Positions 1-64,000 of a stretch of 64,000 nucleotides of DNA are shown here, piece by piece (position 1 is the stretch's first letter; each line of letters opens with the position of its first letter). The stretch is from Crocosphaera sp. UHCC 0190. Lineage in GTDB: Bacteria; Cyanobacteriota; Cyanobacteriia; Cyanobacteriales; Microcystaceae. The stretch lies in NCBI RefSeq assembly GCF_034932065.1, contig NZ_JAYGHP010000001.1:248001-312000 (forward strand), in the 5' to 3' direction. The translations under genes were made by a program, and so were the position numbers. The notes beneath the pieces were generated by a model. The model was not told where the DNA came from. It did no database searches and was given only the letters and a program-made list of their open reading frames with translations.

Positions 1-20
1 CAATTTGACCCAAGGCCGCC

Positions 21-58
21 AAAAATACCCAGGATAGTTAAGATTTTAGTCTATCCTG
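21..58 (-). terminator. Possible terminator of the small minus-strand ORF
   Basis: An 8-bp perfect stem (CAGGATAG at 30-37 with CTATCCTG at 51-58) lies about 50 bases past the stop of the small minus-strand gene. Read on the minus strand it is followed by a short T run (positions 26-21). The loop is 13 bases. The stem is only moderately GC-rich, so this is a plausible rather than a certain terminator. Confidence 0.4.
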
Positions 59-110
59 AGTTAGTTGCCAGTCTGAACATTGCCAATTTTGTCAAGTTCT
101 GGTGATTGAA

Positions 111-275
111 TTAGTTTTCAACTGATTTTAAGAGGAAATTATGGCTACGAATGGCATCTTCCCAGTCTAGCAAAGGATCGACGGTTAGACTGGTTTCTTT
201 TTCCAGTAATTCATTGACAAAATTTTCGTATCCTTCTAAAGTATCAAACATTGATGGTGATTGGTTTGTATACAT
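111..275 (-). CDS. Small hypothetical protein, 54 aa
   Basis: I do not recognise this protein. It is 54 residues, acidic, rich in Leu, Glu and Asn, with no signal peptide or membrane segment; it begins MYTNQSPSMFDTLEGYENF and contains PLLDWEDAIRSHNF near its end. Support for a real gene is an ATG at 275 with a good Shine-Dalgarno (AAAGAGG) ending 6 bases upstream, protein-like composition, and a hairpin with a T run after the stop. It stands divergently from the phosphite operon, with 218 bases between the two starts. Its size and acidity would suit an antitoxin or small regulator, but nothing in the sequence proves that. Confidence 0.55.
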   Translation of the reverse strand: MYTNQSPSMFDTLEGYENFVNELLEKETSLTVDPLLDWEDAIRSHNFLLKSVEN

Positions 276-493
276 AATTAACCTCTTTATTTTTGGTCGT
301 TACTATTTTTATAAATTTTCAGAGTAGGTTACTCTCGATCATAAAATTTAATCCCCTCAAAGTAAACTCGAAAACCTACGGATTTTAATGATTACCAGTC
401 TTTCCGAAAGAATACTTATCTCCCTTGAAAATAAGAACAATTTTACGGTAGACTTTATCTAAAATTAAGGGTAACTTTTGCCGATTAAAAAAG

Positions 494-1231
494 ATGATTC
501 GACTCGACAACCTTGGGGTAACATATCAAGATGGAACCGTAGCACTCCAAAACATTTCCCTTGAATTTACGGAGGGAGAATTTACGGTGATTTTAGGATC
601 TTCTGGTGCGGGAAAATCTACTTTATTACGCTGTATAAACTTTCTGACTTATCCCACCAGTGGTCAAGTGATTTCTCAAACTTTAGGGGTTTTAAATCAC
701 CCTAAAATTTTACGGAAACACCGTCAAAGGACAGGGATGATTTTTCAACAGCATCAATTAATTCCCCGACAAACTGCCCTCAAAAATGTGTTAATTGGTC
801 GCTTAGCTTATCATTCTACCCTGAGAAGCTTCTTTCCCTTGCCCAAAAAAGATCAATATATTGCCTTAAATTGTTTAGCAAGAGTTGGGTTATTAGAAAA
901 AGCCTTAACCCCTGTCAATTCTCTAAGTGGAGGACAACAACAACGGGTAGGAATTGCCCGCGCTTTAGCCCAACAACCACGCTTTTTATTGGCAGATGAA
1001 CCCGTTGCTAGTTTAGATCCTAATACTGCCCATCAAGTATTATCAAATTTACGGCAAATTTGTCAAGAAGATGGCATCGGGACATTAGTTAGTTTACACC
1101 AAATTGACCTCGCCTTAGACTATGCCGATCGCATTATTGGGTTAGCTAATGGTACTATTGTCTTTGATGGTAGTTCTTCAGACATCAGACCTGAACAACT
1201 GGCAAAAATTTATCAGGTTTCATCCCCTTAA
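494..1231 (+). CDS. ptxA: Phosphite/phosphonate ABC transporter ATPase (PtxA/PhnC type)
   Basis: This is the ATP-hydrolysing subunit of a periplasmic-binding-protein-dependent importer on the cytoplasmic face of the inner membrane. In its 245 residues I see Walker A GSSGAGKST (35-43), the Q-loop region IFQQHQ, the ABC signature LSGGQQQR (144-151), Walker B FLLADEP (164-170) and the H-loop SLHQ. Length and motifs match the PhnC/PtxA family. It heads a four-gene co-directional set ending in a phosphite dehydrogenase, which is why I favour phosphite over phosphonate as substrate. A gap of 94 bases separates it from the binding-protein gene. The 218-base upstream region is AT-rich; I could not read a convincing Pho box in it, although phosphate control is expected for such operons. 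Confidence 0.88.
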   Translation: MIRLDNLGVTYQDGTVALQNISLEFTEGEFTVILGSSGAGKSTLLRCINFLTYPTSGQVISQTLGVLNHPKILRKHRQRTGMIFQQHQLIPRQTALKNVLIGRLAYHSTLRSFFPLPKKDQYIALNCLARVGLLEKALTPVNSLSGGQQQRVGIARALAQQPRFLLADEPVASLDPNTAHQVLSNLRQICQEDGIGTLVSLHQIDLALDYADRIIGLANGTIVFDGSSSDIRPEQLAKIYQVSSP

Positions 1232-1325
1232 ATGTTAACTAGAATACATTGTTAAATAAATAAAAATTATATTAATTTTTGCTGTAGAATGCCTATAATT
1301 GATGTTTGAAGTCTTTTAAGAGAGT

Positions 1326-2252
1326 ATGATGTTAAGTCCAAAGCTGAATAAACAATTGACCAGTGTTATTTTATTGGGATTACTAACTTTAGTAGGTTGT
1401 AGTGGTTCTAAGGAACAAGTTTCTAATGTTGATAGTGAATCTACAAAAGCTGAGACTAAAGCAAATCCTCAGAAATTAATTATTGCTTTATTACCTGATG
1501 AAGCAGCAGCAACCGTAATTCAAAATAATAAAGGACTAGAAACTTATTTAGAAAATAAACTCAATAAAGACGTTGAATTATTTGTCAGTACGGATTATTC
1601 CTCAATGATTGAAGCAGCTAGTAAAGGGCGATTAGATTTAGCTTATTTTGGGCCTTTATCCTATGTTTTAGCGAAAACAAAGAGTAATATGGAAGCCTTT
1701 GCTGCCTTATCAAAAGATGGAAAAACAACCTATAAAGCGGTAGTTATTGGTAATGCTGAACAAGGAATTGATTCCTATGAAAAAATCAAAGGAAAAACCA
1801 TGGCCTATGGGGATCAAGCTTCTACTTCTAGTCATTTAATCCCCAAGTCAATGTTAACGGAAAAAGGACTAAAACCAGGGGAAAATTATGAAGAGGTATT
1901 TGTGGGGGCCCATGATGCTGTCGCAGTTGCTGTACAGAATGGAAAAGCCCAAGCTGGAGGATTAAGTGAACCCATTTTTACCACATTAATTGAACAGGGA
2001 ACCATTGATAAAAACAAGGTAATTGTGATTGGTGAATCTCAACCTTATTCCCAATATCCTTGGACAATGCGAGCCGATTTAGACCCTGAATTAAAAACAA
2101 AAATTAAGCAAGCATTTCTAGAATTAAATGATGAAAATGTCCTTAAACCATTTAAAGCGGAGGGATTTAAGTCAGTTGAAGATAAAGATTATGATGGGAT
2201 TAGAAAGTTAGGAAAAGTGCTTGATCTTGATTTTGAAAAGCTCAGTAAATAG
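1326..2252 (+). CDS. ptxB: Phosphite-binding lipoprotein of ABC importer (PtxB/PhnD type)
   Basis: This is the substrate-binding component, tethered to the membrane by lipid. The N-terminus has a basic start, a hydrophobic stretch and the lipobox LVGC with the lipidated cysteine at residue 25. A Ser/Glu/Lys-rich linker leads to a type-2 periplasmic-binding-protein fold of the PhnD family: IIALLPDEAAATV at the start of lobe 1, then LDLAYFGPLSYV, GDQASTSSHLIPK and AVQNGKAQAGGL. Those YFGPLSY and STSSHL segments line the oxyanion site in characterised PhnD/PtxB proteins. At 308 aa it has the usual length. Tandem ATG codons at 1326 and 1329 leave the exact start open; both follow AAGAGAG. Phosphite specificity is inferred from the downstream dehydrogenase. 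Confidence 0.87.
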   Translation: MMLSPKLNKQLTSVILLGLLTLVGCSGSKEQVSNVDSESTKAETKANPQKLIIALLPDEAAATVIQNNKGLETYLENKLNKDVELFVSTDYSSMIEAASKGRLDLAYFGPLSYVLAKTKSNMEAFAALSKDGKTTYKAVVIGNAEQGIDSYEKIKGKTMAYGDQASTSSHLIPKSMLTEKGLKPGENYEEVFVGAHDAVAVAVQNGKAQAGGLSEPIFTTLIEQGTIDKNKVIVIGESQPYSQYPWTMRADLDPELKTKIKQAFLELNDENVLKPFKAEGFKSVEDKDYDGIRKLGKVLDLDFEKLSK

Positions 2253-2287
2253 CCTTGGAGTTCCTGATTGAATAATACCGAACAATA

Positions 2288-3097
2288 ATGATAAGCAATA
2301 CAGATAAATTTGAAAGTTTACTCAGGCAACAACAAAGAATCTGGTACAATTCCCTAAGCAAAATTTTGATAATCATAGGAATTATTTTGATTAGTTTTGG
2401 GGTCGTTGGTTTATTCGATGGACAACGATTATCGGAGGGAATTCCTGATTTAATTGACATGATTAGAGAAATGTTACCCCCAGATTTTAGTCGTGCTTTA
2501 AACTGGATTAAACCTTTAATTGATACCATGGCCATGAGTATTGCAGGTACAGGGATAGCCATTGTTATGTCCTTGTTTATAGCCTTGGGTGCGGCTCATA
2601 ATACAACCCCCCATTTTTCCATTTATTGGCTATCAAGAATGATTCTAAATATAGCGCGAGCAATTCCTGAATTGATCCTAGGAATTTTATTTGTCGCTGC
2701 AGTTGGGTTTGGCACACTTCCTGGGGTATTAGCATTAGGATTTCATTCGGTAGGTATGGTGGGAAAATTTTTTGCAGAATCCATAGAACATACAGATAAA
2801 GAACCTATTGAAGCAGCAAGAGCCGCCGGAGCTAATCAATTACAAATCATTTTTCATAGCATTATTCCCCAAGTTTTACCCCAGATTCTTGATGTTACTT
2901 GTTATCGATGGGAGTATAATTTTCGAGCATCAATGGTATTAGGAGCAGTAGGAGCAGGTGGCATCGGATTTGAGATAATTGGGGCATTACGTTTATTAAA
3001 GTACCAAGAAGTTTCTGCCCTGTTATTGGTAGTCTTAATGATGGTTACTTTAGTCGATAGTTTCAGTAACTATTTACGTCAACAATTAAGTGAATAG
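2288..3097 (+). CDS. ptxC: Phosphite/phosphonate ABC transporter permease (PtxC/PhnE type)
   Basis: This is the membrane-spanning channel subunit, 269 aa. A first transmembrane helix spans about residues 24-44, followed by a periplasmic-looking stretch and a cluster of helices from about residue 77. The cytoplasmic EAA loop that couples to the ATPase is clear: EAARAAGANQLQIIFHSIIP. The C-terminal GAVGAGGIGFEI segment is typical of PhnE permeases. It lies 35 bases after the binding-protein gene and 16 bases before the dehydrogenase gene, consistent with one transcript. I see no frameshift or missing segment. Confidence 0.87.
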   Translation: MISNTDKFESLLRQQQRIWYNSLSKILIIIGIILISFGVVGLFDGQRLSEGIPDLIDMIREMLPPDFSRALNWIKPLIDTMAMSIAGTGIAIVMSLFIALGAAHNTTPHFSIYWLSRMILNIARAIPELILGILFVAAVGFGTLPGVLALGFHSVGMVGKFFAESIEHTDKEPIEAARAAGANQLQIIFHSIIPQVLPQILDVTCYRWEYNFRASMVLGAVGAGGIGFEIIGALRLLKYQEVSALLLVVLMMVTLVDSFSNYLRQQLSE

Positions 3098-3113
3098 ATA
3101 ATATCCTAATAAA

Positions 3114-4121
3114 ATGATACCCAAAGCAAAAGTTGTTATTACCCATTGGATTCATGATGAAGTAATTGACTATTTAAGTCAAACTTGTGAAGTCATTACC
3201 AATCAAACGCAGGACACTTTACCCCGTGAAGAAATTATCAAAAGAACAAAAGATGCTGAGGCATTAATGGTATTTATGCCTGATTGTATTGACTCAGAAT
3301 TTTTAGAGGCTTGTCCCCAATTAAAAGTAATTGCAGGAGCCTTAAGAGGTTATGATAATTTTGATGTAGAAGCTTGTACAAAACGAAGAATTTGGTTTAC
3401 TATTGTTCCTGATTTATTGGCAGCACCGACAGCAGAATTAACCATTGGATTATTGATTGGCTTAGGGCGAAGAATGTTAGAAGGCGATCACTTAATTCGT
3501 AGTGGTCAATTTCAGGGATGGAAACCTCAATTATACAGTACCGGATTGTTACATAAAACCCTCGGTATTGTCGGCATGGGAAAATTAGGAAAAGCCTTAG
3601 CCAAACGCTTAGTAGGCTTTGAGATGAACTTAGTTTATACTGACCCCATACCTTTATCTGTCTATCAAGAAACTGCCTGGAAAATTTCGAGAGTATCCTT
3701 TGAAGAACTCTTAAATTATAGTGATTATATGGTGTTAGCTGTGCCATTAATTCCTAATACTTATCATCTGATTAATCAAGATAGTTTAGCCCACATGAAA
3801 CCCCAAAGTTTTATTATTAATCCTTGTCGGGGTTCCGTCGTTGATGAAAAAGCGATTGCTGCTGCCATTGAATCGGGACAATTAGGGGGATATGCTGCTG
3901 ATGTATTTGAGATGGAAGATTGGGCAATTGCTGAGCGTCCCCAAGAAATTTGTGAAACTTTAAGAACTGATAACCGTCATACATTTTTTACCCCCCATCT
4001 TGGCTCAGCCGTTGAGGAAATACGCCGGGATATTGCCTGGGAAGCGGCCACAAATATCCTGCAAGTTTTATCAGGGAAAATGCCTCAAGGGGGGATTAAC
4101 TTAACCTCGGAAACGAGTTAA
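3114..4121 (+). CDS. ptxD: NAD-dependent phosphite dehydrogenase
   Basis: Oxidises phosphite to phosphate with NAD, giving the cell phosphorus from a reduced source. The protein (335 aa) belongs to the D-2-hydroxyacid dehydrogenase family and follows Pseudomonas stutzeri PtxD closely: [74 protein letters not shown] and FTPHLGSAV. The Rossmann motif is GIVGMGKLG (151-159). Equivalents of the catalytic Arg, Glu and His are R239, E268 and H295. An acidic residue after the second Rossmann strand (YTD, D177) predicts NAD rather than NADP. The substrate-binding Lys76 of the Pseudomonas enzyme is Arg78 here. It is the last gene of the transport operon, which ties uptake to oxidation. The [13 protein letters not shown] stretch makes confusion with a glycerate or lactate dehydrogenase unlikely. 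Confidence 0.92.
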
Positions 4122-4194
4122 TGTTTAAGGCACGATCAATTATGATCAAACATGATAAAATCACAAAATCATAGTATCCAAACTTAGTAAAACT

Positions 4195-4557
4195 ATGTCA
4201 AGACAAGGAAAAAAACGATTCACAATTGCCACAATTATTGTGGCTAATTTTCTGTTGTTTTCTCCTCATATTACCCTTGCTCAATGGTCATCTCGTTCTC
4301 AGTCTTATTGTGAAGGATATGCCAGAGATTTTGCTGATCGCAATGCAAGGGGAGGCTTTTTGAGAGGAGGGGCCAGAGGTGCGGCCAGTGGTGCGGCCAT
4401 TGGTGCTATTGTTGATGGGGGAAGTGGTGCTGGAACAGGTGCAGCCATTGGTTCAGTTGTCGGTATCATTGGCGGTAGTGCGCGTCGAGCATCAGATTAT
4501 GATAGCCTTTTTCAACAAGCTTTTAATGATTGTATGCGGGGAGCACCCCTCAGATAA
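4195..4557 (+). CDS. Exported glycine-zipper protein, 120 aa
   Basis: Hypothetical exported protein. A basic N-terminus, a hydrophobic core (about residues 12-27) and an Ala-Gln cleavage-like site (TLAQ) form a signal peptide. The middle (about residues 52-96) is a Gly/Ala-rich stretch with small residues every four positions (GARGAASGAAIGAI, GAGTGAAIGSVVGIIGG), the glycine-zipper pattern found in outer-membrane lipoproteins and pore-like proteins. Two cysteines (CEGYA near 38 and NDCMRG near 114) flank the zipper and could pair. It starts 73 bases after ptxD in the same direction; I cannot tell whether it belongs to that operon. The function is unknown; membrane insertion or oligomerisation is an inference from the zipper. 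Confidence 0.7.
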   Translation: MSRQGKKRFTIATIIVANFLLFSPHITLAQWSSRSQSYCEGYARDFADRNARGGFLRGGARGAASGAAIGAIVDGGSGAGTGAAIGSVVGIIGGSARRASDYDSLFQQAFNDCMRGAPLR

Positions 4558-4593
4558 CAATTAAGTTTTAATCATCATAATTGAGGAGTTACC

Positions 4594-4914
4594 ATGAAAT
4601 TAATGAAAAAAGTTTGGGGAATTCTAGTATTAACTGCCATCGTTAGTGAACTGGCAATCATGCCCGGTTATGCCCAAGAAAATGCGGAAGATACCAAAGT
4701 TGATTTGAGTAAAGTTAGCTGTCGAGAACTTCTAAAAATGCCAGGGGAAGACAAACGACTAACCCTAGTATTTTTTCATGGATTTATCAGTGCTAAAAAG
4801 AATCAAATGATGGTCGATAGCATTGCCTTACGAGAAGCAACCAATCAAGTAACAGATTATTGTATTGATAATCCTGATGCAACCTTAATGAGTGCCTTTG
4901 AGAAATATCGTTAG
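4594..4914 (+). CDS. HdeA/HdeB-family-like small exported protein
   Basis: A 106-aa protein with a signal peptide ending near GYAQ (residues 25-28). The mature part has the HdeA/HdeB layout: a cysteine in VSCRELL (C43), a hydrophobic FFHGFISAKKN segment, and a second cysteine in DYCIDNPDATLMSAF (C90). In Escherichia coli HdeA the paired cysteines hold a small helical periplasmic chaperone that guards proteins against acid. Family membership is my reading of these motifs, and acid-chaperone activity in a cyanobacterium is not implied with certainty. A clear ribosome site (GAGGAG) precedes the ATG. It follows the glycine-zipper gene by 36 bases, and a terminator hairpin follows it. Confidence 0.68.
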   Translation: MKLMKKVWGILVLTAIVSELAIMPGYAQENAEDTKVDLSKVSCRELLKMPGEDKRLTLVFFHGFISAKKNQMMVDSIALREATNQVTDYCIDNPDATLMSAFEKYR

Positions 4915-4932
4915 AAAAAGAATTGATAAAGT

Positions 4933-4966
4933 ACCCCAACCCAACTTATAGAGCGTTGGGGTTTCT
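4933..4966 (+). terminator. Intrinsic terminator between convergent genes
   Basis: A perfect 8-bp GC-rich stem (ACCCCAAC at 4933-4940, GTTGGGGT at 4955-4962) sits between the HdeA-like gene and the convergent gene at 4992. The T run on the plus strand is short (GTTTCT). On the minus strand a T-rich stretch follows after some 15 bases. It may act in both directions. Confidence 0.6.
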
Positions 4967-4991
4967 AACTGAAAAAAATACCAATAATAGA

Positions 4992-5468
4992 TTACAACAA
5001 TTCGCTTTCACTGCGTACCTTTTTCATCGTTTGGGGGAGTACCCCAACTAATAAGCCAAAAGCCTCATCAGGTAATTGACTGGCTGTATCCACATCAAAC
5101 CAATGTTCAAATTGGTTGAGAATAACTTGGGCCCGTTGTTGCGGGATAGCATTATCACTAATTTGCTTGGCTAATTTAATCCATTGTCGTCGAATTAAGT
5201 AACTATTAACCCTTTCCTGGGAAGTTTTGGCCATGATTAGAGAGAGTTTACCCACAGGAAGCACATCAATCACATCCCCATCAAATTCCGCCCCTATCGC
5301 TGCTCCTGGCCCAGCAAATTCAGCATGATAGGGTTTATAAAGAATCAAGCCATTTTTGCGACGGGGGTTAATCACCAATAACTCTTGATTATGCAAACGA
5401 GATAAAATATCCTTCACTTGTTGTTCTCGTTTCTGCTCCGGTTCAAGGTTGATTTCAGGGTCTGACAT
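4992..5468 (-). CDS. Conserved hypothetical protein, about 158 aa
   Basis: I do not recognise a named family. The protein is soluble, mixed alpha/beta in character, with a charged N-terminus and a GPGAAIGAEFDGDVIDVLPVG segment in the middle. There is no signal peptide or membrane helix. I chose the ATG at 5468 (MSDPEINLEPEQ); an in-frame ATG six codons earlier at 5486 is possible. Either start overlaps the end of the upstream acetyltransferase gene (5455), so the two genes are translationally coupled and probably work together or at least share a transcript. Confidence 0.7.
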   Translation of the reverse strand: MSDPEINLEPEQKREQQVKDILSRLHNQELLVINPRRKNGLILYKPYHAEFAGPGAAIGAEFDGDVIDVLPVGKLSLIMAKTSQERVNSYLIRRQWIKLAKQISDNAIPQQRAQVILNQFEHWFDVDTASQLPDEAFGLLVGVLPQTMKKVRSESELL

Positions 5469-6147
5469 CGCAGGTTTCTCCCTCATGAATGGTTAGGGTT
5501 TTTTGTAACAATAACCGTCGTGGACTTTGAAAGAGCCAATTTTGCCAACTGAGTTCGTTTTCTAACAGTTGATAACCACTGGCAAGATAGAGTTGTTTGG
5601 CGGCATCGTTATTGTCTAAAACATGGAGATTTAGGGTTTTATATCCCCATTCCCAGGCAATTTGTTCACATTTCAGCAGTAAATGACGGGCTACTCCCTG
5701 TCGTCGATGACTCTGAAGTACCGCTAAATTACTAATGTAAGGGTAATGGGTATTCAATCCTGTTTTCAGGGTTAACTCGATAGTACCAATGACCTTTTCC
5801 GGTTCTCCCGTTACGGTTGGCATAATTTCAATGGCGACTAAACAGCAATAATGAGGCGCAGCAGTCCGTAAGCGCGATCGCAGATCTTCAGAGACGCTTA
5901 ATTGTAACAAGGGTTGTAACACAGACAACCGTCCTGAATGGGGATGAAAACTTTGGGTTAGCACCTCAGCAAGTTTTTTCACATCCTGTAATTGGGCTTT
6001 TCTGATAGTGGTTTGAGACCCCTTGACGGGGATTTCCCCTAACTCAGAAGCATGAGACAAAAAAGATGATAACCCACACCAATTCACAAACTCTCCCCAG
6101 GGATTTTTACAATATGCGATCCTGTTTTTATTATCGCTTACGCCCAT
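5455..6147 (-). CDS. GNAT-family N-acetyltransferase
   Basis: Transfers an acetyl group from acetyl-CoA to an amine or protein; the substrate is unknown. Of its 230 residues, the GNAT core runs from about 46 to 205. The acetyl-CoA pyrophosphate loop (motif A) is visible as RRQGVARHLL after the strand YISNLAVL, and motif B follows as NLHVLDNNDAAKQLYLASGY. The first 45 residues are an extension (WGEFVNWCGLSSFLSH) outside the catalytic core. The gene reads away from the glutaredoxin gene and overlaps the next minus-strand gene. The later parts of the extension contain possible alternative starts, so the N-terminus is less sure than the core. Confidence 0.8.
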   Translation of the reverse strand: MGVSDNKNRIAYCKNPWGEFVNWCGLSSFLSHASELGEIPVKGSQTTIRKAQLQDVKKLAEVLTQSFHPHSGRLSVLQPLLQLSVSEDLRSRLRTAAPHYCCLVAIEIMPTVTGEPEKVIGTIELTLKTGLNTHYPYISNLAVLQSHRRQGVARHLLLKCEQIAWEWGYKTLNLHVLDNNDAAKQLYLASGYQLLENELSWQNWLFQSPRRLLLQKTLTIHEGETCDVRP

Positions 6148-6292
6148 TAGAATTGTTACCCAGTCAAAATAATTAAATTATATCAAGGATTAAAGGCCAT
6201 GGGTATGGATGGGGGGAGATGTTATTTGAAACTTTTTTTGAGCAACAACTTTATCTCCAAAATTAAAGACATTTAATATTTTTTTTTTGTGT

Positions 6293-6298
6293 TATAAT
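6293..6298 (+). promoter_or_regulatory. -10 promoter element of glutaredoxin gene
   Basis: A perfect TATAAT lies 36 bases before the grxC start. No good -35 box is visible upstream; the sequence there is a T tract. A ribosome site AGAGG (6322-6326) sits 7 bases before the ATG. Confidence 0.45.
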
Positions 6299-6333
6299 TA
6301 ATCATAAAAAATAAACAAATTAGAGGTTACACC

Positions 6334-6654
6334 ATGTTGAATTTCCTGGATTCTCTGTTGGGTCGTCATCCTGAAAAGATTAAAGCTAAGGTAGAAATCT
6401 ATACTTGGCAAACTTGTCCTTTTTGTATTCGCGCTAAATTTTTACTCTGGTGGAAAGGGGTTAATTTTACGGAATATAAGATAGATGGGGATGAAGTTGC
6501 TAGGGAAAAAATGGCACAACGGGCTAACGGAAAAAGAACCGTTCCGCAGATTTTTATTAATGATCAACATATTGGAGGTTGTGATGATATTTATCGTCTT
6601 AACGGTGAAGAAAAGTTAGATTCTCTTTTTTCACAAGTAATAAGTGTTAAGTAA
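6334..6654 (+). CDS. grxC: Glutaredoxin (GrxC type, dithiol CPFC)
   Basis: Glutathione-dependent disulfide reductase of the cytoplasm. It has 106 aa, with a 17-residue N-terminal extension before the thioredoxin fold. The active site is CPFC (C28-C31) in TWQTCPFCIRAK. The glutathione-binding TVP motif (RTVPQIFIN) and the GGCDD turn (HIGGCDDIYRL) are intact. The last codons (QVISVK and stop) lie inside a 14-bp tandem repeat, so the C-terminus has probably been extended or replaced. It is a monocistronic gene with its own TATAAT box. Confidence 0.9.
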   Translation: MLNFLDSLLGRHPEKIKAKVEIYTWQTCPFCIRAKFLLWWKGVNFTEYKIDGDEVAREKMAQRANGKRTVPQIFINDQHIGGCDDIYRLNGEEKLDSLFSQVISVK

Positions 6655-6665
6655 TAAGTGATAAG
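6635..6665 (+). repeat. 14-bp tandem repeat across the grxC stop codon
   Basis: Two copies of a 14-bp AT-rich unit (AAGTAATAAGTGTT at 6635 and AAGTAATAAGTGAT at 6649) and the start of a third straddle the stop codon of grxC. Similar short tandem units are common in cyanobacterial intergenic DNA. Confidence 0.7.
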
Positions 6666-6712
6666 TTTTACCTTTGTCTGATTAAAAAGAAGCAAGGGAA
6701 AGCCTTTCCCCT

Positions 6713-8998
6713 CTAGGGCTTTTTCAGTAATGATCTTTCTCTAGCCCATTCTAAGATTAACCTTTGTTCAGCACGGGCAATCCCCTGATAAGTAGCAGTT
6801 ACTGCTTCGGGTTCCACAGAAATCGTGGTAATTCCCCACTGTACCAACTGTTCAATAATTTGGGGAGATTGAACAATCAATTGACCACAAATTGAACAAG
6901 GAATATTGAGAGTTTTTGCCTCTTGAATTAAGGCTTTCAGGGCCCCTAATATAGCCGATGAATAAGGAAAAGAAGTATCATTAAACTGGGGATGATCTCG
7001 ATTGAAGCCTAACAATAAAGGCACTAAATCATTAGTTCCAATAGCCACCCCTTGCACCCCAGCTTGGACATAATCAGATAATTGAAAAATGACCCCAGGA
7101 ACTTCTGCCATAATCCACAGTTGAAAAGCATCGGAAGAAATTAAGTTAAATTCTGCAATAAGCTGGCGACAAAAACGGAATTCTTCGACGGTTCGCACAA
7201 AGGGTAAAATCAAATTCAGATTAGTAAATCCTTGCTGATAAACATCAGATAAAGCCTGTAATTCTAAGCGAAATAGGGTTGAATCAAGCTGATATCCTAA
7301 AGTACCTCGACGATCTTGATCCGTGGAAAATTTATCATCAAAGGTTCGATAAAAAATGGGATGGGGAGCAAAAACTTCAGCAAATTGGCCTATCCTTTGT
7401 TTCAGCTTTTCGACAATCTCTGATGGCTGAGCATGGATCAGCCATTCTGTTAGGGAAGCGGGGGGACATAAATCTAACAACATTAATTCTGAGCGAATTA
7501 ATCCTAGTCCATCAATAGGTAAATCCATCACTTGCACCAAGGAACTAGGTTGACTCAAATTAACCATCAATTTTGTGCCAAGAGGATAATTATAAGTTGT
7601 TTTTTCTGGTGACAATAAGGGCTTTTCAAGGCTCACATTTGACTCGTCAATGATATTCAAAAAAATACTTCCTCTGTTGCCATCCAATAAAATTACATCC
7701 CCGGTTTGTAACCAACTGGTAACACCAGACACCCCCACCACCGCCGGAATGCCTAATTCTCTGGCTAAAATCCCTGCATGGCTTGTCATTCCTCCTTCTT
7801 CCGTAATTATCCCTGCGGCTTGCTTAAGCCAAGATAGTTGAAAAGGGTGAATTTTTTGAGTAACAAGAATACTCCCCTCTAATTGAGTCGGTTTAGGCCG
7901 ACTCTCTTGGGTTAATACATAGATTTTCCCCTGAATACGACCAGGAGCAGCCCCAATGCCTATTAATTGAGATTGAGAGGGGGAGATCGAACTGTGTTGG
8001 GTTATCAATGGTGTCCTTTGAGTGGAGAGGGAGGGCAACAATTGCGCGATCGCCCATGAAGAAGATAAGCGATCGCTCGATTCGAGTTTGAGCCATTCTA
8101 AAGATTCCCAATAAATTTGATGGTCTTGTAACCTCTTAATTAGTTGCCATAATTCCGTTAGGGACTCTAGATCTAAACAGGATTGTCCTTGTTCTTCATT
8201 ACTCAGTAAATAGGGTTCTAAGCAACTATCTGTACTGTCTGGATTTTCTAGAGAGGCTTTCAGACGATAGGCGCGGATTTTATTGCCAATTTCTTGTTTA
8301 ATAATTGCTCCGGTTAAGGTCTCAATTTCCCAACTATCCGGTAAAATTTCCCCCTGTAATAAACTATAACCTAACCCCCAATTCCCCTGAATTTCGCAAT
8401 GATTTTCATAATTAGTCCCTGTCCCTGAGGCGATCGCCTGAACCATGGGTTGTACTAAAATGGCGAAGTTTAACTGGTCAATTCTAATCCCCAAACGTTG
8501 CCAATAAAATAAGCTTTTGGCACTTAATAATTGGGCCCACATTTGTTTAATGGCCAATTCCAAATTTTGGGGAGAATTTTCACAGACTTGGGCCGGAGTT
8601 AACCCAGAAAAGTCTTGCTGAGGGGGAAATTGCCCACTTAAAGAGGCACGTAAAATTAAGAATGAGGCTTGGAGAGCGGCGGTTGCTTCTCCTAAACTTT
8701 CATGCCATTCCACCGGAAAAGCTGCACTTAAAATGGCTTGGCGACTCTGTTGGGCCACCAATTGCAAAGCGCGAGGATTATCAACATCTAAATACAGAGA
8801 AGATGTGGGAAAATCAGCTAGAAGTGAACTGACATCGTTTAAATCCTCAAGAAATTGCCGAAAAACTGTAGAACTAATCACAAAACCAGGAAACACGGGA
8901 TAACCACTCTGGGCGAGTTGGCTCAACATCCACGCTTTTTCTCCCACAACGGCATGATCCTGGGATTCAATCTGAGAGAGCCAATAAAGCTTAATCAC
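6713..8998 (-). CDS. PEP synthase-like PEP-utilising enzyme, divergent
   Basis: A 761-aa protein with the three-part layout of phosphoenolpyruvate synthase. There is an N-terminal pyruvate-phosphate-dikinase ATP-grasp domain (about 1-320), a swivelling phosphohistidine domain with GGMTSHAGILARE (phospho-His407) and a C-terminal TIM barrel with LGLIRSELML, YRTFDDK and the catalytic cysteine in CSICGQ. The histidine and cysteine are present. The N-terminal ATP-grasp is degraded: the usual RSSA...ED and IEWA motifs read LRASLSGQ and LEWLKLE, and the barrel's GWRG reads GYQLD. I therefore call it PEP-synthase-like and would not assign a symbol. A hairpin ending in T (6699-6724) overlaps its 3' end from the convergent grxC side. 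Confidence 0.75.
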   Translation of the reverse strand: MIKLYWLSQIESQDHAVVGEKAWMLSQLAQSGYPVFPGFVISSTVFRQFLEDLNDVSSLLADFPTSSLYLDVDNPRALQLVAQQSRQAILSAAFPVEWHESLGEATAALQASFLILRASLSGQFPPQQDFSGLTPAQVCENSPQNLELAIKQMWAQLLSAKSLFYWQRLGIRIDQLNFAILVQPMVQAIASGTGTNYENHCEIQGNWGLGYSLLQGEILPDSWEIETLTGAIIKQEIGNKIRAYRLKASLENPDSTDSCLEPYLLSNEEQGQSCLDLESLTELWQLIKRLQDHQIYWESLEWLKLESSDRLSSSWAIAQLLPSLSTQRTPLITQHSSISPSQSQLIGIGAAPGRIQGKIYVLTQESRPKPTQLEGSILVTQKIHPFQLSWLKQAAGIITEEGGMTSHAGILARELGIPAVVGVSGVTSWLQTGDVILLDGNRGSIFLNIIDESNVSLEKPLLSPEKTTYNYPLGTKLMVNLSQPSSLVQVMDLPIDGLGLIRSELMLLDLCPPASLTEWLIHAQPSEIVEKLKQRIGQFAEVFAPHPIFYRTFDDKFSTDQDRRGTLGYQLDSTLFRLELQALSDVYQQGFTNLNLILPFVRTVEEFRFCRQLIAEFNLISSDAFQLWIMAEVPGVIFQLSDYVQAGVQGVAIGTNDLVPLLLGFNRDHPQFNDTSFPYSSAILGALKALIQEAKTLNIPCSICGQLIVQSPQIIEQLVQWGITTISVEPEAVTATYQGIARAEQRLILEWARERSLLKKP

Positions 8999-9379
8999 TG
9001 ATGAAATAAAGTCTAAAACCTAACCCAATGCCGAAAAACCCTTGACAGGGCTTTGTCTAAATTTTGGTAACTTTTGAAAAATATGCCTCAATTGTTAAGA
9101 TAACATAACAAAATTCAGCACTAATGTCAATCTTTGCTATTCCCTTGTCAGAGGAGGCAGGGGGCCGACCTAAATTCTAATCGTTATATCTTATGAGTGA
9201 GTCCCTATTCTAATAATTATGGCGGCAAGTCTTGCAGGACTTTTATCCTGATTTTTCTTGAAAATTCAAGGCATTAGGAAGTCTAGATCACAGCCATTTT
9301 TACTAATTTATGCTATTGTGTTCAAGAATCGAGTTAGCTGCTTAAAAATTTCGCTTTTACTCCTTTGAGGATTAATAAT
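8999..9379. other. 381-bp divergent intergenic region
   Basis: This gap lies between two divergent genes and must hold both promoters. I see one weak hairpin (AAGTC/GACTT around a TTGCAG loop near 9228-9244) followed by T-rich sequence, and no ORF or RNA gene that I can support. Confidence 0.4.
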
Positions 9380-9799
9380 ATGGTTCAAGCTAAAGAAAAC
9401 ACCAAAAATGATATTGTCTCCATTCCTTTTACTGTTTCTCATAGCGGAGTCTCTGCGACAGAAACCCGTCCTTGGGGATCATTTACTACCCTAGAAGAAG
9501 GGCCCGGATATAAGATCAAACGTATTGAAGTAAATCCTGGCCATCGTCTCAGCTTACAAATGCACCATCACCGTAGTGAACATTGGATTGTCGTATCAGG
9601 AACGGCCAAAGTGACTTGTGGGGATACAGAAGAAATCCTCGGTGCTAATCAATCTACCTATGTTCCTCAGTGTACAAACCACCGTTTAGAAAATCCAGGC
9701 GTGATTAAGCTCATTCTGATTGAAGTACAAAATGGCGAATATCTAGGGGAAGATGATATTATTCGCTTCCAAGATGATTATTCCCGTCATCAAGCTTAA
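9380..9799 (+). CDS. Mannose-6-phosphate isomerase-type cupin protein
   Basis: A single-domain cupin of 139 aa matching the C-terminal isomerase domain of ManC/type II phosphomannose isomerase. I see TRPWGSFTTLEEGPGYKIKRI, then the metal-binding cupin motif 1 PGHRLSLQMHHHRSEHWIVVSG, then CTNHRLENPG as motif 2. The nucleotidyltransferase half of ManC is absent, so it would interconvert sugar phosphates or act as a stand-alone cupin. I start it at the ATG at 9380, which has GAGG nine bases upstream, rather than at an in-frame TTG at 9365 that overlaps that ribosome site. A strong terminator follows. Confidence 0.85.
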   Translation: MVQAKENTKNDIVSIPFTVSHSGVSATETRPWGSFTTLEEGPGYKIKRIEVNPGHRLSLQMHHHRSEHWIVVSGTAKVTCGDTEEILGANQSTYVPQCTNHRLENPGVIKLILIEVQNGEYLGEDDIIRFQDDYSRHQA

Positions 9800-9818
9800 G
9801 AAAAGAAAATAACTTGAC

Positions 9819-9850
9819 AAATCTCTTTACTTATGCTAGAGAGATTTTTT
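9819..9850 (+). terminator. Intrinsic terminator of the cupin gene
   Basis: A perfect 8-bp stem AAATCTCT (9819-9826) and AGAGATTT (9840-9847) runs straight into a T tract, 20 bases after the stop codon. Confidence 0.75.
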
Positions 9851-9884
9851 AATCTATTAAAACTAAACTTTGCCAAGAATAGCC

Positions 9885-9910
9885 TAGGGGTCAACGGCCG
9901 TTGACCCCTA
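9885..9910. repeat. 26-bp perfect palindrome (REP-like)
   Basis: A perfect 26-bp palindrome centred on CGGCCG, with TAGGGG/CCCCTA ends. It lies between the cupin gene and the convergent pgi gene. On the minus strand it begins GTAGGGG, sharing the GTAG head seen in other palindromes of this window. It could also terminate pgi transcription, though no T run follows. Confidence 0.8.
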
Positions 9911-9980
9911 CATCACAAGGTTTTAGGGTCAGTAAATATTCTAACCTTAATACATCCTGCGATAGATTATTGTTATATTG

Positions 9981-11561
9981 TTAACCCGCCGAAACCTTAA
10001 GACTAGAAGGATCACTAAGATCGCCTTTTAAAGCCACACCGCGACCATTTACGGCTAAATGGCGGACAATTTTATACACTGCTTCCACAGCATCGGGCGA
10101 TCCTGCTTTTTCTGCCAAAGTCATCATATCTAAGGCTTCATTCGTTTCTTGAATCACCTTTTGGACTTGGGTTTGTAAGTCTAAAATAGAAGCGGCCATC
10201 TTCTTCCCTGCTTCTACTCCAGGTTGATGATAAGCATTAACATTAACTAAAGATCCATAGAAACTGACTGTCCGTTCATACAGCGCAATTAAGGCCCCAA
10301 CAATGCGAGGATTAACTTGGGGAATGCTAATGGTAATAGAGTCGCGGTTATTCTCATACAATGCTTGTCTGGTTCCTTGAATAAACCCTGATAAATAGTC
10401 TCCTGCCGTTACCCCAGGTTCTAATTCAAACGGAATTGCACGGCCATCTTCTAACACTTCAATAAAGGTAGCAAAAAAGTTAGGAACTCCTTCCCTTAAT
10501 TGTTGAACATAAGCGTGTTGATCTGTTGATCCTTTATTCCCATAAACGGCAATACCTTGATAAACCGTATTGCCATCAAGATCTTTTTCCTTTCCTAAGG
10601 ATTCCATGACCAACTGTTGTAAATAACGACTAAACAACAGCAAACTATCTTTATAGGGAAGGATCACCATATCTTTTTCCCCTTTCCCATTTCCCGAATA
10701 ATACCAAGCAAGGGCTAATAAAGCTGAGGGGTTTGTCTTAATATCTTTAACCCTGGTTGCTTCATCCATCTCTTTCGCTCCTGCTAACATGGCTTGAATA
10801 TCAATGCCTTGCAGGGCCGCGGGCAATAAACCAACGGCCGAAAGTTCAGAAGTTCGTCCCCCCACCCAGTCTTGCATGGGAAACCTAGCTAACCAGTTTG
10901 TCGCTAACTTATCCATGTTACTGCCTGGCATGGTAACAGCCACTGCATGGGGTTCAAAGGCTAACCCTTTGACTTCATAAGCGTGTTTAAGTTCTAACAT
11001 CCCGTTACGAGTTTCGGGAGTCCCACCAGACTTGGTGGTGATCAGAACTAGGGTACTTTTGAGGCGATCGCCAATGCGGGTTAGGAGGCGATCAATACCT
11101 GCCGGATCAGTATTATCAATAAAATGAATGGCCATGGGGGGGAAGTCTGGGGAGAGGGCCTCGGCTACAAATTGGGGCCCTAATGCAGAACCACCGATAC
11201 CAACGGAGAGAACATCGGTAAACTTGTCAGCAGTGGGGGGTTTAATGGTTCCCTCATGTACCTTTTTCACAAAATCAGCAATTTGTGCGAGGGGTTGGGT
11301 AATTTCCTTTCTCACGTCATCATTGGGGGCTAATTCTGGGGCCCGTAACCAATAATGTCCCACCATACGTCCTTCATCGGGGTTAGCGATCGCCCCACTT
11401 TCTAAGGCTTCCATATCTTGAAAGGCTTTCTCAAATTTGGGCTTGAGACTGTCAACGAAGGCATCATCAAAGCGCATCCGACTAATATCAAGATATAATC
11501 CTAATCCTTCGTGATAATAAAGCCAGTCTTGGTAACGTTGCCAGAGTTGTTGCTTATCCAT
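9981..11561 (-). CDS. pgi: Glucose-6-phosphate isomerase
   Basis: Interconverts glucose-6-phosphate and fructose-6-phosphate in the cytoplasm, linking glycogen and sucrose metabolism with glycolysis and the pentose phosphate pathways. The 526-aa protein shows the sugar-isomerase motifs [36 protein letters not shown] and, near the end, [14 protein letters not shown]. The [11 protein letters not shown] segment carries the catalytic-helix residues. Length is normal for the cyanobacterial form. The gene is monocistronic, with a 181-base divergent region shared with the permease gene at 11743. Confidence 0.95.
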
Positions 11562-11677
11562 AGGAATTACTGCACAGGTTGATCACTTAGCAGAGATAGA
11601 CTATTATCTCTCTCAATCGATCATAGATACAGATGCTAAGTATTAGGAGTTAAGATTTCATTATTTTTTTGAGAAAG

Positions 11678-11697
11678 AATTATTGTAGACAATAATT
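11678..11697. promoter_or_regulatory. Inverted repeat upstream of the AI-2E-type permease
   Basis: AATTATTGT and ACAATAATT are separated by two bases, a perfect 9+9 inverted repeat 46 bases before the permease start. The symmetry and spacing fit a dimeric repressor site, but an AT-rich chance palindrome is also possible. Confidence 0.35.
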
Positions 11698-11742
11698 TAA
11701 TGGTATTTTTTTGAGGTTATTTATCCCAATAAAATTCAAGTT

Positions 11743-12816
11743 ATGGAAAATCGTTTTAATGTTCTCGATCTGATCATCAAACTCTTTGTGATCAGCTTGC
11801 TATTTGTTTGGTGTTTTATTCTGCTGCGTCCCTTCATCGAGATTATTCTCTGGGGAGTTATTTTAGCGATCGCCATATTTCCCCTATTCTTATGGCTAAA
11901 AGCCCGTTTAGGGGGACAGGGAAAATTATCCGGGACAATTCTCACCTTACTGGGTGTGGCTGTTATTATTGGCCCGGTAAGTTTGATGGCCACTGTTTTC
12001 GTCGGTAATGTTGATACCTTCGCCGATTATCTTGCGGCCGGTAATTTGCTCATCCCACCTCCCCCCGAAGGTGTCGCTACTTGGCCCCTAATTGGAGAAA
12101 GGGTCAATAATATTTGGCAATCAGCATCAGTCAACTTAGGAGCGGTATTGGCTAGATTTCAGCCACAACTTGAGGCTTTAGCCAAAAACTTGTTATTTTT
12201 AGCCGCTAATATTGGTCTAGTTCTACTGAAGTTTATCGTTTCTATTATCCTGGCTGGATTACTGATGATCAATGCTGAGGGGCTAAACCGTCGGCTGAGT
12301 CAGGTTGTCTTAAGGTTGACCCCAAAACAAGGACAAGGGTTTTTGCAACTGGCCACTGCTACCATTCGCGGGGTGACTCGTGGCATCATTGGGGTTGCTA
12401 TCTTACAAAGTCTTCTCATTGGTCTTGGTTTGATAGTCGCTCAAATTCCCTTTGCTGCTTTATTGACGCTTCTCTGTTTAGTTTTAGCCATTGTTCAAAT
12501 CGGGCCGGGGTTAGTGGTGTTTCCTGCCATCATCTTTGCTTGGTCAACCATGACTACCCCTAGCGCATTACTTTTTACTCTTTGGATGGTTCCGACGACT
12601 CTGGTGGATAATATCCTCAAACCAATTTTAATGGGCCAAGGGCTACCTGTTCCTACAGTCATTATTTTAATCGGTGTTCTTGGGGGAACTTTAGCCCATG
12701 GAATTTTGGGTTTATTTATTGGCCCAGTCATCCTTAGTTTAGGTTATGAGTTAATCATGGCCTGGGTTAATTTTGATTCTTCACCCCTCTCAAGCACCTC
12801 TGATGGTGAAGAATAA
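11743..12816 (+). CDS. AI-2E family (PerM/YdiK) membrane permease
   Basis: A 357-aa polytopic inner-membrane protein of the AI-2E transporter family. Hydrophobic helices lie near residues 9-29, 31-48 and 62-85, a long amphipathic stretch follows (about 88-145), and more helices run to the C-terminus. The family's ILKPILMGQGLPVPTVIILIGVLGG segment and the final GLFIGPVILSLGYEL are present. Family members include Escherichia coli TqsA and several Na+/H+ antiporters, so the substrate cannot be named. It is followed 50 bases later by the baeRF gene in the same direction. Confidence 0.85.
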   Translation: MENRFNVLDLIIKLFVISLLFVWCFILLRPFIEIILWGVILAIAIFPLFLWLKARLGGQGKLSGTILTLLGVAVIIGPVSLMATVFVGNVDTFADYLAAGNLLIPPPPEGVATWPLIGERVNNIWQSASVNLGAVLARFQPQLEALAKNLLFLAANIGLVLLKFIVSIILAGLLMINAEGLNRRLSQVVLRLTPKQGQGFLQLATATIRGVTRGIIGVAILQSLLIGLGLIVAQIPFAALLTLLCLVLAIVQIGPGLVVFPAIIFAWSTMTTPSALLFTLWMVPTTLVDNILKPILMGQGLPVPTVIILIGVLGGTLAHGILGLFIGPVILSLGYELIMAWVNFDSSPLSSTSDGEE

Positions 12817-12866
12817 GTAGTAAATGTTACACTTGAACTCAATTTACAACCAGATAGGCAATATTC

Positions 12867-13943
12867 ATGATCACTCGTCGAGATCTTAAACAATTGCAAT
12901 CTTTGATCAAGATTCCCGCTCTTTCTATTTTATTACCCACCCATCGGACATCCCCTGATAACAAAAAAGATCCCATTCTGGTTAAAAATCTGGTTGATGA
13001 GGCAACAAATCGGCTGAAGGAAGAATTTTCTGTCCGCGAATTAGAACCTTTACTCAATAGATTGGAAACCCTTGTCAACGAAATTGACTATCGCTATACA
13101 TTGGATGGTTTGGCAATATTTGTTAGTCATGACTTTGGCAAGATTTATGACCTCCCGTTTTCTGTCCCCGCACGGGTAATCATTGATAAAACCTTTGCAA
13201 CACGAGATTTAGTTTATGGTTTGCATCGCTCCCAATCCTATTGGGTTTTTCTCTTAAGTCAAGCCTCTACGCGCTTACTAGCTGGCACTGGGGAAACCTT
13301 AGAGGAAGTTCAAGACGAAAACTTCCCAATGCCCATGACTGGGCCTGGAGCGACAGAAACGATTCCTTACGACGCTGATTCGAGTTATGTAGATGATCGG
13401 CATCGTCGCTTTTTTCAACAGGTAGATAGAGCCTTCACGTCCTATGTTGAGGATGAATCACCCCTATTGATTGTCGGTGGGGTCGTTCGACAAATATCCT
13501 TTTTTCAGGAAGTTTCCCAATATACGAATGCGATCGCAGGAACTTTGACGGGCAATTTTGATAAAGCGACAATCCCTGAACTGCTCCCTGATGTGTGGCC
13601 GATTGTACAATCTGCGCGGGAAAAGCAACGCCAAGATGCACTAGAATCCTTAGATGCGGCCATGGGAACCAAAACCTTCGTTTCTACCATCGGGGAAGCC
13701 TGGCGACTCGCTCAAGAAGGTCGAGGTAAATTGCTTCTGGTTGAAAAAAATTACCATGTACCAGCGATTTTAACGGAAGACGGCCAGTTTCAGTTAGTGG
13801 ATGAACCAGGGGGTACAGAGGTAATGGATGATGCCGTAGATGAAATTATCGAAGTTGTGCTGGCTAAGGGGGGAGATGTCGCTATGGTGGATGATGGAAC
13901 CCTCTCTATTCATCAGCGAATTGCCTTGATTTTGCGCTATTGA
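12867..13943 (+). CDS. baeRF-family protein (archaeo-eukaryotic release factor-like)
   Basis: A 358-aa soluble protein resembling the bacterial archaeo-eukaryotic release factor families (baeRF, family 3-like). Supporting segments are the N-terminal LSILLPTHRTSPDNKKDPILVKNL, the FVSHDFG strand, and a C-terminal half with VEDESPLLIVGGVV, GKLLLVEKNYHVPA and DEIIEVVLAKGGDVAMVDDG, which resembles the eL30-like fold of eRF1. I see no GGQ tripeptide, so peptide release in the eRF1 manner is not expected. Roles in ribosome rescue have been proposed for the family from genome context. The assignment rests on pattern memory and is moderately sure. Confidence 0.65.
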   Translation: MITRRDLKQLQSLIKIPALSILLPTHRTSPDNKKDPILVKNLVDEATNRLKEEFSVRELEPLLNRLETLVNEIDYRYTLDGLAIFVSHDFGKIYDLPFSVPARVIIDKTFATRDLVYGLHRSQSYWVFLLSQASTRLLAGTGETLEEVQDENFPMPMTGPGATETIPYDADSSYVDDRHRRFFQQVDRAFTSYVEDESPLLIVGGVVRQISFFQEVSQYTNAIAGTLTGNFDKATIPELLPDVWPIVQSAREKQRQDALESLDAAMGTKTFVSTIGEAWRLAQEGRGKLLLVEKNYHVPAILTEDGQFQLVDEPGGTEVMDDAVDEIIEVVLAKGGDVAMVDDGTLSIHQRIALILRY

Positions 13944-13975
13944 TCCCCTTCCCCATCAGGTAAAATTCAAGTTGA

Positions 13976-14000
13976 GTAGGGTGGGCATTCTCCACCCTAC
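13976..14000. repeat. REP-like palindrome GTAGGGTGG/CCACCCTAC
   Basis: A perfect 9-bp stem with a 7-base loop lies between the convergent baeRF and chlI genes. Both ends carry the GTAG/CTAC boundary. It probably also acts as a transcription stop for one or both genes, though no T run is present. Confidence 0.75.
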
Positions 14001-14007
14001 AAATGGG

Positions 14008-15084
14008 TTAATTTTCCTGAGTTTCTAGGCCAAATACTCGATTAAAGGCTTTTTCGACTTTATAACCAGAATCAATAGTTTCTAGGGGATCTTTCCGCAA
14101 GCGGTGGCGTAAACATAACACCATTGTGCGTCGAATATCGTCTACAGTTACCTCTGTGCGTCCTTCAAAGGCGGCTAACGCTTTTGCTGCGCGGTTGGTG
14201 ACAATATCTCCCCTGAGTCCATCTACATCTAATTCTGAGCAAACTTCCGAGATTTTGACCCGTAAATCATAGTCAATGTTAACGGAGGGTAGAAGATTTT
14301 GGGCCCTGACTAAGCTATTTTGGAGGTCATCCTGTTGAGATTGATAGGTTTCACAGAATTTTTGGGGATCGCTGTCAAATTCGGAGCGTTGTTCCACAAT
14401 TTGGACTCTTAGGGCCGGTTCTTTAACGGTATGAATTTCGGCGTGCATTCCAAAGCGATCAAGGAGTTGGGGCCGTAATTCTCCTTCTTCGGGGTTTCCT
14501 GACCCTACCAACACAAATCGGGCCGGGTGACGAATAGAAATACCTTCTCTTTCGACGGTATTCCAACCACTGGCCGCAGAGTCTAGCAGCACATCAACTA
14601 AGTGGTCATCCAGAAGGTTAACCTCGTCTACATAGAGGATACCGCGATTGGCTTTGGCTAACAAACCAGGTTCAAAGGCTTTTACCCCTTCTGATAGGGC
14701 TTTTTCAATGTCAATGGTACCACAGACCCGATCTTCTGTTGCGCCAAGGGGTAAGTCTACCATGATGACTTTTTTCTGGGCAATTTGGAAGGGAATACCG
14801 TCTTCTAACTGTTGACGCGCAGTATCGCTCATCATGTCGGGATCAGTGGGATGGGAATTGAAGGGATCGTTAGCAATGACTTCTATTTCGGGGAGTAAGT
14901 CAGCTAAAGCGCGGATAGTGGTGGATTTTCCTGTGCCGCGATCGCCCATAATCATTACACCCCCAATTTTCGGGTCAATGACGTTGAGGAGTAGGGCCAG
15001 TTTCATCTCTTCTTGGCCCACAATGGCCGTAAAGGGGAAAACGACGCGACGGGTTTTCGGAGGTGCTTGTAAAGTTGCAGTCAT
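14008..15084 (-). CDS. chlI: Magnesium chelatase subunit I (ATPase)
   Basis: This AAA+ subunit drives insertion of Mg2+ into protoporphyrin IX, the first committed step of chlorophyll synthesis. It works with ChlD and ChlH, neither of which is in this window. In its 358 residues I see the ChlI start region [19 protein letters not shown], Walker [10 protein letters not shown], the insertion [10 protein letters not shown], Walker [37 protein letters not shown] and the arginine-rich sensor 2 region [19 protein letters not shown]. Length is typical of cyanobacterial and chloroplast ChlI. The ATG at 15084 begins [18 protein letters not shown]. Confidence 0.96.
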
Positions 15085-15563
15085 CTGGGTTATTAGGAGC
15101 GTTCTTTGTTAAATTTTCTATGCGATCGGTTCCAAGGTCAATCCTTCCTATTGTGCCATAGGATACCACTCCTATAAACCCTTAAAGGCATTCATGTAAT
15201 GGAGATTGAAGAAAACTTATCATTTACCAACAATAATTGAAAATCTTAGTTATTTACTGATTAATTATTCTAAAATAATATTAATAAACTCTTTCAAGCT
15301 TTATTTTTTCAATTAGTAGTATTCTAATATGACCAGATTCTCTCAAGATTTTACCACAATCAACCTAGTAATAAAGACTTCACTGTGTAACCGATGAGTA
15401 ATTTCTGAGGGACTAGCGGTTTCAAAAAATCACTCTAAGGCTTCAATTAAATTAATTTAATATTTATTATAGTGCAATGAAGCGACCTTTATTAATAAGC
15501 GATCTCTGTTATTTTCCTGAAAAAAGTTGAATAAAAATAGCTTACCCAACTTAAGAGTATCAG
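15085..15563. other. 479-bp intergenic region, AT-rich
   Basis: This lies upstream of chlI and downstream of sucrose synthase, both on the minus strand, so it holds the chlI promoter and the susA end. It is very AT-rich and I see no ORF, tRNA or strong hairpin in it. Confidence 0.4.
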
Positions 15564-17984
15564 TTAGCGTTGCATATGTTCATCTAACAAAGATTTTGCC
15601 TGAGGTTTATAAATAAGATAAAAGAGAGCTTCTAGATAGCGCAACATATCTTCTCGGTTTTCTTTTGAAGTAAAATTCCAAAAGCCATAAACCCTGGCTA
15701 AAGAAAGCAATTGTTTCGTATGAGTTGTCCAAGTATAGTGATTCTGGACTCTTTCAATTGCTTGTTTAGAAATAAATTCCCAAAAACCAGAATTCTCCTC
15801 ACATTTAGTGATAAATTCTAAAATTTTATCGGCAGTTTCTTCAAGGTTTGTAGGATTAATATAGAAGCCATTCACTTGATCTTGAATAATTTCTAAAGGG
15901 CCACCAAATTTAGTCCCAAATGTCGGTAAACCTGACACCATTGCCTCTAAAATTGTTAAGCCAAAAGGCTCAAATAATGATGATTGAACAAAAATTCCGC
16001 GATGATCAGCAATAACTCTGTAAATTTCTCCAGCTTCTGTTTTCGGCAATCTTATTCCTAACCAGCGAATTTTTCCATGTAAATTATAGACATTAATCAG
16101 ATGATAAACGCGCTCAATTTCTTCCCTTTCTTGATCATTTGCGGCTTCAAAAACAGACAGTTTGCCTGTGACAATAATTAAATTACATCGTTTTTGAAGT
16201 TCGGTCGAATGACCAAAAATATCAATTAATCCAGCAATATTTTTAATCCTATCCAATCGTCCCATGGAAAAAATTGGTCGTTTTTTGGGATCTTCTAAAA
16301 CCCCAAAAATATGTTCAGAATCCTCATTGACAAACAGTAATTCTTCTAGTTGATTAATTTTACTAGAAAGTCTATTTTCTTCTTGGCTGTAGGGAAAATA
16401 AACAGTTTCGTTGACACCAGGAGGAACAACATTAAATTTAGGAGAAAATAACTCAATTCCATGAACAACATGGTAAAGATCGGGCATGGTAAAACTCTGA
16501 TAAGATTCATATTGCCCTACACTATCAGGAAAACCAGCAATTTCTTGATAGGTACTAGAAATTATACAGTTTGCAGCATTCATGGCGATTAAATCAGCCG
16601 TGAATTGTAAAGAAAAGTGATAAACATTTTCTAAATCTTGCCAGTATAAGTTACTAAATAAATATTTGGATTTTTCTAAGGCATGGGCAATATTAAATTG
16701 AGTAACCTTTAAGCGTCTTGCTAGTAAAAAAGCGACTAAGTTTCCATCAGAATAGTTGCCAACAATTAAATCAGGATTTCCTTGAAACTCGGCTAATAAT
16801 TCTTTTTCCGCATCAATAGCAAAGGTTTCTAAATAGGGCCAAACTTCAAATCGAGACACCCAATTTTGGGTGATATTAGGATTATATTCTCGGAAAGGAA
16901 CTCGCAGAATCCAGACATTTTCTGTTCCATGAATTCGTTCTAAGCGTTGATTACATTTAGTCCCTTCGCTGTTAGGAATTAAGCGGGTTAAGATAATGAC
17001 TTTTGGCTCAATTTGTAGAGAATCTAATCCGGCCAAAGTAATATCTTCTTTTAGTTGTTTTTCAAGATTTCTTGCCTGATCAATTATGTAAACAACTTGT
17101 CCTCCTGTGTCAGGGCGACCTAACACTGCTTCTTGTCCAAACCATCCATGAATAGACACTAAAGCAATCCGAAAAATCATGGGAATTCGAGATAGAAAGG
17201 CTTCTAAAACGCGATCATCAGGAGAGTCAATTAATTCATCCAGAATTCCTAGGGTTTCTTTAACCCTACCTGCAGTATTTCCCCATCCTGCTTCAAACCC
17301 CATATTTTGTAATTCAAAGCGAAATTCTTCATAGGATTGAGTATCAGGAAGTCTACTAACAAAGCTCAAACAGTCTTTAATTTGATCCGATAATTCCCGT
17401 TGATTTCTAATTCTTCCATTAATCAGTAAGGTTGTGCCATTGTATTGATGAATACTCAAAAATCCAAATAAAGCATCTAACCATTGACGAGGATCTTGAA
17501 ATAGCTTACTTGAAAGATAACGGTTAATAAATTGCATCCCTTGACCGATATTTTTAGGATCACGAATCATTGGAGAGTAGTCATAAAATGGCTGTAGGTC
17601 AATTTCAAATACATCTCCTTCTTCTGGATGAAAATGATCCACAAAATCATCACGAATATCTAATAATTCTCGGACAGTTAATGCTTCAACCGCTAAATCT
17701 TCATAAATGCGATAAATTTCTTGTTTGGCAATTTTTGGTCGATAAACGAGACAGATGCTTTCTGTTTCTAAAATAATTTCTTGAGTGTAGTATACTAATC
17801 GACTAAGACGGGAATTTCGAGAATAAGAAGAGGGTTTTTCATAGGCTTTGCAAAACTCCTCAAAGGCTAATAAAATATCATTGCGTAACAAGTAACGATG
17901 ATCGAATTGACGTAATTCGCCAATAAAATTAAATAAGTCTGCTTTTTCATCTGATTTAAAGATCAGTTCAATTAAATTAGCCAT
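15564..17984 (-). CDS. susA: Sucrose synthase
   Basis: Reversible enzyme converting sucrose and a nucleoside diphosphate to fructose and NDP-glucose; in cyanobacteria it mostly cleaves sucrose and feeds glycogen and cell-wall sugars. The 806-aa protein has an N-terminal regulatory region (about 1-270) and a GT-B glycosyltransferase core. Core motifs are SIHGWFGQEAVLGRPDTGGQ, WPYLETFAIDAEKELLAEFQ, VGNYSDGNLVAFLLA, HALEKSKYLFSNLYW, VPPGVNETVYFPY and the donor-site FEPFGLTILEAMVSGLPTFGT. The length and the N-terminal region separate it from sucrose-phosphate synthase. No phosphatase domain is present. It is unlinked to other sucrose genes here. Confidence 0.95.
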   Translation of the reverse strand: MANLIELIFKSDEKADLFNFIGELRQFDHRYLLRNDILLAFEEFCKAYEKPSSYSRNSRLSRLVYYTQEIILETESICLVYRPKIAKQEIYRIYEDLAVEALTVRELLDIRDDFVDHFHPEEGDVFEIDLQPFYDYSPMIRDPKNIGQGMQFINRYLSSKLFQDPRQWLDALFGFLSIHQYNGTTLLINGRIRNQRELSDQIKDCLSFVSRLPDTQSYEEFRFELQNMGFEAGWGNTAGRVKETLGILDELIDSPDDRVLEAFLSRIPMIFRIALVSIHGWFGQEAVLGRPDTGGQVVYIIDQARNLEKQLKEDITLAGLDSLQIEPKVIILTRLIPNSEGTKCNQRLERIHGTENVWILRVPFREYNPNITQNWVSRFEVWPYLETFAIDAEKELLAEFQGNPDLIVGNYSDGNLVAFLLARRLKVTQFNIAHALEKSKYLFSNLYWQDLENVYHFSLQFTADLIAMNAANCIISSTYQEIAGFPDSVGQYESYQSFTMPDLYHVVHGIELFSPKFNVVPPGVNETVYFPYSQEENRLSSKINQLEELLFVNEDSEHIFGVLEDPKKRPIFSMGRLDRIKNIAGLIDIFGHSTELQKRCNLIIVTGKLSVFEAANDQEREEIERVYHLINVYNLHGKIRWLGIRLPKTEAGEIYRVIADHRGIFVQSSLFEPFGLTILEAMVSGLPTFGTKFGGPLEIIQDQVNGFYINPTNLEETADKILEFITKCEENSGFWEFISKQAIERVQNHYTWTTHTKQLLSLARVYGFWNFTSKENREDMLRYLEALFYLIYKPQAKSLLDEHMQR

Positions 17985-18117
17985 AGAAATCTCTCAAATT
18001 GAATCAGTAACAATAAATAGAGATAGGAATCATGATTTCTGATCCCTATCTTTCCTTGGAAAAATCTGGGATTAATTATGTGGAGTTTATTACTTTATTT
18101 AAAGTATTTTTTTTTTA

Positions 18118-18600
18118 TTAACCCCCATATTGCCATCCTGTACTTTCGAGAGTTAAGGGATTCCCTTCACGATGAATTCCTGCCCCAATCACTTCCCCAA
18201 CATAGACGGTGTGATCACCCTTTTCTACGGAACCAATGACTCGACATTCCACATATCCTAATGAGTCTTTAATGATAGGACATCCCGTTTCTTTTCCTTC
18301 ATAAAATTCCACCTCTTCAAATTTATTACCAACCCGACTTTTTGGTTTAAAAAATTGGGCAGCTAATTCTTTTTGTCCCTCTTCTAAGAAACTGAGGGAG
18401 AAAACTCCGCTTTTTTTTAGCATAGCGTGGGAACCGGAATCACTTTTGACACAGTTAATGACTAGGGGAGGTTCAAAAGACCCCTGCATTACCCAACTGG
18501 CCGTAAATCCATTTAATTCTTCTCCATCCTTGACCCCACAAATATAGAGTCCATGAGGAATTTTTCGTAACATTGTTTTTTTTGCTTTTTCGTCTAACAA
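18118..18600 (-). CDS. Flavin reductase-like FMN-binding protein
   Basis: A 160-aa protein of the flavin reductase (split-barrel FMN-binding) family. Features are IPHGLYICGVKDGEELNGFTASWVMQGSFEPPLV, which covers the flavin-binding strand and the helix that follows, then FSLSFLEEG and the C-terminal DHTVYVGEVIGAG. It resembles the C-terminal domain of cyanobacterial flavodiiron proteins as well as free-standing reductases. With no metallo-lactamase or flavodoxin partner next to it, the electron acceptor cannot be named. The next minus-strand gene upstream, the deoxyhypusine-synthase-like gene, is separated by 77 bases. Confidence 0.85.
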   Translation of the reverse strand: MLDEKAKKTMLRKIPHGLYICGVKDGEELNGFTASWVMQGSFEPPLVINCVKSDSGSHAMLKKSGVFSLSFLEEGQKELAAQFFKPKSRVGNKFEEVEFYEGKETGCPIIKDSLGYVECRVIGSVEKGDHTVYVGEVIGAGIHREGNPLTLESTGWQYGG

Positions 18601-18677
18601 GGTGATTTATCTCCTGATTTTTTATTAATCATTTTAGGGGGCATATACCCCCATTGCTATAATATCAAAAAGTTTCT

Positions 18678-19646
18678 TCAACTTTCTAACACATAATTGA
18701 AAATCAAGGGCGCAACAATGGTGGCATCTGATTCAATCACGTAGCTAGGGGTATCTACATCTAGTTTACCCCAAGTAATCTTTTCATTGGGAACAGCACC
18801 ACTATAGGAACCATAGGAGGTGGTAGAGTCACTAATTTGAGCAAAATAACCCCATAATTTACAAGGGAGTTTCAAGTCTTGTTGAATCAAGGGGACAACA
18901 CAAATAGGAAAATCTCCGGCAATTCCTCCTCCAATTTGAAAAAAACCAAGGGAAGCTGTTTGGGTATTTTCTTGATACCATTTAACTAACATTTGCATTT
19001 GCTCTAGTCCACTTTTCATGATGTTTGTATCACTAAGATTCCCTTTAATAACCTGGGAAACAAACATATTACCGAGGGTGGAATCTTCCCATCCAGGGGT
19101 AAAAATCTTTAGCCCTTTTTGCCAAGCAGCTATTACCCAAGAATCTTTAGGATCAATTTGATACTCATCTTTTAATAGCCCACTTTCTAGTAGCTGATAG
19201 GTATATTCATAGGGAAAAAATCTTTGATTTGAGCGATCAGCTTTTTGCCATAATGTTAAGAGATGACTTTCGATTTTTCTCATGGCTTCTTCTTCCGGAA
19301 TACAGGTATCTGTTACCCGATTTAATCCATTATCTAATAAAATTGTTTCATCTTCTGTGGTAAGATAACGATAATGGGGAATTCTTTTGTAGTGATTATG
19401 GGCAACTAAATTAAAGATATCTTCTTCTAAATTGGCCCCAGTGCAACAAATTCCATGCACTTTATCTGCGCGAATCATTTCAGCTAAAGAAATACCTAAC
19501 TCAGCGGTACTCATTGCACCAGCTAGAGTTACTAACATTTTATTTCCTGTTTGTAAATGTCTCACCCACCCCTCTGCCGCATCTCGACAAGCTGCTGCGT
19601 TAAAATGGCGGAAATTGCGCTGCATAAAGTGTCTGGTATTCATCAC
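18678..19646 (-). CDS. Deoxyhypusine synthase-like protein
   Basis: A 322-aa member of the deoxyhypusine synthase family, a NAD-dependent enzyme class that moves an aminobutyl group from spermidine. Motifs are LAGAMSTAELGISLAEMI, CCTGANLEEDIF, TPGWEDSTLGNMF, QIGGGIAGDFPICVV and the lysine region EKITWGKLD, where K294 matches the imine-forming lysine. Bacteria lack eIF5A, so bacterial members are usually thought to make homospermidine or related polyamines, or to modify another target. The gene lies next to a ureohydrolase on the same strand, which supports a polyamine link. Two Met codons begin the protein and either could be used. Confidence 0.85.
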   Translation of the reverse strand: MMNTRHFMQRNFRHFNAAACRDAAEGWVRHLQTGNKMLVTLAGAMSTAELGISLAEMIRADKVHGICCTGANLEEDIFNLVAHNHYKRIPHYRYLTTEDETILLDNGLNRVTDTCIPEEEAMRKIESHLLTLWQKADRSNQRFFPYEYTYQLLESGLLKDEYQIDPKDSWVIAAWQKGLKIFTPGWEDSTLGNMFVSQVIKGNLSDTNIMKSGLEQMQMLVKWYQENTQTASLGFFQIGGGIAGDFPICVVPLIQQDLKLPCKLWGYFAQISDSTTSYGSYSGAVPNEKITWGKLDVDTPSYVIESDATIVAPLIFNYVLES

Positions 19647-19793
19647 AAGTTTCCTAAAATCATAGTGTTGGTGTCGCTGTAGAATAATTTTAAACAGCCT
19701 TATTTTTAGAATAATCTAAATTGCTATTTTTTGACATAATTTTTGGAGAAAAGTTCTCAAAAAAACTTAAGAAATATTAAAGATTTGTCTAGG

Positions 19794-20837
19794 TTAGCGG
19801 TTAGACAAATACATCAAATTAGCCAATTTATAGAGGAGTCTTGCCCCCACATTACCATCCCATTCATTATCACTGCCAGGGGCGACTTCACAGAGATCAA
19901 AGCCTATAATGACTTTACCCGCATCTACAACTTTTTGAATCAGATAGACAACTTGACTAAAATCCAGTCCTCCTGGTACGGGGGTTCCGGTATTAGGGCA
20001 AAATCTCGGATCTAATCCATCAATATCAAAGCTAATATAGACTTTATCAGGTAATTTGTCTACAATTTGCTGACATTGAAAGTCCCAAGAAATTCCTTGA
20101 TATTGATTCGTTTTAATTGTCCAATCATTAAACATTATAATTCGGGGATCATTCCTAATAATTTCTAATTCTTGTTCACAAATATCTCGAATTCCTACTT
20201 GAACTAAATGGGTAATTGAATCTAATTGTAAAACATTGTACATGATTGAAGCATGGGAATAGATAAAACCTTCATAAGCTTGTCGTAAATCTGCATGAGC
20301 ATCTATGTGTAAAATGCCATAATTATTGTGTTTTTCTGTCAAAGCTTTGATCAATCCCAACGGTACACTATGATCGCCCCCAATTAGTGCAATTAGTTTA
20401 TTGTATTCTAACATTTTTTTAGTGGTATCATAAACCCAATCATTCAGTTCTTTTGAAGCTTGATTAATGGTTTTTAAGTCTTTTTTTAAAGCTAGAGAAA
20501 GGGGATTATCTTGATAAGTTTGATAATCAATAATAGTTTTAGCAATGGAGCGCATTTTTTGATTTTTTTCTTTGATTTCTAAGCTAATTGGAATGGTTCC
20601 ATGTCCAATTTTCCAAGCATCTTGAAGATGAAAATCCTCCCATTCTATTTGAACTGATGCCTCTAAAATAGCTTGTGGCCCTTCTGATGTACCTGCATTA
20701 TAAGAAGTAGTAACATCCCAAGGAACGGACAAAAAAATAATGTTAGATTCTTCAATACTTGTGGAAAGTCCAAAGAAATTTCCGTTCGGTTTAGAAATAC
20801 CATTGGGGTTTAAATTATCCAATTTTTTCTGAGTCAT
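19794..20837 (-). CDS. Ureohydrolase (agmatinase/arginase/guanidine hydrolase family)
   Basis: A binuclear-metal hydrolase that releases urea from a guanidino compound. The 347-aa protein keeps all metal ligands: GGDHS (153-157), DAHAD (179-183) and SFDIDGLDP near residue 275. Between the N-terminal GTSEGPQAILEAS and the GGDHS motif lies an insertion of about 60 residues rich in charged residues (about 88-145), longer than in standard SpeB. Members of this family in cyanobacteria include agmatinase and the nickel-dependent guanidine hydrolase, and sequence alone does not settle which this is. Adjacency to the deoxyhypusine-synthase-like gene favours agmatinase, but no nickel-chaperone genes are nearby to help decide. 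Confidence 0.85.
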   Translation of the reverse strand: MTQKKLDNLNPNGISKPNGNFFGLSTSIEESNIIFLSVPWDVTTSYNAGTSEGPQAILEASVQIEWEDFHLQDAWKIGHGTIPISLEIKEKNQKMRSIAKTIIDYQTYQDNPLSLALKKDLKTINQASKELNDWVYDTTKKMLEYNKLIALIGGDHSVPLGLIKALTEKHNNYGILHIDAHADLRQAYEGFIYSHASIMYNVLQLDSITHLVQVGIRDICEQELEIIRNDPRIIMFNDWTIKTNQYQGISWDFQCQQIVDKLPDKVYISFDIDGLDPRFCPNTGTPVPGGLDFSQVVYLIQKVVDAGKVIIGFDLCEVAPGSDNEWDGNVGARLLYKLANLMYLSNR

Positions 20838-20951
20838 ATTCTGTTTAATTGCTCTAGAGTTTGAATCGTTATCTTAATTGTTTTCTTTTGACTACAATAG
20901 CAAGAATTACTAATTTTTGAAGTGTTTTATGGAAAATCTTAAGGATTGAAT

Positions 20952-22196
20952 TTATTGTTTAGAGTCTGACTCAAATTCTTCAAATAGGGTAGCTAAAATT
21001 GTATTAGATACTAAAAATCCATCGGGATCAGTGAGACGAATTTTAGTTAGTTCTCCCCATTTGTTATCATTAATATTACTAATTATATGACCATTTGTAT
21101 CGATTAATTCAACCCATTGTTGTTGAATATAAGGACATAATTTCTGGTAAATTCTTGGCATGATTTCTTTTCCAAATTGTGCAACTATTTTTGATGAATC
21201 GACTCCATCACTAAGTCTTAAACCCAACATAAAAGTTTCGAGTAAATGATCAATATTAGTCAAATAAGGACTATCAATAAAATAATTTGATTTTAATAAT
21301 TCCTCAACCCAATCATAATAAGTTTGACGAGTGCGAGGCCGAGTAAATCTTTGTTGATTTGTGTAACTTGCTGCTCCCATACCAAAAGCGTAATAAGGCT
21401 TATTTTCCCAATAAACTCGATTATGAAGACATTGATAACCGGATTTTGCATAATTAGAAATCTCATAATGTTCATATCCTGCATTCGTTAATATTTGCTG
21501 AGTCAAACGATACATTTGAGCCGCTATTTCATCCTGTGGCAAAGGAAATTTACCGGGTTTATATTGTTTACCAAAAGCTGTCACAGGTTCCAAAACTAAA
21601 TCATAACAAGAAAGATGTTTAGGGTTAATTTCAATCGCTTTTTCTAAGGAAAATTGCCAAGCTTCTAAAGTTTGATAAGGCAAACCAGAGATCAAATCTA
21701 AACTAAAATTATCAATATTAACTTGATGAATTAAGTTAATAGCATTCTCAATATCTTTAAGACGATGAAAGCGACCACACTTTTCTAATAATTCATCCTG
21801 AAACACTTGAATTCCCAAACTAAATCGATTAACTCCCAGATTTTTATAGCTCTGTAATTGTTGTAATGTAAAGGTTCCAGGGTCCATTTCTAAAGAAATT
21901 TCTGCATCAGAGCTAATCCCAAAATGTTGAGCTAACGTTGTTAAAATTTTCTCCAAATAAACAGGGGATAATAAAGAAGGGGTTCCTCCTCCGAAAAAAA
22001 CAGTTTTTAAAGGAACATTATAAGAGGGTGTAACTTGAATTTCTTGACATAAAATATCCACATAGTTTTGAATAGAGAGGGATGTATTAATATCAGTTTT
22101 ATCCCCCAAAACGGAAATCGGGAAATCACAATAATAACAGCGACGACGACAAAAAGGGATATGAAGATAAGCTGAGGAAGGAATCATTGTTTCCAT
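20952..22196 (-). CDS. hemW: HemW-like radical SAM protein
   Basis: A 414-aa radical SAM protein of the HemN/HemW group. The 4Fe-4S motif is CRRRCYYC (C16, C20, C23, the CX3CX2C spacing) after AYLHIPF. Following it are VFFGGGTPSLL, LEMDPGTF, RFSLGIQVFQDELLEKCGR and DLISGLPYQTLEAW. Family knowledge places HemW as a heme chaperone rather than the oxygen-independent coproporphyrinogen oxidase HemN. The extra N-terminal cysteine of HemN (CX2CXC) is not present. The C-terminal RLTDPDGFLVSNTILATLF is the usual HemW ending. It diverges from the PIN/TRAM gene. Confidence 0.88.
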   Translation of the reverse strand: METMIPSSAYLHIPFCRRRCYYCDFPISVLGDKTDINTSLSIQNYVDILCQEIQVTPSYNVPLKTVFFGGGTPSLLSPVYLEKILTTLAQHFGISSDAEISLEMDPGTFTLQQLQSYKNLGVNRFSLGIQVFQDELLEKCGRFHRLKDIENAINLIHQVNIDNFSLDLISGLPYQTLEAWQFSLEKAIEINPKHLSCYDLVLEPVTAFGKQYKPGKFPLPQDEIAAQMYRLTQQILTNAGYEHYEISNYAKSGYQCLHNRVYWENKPYYAFGMGAASYTNQQRFTRPRTRQTYYDWVEELLKSNYFIDSPYLTNIDHLLETFMLGLRLSDGVDSSKIVAQFGKEIMPRIYQKLCPYIQQQWVELIDTNGHIISNINDNKWGELTKIRLTDPDGFLVSNTILATLFEEFESDSKQ

Positions 22197-22298
22197 AAAA
22201 GATTGGGTAAAGATAAAAAATATTATTAAAATTACTAAATTTATGTAACTAAAACAGGAACAAACGAGTTGATAATCAATAAGAGCCGATCAAAAGGA

Positions 22299-22304
22299 TA
22301 TAAT
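22299..22304 (+). promoter_or_regulatory. -10 element upstream of the PIN/TRAM gene
   Basis: A perfect TATAAT lies 80 bases before the chosen start at 22384. No good -35 box stands at the right distance; a TTGATA is 24 bases upstream, too far for a standard promoter. Confidence 0.35.
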
Positions 22305-22383
22305 AGGGAATCATTTGGAACTTGTAGGAAAACTTTACTAATTTTTTCTCTTGACTCCCACAATATTGATTAAGATAGAAATT

Positions 22384-23466
22384 ATGATTGATGCCATTAT
22401 TATCCTCATATTTATCCTAGCAGCCGCCGGAGTCGGTTTTGATAGTGTAGATTTGCTCCCCTTAGAGGTTCAAGGGCAAATCTCCAATATTGATGCTTTA
22501 CGGTGGTTAGGGGCCGGTTTTACCTCAATTCTTGGTCTGGCCCTGGGTTTAGTTGCTCAAACCACCTATCGTCGTTTAGAAATGCGAATTCGGACGACTC
22601 CCATTGAAGTCATTTTAACAAGGGCCGTAGGATTGGTTATTGGCCTGTTAATTGCTAATCTGATGTTAGCCCCAATTTTCCTGCTTCCCATTCCCAAAGA
22701 GTTTGCCTTTATCAAACCGATGACTGCTATTTTGGGAAGTGTGATGTTTTCTTTCATGGGAATTAGTTTAGCCGATACCCATGGACGCACCTTTTTACGA
22801 CTGATTAACCCCAACAGCATTGAAACCCTTTTAGTGGCCGAAGGCACCTTACAAGCAGCTTCAACGAAAGTTGTGGATACTAGCTGTATTATTGATGGTC
22901 GCATTGAACAACTCCTAGACACGGGATTTATTGAAGGACAAATTTTGATTCCGCAGTTTGTCTTACAGGAGTTACAACAGTTAGCAGATGCGAGTAATGA
23001 TCAAAAACGGGTCAGGGGACGACGGGGGTTAGATATCCTCAACCGTATGCAAGAAGCCTTTCCTAAACGTATTGTGATCCATTCTGCTGATTATGAAGAC
23101 ATTGCCACCGTTGACGCAAAATTAGTTCATCTTGCTCAAGAAATCAATGGCACCCTATTGACCAATGATTACAATTTGAGCAAGGTGGCCAATCTGCAAA
23201 AAGTGACCATTCTCAACGTCAATGATATCGCCCAGGCCATTCGCCCCATTTATTTACCTGGGGACACCTTAGACCTCAAAATTCTTAAACCTGGGAAAGA
23301 ACCCACCCAAGGCATCGGTTATCTACAAGATGGGACAATGGTAGTGGTAGAAGAGGGGAAAGACTATTTAGGGGGAGAGTTAAGGGTTGTAGTAACTTCC
23401 GCCCTCCAAACCTCTGCAGGCCGCATGATTTTTGCTAAACCTCAGTCAATTGTTGCTTCATCATAG
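22384..23466 (+). CDS. PIN/TRAM-domain membrane protein
   Basis: A 360-aa inner-membrane protein. Four hydrophobic helices occupy about residues 1-125 of the chosen form. A PIN nuclease-like domain follows (VVDTSCIIDGRIEQLL, then LTNDYNLSKVANL), and a C-terminal TRAM domain (GIGYLQDGTMVVVEEG, LGGELRVVVTSALQTSAGRMIFA) that may bind RNA. It is the cyanobacterial relative of Bacillus YacL. PIN acidic residues are visible (D of VDTS, D of TNDY), so RNase activity is possible but not proven. I start it at the ATG at 22384 (MIDAIIILIF), where the first helix begins; a TTG at 22351 has no ribosome site. Confidence 0.88.
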   Translation: MIDAIIILIFILAAAGVGFDSVDLLPLEVQGQISNIDALRWLGAGFTSILGLALGLVAQTTYRRLEMRIRTTPIEVILTRAVGLVIGLLIANLMLAPIFLLPIPKEFAFIKPMTAILGSVMFSFMGISLADTHGRTFLRLINPNSIETLLVAEGTLQAASTKVVDTSCIIDGRIEQLLDTGFIEGQILIPQFVLQELQQLADASNDQKRVRGRRGLDILNRMQEAFPKRIVIHSADYEDIATVDAKLVHLAQEINGTLLTNDYNLSKVANLQKVTILNVNDIAQAIRPIYLPGDTLDLKILKPGKEPTQGIGYLQDGTMVVVEEGKDYLGGELRVVVTSALQTSAGRMIFAKPQSIVASS

Positions 23467-23477
23467 GCCAAATCACC

Positions 23478-24230
23478 CTAAGCGATCGCCAATTCTTGGG
23501 ATGAGGTTTCCCCTTCATGTAACCCCTTCAAACTGGTTTCTAAATCATGAATTAGCTTTTCTGAATTACTTTTCATCCCTTGGGTATCATAGGAAGCAGC
23601 ATCAAGGGGAGGGCCAATATTAACTGTGACATGGGTTCCCCAACTGGGATAGGGTTGATTGTATTGGATACTTACTGGCAGAATTTTCACCCCGCAACCA
23701 GGTTGTTGAGACTCTACTTCTAAGGCAATGCGGGCCACACCTCGTTTTAAGGGGTGAATCTGAGTATCTCGAAAAATCCCCCCTTCAGGAAAAATCACCA
23801 ACATTTCCCCAAGTTTTAGAACTTCCACGCTATGTCTTAAACTACTCATGGCGGGATGGTTTACATCGATAGGAAACCCGCCTAAACGCCGAATAAACCA
23901 GCCCTGAATGCCTTTTATTTCACTCGATGTCACCATAAACCGCAAATCTCGACCACTCACCCAGCGGCCAAGGGTATAGGGAATTACCAAGGCATCCCAA
24001 CGGGAACGATGGGTAGGGGCCACAATTACGGGCCCAGTTTTAGGGATATTTTCTTGTCCTGTAATGGTGAGGCGACCAAAAAACGAGGGCATTATGAGCC
24101 AATATCCTAAGGGATAAGCGAGACGAATTAACCAAGGGGAAATTCGGGATTTAACTTGATGGCTAGATAGAGTAGATTGAGTCATAAATCTGGCAAAATG
24201 CAAGCAAAAATCTTTAAAAATAGGGTTCAT
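23478..24230 (-). CDS. plsC: 1-acyl-glycerol-3-phosphate acyltransferase family (PlsC)
   Basis: Adds the second fatty acid to lysophosphatidate in membrane lipid synthesis. The 250-aa protein has the catalytic H(X4)D motif as PTHRSRWDAL, the substrate motif FPEGGIFRDTQIHPLKRGVA and a hydrophobic N-terminal region around residues 30-50 that anchors it to the membrane. The first ATG adds about 15 residues before MTQSTLSS, which is a possible later start. It ends 11 bases from the convergent PIN/TRAM gene with no room for a long terminator. Confidence 0.85.
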   Translation of the reverse strand: MNPIFKDFCLHFARFMTQSTLSSHQVKSRISPWLIRLAYPLGYWLIMPSFFGRLTITGQENIPKTGPVIVAPTHRSRWDALVIPYTLGRWVSGRDLRFMVTSSEIKGIQGWFIRRLGGFPIDVNHPAMSSLRHSVEVLKLGEMLVIFPEGGIFRDTQIHPLKRGVARIALEVESQQPGCGVKILPVSIQYNQPYPSWGTHVTVNIGPPLDAASYDTQGMKSNSEKLIHDLETSLKGLHEGETSSQELAIA

Positions 24231-24318
24231 TGTAGCTACACTATAAACTCTGGTTTAGTTTAGTGTCTCGCTAAATCAGGACAGTTGATGGGGTGTCAAG
24301 ATCTTACAATTGATAGGG

Positions 24319-25173
24319 TTAAGCAAATACCACAGTACGATTACCGTAAACTAAGACCCGATGTTGTAAGTGTAAACGCACGGCCCTAGCTAAAACAAAC
24401 CGTTCTAAGTCTTTGCCTTTACGAATTAAATCAGCAATGGTATCTCGATGGGAAACTCTAACAACATCCTGTTCAATAATCGGCCCTTCATCTAAATCAG
24501 CCGTGACAAAATGGGCCGTTGCCCCAATAATTTTTACCCCTCTTTCATGGGCCCGGTGGTAAGGGTTGGCACCAGCAAAGGCAGGAAGAAATGAGTGATG
24601 AATATTAATAACATTGGGAAAATGATGGATAAATTCTGGGGTGAGAATTTGCATATATTTAGCGAGAACAACTAAATCAATACGATACTGTCGTAAGATT
24701 TCTAATTGTCTTGCTTCTTGTTGAATTTTATTGTCTTTATTGATGGAAAGATAGTGAAAATCGATGCCAAATTGTTCTGCGATCGCTTCTAACTTTTGAT
24801 GATTACTAATAATTAAAGCGATCTCGGCCGGCAGTTCTTTGGCTTGCCATCGCCAGAGTAAATCGAGTAAACAATGGTCTTGTTTTGTTACCCATAAAGC
24901 TAGGCGAGGAATGGTATCCGAAAAATGAATATCCCAAACGGCTTGTAAGGGTTTAGCAATGGCGGCAAAAGCTGGAGCAATCATATCACGAGATAAATTA
25001 AATCCTTCTAATTGCCATTCAATTCGGGCTAAAAATAAACCGGCTTCAAAATCTGTATGTTGATCCGCATGGATAATATTGCCACCATTAGCATAGATAA
25101 AATTAGCAAATTTAGCCACTAACCCTTGTTGATCAGGACAGGAAATTAGTAAAGTAGCGGTTGGCCCATTCAT
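24319..25173 (-). CDS. purU: Formyltetrahydrofolate deformylase
   Basis: Hydrolyses 10-formyltetrahydrofolate to formate and tetrahydrofolate, balancing the one-carbon pool used in purine and methionine synthesis. The 284 residues comprise an N-terminal ACT domain (LLISCPDQQGLVAKFANFI, about 7-80) and a C-terminal formyltransferase-like domain with VVLAKYMQIL, NIHHSFLPAFAGANPYHRA and GATAHFVTADLDEGPIIEQ. The catalytic Asn, His and Asp (N of NIHHS, H of HHSFLP, D of DEGPI) are all present. Length matches the family. Confidence 0.95.
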   Translation of the reverse strand: MNGPTATLLISCPDQQGLVAKFANFIYANGGNIIHADQHTDFEAGLFLARIEWQLEGFNLSRDMIAPAFAAIAKPLQAVWDIHFSDTIPRLALWVTKQDHCLLDLLWRWQAKELPAEIALIISNHQKLEAIAEQFGIDFHYLSINKDNKIQQEARQLEILRQYRIDLVVLAKYMQILTPEFIHHFPNVINIHHSFLPAFAGANPYHRAHERGVKIIGATAHFVTADLDEGPIIEQDVVRVSHRDTIADLIRKGKDLERFVLARAVRLHLQHRVLVYGNRTVVFA

Positions 25174-25390
25174 AATCGCTGAGATAATATTGCTATTTTT
25201 ATTGTAATCAATATTTGCTCAAAAAATGATTCAAGTATTCAAATTTAAAGACTTTTTTCGGACTGAGCAGATTTTAGAGGATTCACAATAAAATTATACT
25301 AATCAAAGCTTAAAAAAAACATTAAAATTTGGTCAATTTATTGGGTATGATTTTATCCTAAATGTGTTGCCCCTTCTGGAGAGGTTATTA

Positions 25391-27169
25391 ATGATAGGAA
25401 TTAATCAAAAGCTTTTACAATTTTTAACTATAATTGCTTTAACAGTATCGGTTTTCCTTAGTATTCACTTATATTTTCCGAGCATCGCTCAAAGTAATAT
25501 TTTTGCTCAGGGAGAAATTTTAGTTCAAAATTCATCTCCCTCAGAATCATCTCAGAAATCAACTGAAGAAAAAAAATCTTATCCTGTGGTTTTAGATGGA
25601 GAAACCTTATTTGAATTTCATGCAGAAATTTCCGGTTTTCCTAATCAAGATAGGGCCGCACAAGTTAGTCAAAATTTACAAGAACTTGCCGATAACAATT
25701 CAATTTCTACAGATGATTTGAAAATCGTTAATCTTGAAGGTGTTCGGGTCATTACCGCTAATAAGCAATTGGTTGTTGCCTTAATAGAAGCTGATGCAAA
25801 AATCGAAAATCAATCCTTAGATGTCCTGGCAACAGAATATTTACAAAAAATTAAAATAGCTGTTAATAATTATCGGCAAGAACGAACCTTATCCCAACTT
25901 GGTTTACGGGCATTTTGGGCAATTGTTTCGACAATTTTATTCATTCTAATTTTTAAATTTTTAAATTGGTTTTTTCCTAGAATATCTCGTCGAATTATAG
26001 AAGATAGAAGTGTTATCTTTCGAGCCGTTAGAATTCAGAACTGGAGTGTTTTTACTGTTCAAAAACAAAAGCAATTTGCTTTAGGATTATTGAGAATAAT
26101 TAAATGGGCAATTATTCTCATTGTTCTCTATTTTTATATCCCTTTACTTTTAAGTTTATTTCCACAAACGGAACGATTTGGTAAAAGTGTTTTTAGTTCA
26201 TTTTATAGTGCTTTAGGTCAGGTTTGGGGGGCATTTATTAGTTATTTACCTAGTTTATTTGTTATCATTATAACTATTATAGCAACTTATTATTTAATTC
26301 GTTTATGTGAACCATTTTTTAAAGCCATAGAACAGGAAAGAGTGACAATTCCTGGATTTTATGCAGACTGGGCCCAACCTACTTATAACTTAACTGTTAT
26401 CCTGATTGTAGCATTAGCAGCAGCCATTATTTTTCCCTATTTACCTGGGTTTGATTCCCCCGCATTTCAAGGAATTTCTCTATTAATTGGGGCCTTAGTA
26501 ACCTTTGGGGGAGCAAGTACAATTGCCAATTTAATTGGAGGATTTGTGATCATTTATACCCGTGCTTTTCAAATCGGCGATCGCATAAAAATTGATAATC
26601 ACCTTGGCGTTGTTTTAGAAAAAACTATTCTGTCTACTCGTATTCGTACCCCAAATAATGAAATTATTACCGTTCCTAATTCGAGTATGATTGCTAGTAC
26701 AATTATTAATTATACGGCCAGCTTACGGGATTTAGAGCATCCCCTAATTCTCAATACAACCATTACATTAGGCTATGATCTTCCCTGGCGTTTAGTGCAT
26801 GAAACCTTAGTAAATGCCGCCTTAGCAACCGAAAATATTTTAGAAGATCCTGCCCCCTATGTGTGGCAAACTAGTCTGGATGATTTTTACATTAGTTATC
26901 AATTAAGGGCTTATACCCAAGATTCAATTGAAGTAGGAGATATCTATTCTGAACTGCATCAAAATATTCAAGATAAATGTGCTGAGGTTGGCATTGAAAT
27001 CTTGTCTCCCCACTATGCTGCCGTACGAGATGGACATCAAAATACTATACCGGAGAATTACCTACCCAAAGATTATAAAGCCCCTGGTTTTCGCTTACAT
27101 CCTTTAGAGTCATTTTTTAAGCAGAATATCACAAAAAATAAATCAAATTCTGAAACTGGAGAGCAATAA
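25391..27169 (+). CDS. MscS-family mechanosensitive channel
   Basis: A 592-aa channel of the small-conductance MscS superfamily that would release solutes under hypo-osmotic stress. It has a signal-like N-terminal helix, an exported domain (about 40-165), then helices near 175-200, 235-260, 280-300 and 330-355 of the chosen form. The pore-lining helix region is FGGASTIANLIGGFVIIYTRAFQIGDRIKI, followed by the beta domain (GVVLEKTILSTRIRTPNNEIITVPNS) and the C-terminal vestibule. I start at the ATG at 25391 because GGAGAGG sits six bases upstream; a GTG at 25364 is in frame but has no ribosome site. Confidence 0.88.
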   Translation: MIGINQKLLQFLTIIALTVSVFLSIHLYFPSIAQSNIFAQGEILVQNSSPSESSQKSTEEKKSYPVVLDGETLFEFHAEISGFPNQDRAAQVSQNLQELADNNSISTDDLKIVNLEGVRVITANKQLVVALIEADAKIENQSLDVLATEYLQKIKIAVNNYRQERTLSQLGLRAFWAIVSTILFILIFKFLNWFFPRISRRIIEDRSVIFRAVRIQNWSVFTVQKQKQFALGLLRIIKWAIILIVLYFYIPLLLSLFPQTERFGKSVFSSFYSALGQVWGAFISYLPSLFVIIITIIATYYLIRLCEPFFKAIEQERVTIPGFYADWAQPTYNLTVILIVALAAAIIFPYLPGFDSPAFQGISLLIGALVTFGGASTIANLIGGFVIIYTRAFQIGDRIKIDNHLGVVLEKTILSTRIRTPNNEIITVPNSSMIASTIINYTASLRDLEHPLILNTTITLGYDLPWRLVHETLVNAALATENILEDPAPYVWQTSLDDFYISYQLRAYTQDSIEVGDIYSELHQNIQDKCAEVGIEILSPHYAAVRDGHQNTIPENYLPKDYKAPGFRLHPLESFFKQNITKNKSNSETGEQ

Positions 27170-27277
27170 AAAAGGCTTGAGATTCAGCAAAATTATATTT
27201 TTAGCGAAATCTTTTTAAGTTCTTGATATTTTTTGGGGATGATTAATTTATTAATTATAGAACTCAGAAAAAATATT

Positions 27278-28789
27278 ATGGAAAAGATGTTAAATAGGGT
27301 TCCAGAGATTACAATTTACTTCTGGATAATTAAAGTTCTAGCAACCACAGTGGGTGAAACTGGGGCTGATTTTTTTGCATTTACGATGAACCTTGGTTTA
27401 GGTGTTACTTCCTATATTATGGGTGGTTTACTGCTCATTGCACTTTTCAACCAATTTAGGATTAAGCGTTATGTACCATTGAGTTACTGGCTTGTGGTTG
27501 TTTTAATCAGTATTGTTGGTACATTAATTACTGATAGATTAGTAGATGATTTTGGCGTTAGTTTGATAACAACTACCATCGTTTTTAGTTTGGTTTTGTT
27601 GGCAGTGTTTGGGTTTTGGTATTTAAGCGAAAAAACCTTAGCGATGCACTCCATAAATACAACTAAAAGAGAGCTTTTCTATTGGGTAGCTATTTTATTT
27701 ACTTTTGCTTTGGGTACTTCAGCAGGAGATTTCCTAGGAGAGTCTTTAAGATTAGGTTATGCTAACTCAGCATTATTATTTGGGGCTGCAATTGCCATCA
27801 TAACAGTTGGTTATTATTACTTCAAAATGAATGCAATCTTAGCATTCTGGTTAGCTTATATTTTGACTCGTCCTTTAGGTGCATCAATCGGTGATTTACT
27901 ATCCCAACCCGTTAAAAATGGAGGCTTTGGCTATGGAACAGTGGGAACCAGTATGCTTTTTCTCTCCATAATTTTCAGTCTAGTTATTTACTTAAGCTTT
28001 AAGTCGAAAAAACGAATTTTACTGCCAAGTAATGAAGAAGACTGGGAAAGACAATTGAATAAAGTTGCAGCAGTTACTATCTTTTTTTGGATCATGAAGA
28101 TACTCGCTACAACTCTAGGTGAAACAGCAGGGGACTTCATTTCAATGTCCTTAAACTTGGGATATTATGTGGGTTTTGCCGTAACATTTGTTATTTTAAC
28201 CGTTCTCCTATTTATTCAGATCAAAGCTGACAGACATCGTCCGGTCTTGTATTGGACTGCTATCATCGCCACAACTACCGCCGGAACCGAGGTATCAGAC
28301 TTGATGGATCGTTCTCTGGGTCTTGGTTATACGGCAGGTTCTCTGATTCTTGTGGCTGGACTTTTGACCGTTCTTGCTATCTGGTACTATCGGGATCGGG
28401 ATCTCAGCGTTTATCCCATTGTTAGGCAAGATGCGGAGACTACCTATTGGGTGGCGATCGTCTTCTCAAACAGTCTAGGAACAGCCTTTGGGGACTTTCT
28501 GACGAGCAATATGGGTCTGAGTTATGTACAAGGCGCATTCGTCACTGCTGGGGTTATTGGTGTGGTTATTGCCCTTCATTACCATACTAAGTTGAGTGAG
28601 GTTTTGCTATTCTGGATCGCGTTCATCTTTACACGGCCATTTGGTGCTACTTTTGGGGATTTTTTGACTAAACCGGTCGATCATGGAGGTCTAGCATTAC
28701 CGAGGGGTTATGCTTCAATAATCACTTTATTTCTCTTAGCATTTGTTCTCGTGTTTTCTATGAGAAGGAAAAAAACAAGGGCATCATAA
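27278..28789 (+). CDS. Membrane protein with eight related repeats (COG4705-like)
   Basis: A polytopic membrane protein of about 503 aa that I match to the uncharacterised COG4705 group. It is built from eight copies of a 50-65-residue unit whose core is W, about nine hydrophobic residues, G, three to four residues, then D with a hydrophobic partner: IKVLATTVGETGADFF, AILFTFALGTSAGDFL, AYILTRPLGASIGDLL, MKILATTLGETAGDFI, IIATTTAGTEVSDLM, AIVFSNSLGTAFGDFL, AFIFTRPFGATFGDFL and a weaker VVLISIVGTLITDRL. Units 1-4 match 5-8 in order, so the gene doubled once after earlier duplications. The buried Asp and Gly series suggests transport of a cation or small molecule; this is inference. I prefer the ATG at 27278; an ATG at 27239 is also in frame. 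Confidence 0.75.
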   Translation: MEKMLNRVPEITIYFWIIKVLATTVGETGADFFAFTMNLGLGVTSYIMGGLLLIALFNQFRIKRYVPLSYWLVVVLISIVGTLITDRLVDDFGVSLITTTIVFSLVLLAVFGFWYLSEKTLAMHSINTTKRELFYWVAILFTFALGTSAGDFLGESLRLGYANSALLFGAAIAIITVGYYYFKMNAILAFWLAYILTRPLGASIGDLLSQPVKNGGFGYGTVGTSMLFLSIIFSLVIYLSFKSKKRILLPSNEEDWERQLNKVAAVTIFFWIMKILATTLGETAGDFISMSLNLGYYVGFAVTFVILTVLLFIQIKADRHRPVLYWTAIIATTTAGTEVSDLMDRSLGLGYTAGSLILVAGLLTVLAIWYYRDRDLSVYPIVRQDAETTYWVAIVFSNSLGTAFGDFLTSNMGLSYVQGAFVTAGVIGVVIALHYHTKLSEVLLFWIAFIFTRPFGATFGDFLTKPVDHGGLALPRGYASIITLFLLAFVLVFSMRRKKTRAS

Positions 28790-28807
28790 TTAATTTTATC
28801 ATTTTTC

Positions 28808-29230
28808 TTAATCGGGAAACCAATCATCTGAGAGGGCATTATTGAGAGAAATTTCAGCCGTATCTGGAATAGAAAAAAGTTCTTTCATTACAGCAATACG
28901 AACGGGATAAATTTCAGTCCAGATCGGCTCTATCTTATTCTTTAAAGCAGGATTTTTCCGAATAATTTTCTTAATTTGTTCTCGAAAATTCCTAATCTCA
29001 GACTTCCAACCTCTCCTACAGTATTCTTTTTCTGATTCCCAGTAAGACAATTTGAGGAGATGTTCTAGAAGACGTTCTAAGTAGCTTTCTAAAGCATTTT
29101 CTCGACTGTTTCCCAACTCTTCTATCTCCTCAATCAGATTATCCCAATCTATCTGCTCAAACCGTCTCTGCCTAAGTAAGTTCGCTTGTTCCTTTGTCCA
29201 TGTGTAATAGTCGGAGGAATAGGTGGTCAT
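28808..29230 (-). CDS. DUF29 family protein
   Basis: A 140-aa soluble helical protein of the DUF29 family, which is abundant in cyanobacteria and of unknown function. Family marks are DYYTWTKEQANLLRQRRFEQ, the acidic WDNLIEEIEELGNSREN and LERLLEHLLKL. A second family member lies at 41072-41488. It is convergent with the repeat-containing membrane protein gene and divergent from the response regulator gene. Confidence 0.85.
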   Translation of the reverse strand: MTTYSSDYYTWTKEQANLLRQRRFEQIDWDNLIEEIEELGNSRENALESYLERLLEHLLKLSYWESEKEYCRRGWKSEIRNFREQIKKIIRKNPALKNKIEPIWTEIYPVRIAVMKELFSIPDTAEISLNNALSDDWFPD

Positions 29231-29341
29231 AATAGTTCACTTTCTGTATAATTTTTCTTTAAATAATAACCCTTTGGTTATAATTATATTATATTAGCAA
29301 AATATAATGAATATTTTTTCTGAGTAACTTTCTCAAAACAA

Positions 29342-30022
29342 ATGAAAATTTTAATCATTGAAGATGACACTCGTATCGCTCAACCCCTTGCCAAAGATTT
29401 AAGCTATCAATGTCACTCTGTTGATTTAGCTAATGATGGAATAGAAGGATGGGAATACACACAAGCAACACAATATGATTTGATTTTATTAGATTTGATG
29501 TTACCTAAATTAGATGGAATATCTCTCTGTAAACGATTACGAGACGTAAAATATCAGGCGTTAATCTTGATGTTAACTGCCAAAGATACCACAGAAGATA
29601 AAGTCATTGGACTTGATGCAGGGGCAGATGATTATTTAGTTAAACCGTTTAAACTAGAAGAATTATCTGCTAGAATTCGCGCCTTATTTCGTCGGTATTC
29701 AGATATTAAACCTCCCGTTATTATTCATGGTAATTTACATTTAGACCCCAATAGTCAAGAAGTAACTTATGCAGGAAACACTCTGATTTTAACTCCTAAA
29801 GAATATATGATTCTAGAATATTTTTTAAGCAATCCTAATCAAGTCTTAACTCGTTCAGCTATCATTGAAAAACTTTGGACATTTGATGATTTATCAGGAG
29901 AAGAAACAGTAAGAACTCATATCACAAATTTACGAAGAAAACTCAAAGAAGCTGGTAGTATTGAACCCTTAATTGAGACTGTTTATGGTATGGGTTATCG
30001 TTTGACAGCTATTTCTGAATAA
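29342..30022 (+). CDS. OmpR-family response regulator
   Basis: DNA-binding regulator, 226 aa. The receiver domain (1-120) has the acidic pair EDD at 7-9, the phosphoacceptor D51 in LILLDLMLPKLDG, a Thr in LTAKD and the conserved lysine in LVKPF. The winged-helix output domain (about 128-224) shows LTPKEYMILEYFLSNPNQVLTR and VRTHITNLRRKL with the final GMGYRL. It is followed 37 bases later by its sensor kinase. The pair resembles cyanobacterial RppA/RppB-type systems; the signal is unknown. Confidence 0.9.
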   Translation: MKILIIEDDTRIAQPLAKDLSYQCHSVDLANDGIEGWEYTQATQYDLILLDLMLPKLDGISLCKRLRDVKYQALILMLTAKDTTEDKVIGLDAGADDYLVKPFKLEELSARIRALFRRYSDIKPPVIIHGNLHLDPNSQEVTYAGNTLILTPKEYMILEYFLSNPNQVLTRSAIIEKLWTFDDLSGEETVRTHITNLRRKLKEAGSIEPLIETVYGMGYRLTAISE

Positions 30023-30059
30023 ATAGGTATTCATATAAAAATCATAGACTTTTTAGATT

Positions 30060-31292
30060 GTGTTTAAAAATATTCGCCATCGCTTACTGTTATCCTACTT
30101 GCTCATTTTAGCTTTGATTTTAGGCATATTTTCTCTTGGTATTCGTTTAATATTTGCCTATAGTTTGAGACAACAAATGATAGAAAAACTAACAGCATTA
30201 GGACAGGGTGCTGCTGCTAATGCAGAATGGGAAAATAACCAATTAAAAATTGACGATGATTTTAAACTTCGAGAATTGTTAAATAATCATCAATCTTTAC
30301 AATGGTTTGATGTGAAAGGTAACTCTATTTTGAAACAGGGTGAATTTATCCTTAGCTTGCCTTTATCTCAAGATAATTTAGTGCAAATTCAAGCAGGAAA
30401 TCCGAATATTCAATCAATTACTTTGCCAATTATTGATAGTGATATTGATAAATTAATTGGTTATGTGAGAGTCAGTCAATCTTTGGAAGAATTAGAGGAA
30501 ATATTAAATAAATTAGATTGGGGATTAGTAATTAGTATTATTGTGGCTTTAAGTATTAGTGGAATTGGGGGTATTTTGTTAACCAACCAAGCAATGAAAC
30601 CCATTGAAGAAAGTTTTACAAGATTAAAACAGTTTACAGCAGATGCTTCCCATGAACTTCGGAATCCTTTAATGGTTATTGATAGTAATGTTGCTGTTTC
30701 TCTTAAATATCCAGAAGGAATGAGAGAAGCAGATAAAGAAAGTTTTGAAGCCATTGCCAGTGCAACAATGCAAATGATCGATTTAACGGAAGATTTACTG
30801 ATTTTAGCTCGTTCTGATCAAATTAATCTCCTCAAAAAAGAACCAGTTAATCTGGTAATTATTTTAGAAAAATTAGTTAAGTGGTATCAGACAAAAATTG
30901 AATCCAAAAATCTTAACTTAAAACTTCAATTATCTGAAACTCTATTGATATATGGTGATTCCTTAAAACTTGAAAGATTATTTAGTAACTTAATTGATAA
31001 TGCTATTTATTATACACCAGAATCAGGAATAATTGAAATAGAAGGAAAACCCAAAAAGTGTTCAATTGAAATACAAATTAAAGATACAGGAATTGGCATA
31101 TCTCCTGAAAATTTGGAGAGAATTTTTGAGCGATTTTGGAGAGCAGATACGTCTCGATCTTATTGGAATGGTGGATCTGGTTTAGGACTAGCAATTGTCC
31201 AAGCAATTGTTAAACATCATGGGGGAACAATTACTGTCACCAGTCAGTTAGGAATTGGTAGCTGTTTTACCATATATTTACCGATTAATTAA
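30060..31292 (+). CDS. Sensor histidine kinase
   Basis: Membrane sensor kinase of 410 aa that phosphorylates the regulator encoded just upstream. A first transmembrane helix spans about residues 9-30, a sensing domain 31-155 and a second helix 157-178. The H-box is FTADASHELRNPLMVI with phospho-His198, followed by the N box LIDNAIYYTPE, the G1 box IKDTGIGISPE, the F box RIFERFWRAD and the G2 box GGSGLGLAIV. The start is a GTG at 30060, chosen because the protein then opens directly into the basic residues before helix 1; no strong ribosome site is seen. A bidirectional terminator follows. Confidence 0.9.
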   Translation: MFKNIRHRLLLSYLLILALILGIFSLGIRLIFAYSLRQQMIEKLTALGQGAAANAEWENNQLKIDDDFKLRELLNNHQSLQWFDVKGNSILKQGEFILSLPLSQDNLVQIQAGNPNIQSITLPIIDSDIDKLIGYVRVSQSLEELEEILNKLDWGLVISIIVALSISGIGGILLTNQAMKPIEESFTRLKQFTADASHELRNPLMVIDSNVAVSLKYPEGMREADKESFEAIASATMQMIDLTEDLLILARSDQINLLKKEPVNLVIILEKLVKWYQTKIESKNLNLKLQLSETLLIYGDSLKLERLFSNLIDNAIYYTPESGIIEIEGKPKKCSIEIQIKDTGIGISPENLERIFERFWRADTSRSYWNGGSGLGLAIVQAIVKHHGGTITVTSQLGIGSCFTIYLPIN

Positions 31293-31372
31293 TTAAATAA
31301 TAATCTCTTTTAATAAATAGATAAAATCAACAATTTTATACAGGCTAAAGCCTCATACTACAAAAACTAAGG

Positions 31373-31408
31373 CTGTCTACACAGCCGAATAAAAGCCTGT
31401 GCAGACAG
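31373..31408. repeat. Imperfect inverted repeat in 3' region
   Basis: CTGTCTACACAG (31373-31384) and CTGTGCAGACAG (31397-31408) form a 12-bp stem with one mismatch. The surrounding text (TACAGGCTAAAGCC, AAGCCTGTGCAG) looks like a degenerate interspersed cyanobacterial repeat. Confidence 0.55.
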
Positions 31409-31416
31409 AGTTTGTT

Positions 31417-31456
31417 TATATAGCTTAACCCTTCAGAGTTAAGCTATATAATTTTT
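31417..31456. terminator. Bidirectional terminator between kinase and PepSY genes
   Basis: A perfect 13-bp stem (TATATAGCTTAAC at 31417-31429, GTTAAGCTATATA at 31438-31450) followed by ATTTTT on the plus strand. It lies between the convergent sensor kinase gene and the PepSY gene. Confidence 0.7.
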
Positions 31457-31469
31457 AATTGTTTTACGT

Positions 31470-31967
31470 TTAACCATCATCATTCATTTCACCATCACCA
31501 TCTCCCCCGGCATCTTCAGAAACGCGAATACTACTTTGAGGACGGTTTTTCTCATTAATTTCATTATGAGGGGTATCAGTATAGAGAATCTTACCATTAC
31601 CCGCATCAACTTTCACATCTTTTTCTCCAATAATCACAGAATAAACTAAATTTCCGTCTTCATTTTCTAATACAACTTTAGTTGCTTGACTTCCTAGATT
31701 TTTTTCAGCAGCTTGTTGTGCTTGTTGGGGACTAATTTTAGCAAGAGATTGTAAATTAGCTGATTCTTGTTTTTCTTGAGAATCATCATCAGTTTCCCCA
31801 TCTCCGTCACCTTCTGCTGCTTCTGCAACTTGGTAGGATTTATGCTGTGAAGAAATGACAGCAACTGGAGATTTTACTTGTGTTGTCGTAACGGCTCGTG
31901 CTAAGCTACCAATACCTAATATACCCAGTAAAGCTATGACTAAAGTCATTTTAGTTTGGTTTTTCAT
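31470..31967 (-). CDS. Exported PepSY-domain protein with acidic GDGD segments
   Basis: A 165-aa exported protein. A signal peptide or anchor covers residues 1-26 (LVIALLGILGIGSLARAV). A short acidic segment AAEGDGDGETDDDSQE follows, then one PepSY domain (about 75-135: SPQQAQQAAEKNLGSQATKVVLENEDGNLVYSV, then VDAGNGKILYTD), and the tail ends in GGDGDGEMNDDG. PepSY domains are often found in inhibitors of proteases or in envelope sensors. The Asp/Gly runs resemble calcium-binding loops, though that is only an impression. It is convergent with the two-component system and might be one of its targets. Confidence 0.8.
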   Translation of the reverse strand: MKNQTKMTLVIALLGILGIGSLARAVTTTQVKSPVAVISSQHKSYQVAEAAEGDGDGETDDDSQEKQESANLQSLAKISPQQAQQAAEKNLGSQATKVVLENEDGNLVYSVIIGEKDVKVDAGNGKILYTDTPHNEINEKNRPQSSIRVSEDAGGDGDGEMNDDG

Positions 31968-32117
31968 TGTGATTTACTTCTTTGCTTTTGAATTGATACT
32001 TACACTTTAAGCAATCAATATAAAGAAGTTAGAAAGATTAGATTCTTTCAATTTATTTAGGATTATGTAGTGTAAAAAATGATTAAGAACCAAGTTTACA
32101 GTCATTAAAATCTTAAG

Positions 32118-33821
32118 ATGAAGCATAATAATCAACAAAAATCTTTTAATCTACTCCGACTTGAACTAATTCTAATTATATTACTTTTGGTATTAGGAGT
32201 CATAATTGTCAATTTGAAGATGATTCAAGATGGACTAAATGGCATGACTGATCTCAGATGGCATAGTCTATGGATATTGCATTTTTCTCAACAGCTTGCT
32301 GAAGGAATTTGGTATCCTCGTTGGCTATCTAGTGTAAACTATGGCTATGGTAGCCCAACTTTTGTTTTTTATCCTCCTTTCACTTATTATCTAGGATCTT
32401 GTCTTAAATGGTTTGGCTTAACTGTTGAGCAATCAATCATATTTTTATTTTGTTTTTCCCTATTTTTGTCAGGACTTTATGTTTATTTCTATGCCAGAAT
32501 TAAACTAGGATTAATTCCGTCTTTAATAGGAGCTTTAGCCTATATGACATCTCCTTATTTGGCTTTTAATACTTATGAAATTGGTAGTATTTCTGTGGCT
32601 TTTGGTATCGCTTGGGTTCCCCTAGGGTTTGGGTTAACTGAAAAAGCGATGATTAATCCTAAATGGAGTATTCCATTAGCTTTGTCTTGGGCAATATTAG
32701 CCTTAACTCATTTACCAACTTTACTACTTTGTACCATTGTTTGGATACCCTATACTTTGCTATTTTTACTCTGGCGACCTTGGAAAATAGTGATTAAAAA
32801 TGTCATTTCAATTGCCCTTGGGTTAGGGTTAGCATCCTTTTATTTAGTCCCTGTCATTGTTGAACAGCGTTTAGTCGATATTAATAGCATGAAAAATGTG
32901 GGAGGAGGGTTTAAGAATATGATGTTTGGGGCTGGATTACCTCTAGTTAACCCACGATTTGACTTATCACTTTCTCAAATATTTATTCAACAATTACTAG
33001 CTATTGTAATTGCAGGAAGTCTTTCTTTAATAATTTTACGAAATAATAAGCAACGTTTTGAAGAAAGTCGATACTGGCTTATTTTCTCGTTAATTTCAGC
33101 TTTTTTAATGACTTCTTGGTCTTGGCCAATTTGGGCAAGTAGTTCCCTATTACAAAAAATACAAGCTCCTTGGCGTTTACTACATCTTTTTTCCTTTGGA
33201 GAAGCTATTCTGTGTGCTATTTTAGTTAGTAGTATTACTCAGTGTAAGTTACAGAATAAATTATTAATAATCTCAATAATCATGGTAATTTTATTGACTA
33301 ATAGTGCGTATTTTTATAAGATTTCTCGAAAATATGTCACCTTTCATAACCCAGGCAGATCAAATTTAGAATATCTTGAACCGACGAGAAAAGCTCTTTT
33401 TGAAGGTTATACAGAAGCACTACAAGATGTTTCTGAATATCGTCCATTACTTAATAATGGTTTATCTTCTCCTGATCCTATCCCTAATCAACCTCGATTT
33501 TCTGTGACTAAGGGAAAAGCAACTATTGAACTCTTACAATGGAAAAGTTATGAACGAGTTTTAGAGATTAATGTAGAAAAAGAATCTAGGATCAATATCA
33601 GAACCTATAACTATCCTGCATGGCATCTATATGTTAATCAAAAATCCCATCCTATAGACACAGCAAACAACGGGACAATTGACTTCAAACTCGCTCCAGG
33701 TTTTTACAAAATTGAATTAATTTATCAGTGGACTTCCGCTTTTATTTTAGGAATTATTTTAAGTCTTTTTAGTTTGACTATCTTAATTATATTGATCTTT
33801 AAACCATTGTTAGTAACATAA
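32118..33821 (+). CDS. Polytopic membrane protein, PTPS-related/GT-C-like
   Basis: A 567-aa integral membrane protein with about ten helices and a soluble C-terminal beta domain (about 455-535). The first loop holds MTDLRWHSLWILHFSQQL, then EGIWYPRWLSSVNYGYGSP and FVFYPPFTYYLG, the signature of the so-called 6-pyruvoyl-tetrahydropterin synthase-related membrane family. Despite that name the layout resembles GT-C glycosyltransferases, with the acidic residue in the first periplasmic loop. A role in glycosylating a lipid or exported protein is an inference. It starts 151 bases from the divergent PepSY gene; the ATG at 32118 lacks a strong ribosome site. Confidence 0.75.
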   Translation: MKHNNQQKSFNLLRLELILIILLLVLGVIIVNLKMIQDGLNGMTDLRWHSLWILHFSQQLAEGIWYPRWLSSVNYGYGSPTFVFYPPFTYYLGSCLKWFGLTVEQSIIFLFCFSLFLSGLYVYFYARIKLGLIPSLIGALAYMTSPYLAFNTYEIGSISVAFGIAWVPLGFGLTEKAMINPKWSIPLALSWAILALTHLPTLLLCTIVWIPYTLLFLLWRPWKIVIKNVISIALGLGLASFYLVPVIVEQRLVDINSMKNVGGGFKNMMFGAGLPLVNPRFDLSLSQIFIQQLLAIVIAGSLSLIILRNNKQRFEESRYWLIFSLISAFLMTSWSWPIWASSSLLQKIQAPWRLLHLFSFGEAILCAILVSSITQCKLQNKLLIISIIMVILLTNSAYFYKISRKYVTFHNPGRSNLEYLEPTRKALFEGYTEALQDVSEYRPLLNNGLSSPDPIPNQPRFSVTKGKATIELLQWKSYERVLEINVEKESRINIRTYNYPAWHLYVNQKSHPIDTANNGTIDFKLAPGFYKIELIYQWTSAFILGIILSLFSLTILIILIFKPLLVT

Positions 33822-33932
33822 ATCTTCTAGGGTTTAAGTAGTCTAGAAGGCGATCGCCTGAATCAGCCCGAATTAAAGCAACCGCCACCTCTGGCCAGGT
33901 AGTTACCTTTGCCTAGAGTGACAGAAGAGAGA

Positions 33933-33938
33933 TATAAT
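33933..33938 (+). promoter_or_regulatory. -10 element of the tldD/tldE genes
   Basis: A perfect TATAAT lies 32 bases before the proposed ATG of the TldD-type gene. A loose -35 candidate (TTTGCC) stands 19 bases upstream of it. Confidence 0.4.
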
Positions 33939-33969
33939 CCCAATTAAATAATTACTCTTATTGAAATCC

Positions 33970-35409
33970 ATGACCGAACCCTTAGAAACCTGGTTAAATA
34001 AAATTGATATTCCCGCAGATTGGATCGGGTTGCGACAAGTCACGGAAACTTCTACCCTACGTTATATTAGAGATGGAAAACCCCAAAGCAACGGACGCAC
34101 TCAAACTAAAGGGATGATGGTGGAAGTTTTAGCCAAGGGACAATTTGGCTATTGTGCCACTAATCATCTTACCCTAGAAAATATTAAAATTGCGGCTGAA
34201 ATTGCCTATAAACAAGCGGTTAATGCTGCTGCTTGGGGGATATATCCTTTCAGTGTAGAACAACGTCCTAAAGCTGTGGGAACTTATCATTCTCCCTACT
34301 TAAAACCCCTCGATCTTCTCAGTCCCCAAGACATTAATGATCTGTTATTCAAGGTTAATAAAACCTTGAAAGTTTCCGATAAAATTGTTAGTACCAGTGC
34401 GATCGCTCGGATTTTAGAAACAGAAATTCAATTTGTTAGTAGTAATGGATCAGATGCTTATCAAAAATTCCTTTTAATTACGACAGACTGCACTGCAACG
34501 GCCCAAGATGGGAATATTATTCAAAAACGTACTGATAACGGAATGACGGCCCATTCCTATCAAGGAGGAATGGAAATTTTAGACGAAACAGAAATATTAA
34601 CCCGCGCTCAAAAAATCGGGGAACAAGCAGTCGAATTATTATCGGCCTCAGACTGCCCCACAACCACAACAACCTTAGTATTGGCCCCCGACCAAATGAT
34701 GTTACAAATACATGAAAGTATCGGTCATCCTTTGGAACTTGATCGCATTTTAGGAGATGAACGTAATTATGCAGGGTCAAGTTTTGTCAATTTAGAAGAC
34801 TTTGGTAACTTAGTTTATGGTTCCCCTTTAATGAATGTCACTTTTGACCCTTCCGTATCAGGAGAATTTGCCAGTTATCGCTTTGATGATGGGGGAAATA
34901 TTGCCACCCGTGAATATTTAATTAAAGATGGGATGTTATTACGAGGTTTAGGGAGTTTAGAGAGTCAAATTAGAGCAAAAGTGCCAGGTGTGGCCAATTT
35001 TCGTGCTTCTTCTTGGAATCGGGCCCCCATCGATCGCATGGCTAATATTAACCTAGAAACTGGGACAACTTCTTTTGATAAGATGATTAGTAATATTGAA
35101 TCTGGGGTTTATATGGAGTCTAATCGATCTTGGTCAATTGATGATTATCGTAATAAGTTTCAGTTTGGGTGTGAATATGCAAAACTGATCGAAAATGGCA
35201 AGTTAACTCAAACTTTGAAAAACCCTAATTATCGAGGTATTACTAATCAATTTTGGCGCAGTTTATCTCAACTTGGAGATCACTCAACCCTGGGAATGTA
35301 TGGAACTCCTGACTGTGGAAAAGGAGAACCAAACCAAGCAATTCGTGTCGGTCATGCTTCCCCTGTTTGTGCATTTGATAATATTGAAGTTTTTGGAGGA
35401 GTGGGTTAA
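33970..35409 (+). CDS. tldD: TldD-type metalloprotease subunit
   Basis: One half of the TldD/TldE (PmbA) heterodimeric zinc protease, which degrades unfolded or modified peptides in other bacteria. The metal motif HESIGH (His248 onward) with a following Glu in LELDRILGDE marks this as the catalytic TldD-type subunit. Also seen are SFVNLEDFGNLVYGSPLMNVTFDP and the RFDDGG stretch. Its 479 residues match the family. I start at the ATG at 33970; the in-frame TTG nine bases earlier is less likely. The partner gene follows after 77 bases in the same direction. Confidence 0.88.
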   Translation: MTEPLETWLNKIDIPADWIGLRQVTETSTLRYIRDGKPQSNGRTQTKGMMVEVLAKGQFGYCATNHLTLENIKIAAEIAYKQAVNAAAWGIYPFSVEQRPKAVGTYHSPYLKPLDLLSPQDINDLLFKVNKTLKVSDKIVSTSAIARILETEIQFVSSNGSDAYQKFLLITTDCTATAQDGNIIQKRTDNGMTAHSYQGGMEILDETEILTRAQKIGEQAVELLSASDCPTTTTTLVLAPDQMMLQIHESIGHPLELDRILGDERNYAGSSFVNLEDFGNLVYGSPLMNVTFDPSVSGEFASYRFDDGGNIATREYLIKDGMLLRGLGSLESQIRAKVPGVANFRASSWNRAPIDRMANINLETGTTSFDKMISNIESGVYMESNRSWSIDDYRNKFQFGCEYAKLIENGKLTQTLKNPNYRGITNQFWRSLSQLGDHSTLGMYGTPDCGKGEPNQAIRVGHASPVCAFDNIEVFGGVG

Positions 35410-35486
35410 GAAAAAAAAATAAATTATCGAGATTTTGGCAGTTTTAAACAACTGCAATTTTGGACTCCTGATTAATAACTGAATTT

Positions 35487-36830
35487 ATGAACCCCCAAAA
35501 ATTAGAACATCTAGAATCTAGCTTTAAGCAACTCTGTGACCATCTGATCAACACCCTAAACACAGATGAGCATCTATCGATTGAACTTAGTAGCGAACAA
35601 ACCCAATTTATCCGATTTAATGGGGCAAAAGTTCGACAAACAGGGATGGTTAAAGATGGCACCATTAAACTCACTTTAATCGTTAATCAAAGAACTGCCT
35701 ATGCTGCCTTTCCCTTTACGGGAGATGTCCCCACCGATAGTAAAATAGGAAAAGAAAACCTCGATTATTTGCGTCAAGAATTACCGCAATTACCGAAAGA
35801 TCCTCATATTGTTTTACCCGAAAATTGTGGTTCTAGTCGAGATGTTTATCCAGGAATTTTATTACCTCCTGAAAAGGTAGTTAATGAGATTTTACCCCCA
35901 GTTTCTCAAATTGATATGACGGGAATTTATACCGCAGGCCAAGTCATTCGAGGAAATGCAAATTCTGCGGGTCAATTTCATTGGTTTGCAACTGAGTCTT
36001 TCATTTTAGACTATTCTTTGATTACTCCTTCAGAAAAAGCTGTTAAAGGCACTTTTTCAGGACAAAATTGGGAGCAACAGCAATATTTAGAGCAAATAGA
36101 AACATCTAAAACTCAATTATTGGCTTTAGAAACTCCCTCAAAAACCCTTAAACCTGGGGGTTATCGAACCTATTTTGCTCCTGCTGCGGTTGCTGATTTA
36201 GTTAGTATGTTATCTTGGGGAGGCATTAGTGAAGCATCTCTAAGACGGGGAGGTAGTGCTTTATTAAAATTACAACAAGGTAATAGTTTATCCCCTCAAT
36301 TTTCCTTGCAAGAAAACTTTAATAAAGGGACAGTTCCTAGATTTAATGAATTAGGAGAAATTGCTCCCGAAGTTTTACCGATTATTACAGAAGGAAAGTT
36401 AGTTAATACTTTAATTAATGCTCGTACTGCCTCAGAATATCAGTTAACATCGAATGGGGCCAATAGTTTTGAAGGTTTGCGATCACCGGAATTAGCAACA
36501 GGAAATCTAGGGAAAGATGAGATTCTTTCTACCTTAAAAACAGGGTTATATGTCTCTAATCTTCATTATTTAAACTGGAGTGATCGCACAGGAGGAAGGA
36601 TCACAGGAATGACTCGTTATGCTTGTTTCTGGGTAGAAAATGGGGAGATTATTGCCCCTATTGAAAACTTAAGATTTGATGAAAGTTTGTATCGGTTTTG
36701 GGGAGAAAATTTAGTCAATTTAACCGATTTTCGAGAGTTTATTCCTGAAACAAATACCTATTCAAAACGCAGCTTAGGAGGGGTTGTGGTTCCAGGAATG
36801 CTAGTTGATGATTTCCAGTTTACTTTGTAA
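35487..36830 (+). CDS. TldE/PmbA-type partner of the TldD protease
   Basis: A 447-aa member of the TldD/PmbA family without a HEXXXH motif, which fits the non-catalytic TldE/PmbA role. Visible family features are the N-terminal FIRFNGAKVRQTGMVKDGTI strand region, the PGGYRTYFAPAAVADLVSML core and the C-terminal KRSLGGVVVPGMLVDDF. It is encoded downstream of the HEXXXH subunit, so both halves of the protease can be made together. The stop codon lies one base from the 3' end of the opposite-strand tRNA gene. Confidence 0.85.
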   Translation: MNPQKLEHLESSFKQLCDHLINTLNTDEHLSIELSSEQTQFIRFNGAKVRQTGMVKDGTIKLTLIVNQRTAYAAFPFTGDVPTDSKIGKENLDYLRQELPQLPKDPHIVLPENCGSSRDVYPGILLPPEKVVNEILPPVSQIDMTGIYTAGQVIRGNANSAGQFHWFATESFILDYSLITPSEKAVKGTFSGQNWEQQQYLEQIETSKTQLLALETPSKTLKPGGYRTYFAPAAVADLVSMLSWGGISEASLRRGGSALLKLQQGNSLSPQFSLQENFNKGTVPRFNELGEIAPEVLPIITEGKLVNTLINARTASEYQLTSNGANSFEGLRSPELATGNLGKDEILSTLKTGLYVSNLHYLNWSDRTGGRITGMTRYACFWVENGEIIAPIENLRFDESLYRFWGENLVNLTDFREFIPETNTYSKRSLGGVVVPGMLVDDFQFTL

Positions 36831-36831
36831 A

Positions 36832-36904
36832 TGGAGATAAGCGGACTCGAACCGCTGACTTTCACAATGCCATTGTGACACTCTACCAACTGAGTTATAT
36901 CCCC
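36832..36904 (-). tRNA. tRNA-Ala (anticodon GGC)
   Basis: A 73-nt cloverleaf folds on the minus strand. The acceptor stem is GGGGATA/TATCTCC, containing the G3:U70 wobble that marks alanine tRNAs. The D stem is ACTC/GAGT, the anticodon stem TCACA/TGTGA with loop ATGGCAT (anticodon GGC), and the T arm AGCGG-TTCGAGT-CCGCT. The 3' CCA is not encoded. It is packed against the tldE stop codon. Confidence 0.95.
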
Positions 36905-37136
36905 GTAACGTGCATTTATTATTATGCCTTACTTATTTAGGGTTTGTCAAGCCCTTAGTCTAAAATATTTGGCGACATTGAGGTAACGAATGTTTGTCGT
37001 AATTCCTAAAGGAATTAAAAGCTTTGTTTCATAAGGTCTAAATCCCTTAGGACGAACTTTTCTCTCGTGACTTTCATTATGACTATCTACTTACAATTAT
37101 AATAAAACCCCTCCAATTTAACAAGTGATTGGATAA
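36905..37136. other. Gene-free stretch upstream of tRNA-Ala
   Basis: No ORF was found in this stretch or on to 37349. It holds the tRNA-Ala promoter on the minus strand. A tandem-looking stretch (GTCGTAATTCCTAAAGG and GTCTAAATCCCTTAGG, about 36993-37051) resembles decayed copies of the palindromic repeat at 37281. On the plus strand it precedes a strong terminator hairpin. Confidence 0.4.
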
Positions 37137-37175
37137 GAAAGCGTCATTTCATGACGCTTTCTCGAATTTTTTGGC
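37137..37175 (+). terminator. Strong terminator hairpin with no gene upstream
   Basis: A perfect 11-bp stem GAAAGCGTCAT (37137-37147) and ATGACGCTTTC (37151-37161) with a 3-base loop is followed by a run of T residues. No protein gene reads into it: the nearest plus-strand gene stops at 36830, more than 300 bases upstream. It may end a read-through transcript or a small RNA. Confidence 0.65.
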
Positions 37176-37280
37176 GATTTTTGTGATCATGGTTTCCTCG
37201 CAAAAGATAAATGTTTGACCAAAATAACACGATTTTATTAAATTGTATGTATAACTTAGTGTATAAGATGATTGGGTTTT

Positions 37281-37345
37281 GTAGTAAGCCCTTTAGGACT
37301 AAAATAAGGGCTTTAGCCCCTTTTTAGCCCTAAAGGGCTTACTAC
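37281..37345. repeat. 65-bp compound palindrome GTAGTAAGCCC.../...GGGCTTACTAC
   Basis: Outer arms of 16 bp (37281-37296 and 37330-37345) match perfectly, and an inner GGGC-TTTA-GCCC hairpin lies near the centre (37308-37319). It ends four bases before the metH stop and could form a cruciform or an RNA terminator. The boundary is GTAG/CTAC, as in other palindromes here. Confidence 0.8.
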
Positions 37346-37349
37346 GAAC

Positions 37350-40300
37350 CTAAGCACTAAAATATTTAGCCACGGGATGATAGGTAATAATTGCCGTTGT
37401 AGACTGTTCAGGATAGATTTGTTCACTCTCATCCATATACATTTTAATGCGATCGCAGCCTAATAATTCTAGTTGTTTATATTGATCTTGAATATTAGGA
37501 CAAGCAGGGTATCCGAAGCTGTAACGGGAACCTTGATAGTGCTGTTGTAACATTTCTCGAATATTATCGGGTTCTTTGTCTGCAAATCCTAATTCTCGGC
37601 GTATTTTGGCGTGTGTCCATTCTGCTAACCCTTCGGCAGTTTGAACGGCCATCCCATGAAAGTACAGATAATTGGTGTAATCATTCGCTGCAAAGAGTTT
37701 TTGAGCGTATTCTGTGGCAATTTCCCCTACTGTCACTGCTTGCATCGGAAATACATCTGTTAACCCGGATTCTTTGGAGGCAAAAAAGTCCGCAATACAG
37801 AGACGACGGCCAGATTTTTGACGGGGAAATTCTAATATCCAAATTGGATCTAAATTTTCTGGTATTTTATTATCTGAATTTTGGATGATTTCTGGAGCAT
37901 AAATTAACAAGTTATTGCCTTGAGACTGGCAAGGAAAATAACCATAAATTACCGTAGGATGTAAGAGATTATCCGTGATAACTTTTTGTTTCCATTCCTC
38001 TAAAATAGGATAAACTTTCTTACTCAAAAATTGCTCATATTCTTCCCGTGACTGTTCTTTTGGTTTACGAAATTGCCATTGACCTGCTACTAATGCTTGT
38101 AAATCTAAATACCAGAAAATTTCAGTTAAATCAAATTCTTCTGGTTTTAATAACTTCGTTCCCCAGAAAGGTGGTGTCGCAGGTTCTATTAATTCGACAG
38201 CTTCAGAACGTTCTGTATCGATGACTGCTGGCGTTTCTGAGGTTGAATTTTTGCCATTTTCTTCAGAAGATTGCGTGGCTGCTTTTTCTGCTCTTTCTTC
38301 TTGGAATAAACTATTATTATTGGTAAATTCTCCTAAAAATCCTTGTAAATTGTCCCAACTTTCTGCTGATTTTGCTGGCATTAATTTGTCCATAAAATGT
38401 AGATCAGAGAAAGCATCTTTTCCATAAACAACTTTACCTTGATAAGTATTTTGACAGTCTTCATAGACAAATTTAGGAGTTAATGCGGCACCGCCTAAGA
38501 TTACCGGAATATTGATTCCTCGCTCATTAAATACCTGTAAATTATCCTTCATGAATGCTGTTGATTTCACCAATAAACCACTCATAGCAATACAATCTGG
38601 TTTATGTTCTTCGTAAGCTTGGATAATGTTTTCAACAGGTTGTTTAATGCCTAAATTAATAACTTTATAGCCATTATTTGAGAGAATAATGTCAACTAAA
38701 TTCTTACCGATATCATGAACATCTCCCTTAACTGTTGCAATGAGAAACTTACCTTTTCCACTATCATTGCTGTCCCCTTCCTCCTTATCCATAAAAGGTT
38801 CTAAATAAGCAACAGCAGCTTTCATAGTTTGTGCAGATTGTAACACGAAAGGTAACTGCATTTGTCCTGATCCAAATAACTCCCCTACAACCTTCATTCC
38901 ATCTAATAAAAAGATGTTAATAACATCAAGAGGTGGATATTGTTTTAAAGCTGCTTTGAGAGCATCTTCTAACCCTAACCGTTCCCCATCAATAATATGC
39001 TGTTTTAGTCTTTCTTCAATGGGTAAATTAGCCGTAGTTGAAGGATCTTTTTTGGTGGTTTTCCCTGCAAATAATTCTGTTAACTTTGTCAGAGGATCAT
39101 AAGTGCAAATATCCCCATCAAATTCTCGTAAATCATAGATTAAGTCTCGACATACTTTTTGCTGATCTTCTTCTATTTTTGCTAAGGGTAAAATTTTATT
39201 TGCGCTAACAATTGCCCCATCTAAACCTACCTGCATTGTTTCATATAAAAACACTGAATTCAAGACCTGTCGCGCCACAGGATTTAAGCCAAAGGAAATA
39301 TTAGAAATACCTAAGAGAATATGACATCCTGGTAATTCCTCTCGAATGCGTTTTATGGCTTCAACAGTCGCTTTTCCGTTCTCTCTGTCCTCTTCTATCC
39401 CTGTAGAGATTGGTAACGCCAACGGATCAAAGAAGATTTCATGGGCAGCAAGTCCGTATTCTATGGCTGCATTATAGGCACGTTTTGCAATCTCAAACTT
39501 CTTATCAGCAGTACGCCCCATTCCCTCCTCATCAATGGTTCCAACTACAACACCTGCACCGTATCTCTTGGCTATTTCTAACACTTTTAAAAAGCGTTCT
39601 TCTCCATCTTCGTAGTTAGTAGAATTAAGAATACATTTACCACCAGCAACCTTTAAACCTGCTTCCATTTTCTGCCATTCTGTGGAATCTAGCATTAAAG
39701 GCAAGGTAATATTATTAACCAAACGAGAGGCTAATTCGTGCATATCTCGTACCCCATCTCGGCCCACATAATCCACGTTAACATCTAAAATGTGCGCCCC
39801 TTCTTTTACTTGAGATTTAGCTAAAGAGACTAAACTATCCCAATCTTCTTTATTTAATAAAGTACGGCATTTTTTAGAACCACTGGCGTTTAATCTTTCA
39901 CCAATAATTAAGAAGGAATTATCTTGAATATAGGGTTGTGTGCTATAAATTGAAGCAGCAGAAGGTTCATAAATCGGATGACGTTCTTTGGGCGTTAATT
40001 CTTGAGAAAGTTCTGATAATGCTTTAATATGATCAGGACGAGTACCACAACATCCCCCAATAATTTGTACTCCCAAATCTTCAATAAAGTGCATTAACGC
40101 CATCTTTAATTCTATCGGCGTTAAACGATAATGAGCTTGTCCCCCAACATTTTCAGGTAAACCCGCATTAGGAATACAAGAAACAATAAAAGGACAATGT
40201 TCCGATAAATATTTTATATGTTCCTTCATTTGTTCGGGACCCGTTGCACAATTGAGTCCCAAAATATCAATATTATAAGGTTCTAAAATAGCAACTGCTG

Positions 40301-40931
40301 CACTAATTTCTGTTCCTACTAACATCGTTCCCATCGTTTCCATAGTAATAGAAACCATAATCGGTAAGCGATCACCTTTCTTCTCAAAAACGGCTTCTAC
40401 TGCGTTTAAAGCTGCCTTAATTTGCAGTACATCTTGACAAGTTTCAATGATTAATAAATCTGCACCCCCATCATATAACCCCTCTGCTTGCTCTATATAT
40501 GCGTCTCTAAGGGTATCAAAATCAATATGACCTAAAGTTGGTAACTTTGTCCCTGGCCCCATAGAACCCGCCACAAAACGGGGCTTTTCGGGGGTAGAAT
40601 ATTCTTGGGCTAGTTTCTTCGCTAATTCTGTCGCTTTTTTGTTGAGATAATAAGCCTTATCAGCTAAATCATACTCTGCAAGGACAATAGATGTTCCCCC
40701 AAAGGTGTCCGTTTCAATCACATCTGCACCTACGTCCAAAAACCCTCTATGCACCTTCTCCACCGCTTCTGGTTTCGTATGCACTAAATATTCATTACAT
40801 CCTTCATATTCGGGTCCCCCAAAGTCGTCTGCGGTCAAATCTTGGGTTTGTAAGGAGGTCCCTGTTGCACCGTCAAACACGAGTACAGGGCGTTTAGGAC
40901 TTTTTAAGTAGTTGAGGAAGGTACTATTCAT
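37350..40931 (-). CDS. metH: Cobalamin-dependent methionine synthase
   Basis: Transfers the methyl group of 5-methyltetrahydrofolate to homocysteine through methylcobalamin. The 1193-aa protein has all four modules. The homocysteine domain (about 1-315) includes [11 protein letters not shown] and the zinc ligands GLNCATG and GGCCGTRP. The pterin domain (about 340-610) contains [13 protein letters not shown] and [14 protein letters not shown]. The cobalamin domain (about 650-900) contains [13 protein letters not shown], whose His replaces the lower ligand of B12, and ILGGAALTP. The C-terminal reactivation domain has [14 protein letters not shown] low-complexity linker ([15 protein letters not shown]) precedes the last domain. 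No cobalamin riboswitch is visible in the 140 bases upstream. Confidence 0.96.
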
Positions 40932-41020
40932 GGAGGTGAAAGAGTCGCAGATTAAGGATTGAGGTTTATTATAAAAAATATCTTAACTTAAGAAAAGCAG
41001 TTACATAAAATCGTTCTCTT

Positions 41021-41039
41021 ATGTCCAACTAGAGGACAT
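41021..41039. promoter_or_regulatory. Inverted repeat ATGTCC/GGACAT in the metH-DUF29 divergent region
   Basis: A 6+6 inverted repeat with a 7-base spacer lies in the 140-bp divergent region between metH and the DUF29 gene. It could be an operator or a small RNA hairpin. Confidence 0.3.
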
Positions 41040-41071
41040 CAGAAAAAATAATTCTGACAGGAGTTTAACTT

Positions 41072-41488
41072 ATGAGTCGAGTGATAAAAACAGAAACCTA
41101 CCAAAAAGATTACTATCAATGGACTATAGAGCAAGTTAAAGCGTTAAGAGAGCGAAATTTAGACAATTTAGACTGGGAAAACATTATCGAGGAGATTGAA
41201 TCTTTGGGACGTAGTGATTATAGTGCTGTGTCTAGTCTTCTGATGAGACAGATTGAACATCGCCTTAAAATCGACTACACCCCTTTAGAGGAATGTTATA
41301 AAAAATGGCAAGTTGAGATACAAGCTTTCAAAATCGGCATAAAACGCAAGATTTCACCCAGTATGAAACCTAAACTCTCACAAGACTTAGAGGAAATTTA
41401 TCAAGATGCTGTTAGTCTAGTTGCCTTGGAATACGGTATTGATTTACCCGATCACTGTCCCTACAATCTCGAAGAATTGCTGTATTGA
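41072..41488 (+). CDS. DUF29 family protein, second copy
   Basis: A 138-aa helical soluble protein of the DUF29 family, function unknown. Marks are TYQKDYYQWTIEQVKALRER, NLDWENIIEEIESLGRSD and LLMRQIEHRLKIDY. It is a diverged paralogue of the protein encoded at 28808-29230, sharing the DYY.WT.EQ start and the W.N.IEEIE.LG core. A clear AGGAG ribosome site precedes the ATG. It sits at the left edge of the repeat-rich accessory stretch. Confidence 0.88.
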   Translation: MSRVIKTETYQKDYYQWTIEQVKALRERNLDNLDWENIIEEIESLGRSDYSAVSSLLMRQIEHRLKIDYTPLEECYKKWQVEIQAFKIGIKRKISPSMKPKLSQDLEEIYQDAVSLVALEYGIDLPDHCPYNLEELLY

Positions 41489-41525
41489 TCAGATTTTCAA
41501 CCTACATTATAGTATCTTTCCCTCT

Positions 41526-41671
41526 AACTATTGCGCTATAGTAAGACTCCCAAAAAGTCCTGTAAAACCCAGAAATTGGAAGTATTTATTAAGAAAACTG
41601 AATAAAGCTTGACAAAATGAGCGGGAGGGGGTGGGATTTGAGAGATTTTTTGGTAATTTCTCAAGAATTTC
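41526..41671 (+). promoter_or_regulatory. Duplicated leader of PEP-CTERM gene 1
   Basis: This leader is strongly similar to the one at 43043-43185. It begins with an imperfect palindrome of the form ACTATNGCGCNATAGT (41527-41542) followed by ACTCCCAAAAA. It then carries CAGAAATTGGAAGTATTTATTAA (in part), TTGACA (41609-41614, a likely -35 box), a G-rich tract and CTCAAGAATTTC just before the ATG. The likely -10 box is weak (TGGGAT, 17 bases from TTGACA). Confidence 0.65.
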
Positions 41672-42232
41672 ATGCTTAACAAACTTTTTCTGTCAACTGC
41701 CTTTGCTGGTGCAACTGTATTGTCTGTTGCTTCGGTTTTTGGTTCTGCTAATGTGGCCAATGCGGCAACCTTTGGGTTCTCTTTCAGTAATGTTAATGGT
41801 GCTGTTAACGGTATAGTTGAAGGAACCATTGAATTACCTGATGGGGATGGAACTTTTGCCGCTACTTCTGTTTTCGTTACTTCAGCACCTGCTGCATTGG
41901 GATATACTACCCCCTTTGATGTTTTGGCAAACTTTCCCTCAGTAAATGCAAATAGTTTTACTGTCGCTGGTGGCACAATTGATGCCTTAAACAGTTCATT
42001 TTTGGCTAGAAGTGCTACAGAGGCACTCGTTTTGAATTTTCCTGGTGTTGGTACTTTCTTAAACGTTGTCGGTACTGCTAGTACATTGAGTGGTGTTAAT
42101 GACTCCAATAGTTCAACCCTTACCTATTCTGCCGTTCCCGAACCCCTAACCATTTTAGGTGCAGGTGCTGCTATTAGTTTTGGTACCGCTTTCAAGCGTA
42201 AATTAGCTCAAAAGAAAAATAAAGCAGCTTAG
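41672..42232 (+). CDS. PEP-CTERM exported protein 1
   Basis: A 186-aa exported protein that would be processed by an exosortase. The signal peptide is MLNKLFLSTAFAGATVLSV up to the ANAA site near residue 30. The mature part (about 31-150) is low in charge, rich in Gly, Ser, Thr and Asn, and beta-like; it contains VEGTIELPDGDG. The C-terminal sorting signal is VPEPLTILGAGAAI, a short hydrophobic helix, then the basic tail KRKLAQKKNKA. No exosortase gene is in this window. Its leader, signal peptide start and trailer are shared with the gene at 43186, but the mature parts are unrelated by eye. Confidence 0.85.
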   Translation: MLNKLFLSTAFAGATVLSVASVFGSANVANAATFGFSFSNVNGAVNGIVEGTIELPDGDGTFAATSVFVTSAPAALGYTTPFDVLANFPSVNANSFTVAGGTIDALNSSFLARSATEALVLNFPGVGTFLNVVGTASTLSGVNDSNSSTLTYSAVPEPLTILGAGAAISFGTAFKRKLAQKKNKAA

Positions 42233-42239
42233 AGTTAAA

Positions 42240-42330
42240 CGGGTTAAACGGGGTTAGATCCCCCTAAATCCCCCTTACAAAGGGGGACTTTGACTATTAT
42301 TGGTGGGCATAATGGTATTATGCCCCTACG
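42240..42330. repeat. Duplicated trailer, copy 1 (two hairpins)
   Basis: This segment matches 43840-43930, an offset of exactly 1,600 bases. It contains GGGTTAAACGGGGTTAG, a hairpin TCCCCCTT/AAGGGGGA (42269-42287) and a palindrome GGGCATAAT/ATTATGCCC (42305-42325) ending CCCCTAC. The C-rich hairpin text is a common interspersed repeat in cyanobacteria. It lies just after the stop codon of PEP-CTERM gene 1 and between convergent genes, so it can also stop transcription. Confidence 0.85.
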
Positions 42331-42354
42331 GAATATCCAAAGGATAATTCGTAC

Positions 42355-42750
42355 TTAAAATGACATAAGATAATTCTTTAGTTCGGGATATTGGGGAAAT
42401 AAGCCATCAATACTAGCTAATTTTGCTTGATATTCTAAGGCCGTACTCATAATTATGCGATCAAATGGGTCTTTATGAATAGGAGATAAATTAACTGCTC
42501 TCACTGCAATTTCTGGTGTCAAGCGTAACAATTCAATTCCTGAAGGCTCTAAAGAATCTATGAGCCATTGTTGAACATCCATATTGATTTCTAAACGACC
42601 TTTGTTATGAGCTAAAACAATTTCATAACAAGAAATTGATGACACTCCTACTCGCTCTGCTAATTGAATTTTCTCTATCCATTCTAAAGGAAACTGGTCA
42701 AAGCTTTCATTAATATACCAAAACCAAATATGAGTATCAAGAACAATCAT
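42355..42750 (-). CDS. PIN-domain toxin (VapC type)
   Basis: A 131-aa PIN-domain ribonuclease toxin. The acidic active-site residues are visible: D5 in MIVLDTHIWFWY, a Glu in SCYEIVLAHNKGRL, and the Asp pair in HKDPFDRIIMSTAL, with a final Asp in ASIDGLF. Its ATG overlaps the end of the antitoxin gene by four bases (ATGA), the coupling usual for such modules. Toxicity is an inference from the family. The module points against the flanking PEP-CTERM genes. Confidence 0.88.
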   Translation of the reverse strand: MIVLDTHIWFWYINESFDQFPLEWIEKIQLAERVGVSSISCYEIVLAHNKGRLEINMDVQQWLIDSLEPSGIELLRLTPEIAVRAVNLSPIHKDPFDRIIMSTALEYQAKLASIDGLFPQYPELKNYLMSF

Positions 42751-42971
42751 TTAAGACATTCCCAATCTTCTTGATCCACTATAGGACTAACAATATCCCC
42801 TAATGTTTTCCCTTGACCGATTAAATGAGCAGGGGTTGTTCGCTTGGGAGTTGAGGACAATAAGCTTTCTTCTTCAATCACAATAATGGCACGAGTTGCC
42901 CTTACTTTGGGTTTTTCACCTAGCCACTTAATGTGATCGCCTTCTATGGTAACGTCATAACTTTTGAGCAT
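42747..42971 (-). CDS. Antitoxin partner of the PIN toxin
   Basis: A 74-aa protein just upstream of the PIN toxin and overlapping it by four bases. The N-terminal half (MLKSYDVTIEGDHIKWLGEKP) looks like a small beta-strand DNA-binding or AbrB-like fold. The C-terminal half is acidic and extended, as expected for the part that wraps a toxin (LGDIVSPIVDQEDWECLK). I call it an antitoxin from size, position and overlap, not from a strong family motif. Confidence 0.75.
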   Translation of the reverse strand: MLKSYDVTIEGDHIKWLGEKPKVRATRAIIVIEEESLLSSTPKRTTPAHLIGQGKTLGDIVSPIVDQEDWECLK

Positions 42972-43042
42972 GGCTGTTATTTCTCTTGTTAATACCTAGT
43001 GAAGTTAATTATAGAAGGTATAGTCGAAATTTCTGTCTCATT

Positions 43043-43185
43043 AACTATTGCGCTATAGTAACACTCCCAAAAATCCTGCAAACCACAGAAATTGGAAGTA
43101 TTTATTAATAAAATTGAACAATACTTGACAAAATGAGCGGGGGGGTACAGTTTAGGGGCTTTTTCGGTAAGTTCTCAAGAATTTC
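43043..43185 (+). promoter_or_regulatory. Duplicated leader of PEP-CTERM gene 2
   Basis: Second copy of the leader at 41526. The palindromic element runs 43044-43059 and continues as AACACTCCCAAAAA to 43073. Then come CAGAAATTGGAAGTATTTATTAA (in part), TTGACA (43125-43130), a G-rich tract, a TACAGT that could be a -10 box (43146-43151, 15 bases from TTGACA) and CTCAAGAATTTC before the ATG. Sequence between the shared blocks has drifted, so the duplication is not recent. Confidence 0.65.
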
Positions 43186-43857
43186 ATGATGAATAAACTT
43201 TTTTTGTCAACGGCTTTGGCTGTAGCCACCCTTGGGGTAAGTGCAATCGCTCAATCTGCCCAAGCAGGGGTAATCGTTCAACCTACTAGCGCATCTTCAA
43301 GTGGTATTGGCTTTGGTAGTCTTCCTCTATCAAATAGCATCAATCAGAGTGGTTTATCTTCGGGTTATGTCAATGGTATAACTGATTTTGATACTTATAT
43401 TGCAGGTAATCCCACTCATTCAGGTTTCGGTAATGTAGCGCAAAGTTTTTTCAATCAAACAACAGGTGTTCTGACTTACGATCTTGGTAGTGTTTTAACA
43501 ACCGCAAGATTAGCATACTGGGCAGGTGTTACTGCTAATGAGAATATCAGTAGTTTTGAGTTATTTTCCGATGATGATGGAAATTTTGGTAATGGGGGAA
43601 CAACCTCTCTCGGAACTTTCAATCCCTCTACTGCAATCGATGGATCTGTTCAAGTTATTGATTTTACCGATGCGACAAGTCAGTTTATTCATTTGAATAT
43701 TCTTGCTAATAATGGCGCCGTCTTCACTCAAATAGGTGAAGTTGCATTTGATCAAGGAGTTGCCCCCTCAGCGACAACCCCTGAACCCAGTACCATTGTA
43801 GCTTTAGCAATGGTCGGTAGTGGTTTATTATTGAATAAGCGGGTTAAACGGGGTTAG
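43186..43857 (+). CDS. PEP-CTERM exported protein 2
   Basis: A 223-aa exported protein. The signal peptide is MMNKLFLSTALAVATLGVSA ending near AQAG (residue 28). The mature part (about 29-190) has a beta-sandwich look, with FFNQTTGVLTYDLGSV, TARLAYWAGVTANENISSFELFSDD and GSVQVIDFTDATSQFIHLNIL, like discoidin/F5-8 carbohydrate-binding folds. The sorting signal is TPEPSTIVALAMVGSGLLL with the basic tail NKRVKRG. The codons for KRVKRG and the stop codon come from the duplicated trailer, which in the other copy lies outside the gene. An exosortase elsewhere in the genome would be needed. Confidence 0.85.
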   Translation: MMNKLFLSTALAVATLGVSAIAQSAQAGVIVQPTSASSSGIGFGSLPLSNSINQSGLSSGYVNGITDFDTYIAGNPTHSGFGNVAQSFFNQTTGVLTYDLGSVLTTARLAYWAGVTANENISSFELFSDDDGNFGNGGTTSLGTFNPSTAIDGSVQVIDFTDATSQFIHLNILANNGAVFTQIGEVAFDQGVAPSATTPEPSTIVALAMVGSGLLLNKRVKRG

Positions 43858-43930
43858 ATCCCCCTAAATCCTCTTTACCAAGGGGGACTTTAATGATTAT
43901 TAGTGGGCATAATACCATTATGCCCCTACG
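43840..43930. repeat. Duplicated trailer, copy 2 (overlaps the stop codon)
   Basis: Second copy of the trailer at 42240. GGGTTAAACGGGGTTAG here is translated and contains the stop codon of PEP-CTERM gene 2. The C-rich hairpin has mismatches (TCCTCTTT against AAGGGGGA). The GGGCATAAT/ATTATGCCC palindrome (43905-43925) is intact, with its loop complemented (ACC instead of GGT), as if inverted relative to copy 1. Confidence 0.85.
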
Positions 43931-43984
43931 GGTTTTGGGAGATATGTCATAATAAATCAGAAATAATTGAACCTTAAATAACCC

Positions 43985-44188
43985 ATGTTACAAACGATTT
44001 GGGCAACAGTAAAACAAGGAAAAATTGAACTATTAGAACCCTTTGAACTGCCTGAAGGGGCAAAAGTGATTGTTACTTTATTACCAGACGAAGATCAACA
44101 ATTTTGGACAAATACCAGTCAAGTTTCCTTAGATGCTATTTGGGATAATTCAGAGGATGACATCTATGGCGAGTTACTACAAAAATGA
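43985..44188 (+). CDS. Antitoxin-like small protein (AF2212/DUF104 type)
   Basis: A 67-aa protein with the AF2212-like/DUF104 start: IWATVKQGKIELLEPFELPEGAKVIVTLLP, a short swapped-hairpin barrel of the AbrB class. The acidic C-terminus (LDAIWDNSEDDIYGELLQ) would bind the toxin. It overlaps the MazF-like toxin gene by 23 bases. Family knowledge makes it the antitoxin of the pair and probably the operator-binding repressor of its own operon. Confidence 0.85.
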   Translation: MLQTIWATVKQGKIELLEPFELPEGAKVIVTLLPDEDQQFWTNTSQVSLDAIWDNSEDDIYGELLQK

Positions 44189-44504
44189 GGTTATTCTCGT
44201 CCGTTATCCCTTTTCTGACTTATCTAGCACGAAAATTAGACCAGCAGTAGTTGTTAGTGTCTCCCATTCCTCCCAAGATGTTTTTATAACTCCCTTAACC
44301 AGCAAAACTCACTCCCTTCTTGATGGAGAATTTATCTTATCTGACTGGAAAAATGCTGGATTAAATGTAGAAACTGCCGTTAAAAGAGGAATTTATACTA
44401 TTCATCAGAGTTTAATTATTAAAAAAGTTGGTCAATTTGTGAATGCTGATACAGAAAAATTAGAACAATCTTTGCGTATCTGGTTAGGGTTATCGTTGTC
44501 TTAG
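44166..44504 (+). CDS. MazF/PemK-family endoribonuclease toxin
   Basis: A 112-aa MazF/PemK toxin. Marks are the opening EVILVRYPFSDLSSTKIRPAVVVS, the SH3-like barrel core VFITPLTSK and the later TAVKRGIYTIHQSLIIKKVG. I start it at the ATG at 44166, where GAGG sits nine bases upstream; earlier in-frame ATG codons at 44133 and 44157 lack that spacing. The gene begins inside the antitoxin gene, so the pair is translationally coupled. A T-tailed hairpin downstream ends the operon. Confidence 0.88.
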   Translation: MASYYKNEVILVRYPFSDLSSTKIRPAVVVSVSHSSQDVFITPLTSKTHSLLDGEFILSDWKNAGLNVETAVKRGIYTIHQSLIIKKVGQFVNADTEKLEQSLRIWLGLSLS

Positions 44505-44563
44505 GGATGGTGGGGTAGTTTGTTTTTGAGTTAGGGAGTTAAGGGTTAATTCCTGTTAGTTTG

Positions 44564-44597
44564 GGGGCATAATGGTATTATGCCCCTATGTTTTTTT
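44564..44597 (+). terminator. Terminator formed by a palindromic repeat after the MazF operon
   Basis: GGGGCATAAT (44564-44573) and ATTATGCCCC (44577-44586) form a perfect 10-bp stem with a 3-base loop, followed by a run of eight T. It is a third copy of the GGGCATAAT palindrome found in the two duplicated trailers, here serving as a terminator. Confidence 0.75.
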
Positions 44598-44625
44598 TGT
44601 AGGGGTTTAACACTGTTAAATCCTA

Positions 44626-44786
44626 TCAAATTTCTTCTGGATTAATGCCTAATTCTCTTAATTTTACTGCTAATTGTTCAGCCCGTTGATGTTCATTAAC
44701 TGAACCGTATTATCCGACAGAGGATTGCCATCTCTTTCAGGATAAATAATTTCTGATTTATTAAGGCTTTCTAGTTGAGAAACCAT
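44626..44786 (-). pseudogene. Remnant of a Uma2-family (DUF820) nuclease gene
   Basis: Read on the minus strand, an ATG at 44786 opens SLNKSEIIYPERDGNPLSDNTVQ, the start of many Uma2 proteins. After a shift in frame near 44700 the text reads EHQRAEQLAVKLRELGINPEEI and stop, their usual C-terminus. The roughly 150 residues between these ends, including the nuclease core, are missing. So this is a gene reduced by an internal deletion and no longer functional. The family identification comes from both termini. Confidence 0.75.
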
Positions 44787-44861
44787 AGAATTAATTATTA
44801 AGCATTTAAACGGCTTGCTTTCATATTAACATAAACGAAATTAAGGCGATCGCCTGTTGTA

Positions 44862-44891
44862 ACTATTGCGCTATAGTAACACTCCCAAAAA
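44862..44891. promoter_or_regulatory. Third copy of the leader element
   Basis: The 30-bp element from the two PEP-CTERM leaders recurs here without the rest of the leader: an ACTATNGCGCNATAGT palindrome (44862-44877) followed by AACACTCCCAAAAA. It lies 175 bases before the DUF3887 gene and between two GCGATCGC octamers. No PEP-CTERM gene follows this copy. Confidence 0.7.
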
Positions 44892-45065
44892 TAAGCGATC
44901 GCCATTACCCCGACAAATCTGAGTCAATTGTTAAGGAACTTGGATAAATCTTTTTTCGTTCTAGAACTCAGGGACAATCCCCCGTAAAATAGACAGGGGC
45001 ATTCCTAACCAGACAAAAACTGGGTTCAATATGATAACCGGATGGTTGAGGAGTATAAAAGTTAG

Positions 45066-45833
45066 ATGAATTGGTCTTTAACACTAAAGCAAACAGGACT
45101 TCCCTTATTGGTTTTAACCCTAGTGAGTACCATTAGCGCATTACCAGCGAAAGCACAAACCAAGCTAAACCCTCCGCCTCCTGTTCAAGTGGTGCAGTCC
45201 GGTGATAAAGTAGATCAGGAGGCCTTAAAAAAGAAATCTGCTCAAGTCATTGAATTGTTGACTCAGGAAAAGTACGAAGACGCAAGACGTTTATTGAGCC
45301 GCGATTTGGCGATTGAATTAACGGCCGACCAGATGGCAGAGATTTGGGCGAATTTAATTGAGGTAACAGGCCCCGTCAAAAAAATTGTCGGTTATCGTGT
45401 CATTCCTACTATTAACGCCAATATTGTAGTAGTGGAAACGCAATTTAATAGTAAAACCGATGAATTTATCATCACCTTCAATCAACAAGGGGATATTGTC
45501 GGTGTTAATTTTCCCAATGTAGCCTCCGTTGATGAAATTGCCCAAATTGTTGTAAATGCTGTAGCCGCCAATGATTTTGCTCGGGCCAGAGGATACTTAC
45601 ACCCTACCCTCAAAACAGAAATTCTTCCCACGCGACTCCAAACCTCTTGGCAAAAAATTCAACAGGAAAGTGGACTCTTTGAACGCATAGACAACATAGA
45701 TGTGCTTTCTAGTTCCAGCGTTGATCAATCAAATATTGTGGTGGTTGAGGCCAAATTCCAAAAGGGAATTAGAACATTTTTCTTTATATTCGATAACAAT
45801 AGTCGAATTACTGGTATTGATCTTGCTCAGTAG
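45066..45833 (+). CDS. Exported protein with two DUF3887-like domains
   Basis: A 255-aa exported protein. The signal peptide covers residues 1-30 (ending PAKAQ), then a Pro-rich linker (LNPPPPVQVV). Two related alpha/beta domains follow: AQVIELLTQEKYEDARRLLS...IVVVETQFNSKTDEFIITFNQQGDIVGVNF and AQIVVNAVAANDFARARGYLH...IVVVEAKFQKGIRTFFFIFDNNSRITGI. Each has the helix pair and the VVVE..F strand of DUF3887, a fold related to NTF2-like proteins. The function is unknown. It lies 32 bases upstream of eno in the same direction, so the two may share a transcript. Confidence 0.8.
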   Translation: MNWSLTLKQTGLPLLVLTLVSTISALPAKAQTKLNPPPPVQVVQSGDKVDQEALKKKSAQVIELLTQEKYEDARRLLSRDLAIELTADQMAEIWANLIEVTGPVKKIVGYRVIPTINANIVVVETQFNSKTDEFIITFNQQGDIVGVNFPNVASVDEIAQIVVNAVAANDFARARGYLHPTLKTEILPTRLQTSWQKIQQESGLFERIDNIDVLSSSSVDQSNIVVVEAKFQKGIRTFFFIFDNNSRITGIDLAQ

Positions 45834-45862
45834 TCTTATTTCCCTATTTTGGAGATAGTTAA

Positions 45863-47155
<1,293 letters not shown>

Positions 47156-47182
47156 TTACAGATTCATCATTTTTATGAGTAT

Positions 47183-47212
47183 AACCCGCCTTTTCAGGTG
47201 GGTTTATTTTTG
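47183..47212 (+). terminator. Intrinsic terminator of eno
   Basis: AACCCGCC (47183-47190) pairs with GGTGGGTT (47197-47204) with one G-U pair, followed by a T-rich tail. Confidence 0.75.
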
Positions 47213-47286
47213 GTTCGCTCAAATTCTCAAAGAATTTTCCTCAAGGGCTTTTCTTCGGGAAGAAAATCTGTTAAGATAATTTAAGA

Positions 47287-47398
47287 GTACAAAAGGGGCA
47301 AGCCAGTATCCGACTCATTATTCTTAGCCAAAAGGCTATGCCAGAGGATTAGCTTGGTTTTTCGCCCCAGTGGAAGACAAGGGGTAAAACCAAATAAT
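47287..47398 (+). ncRNA. Structured 5' leader of the rimO-crhR operon
   Basis: About 110 bases before rimO can fold into one long hairpin: GGGGC (47295-47299) with GCCCC (47364-47368), AAGC with GCTT, ATCC with GGAT, and TAGCC-AAAA-GGCTA (47325-47338) as the tip. The CCCC arm can pair instead with GGGG at 47381-47384, just ahead of the start codon, so two exclusive structures exist. A GATAAT (47275-47280) is a fair -10 box for a start near 47287. It matches no riboswitch class I can name. Confidence 0.45.
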
Positions 47399-47400
47399 AC

Positions 47401-48714
47401 ATGGGCAACAAGCCAATTATAGCGATTTCCCACCTCGGTTGTGAGAAAAACCGCATTGATTCAGAACATATGCTAGGCTTGCTAACGCAAGCAGGATATT
47501 CGGTAGATGCTAACGAAGAACTAGCTGATTACGTCATTGTTAATACCTGTAGCTTTATTCAGGAAGCCAGAGAGGAGTCCGTTCGGACTTTAGTGGAACT
47601 AGCAGAAGCCAACAAAAAGATTATCATTTCTGGTTGTATGGCTCAGCATTTCCAAGGGGAATTACTCGAAGAGTTACCCGAAGCTGTGGCCTTGGTGGGA
47701 ACAGGAGACTATCAAAAAATTGTTGACATCATTCAACGGGTGGAGACAGGGGAAAGAGTCACAGAAGTCTCTCAAAATCCCGAATTTATTGCCGATGAAA
47801 CCATACCCCGCTACCGTACCACTAACGAAGGGGTGGCCTATTTAAGAGTCGCTGAAGGGTGTGATTACCGTTGTGCCTTTTGTATTATTCCCCATCTCCG
47901 AGGAAATCAGCGATCACGTTCCATCGAATCCATTGTCACAGAAGCCCAACAACTGGCCGAGCAGGGAGTTCAGGAAATCATTCTCATCTCCCAAATTACC
48001 ACGAATTATGGCTTAGACCTCTATGGGGAACCGAAACTGGCCGAACTCATTCGGGCTTTAGGAAAAGTTGATATTCCTTGGATTCGCATTCATTATGCCT
48101 ATCCCACGGGATTAACCCCCAAAGTCATCGCAGCCATTCAGGAAACGCCTAATATCCTACCCTATCTTGATTTACCCTTACAACATTCCCATCCTGAGAT
48201 CTTAAGAGCGATGAATCGTCCCTGGCAAGGACAGGTCAACGATAAAATTATTGAACAACTCAAAACAGCAATTCCTGATGCCGTTTTGCGAACCACATTT
48301 ATTGTCGGATTTCCAGGGGAAACTGAAGCACATTTTGAGCATTTAGTCAACTTTGTCGAACGTCACGAATTCGATCACGTGGGAGTCTTTACCTTTTCCC
48401 CTGAAGAAGAAACCCCAGCTTATGGGATGGCCAATCAAGTGCCGTCAGAAATTGCTCAAGAAAGATGTAATTATTTAATGGAAAAACAGCAACCTATTTC
48501 CCTTAAGAAAAATCAAGCTTATGTTGGTCAAACTGTGGAGGTATTAATTGAACAAGAAAACCCAAAAACAGCACAATATATTGGGCGTTCAGCCCGATTT
48601 GCTCCTGAAGTTGACGGGCTAATTTATGTGGAGGGAGAAGCCCAGTTAAATTCAATTATCCCCGTTCAAATTACCGATGCCGATATCTATGATCTGTATG
48701 GAAAAGTTGTCTAA
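47401..48714 (+). CDS. rimO: Ribosomal protein S12 methylthiotransferase
   Basis: Radical SAM enzyme that adds a methylthio group to an aspartate of ribosomal protein S12. The 437 residues comprise an N-terminal domain with cluster cysteines C14, C50 and C79 ([29 protein letters not shown]). The radical SAM motif CDYRCAFC follows (C154, C158, C161). A C-terminal TRAM domain (about 370-435) carries [20 protein letters not shown]. The [12 protein letters not shown] start distinguishes RimO from MiaB. In Synechocystis rimO and crhR form one operon, and the same order and direction hold here with a 161-base gap. Confidence 0.95.
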
Positions 48715-48875
48715 ATGACAAAATATCCGTCAGTAAAAACATCAGTGGAAACAAATCGTAACTTATGCTAGAATAAGCCAAAATATTAAGCAGTTTAAGG
48801 ACCCTGTATCCTGATTCTAACTGCATTGCACTGATACTATTAACTTCAAAGTAAACTTACAACGTAACATTTCTT
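48715..48875 (+). promoter_or_regulatory. rimO-crhR intergenic spacer, possible processing site or crhR promoter
   Basis: The 161-base spacer is AU-rich, as expected for RNase E processing reported for the Synechocystis operon. A TAGAAT (48769-48774) could be the -10 box of a separate crhR promoter. I see no strong hairpin. Confidence 0.4.
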
Positions 48876-50318
48876 ATGACCATTTCTTTCCAAGACCTAG
48901 GCTTATCTGATGTCCGCGCCAAGCAATTAGAAACCCTAGGGTTCGAGCAACCTACCGAAATTCAAACAAAAGCAATTCCTTTAGTTTTAGAAGGCCATGA
49001 TATTTTAGGGCAGTCTCAAACAGGAACAGGAAAAACCGCAGCTTATTCCTTGCCTATCCTTGAAAAAATTGACATCAAAAATCCCAATGTTCAGGCCCTA
49101 ATTTTAACCCCCACCCGTGAACTGGCCCAACAAGTAGCAGAAGCCCTCAAAGACTTTTCTACAGAACGCCGACTCTATATCCTAACGGTTTATGGCGGTC
49201 AGTCCATTGAACGGCAAATTCGCAGCTTAGAAAAAGGGGTGCAAATTGTTGTGGGAACCCCAGGACGGGTTATTGATTTATTAGAACGGAAAAAACTGGT
49301 CTTAGATTGCCTGCGTTGGGCCGTTCTCGATGAAGCAGATGAAATGCTCAGTATGGGCTTTATTGATGATGTCAAGACGATTTTAAAGAGAACTCCAGAC
49401 AGTCGTCAGACAGCCTGTTTTTCTGCCACCATGCCCAGAGAAATTCGGGAATTAGTCAATCAGTTTCTTAAATCTCCTGTTACCGTTGCCGTAGAACAAC
49501 CCCAAGCGGCCCCCACCAAAATTGACCAACATCTCTATGCCGTTCCCAGAGGATGGTCAAAACTCAAAGCTTTGCAGCCTATTCTCGAAATAGAATCCCC
49601 TGAGTCTGCCATTATTTTCGTACGGACGAAGCAAACCGCCTCTGAATTGACCAGCAAATTACAAGAAGTGGGTCATAGCGTTGATGAATATCATGGCAAC
49701 CTCAGTCAGTCCCAACGGGAACGGTTAGTGCATCGCTTCCGAGACGGAAAAATCAGGTTAGTCGTAGCGACAGATATTGCAGCGCGGGGCTTAGATGTAG
49801 AAAACTTAAGTCATGTCATTAACTATGACTTACCCGACAACAGTGAAACCTATATTCACCGCATTGGTCGGACAGGACGGGCCGGGAAGACAGGAACCGC
49901 TATTTCTATCATTGAACCGATTGATCGTCGCATGGTGCGTCAAATTGAACGGCGTGTGCGTCAACAGTTAGAAACCAGCCAAATTCCCAGTCGTTCTCAG
50001 GTAGAAGCAAAACGTCTAGAGAAACTGCAAAAACGCATTAAAGATTCCTTGGCCGGGGAACGGATGGCTTCTTTCTTACCCTTAGTCCGAGAATTGAGTG
50101 CGGAATATGATCCCCAAGCGATCGCCGCTGCCGCCTTACAGATGATTTATGATCAAGATTGTCCCAACTGGATGAAGACTGATTGGGAAGTGCCAGATGC
50201 AACTGCGCCTAAACCCTTGATTAAACGTAAGTCTAACAAAAATAGCTCAAAGTATAATCGTAATCCTGAGCGGAGTGGCAGCGATCGCAAAATTGTCACC
50301 CATCAACCAGGACGTTAG
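48876..50318 (+). CDS. crhR: DEAD-box RNA helicase
   Basis: ATP-dependent RNA helicase of 480 aa; in Synechocystis CrhR is induced by cold and redox state and controls its own operon. Domain 1 has the Q motif region FEQPTEIQ, motif I SQTGTGKT (47-54), PTRELA, TPGR, DEAD (152-155) and SAT (183-185). Domain 2 has IIFVRTKQ, ATDIAARGLDVE and HRIGRTGRAGKTG. A basic Arg/Lys-rich C-terminal tail (about 440-480, KRKSNKNSSKYNRNPER) probably binds RNA. The closely matching start LGLSDVRAKQLETLGFEQPTE and the position after rimO support crhR rather than another DEAD-box gene. Confidence 0.9.
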   Translation: MTISFQDLGLSDVRAKQLETLGFEQPTEIQTKAIPLVLEGHDILGQSQTGTGKTAAYSLPILEKIDIKNPNVQALILTPTRELAQQVAEALKDFSTERRLYILTVYGGQSIERQIRSLEKGVQIVVGTPGRVIDLLERKKLVLDCLRWAVLDEADEMLSMGFIDDVKTILKRTPDSRQTACFSATMPREIRELVNQFLKSPVTVAVEQPQAAPTKIDQHLYAVPRGWSKLKALQPILEIESPESAIIFVRTKQTASELTSKLQEVGHSVDEYHGNLSQSQRERLVHRFRDGKIRLVVATDIAARGLDVENLSHVINYDLPDNSETYIHRIGRTGRAGKTGTAISIIEPIDRRMVRQIERRVRQQLETSQIPSRSQVEAKRLEKLQKRIKDSLAGERMASFLPLVRELSAEYDPQAIAAAALQMIYDQDCPNWMKTDWEVPDATAPKPLIKRKSNKNSSKYNRNPERSGSDRKIVTHQPGR

Positions 50319-50348
50319 GCAGTGAATTAAACGGCTGAAGTCCCTCAG

Positions 50349-50388
50349 ACCTCCTGTTAGAATTGCAATTCTGGCAGGAGGTTAATTT
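50349..50388. terminator. Terminator between crhR and the glycosyltransferase gene
   Basis: ACCTCCTG (50349-50356) pairs with CAGGAGGT (50375-50382), enclosing an inner AGAATT-GC-AATTCT hairpin. TTAATTTAT follows. It lies between convergent genes and may serve both. Confidence 0.65.
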
Positions 50389-50404
50389 ATAACCAAAATT
50401 GGCA

Positions 50405-51301
50405 CTACAAAGATAAGGATTCTGATTGATTAGAAGGTTCTTCCGTATTAGGATATTTAAGAGAATTAGGATAGGGTGACTCTAGATTTGTTTCCCTTAA
50501 TTCATCGACTTTTAAGAGGATCAGATATTCATAAAAAGCTTGTAAGGTACACCAAGCAAATCCTGCTTTTCCGTCGAAAATTCCCCCTAAAATAAAATAC
50601 ATATAAAACCAACGAACAATCGGACGAAAAGGCATTCTTAGGGATAAATCTTTGAGGGCCCGTCGTCGTTCAACTTCGGTAGACCCAAAAAGTAATTGTT
50701 TCCAATTAACCCCTCCTTGTTGTAATTGATAAAGGGTTTCTTTCGCTTCATCAGTAGAATAACGATTATGTTTTTCTATCCAACGACTTAACCCTTTACC
50801 ACAGGTATAATGAGGATAAGTTTCTTTGAGAAAACTCACAGGGCCGGTGTAAACTTCCCGTTCAGTGTGGCCATAGTCGGCAAACCAGACCTTTCCTTTC
50901 TCAAACAAACGCATTTGATAACGGGGATATTGGGTACTACGACGAATCCATTGACCCATGAAAATAACCCGTTCTGCCACATAATAACCTACAGCTTCTT
51001 TATGTTGACTCGCAGCGACACATTCAGCGAATAATTCAGGGGTCATGCGTTCATCTGCTTCGAGAATATAAACCCAGTTATGTTTGGTGGGGATGGTTTT
51101 TAGCATCCAAGTTCGTTGTTTTCCATGACTTTCAAACTTATGTTGTACAATTTGAACCGGATAACGTGAGGCAATTTCTAGAGTGCGATCGCTGCTAAAG
51201 GAATCGACGACAATGATATCATCCGAGAGGTCAATGACGGACTCAATGCACTCCGCAATATCAACTTGTTCGTTATAGGTGAGAATGTAAATAGAGATCA
51301 T
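50405..51301 (-). CDS. Family 2 glycosyltransferase
   Basis: A 298-aa GT-A glycosyltransferase resembling the WaaE/KdtX group that adds sugars to lipopolysaccharide core or related glycans. I see MISIYILTYNEQVDIAECIESV, then DIIVVDSFSSDRTLEIA, the DXD-like YILEADERMT and the later RYQMRLFEKGKVWFADYGHTE. A hydrophobic segment near residues 230-250 (RPIVRWFYMYFILGG) may anchor it to the membrane. I start at the ATG at 51301; a TTG five codons earlier is in frame but has no support. The acceptor is unknown, and no other glycan gene is adjacent. Confidence 0.88.
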   Translation of the reverse strand: MISIYILTYNEQVDIAECIESVIDLSDDIIVVDSFSSDRTLEIASRYPVQIVQHKFESHGKQRTWMLKTIPTKHNWVYILEADERMTPELFAECVAASQHKEAVGYYVAERVIFMGQWIRRSTQYPRYQMRLFEKGKVWFADYGHTEREVYTGPVSFLKETYPHYTCGKGLSRWIEKHNRYSTDEAKETLYQLQQGGVNWKQLLFGSTEVERRRALKDLSLRMPFRPIVRWFYMYFILGGIFDGKAGFAWCTLQAFYEYLILLKVDELRETNLESPYPNSLKYPNTEEPSNQSESLSL

Positions 51302-51604
51302 TAATGGTATGGCCAAAGATAATTAAGCTTAAGGGTTGGTTTTAAAAGATTTTACTGACAATCAGCCTATAAGTTTAGTGTATCAAGGTATTTAAAGTTT
51401 GTCTCCCAATTCCCTATGGATGTTTTCTATCCTTAACAGAACCCTCAGCAATTACCAGTATTTTCGATAATATCAACGGTAAGTCAATGAGCTAAGCAAA
51501 ATAGTTCATTAGTATCTTCCATATTTAGAGTCTTTCTTCTAAGATAAAAGATCCAAACGCTACATATAGAGTTTGCCCTAATTTAATTGGAAGGAGAAGG
51601 AAGT
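51302..51604. other. 303-bp divergent region before the CyRepA1-like gene
   Basis: This region divides the glycosyltransferase and replication-protein genes. Apart from the GGAAGGAGAAGG ribosome site before 51605 I see nothing decisive: no clear iterons, no tRNA and no recombination site. Confidence 0.4.
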
Positions 51605-54600
51605 ATGAACCATCAACAAGAATGGTTAAATAGTTGTGTCGATGCACAACTGATCGCACTTAACGTCACCGCTTTAGCGGGGACTTCTCCTTCCGAATAT
51701 TTGCTCTATTCTGAGGCACTTCCTCGACGAAATGATGGCAGAGTTAATGATACCATCTTAAAGCGTTATGAACACACAGAACAAGGGGGTTGGTGGTGTT
51801 CCGGTGTTGATGTGATCACAGGAAATGAAGACCTATGGGGGTGTTTTAAACCCGATCAGCCTCGTCTGAGTTATGATGCCCATAAACCGATTAAGTATGA
51901 ACATCCGCCCCAAACTCCGACAGGAATTTTTGCCTTAAAAGTTCCATTGCACCTATGGGAACAATTAGGACAAAGGCATCAGGTTAATTTTACCTCAGAA
52001 ATCATCGATGAGACACAAACCGATTTAGGATTTTGGCAATGGGTCATCGATCATCCTACTATTCCCCTTTGTATCACAGAAGGGGCCAAAAAAGCGGGAG
52101 CTTTATTAACGGCAGGTTATGCAGCGATCGCCCTTCCTGGGATTAATAATGGTTATCGTACCCCCAAAGATGAGGCAGGAAATCGCATTGGTAGGTCTCA
52201 TCTTATTCCCCAATTACAAAAGTTGGCAACCCTTGGACGAACTATTTATATTATTTTTGATCAAGATAGTAAACCAAATACAATGAAAGCGGTTAATGCT
52301 GCGATTAAAAAATTAGGTTATTTATTAAATCAAACGGGGTGTCAAGTTAAAGTGATTACTTGGAGTCCTGATCAGGGAAAAGGGGTTGATGATTTTATTG
52401 TTAATCAGGGTCAAAAAGCTTTTGATGAATTATATCAAAAAGCCTTGCCTTTAGAGACTTGGAAAGCCAGAGAATTAACTCAATTAACTTATCCTGCTAA
52501 TCTTGAGGTAAACTGTCCTTATCTTCAGCCTTTTCCTATTCCAAATACTGCGAAACTAATTGGCATTAAATCAGGGATTGGCACAGGAAAAACCCAAGTT
52601 TTAGAAACTATTGTTAACCAAGCGATCGCCCAAGATCAAAAAGTTTTAGTGATTGGTCATCGTATTAAACTGGTTGAGCAAATTTGTCAACGATTTGGCT
52701 TACCTTATATTACAGAAGTTCTGGAAAAGCCCTTAAGTAAAGAATTAGGTTATGGGTTATGTATTGACTCTTTACATGAAAATTCTCAAGCAAATTTTAA
52801 TCCTAATGACTGGCAAGATGCCTTAGTTATTATTGATGAAGTTGAACAAGTAATTTGGCATGGTTTAAACTCGGAAACCTGTAATAATTATCGTGTTCCG
52901 ATTCTTAAATCCTTGAAAACTTTAATACAAAATGTCTTAGGTGGTCAGGGAAAAATCGTGATTGCTGATGCAGATTTAAGTGATATTTCTTTAGACTATT
53001 TAATGACTTTATCTGGTATTAATTTACAACCATTTATTGTCAAAAACGATTGGAAACCCAAGCAAAAAGAAGCATGGGAAGCTTATAGTTATCCAGAAAC
53101 AACCCCAAAACGATTTCTCAAAGATTTAGTTGAACATATTCGTCAGGGAGGTAAACCTTTTGTCTGTTTATCTGCCCAGAAATTAAGCAGTAAATGGGGA
53201 ACACAAACCTTAGAATCTTACTTACAAAAACAATTTTCAACAGCTAAAATTCTTCGCATTGATTCTGAATCTTTAACCGATCCTACTCATGGTGCTTATC
53301 AATGTATAACTAACCTTAATGATGTGTTGGGTAACTATGATATTGTCTTAACCAGTCCTTCCATTGAAACAGGAGTTAGTATTGATCTCAAAGGACATTT
53401 TACCTCAGTTTGGTGTTTAGCTCAAGGAATACAAACTCCTACCTCCATCTGTCAATCATTAGGGAGAATTCGGGAGAATATTCCCCGTTATCTTTGGTTA
53501 GCATCTTATGGGTTTAATAAAGTAGGAAATGGCTCAACTTCTATTCCTAATCTTTTAACTTCTGGTCATCGGTTAACTCAGTTAAATATTCGGCTACTTC
53601 AACAATCTGATTTAGAATATTTAGATGATTTAGATACAGGATTTCAAGCAGAGTCTCTACTCTGTTGGGCAAAAATGGCCGTCAGAGTAAATGCTCAAAT
53701 GATTAATTATAGAGACTCCATTTTAGGTATTATTCAATCATTAAATCATCAGATTAACCCACCCCCCAAAATCACAAAACTGTCGCAAAAACAAGATAAG
53801 AAACATGATTTGGTTAATGATTTAACCGAAACTATTGAGCAAGTACAAGAACAAAACTATCAAGCAGAATGTGAAGCAATCTCCAAAATAAAAGAGTTGA
53901 GTGATCAACAATATCAAACCTTAAAAAAACGGCTAATCAAAACAAATAAAGAACGTCGTGCGCTTAAAAAATATGATTTACAAAGACGATATTGTGTTCC
54001 TGTTACCCCTCAATTAGTGGCCTTAGATGATGATGGTTGGTATCAAAAACTCAGAATTCATTACTTCTTAACAATGGGACGTAATTATCTCGCAGATAGA
54101 GATACAATTGTGGCCAGAAAATTAATTGAACAAGGCCAAGGTGGCGTATTTTTACCCGATTTTAATGGTTGCCAACTGGGAGCAATTATTGGTACAATGG
54201 AGGTGTTAGGTATTCCAATTTTATTAAGGGATATTCAGCGACGACTAATTAATAGAGATCCTGATCTGATTAAACTATCAGAAATCGCTATTAATAACCG
54301 CAGTGATATCAAAACGATCATGGGAATTGGTATTGCCAAAAATGCCAGTCCCATTACAATTATTAGACGTTTATTAGATAAAATTGGTTATGGTTTGACC
54401 GGAATTTGTACTCAAAAGATTGAGCAAAAACGAGTTCGAGTCTATCAAGTTGTCACCCCCAATGATGGCCGAGAGGAAGTCTTTCAACAATGGTTATTAA
54501 GAGATCAAAAATCCCCAGGAAGTTCCGAACCTTGGTTTGAAGAATATCTTAACTTAAAAGTCAAAATTCAAGACTCAGAAACGTCAGTCAATCACATTCA

Positions 54601-54622
54601 ATTAAGTTTAGACTTTTCTTAA
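51605..54622 (+). CDS. Plasmid replication protein, CyRepA1-like (DUF3854 plus helicase)
   Basis: A 1005-aa protein resembling the CyRepA-type replication proteins of cyanobacterial plasmids. Residues about 90-265 form a DUF3854 toprim-like domain: TEGAKKAGALLTAG (158 on), ALPGINNGY and IIFDQDSK (217 on). A helicase-like ATPase follows, with Walker A GIGTGKT (324-330), VLVIGHRIKLVEQ, Walker B VIIDEVEQ, TSPSIETGVSID and the motif-VI-like CQSLGRIRENIPRYLW. The last 300 residues hold a charged coiled stretch and a helical tail. I start at the ATG at 51605, with AAGGAG eight bases upstream, not at a TTG at 51587. It is followed after 21 bases by a DNA methyltransferase gene. Whether it initiates replication here or is a domesticated copy is unknown. 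Confidence 0.82.
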   Translation: MNHQQEWLNSCVDAQLIALNVTALAGTSPSEYLLYSEALPRRNDGRVNDTILKRYEHTEQGGWWCSGVDVITGNEDLWGCFKPDQPRLSYDAHKPIKYEHPPQTPTGIFALKVPLHLWEQLGQRHQVNFTSEIIDETQTDLGFWQWVIDHPTIPLCITEGAKKAGALLTAGYAAIALPGINNGYRTPKDEAGNRIGRSHLIPQLQKLATLGRTIYIIFDQDSKPNTMKAVNAAIKKLGYLLNQTGCQVKVITWSPDQGKGVDDFIVNQGQKAFDELYQKALPLETWKARELTQLTYPANLEVNCPYLQPFPIPNTAKLIGIKSGIGTGKTQVLETIVNQAIAQDQKVLVIGHRIKLVEQICQRFGLPYITEVLEKPLSKELGYGLCIDSLHENSQANFNPNDWQDALVIIDEVEQVIWHGLNSETCNNYRVPILKSLKTLIQNVLGGQGKIVIADADLSDISLDYLMTLSGINLQPFIVKNDWKPKQKEAWEAYSYPETTPKRFLKDLVEHIRQGGKPFVCLSAQKLSSKWGTQTLESYLQKQFSTAKILRIDSESLTDPTHGAYQCITNLNDVLGNYDIVLTSPSIETGVSIDLKGHFTSVWCLAQGIQTPTSICQSLGRIRENIPRYLWLASYGFNKVGNGSTSIPNLLTSGHRLTQLNIRLLQQSDLEYLDDLDTGFQAESLLCWAKMAVRVNAQMINYRDSILGIIQSLNHQINPPPKITKLSQKQDKKHDLVNDLTETIEQVQEQNYQAECEAISKIKELSDQQYQTLKKRLIKTNKERRALKKYDLQRRYCVPVTPQLVALDDDGWYQKLRIHYFLTMGRNYLADRDTIVARKLIEQGQGGVFLPDFNGCQLGAIIGTMEVLGIPILLRDIQRRLINRDPDLIKLSEIAINNRSDIKTIMGIGIAKNASPITIIRRLLDKIGYGLTGICTQKIEQKRVRVYQVVTPNDGREEVFQQWLLRDQKSPGSSEPWFEEYLNLKVKIQDSETSVNHIQLSLDFS

Positions 54623-54643
54623 TAAATATTTTTGTAAAACACT

Positions 54644-55513
54644 ATGATTAAAAGTCCTTTACGTTATCCTGGTGGAAAATCAAGAGCAATTAAACAAATT
54701 GAACAGCAACTTCCTCAAAATTTTACTGAATATCGAGAACCTTTTGTTGGTGGGGGTTCAGTCTTTATTTATCTAAAACAAATTAAACCTGATCTTAAGA
54801 TTTGGATTAACGATTTAAACCCAGAATTATACTTGTTTTGGAAATTTGCTCAATCCAATTTACAAGAATTAGTAACAAACCTTCGAGAAATCAAATTAAC
54901 CCGTACAGATGGCAAAAAACTGTTTGCAGAATTAACCAAGGTTGACGTAACAGAATTATCCGATTTTGATAGAGCAATTCGTTTCTTTATTTTAAACAGA
55001 ATTACTTTTTCCGGTACGGTTGAATCAGGAGGATTTTCTCAATCAGCGTTTCATACAAGATTTACTGAATCATCAATAAACCGCTTAGAAAATTTAAAAA
55101 ATATTCTCCCAGATATCTACATTACTAATTTAGATTATCGTGAAGTTATTAAGGAAAAAGTCAAAGATGTCTTTATTTTTTTAGATCCCCCTTATTTAGC
55201 AGCAACCAAATCTAGACTTTATGGAAAAGATGGAAACTTACATACTTCCTTTAATCATGGAGAATTTGCCGAGGCAATGGCAAAATGTTCACATCAATGG
55301 TTAATTACTTATGATGATTCTCCAGAAATCAGAAATTATTTTGAAAACTTTATGATTATCCCTTGGCAATTACAATATGGCATGAATAACTATCAACAAA
55401 AAACCGCCAGTAAAGGCAACGAGCTATTTATCAGAAATTATCAACTTAATGAGCACTTATCAGTTAAATTACCAGAGATCCAACAATTATCTTTAAACTT
55501 AAACAGCCATTAA
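54644..55513 (+). CDS. D12-class N6-adenine DNA methyltransferase (Dam family)
   Basis: A 289-aa N6-adenine methyltransferase of the Dam/D12 class. The SAM-binding motif is RYPGGKSRAIKQI at the N-terminus, with YREPFVGGGSVF as motif I, and the catalytic motif is DPPY in FIFLDPPYLAATKSRLYG. Dam relatives methylate GATC, a sequence inside the HIP1 octamer, but the target of this enzyme cannot be read from the sequence. No restriction endonuclease gene is next to it, so it is an orphan methylase or part of the replication module. It lies 21 bases after the CyRepA1-like gene and is probably co-transcribed with it. Confidence 0.88.
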   Translation: MIKSPLRYPGGKSRAIKQIEQQLPQNFTEYREPFVGGGSVFIYLKQIKPDLKIWINDLNPELYLFWKFAQSNLQELVTNLREIKLTRTDGKKLFAELTKVDVTELSDFDRAIRFFILNRITFSGTVESGGFSQSAFHTRFTESSINRLENLKNILPDIYITNLDYREVIKEKVKDVFIFLDPPYLAATKSRLYGKDGNLHTSFNHGEFAEAMAKCSHQWLITYDDSPEIRNYFENFMIIPWQLQYGMNNYQQKTASKGNELFIRNYQLNEHLSVKLPEIQQLSLNLNSH

Positions 55514-55536
55514 AAAATGTAAATATTTAACAACCC

Positions 55537-55560
55537 TTCAATCTAGTTTGTTAGATTGAA
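55537..55560 (+). terminator. Possible terminator of the methyltransferase gene
   Basis: TTCAATCTA (55537-55545) and TAGATTGAA (55552-55560) form a perfect 9-bp stem with a 6-base loop, 24 bases after the stop codon. The T run that follows is poor, so termination strength is doubtful. Confidence 0.45.
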
Positions 55561-55591
55561 AAGAGTCTTTAAAATCCCTAATTGAATTCCT

Positions 55592-55852
55592 ATGTCGAGA
55601 ATTAATCCCCATACCTTACAAATGCAGATTTCCCAAATGTTCGACCAAGGACAATCCTTTTTTTGCGCCATCAAAGTACAAGATTGGTTACGGGAACAAA
55701 ATGAAGATCCCAATGCTTACGAGATCCTATTTCATCCCCAACCCACCCCCCCCAATGCTAAGGTCAAAACCCTGATTAGTATTGAATTACGGCGACGAGA
55801 CGGACAAGAAGTTGATCCTTGGTTACAGGAAGAAATCAACCGCAGTTGTTAG
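55592..55852 (+). CDS. Hypothetical protein, 86 aa
   Basis: Unrecognised soluble protein with no signal peptide or membrane helix. It reads MSRINPHTLQMQISQMFDQG, then QDWLREQNEDPNAYEILFHP, then LISIELRRRDGQEVDPWLQE. Composition and codon use look like a real gene, and the ATG lies 78 bases after the methyltransferase stop. It may belong with the ribF transcript (73 bases downstream) or stand alone. I see no basis for a function. Confidence 0.65.
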   Translation: MSRINPHTLQMQISQMFDQGQSFFCAIKVQDWLREQNEDPNAYEILFHPQPTPPNAKVKTLISIELRRRDGQEVDPWLQEEINRSC

Positions 55853-55925
55853 TTAATTCTGTGAGATTTGGTACGATACGGGAAGCGATCACCAAAGCGG
55901 ACGCTAAACTTGTAACTCCGAAACC

Positions 55926-56867
55926 ATGTACAGTCAATCCAATCTGTGGGTAACTTCATCAACAACTGACGTATTCACCCCAACGGCGATCGCCCTAGGG
56001 AACTTTGACGGTATCCACCTTGGACATCGCCAAGTCTTGCAACCAATTTTGCAACGCCCAGAAGCTGAAATTTCCACCGTTGTGACTTTTACACCCCATC
56101 CCCAGGAATTTTTTAGCGGAAAACCGCGTCTACTGCTTACCCCCCTCACAGAAAAGGTTAAATTACTTCAATCTCTAAGTATTAAACAATTAGTACGATT
56201 ACCTTTTGATCGAGAGTTAGCGTCCCTGAGTCCCCAAGAGTTTGTGGCCAATATTTTAGTCAAACAACTCCACGCCAAATATATTAGTGTAGGGCAGGAT
56301 TTTCGCTTTGGTCAGGGACGTACAGGAACAGCCGACCAATTGCAGGAATTAGCCGCTAATTTTGGCGTATCCGTTCATATTACGACCCTAAAGACTTGTT
56401 CCCCCCTCGTTGATGACACCCTTCGTATTAGCAGTTCCCGCATTCGCCAAGCATTGGCCAGTGGGGACGTAATTCAAGCCAAAGAGATGTTAGGCTATCC
56501 CTATACCTTAAAAGGCATGGTAGTAACAGGCCAACAGGTAGGCAGAGTCATAGGTTTTCCTACGGCTAACCTGCAACTGCCCCCCGATAAACTCCTTCCC
56601 CGTCGTGGCGTTTATTGTGTTAGGGTTCAAGGAGAAACCGCCACAGAGATCAAGGGAGTGATGAATATTGGTAGTCGTCCCACCGTCAATGGTCAAGTTC
56701 CTACAGTTGAGGTTCATTTATTAGACTGGTCAGGGGATTTATATGGACAAACCTTAACTGTAATGTTAGAAAAATTTCTACGGCCTGAACAAAAATTTCC
56801 CTCTTTGGATGCACTGAAATGTCAAATACAAGAAGATTGTTTATTAGCTAGAGAAATTTTCGGATAG
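55926..56867 (+). CDS. ribF: Bifunctional riboflavin kinase/FAD synthetase
   Basis: Makes FMN from riboflavin and then FAD from FMN, in the cytoplasm. The 313-aa protein has the N-terminal nucleotidyltransferase domain (about 1-180) with ALGNFDGIHLGHRQVL and FRFGQGRTG, followed by ISSSRIRQALASGD. The C-terminal riboflavin kinase domain (about 185-312) shows GRVIGFPTANLQLP, GVYCVRV, GVMNIGSRPT and EVHLLDWSGDLYGQ. Length and both signatures are normal. Confidence 0.95.
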   Translation: MYSQSNLWVTSSTTDVFTPTAIALGNFDGIHLGHRQVLQPILQRPEAEISTVVTFTPHPQEFFSGKPRLLLTPLTEKVKLLQSLSIKQLVRLPFDRELASLSPQEFVANILVKQLHAKYISVGQDFRFGQGRTGTADQLQELAANFGVSVHITTLKTCSPLVDDTLRISSSRIRQALASGDVIQAKEMLGYPYTLKGMVVTGQQVGRVIGFPTANLQLPPDKLLPRRGVYCVRVQGETATEIKGVMNIGSRPTVNGQVPTVEVHLLDWSGDLYGQTLTVMLEKFLRPEQKFPSLDALKCQIQEDCLLAREIFG

Positions 56868-56988
56868 TTTACCCCATTTCATCAGAATTAACCCTTAAAT
56901 GAACAATAATGATGATTGTTTGGAGACTGAACTAGATTTATCTAACTTCAAGGGAATTCTCATGTTGTCCTCAGTTTTCTGAATTTTA

Positions 56989-57195
56989 ATGATTAACAGC
57001 TCATTGACAATGATTAGCTATGCCCTAGGTTATACTATGCTGATTTTCCTAGCAAGCTTGTTTACAGGACTAGCAAAACAAAGCAAACAGTTGTTACAAC
57101 ATTCCGAGACTATTATTCGCTTGGGTAGTGTGGCAGTGATTATGACAGGATTATATTACCTGTTTACCGGAACTCAATGGTTTGTGGGCGGTTAA
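56989..57195 (+). CDS. Small membrane protein resembling the CcdA C-terminus
   Basis: A 68-aa hydrophobic protein with two predicted membrane helices (about 9-28 and 45-63). The text SYALGYTMLIFLASLFTGLAK (in part), an amphipathic stretch, then VAVIMTGLYYLFTG resembles the last two helices of the CcdA/DsbD thiol-transport family. An upstream stop codon closes the frame and no other CcdA parts are nearby, so it is either a small membrane protein or a 3' remnant of a lost gene. No ribosome site is clear. Confidence 0.45.
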   Translation: MINSSLTMISYALGYTMLIFLASLFTGLAKQSKQLLQHSETIIRLGSVAVIMTGLYYLFTGTQWFVGG

Positions 57196-57273
57196 ATTGT
57201 CAACTGGTGAAGCTCTTGAGAGAAAATTGGGCAATCTAAGAATGAACCCTCAAACCAATGCAAGATAATTCCC

Positions 57274-58200
57274 ATGAGAGATAGAATTGTTGCCCTCACC
57301 GATAATCTAAGTCGCACCATTGTGGGCAAAAAAGAACCTATTCGCCTCGTTCTCATTGCCCTATTAAGTGGGGGACACGCTCTCCTAGAGGACGTTCCTG
57401 GGGTGGGAAAAACCCTGTTAGCGAAATCCTTGGCCCGTTCTATTAATGGAAGGTTTCAGCGGGTTCAATGTACCCCCGACTTACTCCCCAGTGATGTCAC
57501 AGGAACCAATATTTGGAACCCCAACAGTCGAGAATTTGAATTTTTGCCGGGGCCGGTTTTTGCGAATGTCCTCTTAGCGGATGAAATTAACCGCGCAACC
57601 CCTCGAACTCAGTCGGCCTTGTTAGAAGTGATGGAAGAAAAACAAGTTACCGTTGATGGTGAGGCCCGACGAGTTCCCCAACCTTTTTTTGTTATTGCCA
57701 CCCAAAACCCCATTGAATATCAGGGGACTTTTCCCTTACCCGAAGCACAGATGGATCGCTTTACCATTTCCTTAAGTATGGGCTATCCTACTGCTGACGA
57801 AGAACTGAAAATGTTACAGAAACAACTTCATCGGGTGAGTACGGATGATTTAGAACCCTGTATTTCCTTAGAAGACGTACAAGAATTGCAAAGGTTAGCG
57901 AGTCTGGTTAAGGTTACACCCTCTCTACAACAATATATGTTAGATTTGGTGCGTGCAACCCGCGCTGATGATGATATTAGTTTAGGGGTGAGTCCTAGGG
58001 GTACAGTGGCTTTACAACGGGCAACCCAAGCTTTAGCCTTCCTCGAAGAACGGGATTATGCGATTCCTGATGATGTTAAATTTGTGGCCCCCCATGTTCT
58101 TTCCCATCGTCTGATTGTGGCCAGTGGCCGTCAACCGAAAGCGATCATCGAAAAATTGTTGCGATCGGTCAGTGTAGAACCGGAATTGATCGCCGCTTGA
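57274..58200 (+). CDS. MoxR-family AAA+ ATPase
   Basis: A 308-aa AAA+ ATPase of the MoxR family, chaperone-like proteins that help activate or insert cofactors in partner complexes, often with VWA-domain partners. Motifs: Walker A in LLEDVPGVGKTLLAKSLA, RVQCTPDLLPSDVTGTNIW, Walker B VLLADEINRATPRTQSALLE, the sensor 1 region VIATQNPIEYQGTFPLPEAQMDRF and the sensor 2 region SPRGTVALQRATQALA. No VWA or DUF58 gene follows here, so the usual partner is not visible in the window. Confidence 0.92.
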   Translation: MRDRIVALTDNLSRTIVGKKEPIRLVLIALLSGGHALLEDVPGVGKTLLAKSLARSINGRFQRVQCTPDLLPSDVTGTNIWNPNSREFEFLPGPVFANVLLADEINRATPRTQSALLEVMEEKQVTVDGEARRVPQPFFVIATQNPIEYQGTFPLPEAQMDRFTISLSMGYPTADEELKMLQKQLHRVSTDDLEPCISLEDVQELQRLASLVKVTPSLQQYMLDLVRATRADDDISLGVSPRGTVALQRATQALAFLEERDYAIPDDVKFVAPHVLSHRLIVASGRQPKAIIEKLLRSVSVEPELIAA

Positions 58201-58252
58201 TAAAGTAAAGGGGTGAGGATAAAATCTTCTTCTCACTCCACACTCAGGTTAA

Positions 58253-58336
58253 TTAATCGTAAACAGATTTACGATGTCCGACTTTGATTACCAAAACGGT
58301 TAATTCATTATCAAATAACTCACAAATGATTCTATT
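58253..58336 (-). pseudogene. C-terminal remnant of a RelE-family toxin gene
   Basis: On the minus strand the 28 codons from 58336 read NRIICELFDNELTVLVIK, then VGHRKSVYD and a stop, the ending of RelE-type toxins (R-I-I-Y-E...V-L-V-x-x-V-G-H-R). An in-frame TGA lies immediately upstream and no RelE N-terminus or antitoxin follows. So this is a fragment of a lost toxin-antitoxin pair. Confidence 0.7.
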
Positions 58337-58447
58337 TCAGGTGATAAATTAGTATTTTTATTCATAAACATATACTAGAATACTAACAACATGGTAACAT
58401 AAAAAAATAATGAAAAGTGATCGCCCCATCACCCCATCACCCTCTCA

Positions 58448-58921
58448 TCACGCATCCATCGGATTAAGGGCAATCATTTCCCAAGTAACATAAGTACCAA
58501 TGGGACTCCACAATAGATAAGGCAATAATAAACCTACGGCCCATCCAGACACCGGCCAAATTAAACACGCTAACATTAACCCCCAGAAAAAACCCGTCCC
58601 CCCAATGATTGTCCCTACCTTTAAACTACGCAGTTTACACATCACAGGGGTATAGGCCATAATTAATACTTCTAAAAATAAATATCCTGCCATTAATAAC
58701 CAAGTTTGAGGAGTTCCTGGATTTGTGATCCACACGACATAAGCAGAGTAGGCACCACAAATAAAAATAAATGTCCAAATAAAGGGAATTGCCCACTCAA
58801 AGGTTAACCATTGAGGACGACGTAAACGCATAAACCAGCGAATATCACTTGATGATAGACGATTGATTAAAATAGCAACTAAAAAGGTAATACTTCCAAT
58901 TATTAACCAAGCAGGAATCAT
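58448..58921 (-). CDS. TspO/MBR-like membrane protein
   Basis: A 157-aa membrane protein with five hydrophobic helices, the layout of the TspO/peripheral benzodiazepine receptor family. In many bacteria these proteins bind porphyrins or affect tetrapyrrole and stress responses. Helix positions are about 3-21, 44-63, 72-92, 101-121 and 127-147. RRPQWLTFEWAIPFIWTFIF resembles the family's W-PP-W loop, and the last helix carries LLPYLLWSPIGTYVTWE. Divergence is high, so tetrapyrrole binding is not certain. Confidence 0.7.
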   Translation of the reverse strand: MIPAWLIIGSITFLVAILINRLSSSDIRWFMRLRRPQWLTFEWAIPFIWTFIFICGAYSAYVVWITNPGTPQTWLLMAGYLFLEVLIMAYTPVMCKLRSLKVGTIIGGTGFFWGLMLACLIWPVSGWAVGLLLPYLLWSPIGTYVTWEMIALNPMDA

Positions 58922-59136
58922 GATATCTAAACAATTAATGTGACAGAATGGGTTACATTGAGAGGAGCAGTCTCGCTCTGCGAGTGCGAAAGCATCGCCG
59001 CTTTAACTTGAGTAATGGCAATCATTAATCCATGAAATTCTCAGGTTCTTAATCTCGATTTTATCCATCGGTCTTAAGATACAAATTGTTTAAACAGACA
59101 ACCCATATTTAGTCCTGTAAAATTGAGAGAAGCATA

Positions 59137-60273
59137 ATGACTCAACCTAATCAGTCTAACGCAACCAGCACCAAGTTAGTGAAGGTGTTGAAAAAAACCA
59201 TTAAAACTGTGATGACAAAGCAGGGGGTTAACCCATCAACTCGTAAGGGAAATAAAGAGTTAGATATTTTGGTTAAGCAATTGGCTAAACAACCTTTTCC
59301 TTCTGAAGAAGAAGCCAAAACTGCCGCTGAAAAACTGGGACGAAGTTTAGTTGAGTTGTCCCAAAAAAACGGGAAAACTTATTTAGACAAAGGAGTTGTG
59401 AAAAATTTTTCTTTACTCGGTATTTCATCTATTTTAGCTTCCTCTTCTCCGACAGAAGAAACACACACTATCACTAAAGTCTCTGTTACTCCCGTTGAAG
59501 CAGTAGAAGAAACCACTGATAAAGTTCCTGAAACTGCAGCAGAAATTATCTCGGAAACAGTTGAAACTGTGATTGAAGCAGTAGAAGAAACCACTGATAA
59601 AGTTCCTGAAACTGCAGCAGAAATTATCTCGGAAACAGTTGAAACTGTGATTGAAGCAGTAGAAGAAACCACTGATAAAGTTCCTGAAACTACTACAGAA
59701 ATTATCTCGGAAACAGTTGAAACTGTGATTGAAGCAGTAGAAGAAACCATCGATGAAGTTCCTGAAACTACTACAAAAATTATCTCGGAAACAGTTGAAA
59801 CTGTGATTGAAGCAGTAGAAGGACTCAAAGAAAGACTCACAGAAGATATTAAATTAGCCATGAAAGCGAGGGATAAAATTCGCTTAGAAACTGTGAGAAG
59901 TATCAAAAAAGTTGTTCTAGAAAAAGAGGTTGAAGTTCGTCCCAAAGGACAAGAAAAATTAACCCCAGAGCAAGAATTAGAAGTGTTATCACAACAAGCA
60001 AAACAGCGTCGGGACTCGATTGAACAATATCGTCAAGGGGGTAGAGATGATTTAGCTGATAAAGAAGCTCTGGAATTAGCAATTATTGAAACCTACTTAC
60101 CTGCTCAACTTTCTGATGAAGAAATAGGGGGAATTATTGACCAAATTATTGCTTCATCTGGAGCAACTTCTCCTAAAGATATGGGAAAAGTTATGGGGCC
60201 AGTCATGAAAGAATTGAAGGGTAAAGCTGATGGCAAGAAAGTTCAAGAAATGGTAAAAGAAAAACTCAGTTAA
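59137..60273 (+). CDS. YqeY/GatB-like protein with a repeated acidic linker
   Basis: A 378-aa protein in three parts. Residues 1-105 are an N-terminal basic helical region (STKLVKVLKKTIKTVMTKQG, EEAKTAAEKLGRSLVELSQK) of unknown role. Residues 121-224 are four copies of a 26-residue acidic unit (EAVEETTDKVPETAAEIISE...). From 229 on lies a complete YqeY domain (LKERLTEDIKLAMKARDK, LETVRSIKKVVLEKEVEVR, YLPAQLSDEEI and KGKADGKKVQEMVKEKLS). YqeY is related to the tail of the amidotransferase subunit GatB and is thought to bind tRNA. Ordinary YqeY proteins are about 150 aa, so the extension is unusual. Confidence 0.82.
   Translation: MTQPNQSNATSTKLVKVLKKTIKTVMTKQGVNPSTRKGNKELDILVKQLAKQPFPSEEEAKTAAEKLGRSLVELSQKNGKTYLDKGVVKNFSLLGISSILASSSPTEETHTITKVSVTPVEAVEETTDKVPETAAEIISETVETVIEAVEETTDKVPETAAEIISETVETVIEAVEETTDKVPETTTEIISETVETVIEAVEETIDEVPETTTKIISETVETVIEAVEGLKERLTEDIKLAMKARDKIRLETVRSIKKVVLEKEVEVRPKGQEKLTPEQELEVLSQQAKQRRDSIEQYRQGGRDDLADKEALELAIIETYLPAQLSDEEIGGIIDQIIASSGATSPKDMGKVMGPVMKELKGKADGKKVQEMVKEKLS
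59497..59820 (+). repeat. Four 78-bp in-frame tandem repeats in the YqeY gene
   Basis: Units start at 59497, 59575, 59653 and 59731, and a partial fifth starts at 59809. Each is 78 bp (26 codons). The first two are nearly identical at DNA level, and the later two differ at a few codons (ETTTEII, TIDEVP, TKII). Length variation between strains is expected. Confidence 0.95.
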
Positions 60274-60282
60274 ATCCTGTTT

Positions 60283-60312
60283 AGTAGAGACGTGATATAC
60301 AACGTCTCTACT
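60283..60312. repeat. REP-like palindrome, also a likely terminator
   Basis: AGTAGAGACGT (60283-60293) and ACGTCTCTACT (60302-60312) form a perfect 11-bp stem between convergent genes. The GTAG/CTAC boundary is shared with other palindromes in the window, and GTAGAGACG...CGTCTCTAC is a familiar cyanobacterial repeat. Confidence 0.8.
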
Positions 60313-60336
60313 AACTTTGACAGTTTTTTGATAATT

Positions 60337-62127
60337 TTAATGGATCATACCTGTTTGAACTTGCCACAAACCCGCATAAATTCCCTGCTTTTCTAATAGT
60401 TGTTCATGGGTTCCTTGCTCAACAATTTGACCATATTCCATCACATAAATACAATCAGAATGACGAATTGTAGACAAACGATGAGCGATGGCAATGGTTG
60501 TTCTATCCTGGGTAATATGTTCTAAAGAACGAGCGATCGCCGCTTCCGTTTCATTATCAACGGCTGAAGTCGCTTCATCTAAAATCAAGATCGGAGGATC
60601 TTTTAAAATTGCTCTAGCAATGGCAATTCTTTGTCTTTGTCCCCCTGATAATTTCTGTCCTCTTTCTCCGACAATTGTCTCATAACCTTGGGGTAATTTT
60701 TCAATAAATTCATGAGCTTCTGCGATATTTGCTGCTTTGATAACTGCCTCAAAATTGGCTTCAGGATTTCCATAGGCAATATTTTCTTTGACGGTTCCAT
60801 GAAACAAAAAGACATCCTGACTAACTAACCCAATTGCTCCCCGTAAATCCCATAAAAAGATATCTTGAATATTGATACCATCTAAGGTAATTGTTCCTTT
60901 TTGAATTTCATATAATCGCAAGAGTAACTTAACTAAAGTGCTTTTGCCTGACCCCGTAGACCCCACAATACCAATGGTATGACCTGCGGGAATTTCTAAG
61001 GATAAATTTTTGATAATTGTATAATTTTCATGATAAGAAAAAGTAACATTTTTGAGAATTATTTCTCCTTGAATTTCGTCACTAGGCAGAGATAAATTGC
61101 CCGAATGAATTGTGATAGGTGTATCTAACAAATTCATGACCCGACTGGTGGAAGCCATTGAGCGTTGATATAGGTCTAAAGTTTGTCCTAATCTTGTTAA
61201 AGGCCATAATAAGCGTTGAGTTAAAAAGACTAAAACACTATAGGTTCCGACCGCTAATTTCCCATCGACTACTTCCATTCCGCCATACAACAAAATAGCA
61301 GTAAATCCCGCTAAAATAATAATACGAATTAAAGGAACAAAGGCAGCACTAAAAGTAATTGCTTGTTGATTACTGCGACGATAAGCTTCACTATCTTCCC
61401 GTAATCTTTCAAGTTCATAAGCTTCTGTTGTAAAGCTTTTAATGGTTGTAATACCACTTAAGTTATTAGATAAACGACTATTTAATAAACCTACTTTTTC
61501 TCTCACTTCTGCATAACGAGGAGCTAATAATTTTTGAAAAGTAATTGATCCCCATAAAATAAAGGGAATAGGTAACATAGCCATCCATGCTGTTCCTGGG
61601 GTTAAAATAAAAAAGGCAGCCCCAATAATTATAACTGTGGTGATAACTTGTAATATTTCATTAGCACCTACATCTAAAAAACGCTCTAATTGATTAATAT
61701 CATCATTTAAAATTGATAATAACATTCCCGTATTACGTTCCTCAAAATAAGCTAACTCTAAATCTTGAAGATGACGATAAGCATCGAGTCTTAAATCATG
61801 TTGAATATTTTGTGCTAAATTACGCCATAAACGTTCATAAGTATATTGAAATAAAGATTCTAAACCCCAAACAATAATTGAGAGCAACGTTAAGACTAAA
61901 AGTTGTCCAAAAACATCTTTAACCCCTAAATGAGCAATCAGGGAATCTTGTTGTTTAACCACGACATCAACCGCAGCACCAATTATAGCAGGAGGAGCTA
62001 AATCAAAAATTTTATTGAAGACAGAACAAATAACCGCTTGCCAAATTAAAAAACGATACTTTTTTCCGTATTGTAAGAGACGTGGTAAAGGATATTTAGG
62101 GAGGTGATTTTTTCTCTGTTTTGACAT
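60337..62127 (-). CDS. ABC exporter, fused permease and ATPase (MsbA-like)
   Basis: A 596-aa half-transporter that works as a dimer to export lipids, peptides or drugs. Six membrane helices occupy about residues 25-320. The ATPase domain (about 350-590) has Walker [10 protein letters not shown], the Q-loop LVSQDVFLF, the signature [15 protein letters not shown], Walker [13 protein letters not shown] and the H-loop IAHRLSTIR. The basic N-terminus is cytoplasmic. The gene reads the same way as the channel gene upstream, with a 23-base gap, but the two are probably unrelated in function. The substrate cannot be named. Confidence 0.9.
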
Positions 62128-62150
62128 TGTGTTTAATTTACTAATAATGT

Positions 62151-63266
62151 TTATTCTTGAGATACCCCTTGAATTTCTCTCTCGATAATTTCCTCAACTC
62201 TACCTGATTCTTTTAACTGAATTAGGGCAAGATTAATCTCTCGAACTAATTGACTATTTAAGGGTAAAACAAAGCCATAATCCTCCAAGGATATCGATAG
62301 ATTAGCAATACGAAATGCTGCATCAGGATGCTGATATAAATAATACTTTAAAGCAGGAACATCAAACATAACGCCCTTAGCTTTACCCGATTTTAACCGT
62401 TCAATTGCTCCCTCTAAATTAGGAGATTCTAATAAACGCGCTTGATAATTTTTTGCCCATTCCGCCCCTGTTGTTCCGGTAACGACAGCAATTTGTTTTC
62501 CTTGAAGATCTTGCAGTTGAGTAAATTGTTCGGTATGATCTTGTGATAATAATAATGTCATCACAGTGGCAATCCCTGCTGTTAGAGAAGAAGCTGCCAC
62601 CATAGTAATCAACATCCAGATACTCGTGACGGCTTTACCTGTTTTAGTCACAGGGGCTTTATCGCCATAACCCACAGTCGTTAAAGTTACTAAAGCAAAC
62701 CAGATCCCATTACCAACTCCCCGAAAATAAGACTTAGGAAACTGTTCTTCATTGCGACGAGATTCTGCTATCCAAATTAAATTACCCACAATAAAAAGAA
62801 TAACAAATAAACCACCCACAGAAGAAATTACTGCTACTTGAAATAAAGGTTTAATGCGATTCCAAACCGAGGGACTTTCCCCTGAAACTAATAAGCCAAT
62901 TTGTGCCTTAAAATAGGGCTGAGTAAAGGTAACTCTTTTAAACCGAGCCGCCGTAATACTGATCGGCCCAATCAGAACATCTAGTTCCCCACTGGTAACG
63001 CGATTAATCCCCGTCTTAACTCCTGGTTGGGCAATGAATTGGTACTTAAGATTAGTATTGGCTGCCAATTCTTGCCACAGTTCAACACTAATACCTTTAA
63101 AGGTTTGATTTGTATAGCTCGAAAAAGGTGGAGAACCCACAACACCCACTTTTAGAGGGTATTTTACAGGAGGAGACTCAGATTGCACAACGGCCAAAGT
63201 TGATCCTGTTAAGGTCAGCCATAACGCCAAAGAGAGTAAACCCGTAGGAAACATGATCATTTTCAA
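62151..63266 (-). CDS. GluR0-like ligand-gated potassium channel
   Basis: A 371-aa prokaryotic ionotropic glutamate-receptor relative, like Synechocystis GluR0. A signal peptide (1-27) leads to ligand lobe 1 (about 36-130) with [20 protein letters not shown], where R108 matches the arginine that binds the ligand carboxylate. Helix 1 (about 141-165), a pore loop with the potassium filter TVGYGD (197-202) and helix 2 (about 212-240) follow. Ligand lobe 2 (about 252-365) has [10 protein letters not shown] and [11 protein letters not shown], where D302 matches the amino-group ligand. This is the eukaryotic-like S1-pore-S2 order with a bacterial selectivity filter. Amino-acid gating is inferred from these residues. 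Start codons near 63266 and 63254 are both possible. Confidence 0.9.
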
Positions 63267-63332
63267 CTAAAAAGTGCGCTCTCTTATTGTGCCAGGAGAG
63301 TCTTGATATTTGAATTGTCCTGTAACGGGCTA

Positions 63333-63419
63333 CGGAGAGGGAGGGATTCGAACCCTCGTTAAAGTTACCCCTAAACAGCATTTCCAGTGCTGCGCCTTCA
63401 ACCGCTCGGCCACCTCTCC
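63333..63419 (-). tRNA. tRNA-Ser (anticodon GGA)
   Basis: An 87-nt cloverleaf with a long variable arm folds on the minus strand. The acceptor stem is GGAGAGG/CCTCTCC with discriminator G. The anticodon stem is CAGCA/TGCTG around loop CTGGAAA (anticodon GGA), a class II variable arm follows, and the T arm is GAGGG-TTCGAAT-CCCTC. CCA is not encoded. Confidence 0.96.
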
Positions 63420-63483
63420 TAATGGGGTCACGAATATTGATTATACATCAAAGGTTATCTAAATTACCAGAGTTTTAAAATTT

Positions 63484-64000
63484 TTAGGGATCACCGAGAT
63501 AAATTCCCAGCGATCGCGCGGTTTTCACCAGATAGTCTTGGGGGTCTACAGGTGATGTACACTGCTTTTTCTGGCGGCGTTCTTTAATGGTGGTCATAAT
63601 AAATGATAGGCATTTGCTACTAACCTGGCCTTTTTGCCAAACGACCAAACGATCATAATGATTGCTTTCAATTAATTCAACGGCTTTAATGCCGAAAGCG
63701 GTTGCTAATAAACGATCCCAAGCTACAGGAGGATGACTCCGTTGTAAATGTCCTAAGACGGTGACTCGCATATCAACGTCTTTTAAGGTACAAAAGTCCT
63801 GATGTTTTTCATGACACAGAATCTGACTATATTCTTTGATTTGTTGCAGGAGATAATCCCCAATGTAAGACTCTTTCCGTTGATCTTGGGTTTTAACCCC
63901 TTCGGCAATGACAACTAGGGCAAAATGACGGCCAGACTCTCGTAATTTCAACAGGTGATGACAACAATCATCAATAACGTCTAAGGTTAAACAAGGGGTC
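63484..64000 (-). CDS. pfkA: ATP-dependent 6-phosphofructokinase, 3' part
   Basis: Only the C-terminal part of the gene is inside the window; the frame stays open to base 64000 and the start lies beyond. The visible 171 codons include FALVVIAEG, then MRVTVLGHLQRSHPPVAWDRLLATAFG. This is the conserved end of bacterial phosphofructokinase, where the Arg of HLQR contacts fructose-6-phosphate. The usual QRGG is QRSH here, a small departure. A short unusual tail ends TARSLGIYLGDP. The enzyme phosphorylates fructose-6-phosphate in glycolysis. Confidence 0.88.
   Translation of the reverse strand, partial: TPCLTLDVIDDCCHHLLKLRESGRHFALVVIAEGVKTQDQRKESYIGDYLLQQIKEYSQILCHEKHQDFCTLKDVDMRVTVLGHLQRSHPPVAWDRLLATAFGIKAVELIESNHYDRLVVWQKGQVSSKCLSFIMTTIKERRQKKQCTSPVDPQDYLVKTARSLGIYLGDP

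Follow-up and report, generated by a model that had tools for sequence, protein, structure and literature searches.

A chromosomal CyRepA1 gene of Crocosphaera sp. UHCC 0190 with an NrdR-type box pair at its promoter, a candidate primase-helicase of chromosomal replication

The CyRepA1 and CyRepA2 proteins of cyanobacterial plasmids drive autonomous replication (PMC10899382, PMC10079941), which raises the question of what a CyRepA1-like gene does in a chromosomal setting, directly ahead of an orphan adenine methyltransferase gene. We analyzed a 64,000-nucleotide stretch of DNA (the window) that contains both genes (Table 1). The CyRepA1 gene lies on a 635 kb contig with eno, rimO, and ribF close by, and its orthologues in complete relatives are also chromosomal. 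It is therefore a chromosomal member of its family and not a plasmid Rep in use, that is, not a plasmid-encoded gene driving the replication of that plasmid. Its left neighbor is a GT2 glycosyltransferase gene on the minus strand, and the methyltransferase gene starts 21 bp past its stop codon on the same strand. An earlier note on this DNA had placed the pair between the glycosyltransferase and ribF genes; both are present, but a small gene missing from that description precedes ribF.

Table 1. Features of the CyRepA1 locus (positions count from the first letter of the window)
Feature	Coordinates	Strand	Basis or remark
NrdR-type box 1, CTTCCATATTTAGAGT, weaker half of tandem operator	51516..51531	+	upstream element conserved across genera
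Putative -10-like hexamer TAAGAT between the boxes	51540..51545	+	same spacer offset in 22 of 47 orthologous loci
NrdR-type box 2, ACGCTACATATAGAGT, strong palindrome	51557..51572	+	conserved in O-type loci
CyRepA1 gene (O-type, chromosomal), primase-helicase-like, 1005 aa, ATG start	51605..54622	+	NF042913, DUF3854, tree, dN/dS, model
N-terminal DnaG-like primase region, residues 1-290	51605..52474	+	toprim (DUF3854) 143-272; E159, D219, D221
SF2 helicase core, residues 294-720	52484..53764	+	Walker A GIGTGKT, IIDE, QSLGRIR
C-terminal helical region, residues 736-1005	53810..54619	+	model confidence, secondary structure; conserved within O-type
D12-class orphan adenine methyltransferase	54644..55513	+	PF02086, PADLOC oMTase; neighbor, outside the proposed system
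86-aa gene, no known family	55592..55852	+	conserved partner of the methyltransferase
ribF	55926..56867		right of the 86-aa gene

The description of the protein as CyRepA1-like, with a toprim-like DUF3854 domain and helicase motifs, was borne out. Its reading frame matches NCBIfam NF042913 over the helicase part at 2.1e-161 and 538.8 bits (curated cut-off, 200 bits) and Pfam DUF3854 at 5e-57, with GIGTGKT at residues 324-330 and IIDE at 409-412. In the structure model (pLDDT 88.9; 92.6 for a model of the N-terminal region), a region with a DnaG-like primase fold precedes an SF2 helicase resembling UL9, of the origin-binding-protein type, from which primase and helicase activities are predicted; residues 724-735 are modeled as a disordered variable linker ahead of the C-terminal helical region. 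All four Foldseek matches to the PDB below 0.001 for the N-terminal region were DnaG catalytic domains (best E 9.6e-7, TM about 0.5), and the toprim acidic residues of the DnaG RNA-polymerase-domain fold are in place, with E159 and D219 invariant. Because its score against the DnaG family TIGR01391 (22.6 bits) falls below the 283.6 cut-off, we describe the region as DnaG-like and not as a DnaG.

The helicase core is of the UL9 SF2 type, with a PDB profile match to HSV-1 UL9 at 5e-9 and a VIA-align Z of 23.9 to UL9 (9hgi) over model residues 268-989, an alignment that reaches residue 989 at an rmsd of 15.6. UL9 and the origin-binding helicases or helicase-primases of giant viruses are the best structural matches of this part, and those in the viral library were annotated as origin-binding protein or helicase-primase; the structural alignments, however, show 11-14% identity, and no alignment of UL9 to the N-terminal primase region was found. 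No close phage relative was found, the best match being 23% identical, and for a role in defense PADLOC gave weak domain-level matches only. The catalytic motifs are intact.

CyRepA1 shares family, length, domain order, and toprim and helicase motifs with the CyRepA1 proteins of pSYSA (Slr7037) and pAQ1, but differs from them in sequence (41% identity), in belonging to a separate clade, in being a chromosomal single copy, and in its tandem NrdR-type boxes. Chromosomal CyRepA homologues, the class to which this gene belongs, have been reported in 80 of 145 cyanobacteria by authors who ask for functional validation (PMC10899382). Beyond that description, we found that the class splits into two separate clades, O-type and N-type, and here it gains an NrdR and ribonucleotide reductase context. 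The O-type proteins form one chromosomal clade apart from plasmid CyRepA1 proteins (SH-aLRT 100); plasmid copies in PLSDB are at most 53% identical to our protein, and orthologues are 54-75% identical. Single-copy and vertically inherited, the gene is present in 34 of the 35 genomes of the host's family (G025 is the exception, and Crocosphaera watsonii WH 8501 carries an internal stop) and is under purifying selection (dN/dS 0.09-0.24). The earlier note had suggested a domesticated initiator as one reading, with which these features agree. It had also held that one gene order in all relatives, with purifying selection and no origin activity, would point to a role outside replication; the selection is there, but the gene order is not the same. 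No conserved operon partner emerged: apart from CyRepA1 itself, clusters of neighboring genes are common to at most eight of the compared loci, mostly within genera.

The other origin put forward in the earlier note, a trapped or recently integrated plasmid replicon able to fire from the chromosome, did not hold up and appears very improbable to us. Membership in the CyRepA1 family would fit it, but the clade is ancient and has a single origin, and searches found no iterons or direct repeats upstream of the gene and no plasmid genes adjoining it within the stretch read. Base composition is likewise ordinary (36.4% GC in the gene against 38.3% in the window), and the neighbors differ in every genus while the promoter is conserved.

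The methyltransferase gene is of the D12 class, as stated before: it matches PF02086 at 5.6e-42 (144.7 bits against a cut-off of 22), has FLDPPY in its translation, and matches the PADLOC orphan methyltransferase at 1e-146, with a score of 114.4 against TIGR00571 dam, just under that model's cut-off of 114.85. We considered whether it controls the CyRepA1 gene or protein, a gating by methylation proposed earlier for which the 21 bp gap on one strand, the GATC sites inside the CyRepA1 gene, and the order retained in one relative (G002, with a CHASE2-GGDEF-type gene in between) might speak. In nearly all relatives, however, the methyltransferase is located away from CyRepA1; it is absent from two probable UCYN-A genomes (G007 and G015) and broken in EtSB (G020), where CyRepA1 is intact. 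Its conserved partner is instead the 86-aa gene, which has no Pfam or NCBIfam match and also adjoins it in G002, G012, G024, and G033. The 288 bp upstream of CyRepA1 hold one GATC, as expected by chance; GATC is indeed part of HIP1, as had been pointed out, but the window as a whole shows no enrichment, with 236 sites against 223 expected. CyRepA1 and the methyltransferase are neighbors by coincidence, and we regard methylation gating as extremely unlikely.

Two 16-bp boxes with centers 41 bp apart lie upstream of CyRepA1 and form the best pair in the window (28.6, against 3.0 for the next independent pair). Box 2 is the sole zero-mismatch match in the 4.43 Mb genome to a pattern derived from the CyRepA1 sites themselves and run as one pattern search. 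Tandem boxes were found at 46 of 48 O-type loci, and at 34 of 40 held-out loci from nine families compared with 0 of 1000 shuffles. Center spacing in orthologues is mostly 40-43 bp (31 in family f29), and many loci have a weak box 1. Between the boxes, a hexamer matching TATAAT at 4-6 of 6 positions occurs at the same spacer offset in 22 of 47 orthologous loci; the strength of the match is itself near chance, so this putative promoter is no more than suggestive. No box pair was seen ahead of the plasmid CyRepA1 genes that we tested, including that of pSYSA (and pAQ1, whose upstream stretch is short), or ahead of dnaA in the same genome.

NrdR is a repressor that senses ATP and dATP and silences ribonucleotide reductase once dNTPs are abundant. 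The host encodes it (TIGR00244, 1.1e-67), and among the sites found in this genome a strong box pair occurs only at the CyRepA1 and ribonucleotide reductase promoters. Across genomes, the pair precedes ribonucleotide reductase in 19 of 19 with NrdR and in 0 of 3 without it, where the boxes have been lost together with NrdR. These reductase pairs, mostly spaced 32 or 42-43 bp, are found by the same matrix as the CyRepA1 boxes, at sites to which CyRepA1 is usually not adjacent; in genus g7 the CyRepA1 and reductase genes are neighbors that diverge from a common promoter region, about 480 bp apart. Like the operators of ribonucleotide reductase operons, the CyRepA1 operator has two 16-bp palindromes that flank the putative promoter a whole number of helical turns apart, but its target is a primase-helicase and not a reductase, and four-turn spacing predominates where three-turn spacing is commoner in the regulon. 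NrdR tolerates a spacing of four helical turns (PMC12051234), which fits the CyRepA1 boxes, and their length, palindromy, and central AT also match the published site with its three- or four-turn spacing (PMC12051234, PMC12176259). NrdR probably binds them.

The boxes could instead be an operator for CyRepA1 itself or for another regulator, with the dNTP link misread. Box 1 is often weak, NrdR binding is so far a prediction from sequence, and UCYN-A keeps a degenerate upstream element despite having no NrdR, so NrdR regulation is not essential there. Against this stand the agreement with the published site, the recovery by the same matrix of reductase pairs only where NrdR exists, and the lack of the pair at plasmid CyRepA1 genes; we consider a regulator other than NrdR quite unlikely.

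Some service to plasmids also has to be weighed, in which the chromosomal protein acts in trans on CyRepA-type plasmids by replicating, mobilizing, or limiting them, or works as an anti-plasmid factor. Its plasmid relatives are replication proteins, and a second CyRepA1 relative lies on a 25 kb contig of the same genome. Yet single-contig genomes of 1.4-3 Mb (G007, G015, G020, G026, G031, and G034) keep the O-type gene although nothing else in them matches at E 1e-20, and control in common with ribonucleotide reductase is hard to square with such a role, which we think unlikely.

A candidate role in chromosomal replication likens CyRepA1 to DnaA. The gene is kept in all nine dnaA-less genomes of the host's family, including probable UCYN-A (1.44 Mb; dN/dS 0.09 between two UCYN-A genomes) and diatom spheroid bodies. 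It is not a simple DnaA replacement, since most genomes with an O-type copy also have dnaA, and co-occurrence lends that idea no support: the copy is present in 15 of 54 dnaA-less genomes and 100 of 237 with dnaA, hence without enrichment in the former. Several clades without dnaA do not have the gene: G046, G049, and G095 are devoid of any CyRepA1 relative, and G045, G055, and G073 of an O-type copy. In complete genomes dnaA lies far from the CyRepA1 gene, giving no association with oriC, and 800 kb sampled from probable UCYN-A gave no coherent GC or coding-strand skew centered on it.

Because the gene is chromosomal, is kept in DnaA-less endosymbionts, and has NrdR boxes in common with a gene that makes dNTPs, CyRepA1 is probably part of copying its own chromosome. 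The reading we favor, with reasonable though far from full confidence, is that of a domesticated primase-helicase that serves chromosomal replication and is expressed together with dNTP synthesis through NrdR. The chromosome would have adopted a plasmid-type replication protein in a common ancestor of several families of cyanobacteria, with vertical inheritance ever since. NrdR would bind the two boxes flanking the promoter and so couple CyRepA1 production to dNTPs, and the protein would most likely open and/or prime DNA, either where replication starts independently of DnaA or where forks have stalled. Only tentatively do we suggest the stronger version, in which the O-type protein is a plasmid-derived, NrdR- and dNTP-licensed, DnaA-independent chromosomal initiator, probable UCYN-A and spheroid bodies included, and the N-type clade, likewise derived from plasmids and with NrdR-type box pairs in some families, came to the same role independently.

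How chromosome replication starts without DnaA in Synechocystis-, Nostoc-, and endosymbiont-type cyanobacteria is a standing question (PMC7198777, PMC6315102). What is new here is the NrdR-type box pair at the CyRepA1 promoter, which provides a regulatory context for the chromosomal CyRepA class and, being common to ribonucleotide reductase, singles out one gene of primase-helicase architecture kept even in a 1.44 Mb genome. If CyRepA1 works in replication, recruitment of a plasmid replication protein to the chromosome would have happened at least once and perhaps a second time, with its expression tied to the dNTP supply.

The window lies within a 635-kb contig of a 4.43-Mb draft genome. The close pairing of a CyRepA1 gene and a D12 methyltransferase gene described in an earlier note was confirmed there. 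Homologues of CyRepA on chromosomes are already known, with their function unvalidated (PMC10899382), and the window gene belongs to them.

Features of the window around the CyRepA1 gene
Feature	Coordinates	Remarks
NrdR-type box pair	51516-51531 and 51557-51572	two 16-bp boxes upstream of CyRepA1
CyRepA1 gene	51605-54622	presence confirmed
D12 methyltransferase gene	54644-55513	presence confirmed; 21 bp from CyRepA1 gene
86-aa gene	55592-55852	between methyltransferase and ribF
GatB/YqeY-like protein gene	59137-60273	first half of the protein holds several tandem copies of a segment of about 29 residues (VIEAVEETTDKVPETAAEIISETVET)

Among 58 related genomes searched, a single orthologue (57-75% identity) was found in all but one of the family's 35 genomes (34 of 35) as well as in several genomes from outside it, and most matches beyond these orthologues were at most 46% identical. 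Plasmid copies in PLSDB reached a maximum of 53% identity to the window protein (41% for pSYSA and pAQ1). In a tree of 84 sequences, all 47 chromosomal sequences of this kind, here called O-type, formed one group (SH-aLRT 100) in which genera with at least two members mostly cohere, and dN/dS was 0.09-0.24 for the O-type pairs compared. The single clade, the nearly family-wide orthologue, the low plasmid identity and the dN/dS values contradict the suggestion of a trapped plasmid replicon; the alternative offered with it, domestication, is supported. Proteins of UCYN-A1 and UCYN-A2 diverge by 14% on average (PMC6315102), and the two copies from the probable UCYN-A genomes, G007 (1,443,806 bp) and G015, differ by 12%. 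In the shrunken genomes, CyRepA1 has kept its Walker A motif, its DE box, the arginines of motif VI and the toprim acids intact. The Crocosphaera watsonii WH 8501 copy (L009, L081) carries one internal TAA at about residue 610, either a sequencing error or a real loss. In genus g12, the copy of G030 is split over two contig ends near residues 722-739 (L117, L118) and G025 lacks the gene, for which insertion and loss are possible explanations. The only further CyRepA1 relative in the window's own genome is 26% identical and lies on a 25-kb contig, presumably a plasmid.

The earlier note had also proposed that the initiator could be gated by methylation, and this was not supported: orthologues of METHYLTRANSFERASE, the D12 methyltransferase, lie at other genome positions in nearly all relatives, and G007 and G015 have no copy while that of the spheroid body G020 is broken, although CyRepA1 is intact in all three. 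What stays beside the methyltransferase as its conserved partner is the 86-aa gene, which had no match in Pfam or NCBIfam and also adjoins it in G002, G012, G024 and G033. The two lie side by side in five genomes, which represent four genera (window 54644-55852; L033, L034, L036, L038), and this orphan methyltransferase and the small gene may form a functional pair. The gene order in G002 is CyRepA1, a CHASE2-GGDEF-type gene (L085, 11180-12910; labeled by reading its translation), methyltransferase and 86-aa gene, which suggests that the nearness of CyRepA1 and methyltransferase is old in part of the family and was later not kept.

Upstream DNA from 15 relatives could not be aligned save for about 80 bp directly before the CyRepA1 gene, which in a wider comparison resolved into a 16-bp palindrome present twice, with a sequence of about ACRCTANATATAGYGT. 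In length, palindromy, central AT and spacing these match NrdR boxes, which function in pairs set three helical turns apart or, with lower efficiency, four (PMC12051234, PMC12176259). A weight matrix derived from the boxes at CyRepA1 was put to three tests. The held-out test is clean: for 40 orthologues from nine families, 34 exceeded the maximum of 1000 shuffles, which preserve base composition only, and 37 exceeded the 1% level. The in-sample count (46 of 48 loci) is partly circular, the matrix having been taken from those loci. Ribonucleotide reductase promoters carried the pair in 19/19 NrdR-positive and 0/3 NrdR-negative genomes. In the window's own genome, considering every pattern hit that had no more than one mismatch, strong pairs occur only at the CyRepA1 (28.6) and ribonucleotide reductase (23.0) promoters, the next best scoring 9.5. 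No pair was found in eight upstream regions of plasmid CyRepA1 copies. In genus g7, CyRepA1 and the reductase gene (ATP-cone, PF00317, PF02867) are transcribed divergently, and the gap of about 480 bp that separates them holds the boxes of both. G007 and G015 (L013, L014, L210, L220) lack NrdR and dnaA; their reductase promoters show no box pair and their CyRepA1 boxes are degenerate and decaying. A -10-like hexamer lies between the boxes at constant offset in 22/47 loci, with match strength near chance. The literature examined, with the curated NrdR collection (RegPrecise) outside its scope, held no report of a box pair common to CyRepA1 and ribonucleotide reductase.

In Nostocaceae and certain other families, complete chromosomes bear a single copy of another kind (N-type), 36-38% identical overall to O-type. 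N-type stands apart in the 84-sequence tree, with plasmid sequences between the two. Given the long branches, two independent chromosomal adoptions are likely but not proven. The box pair is present in 3/15 N-type loci and at L116, an additional f20 copy that groups with N-type in the tree. Within the N-type clade (L134-L147, L151), such pairs occur in families f20 and f32 and one f31 genome.

At order level, 54 of 291 genomes lack dnaA, and all nine such genomes of the window's family keep the O-type gene (G003, G013, G021, G034, the spheroid bodies G020, G026 and G031, and G007 and G015, which are probably UCYN-A). O-type CyRepA1 as a general DnaA substitute was nevertheless rejected, because dnaA-less G046, G049 and G095 have no CyRepA1 relative at E 1e-10 and O-type presence is not enriched without dnaA (15/54 vs 100/237 with it). 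It is established that several cyanobacteria replicate independently of DnaA; the discussion of the source names no initiator (PMC7198777). On one contig (G028:C158, L119), dnaA (7226-8533) and O-type CyRepA1 (9536-12547) are about 1 kb apart, unlike in complete genomes.

AlphaFold2 models were confident (pLDDT 88.9 for the whole protein, 92.6 for residues 1-300). For the N-terminal 300 residues, DnaG catalytic domains were the only matches under E 0.001, though the sequence falls well short of the DnaG cut-off. For the helicase part, the nearest match by both profile (5e-9) and fold (Z 23.9) is UL9, the origin-binding protein of HSV-1, and origin-binding helicases and helicase-primases of giant viruses were prominent among viral library matches. 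Such likeness between modelled folds does not show function.

Predicted control by NrdR, in common with ribonucleotide reductase, is well supported by the promoter comparisons, and family, fold, control and retention together point to a replication role. At high dATP, NrdR would bind at both boxes and shut off the promoter; a shortage of dNTPs or a greater demand for replication would switch on CyRepA1 together with ribonucleotide reductase. Once made, CyRepA1 would most likely unwind DNA and prime its synthesis in chromosomal replication, either where starts do not depend on DnaA or where forks have stalled.
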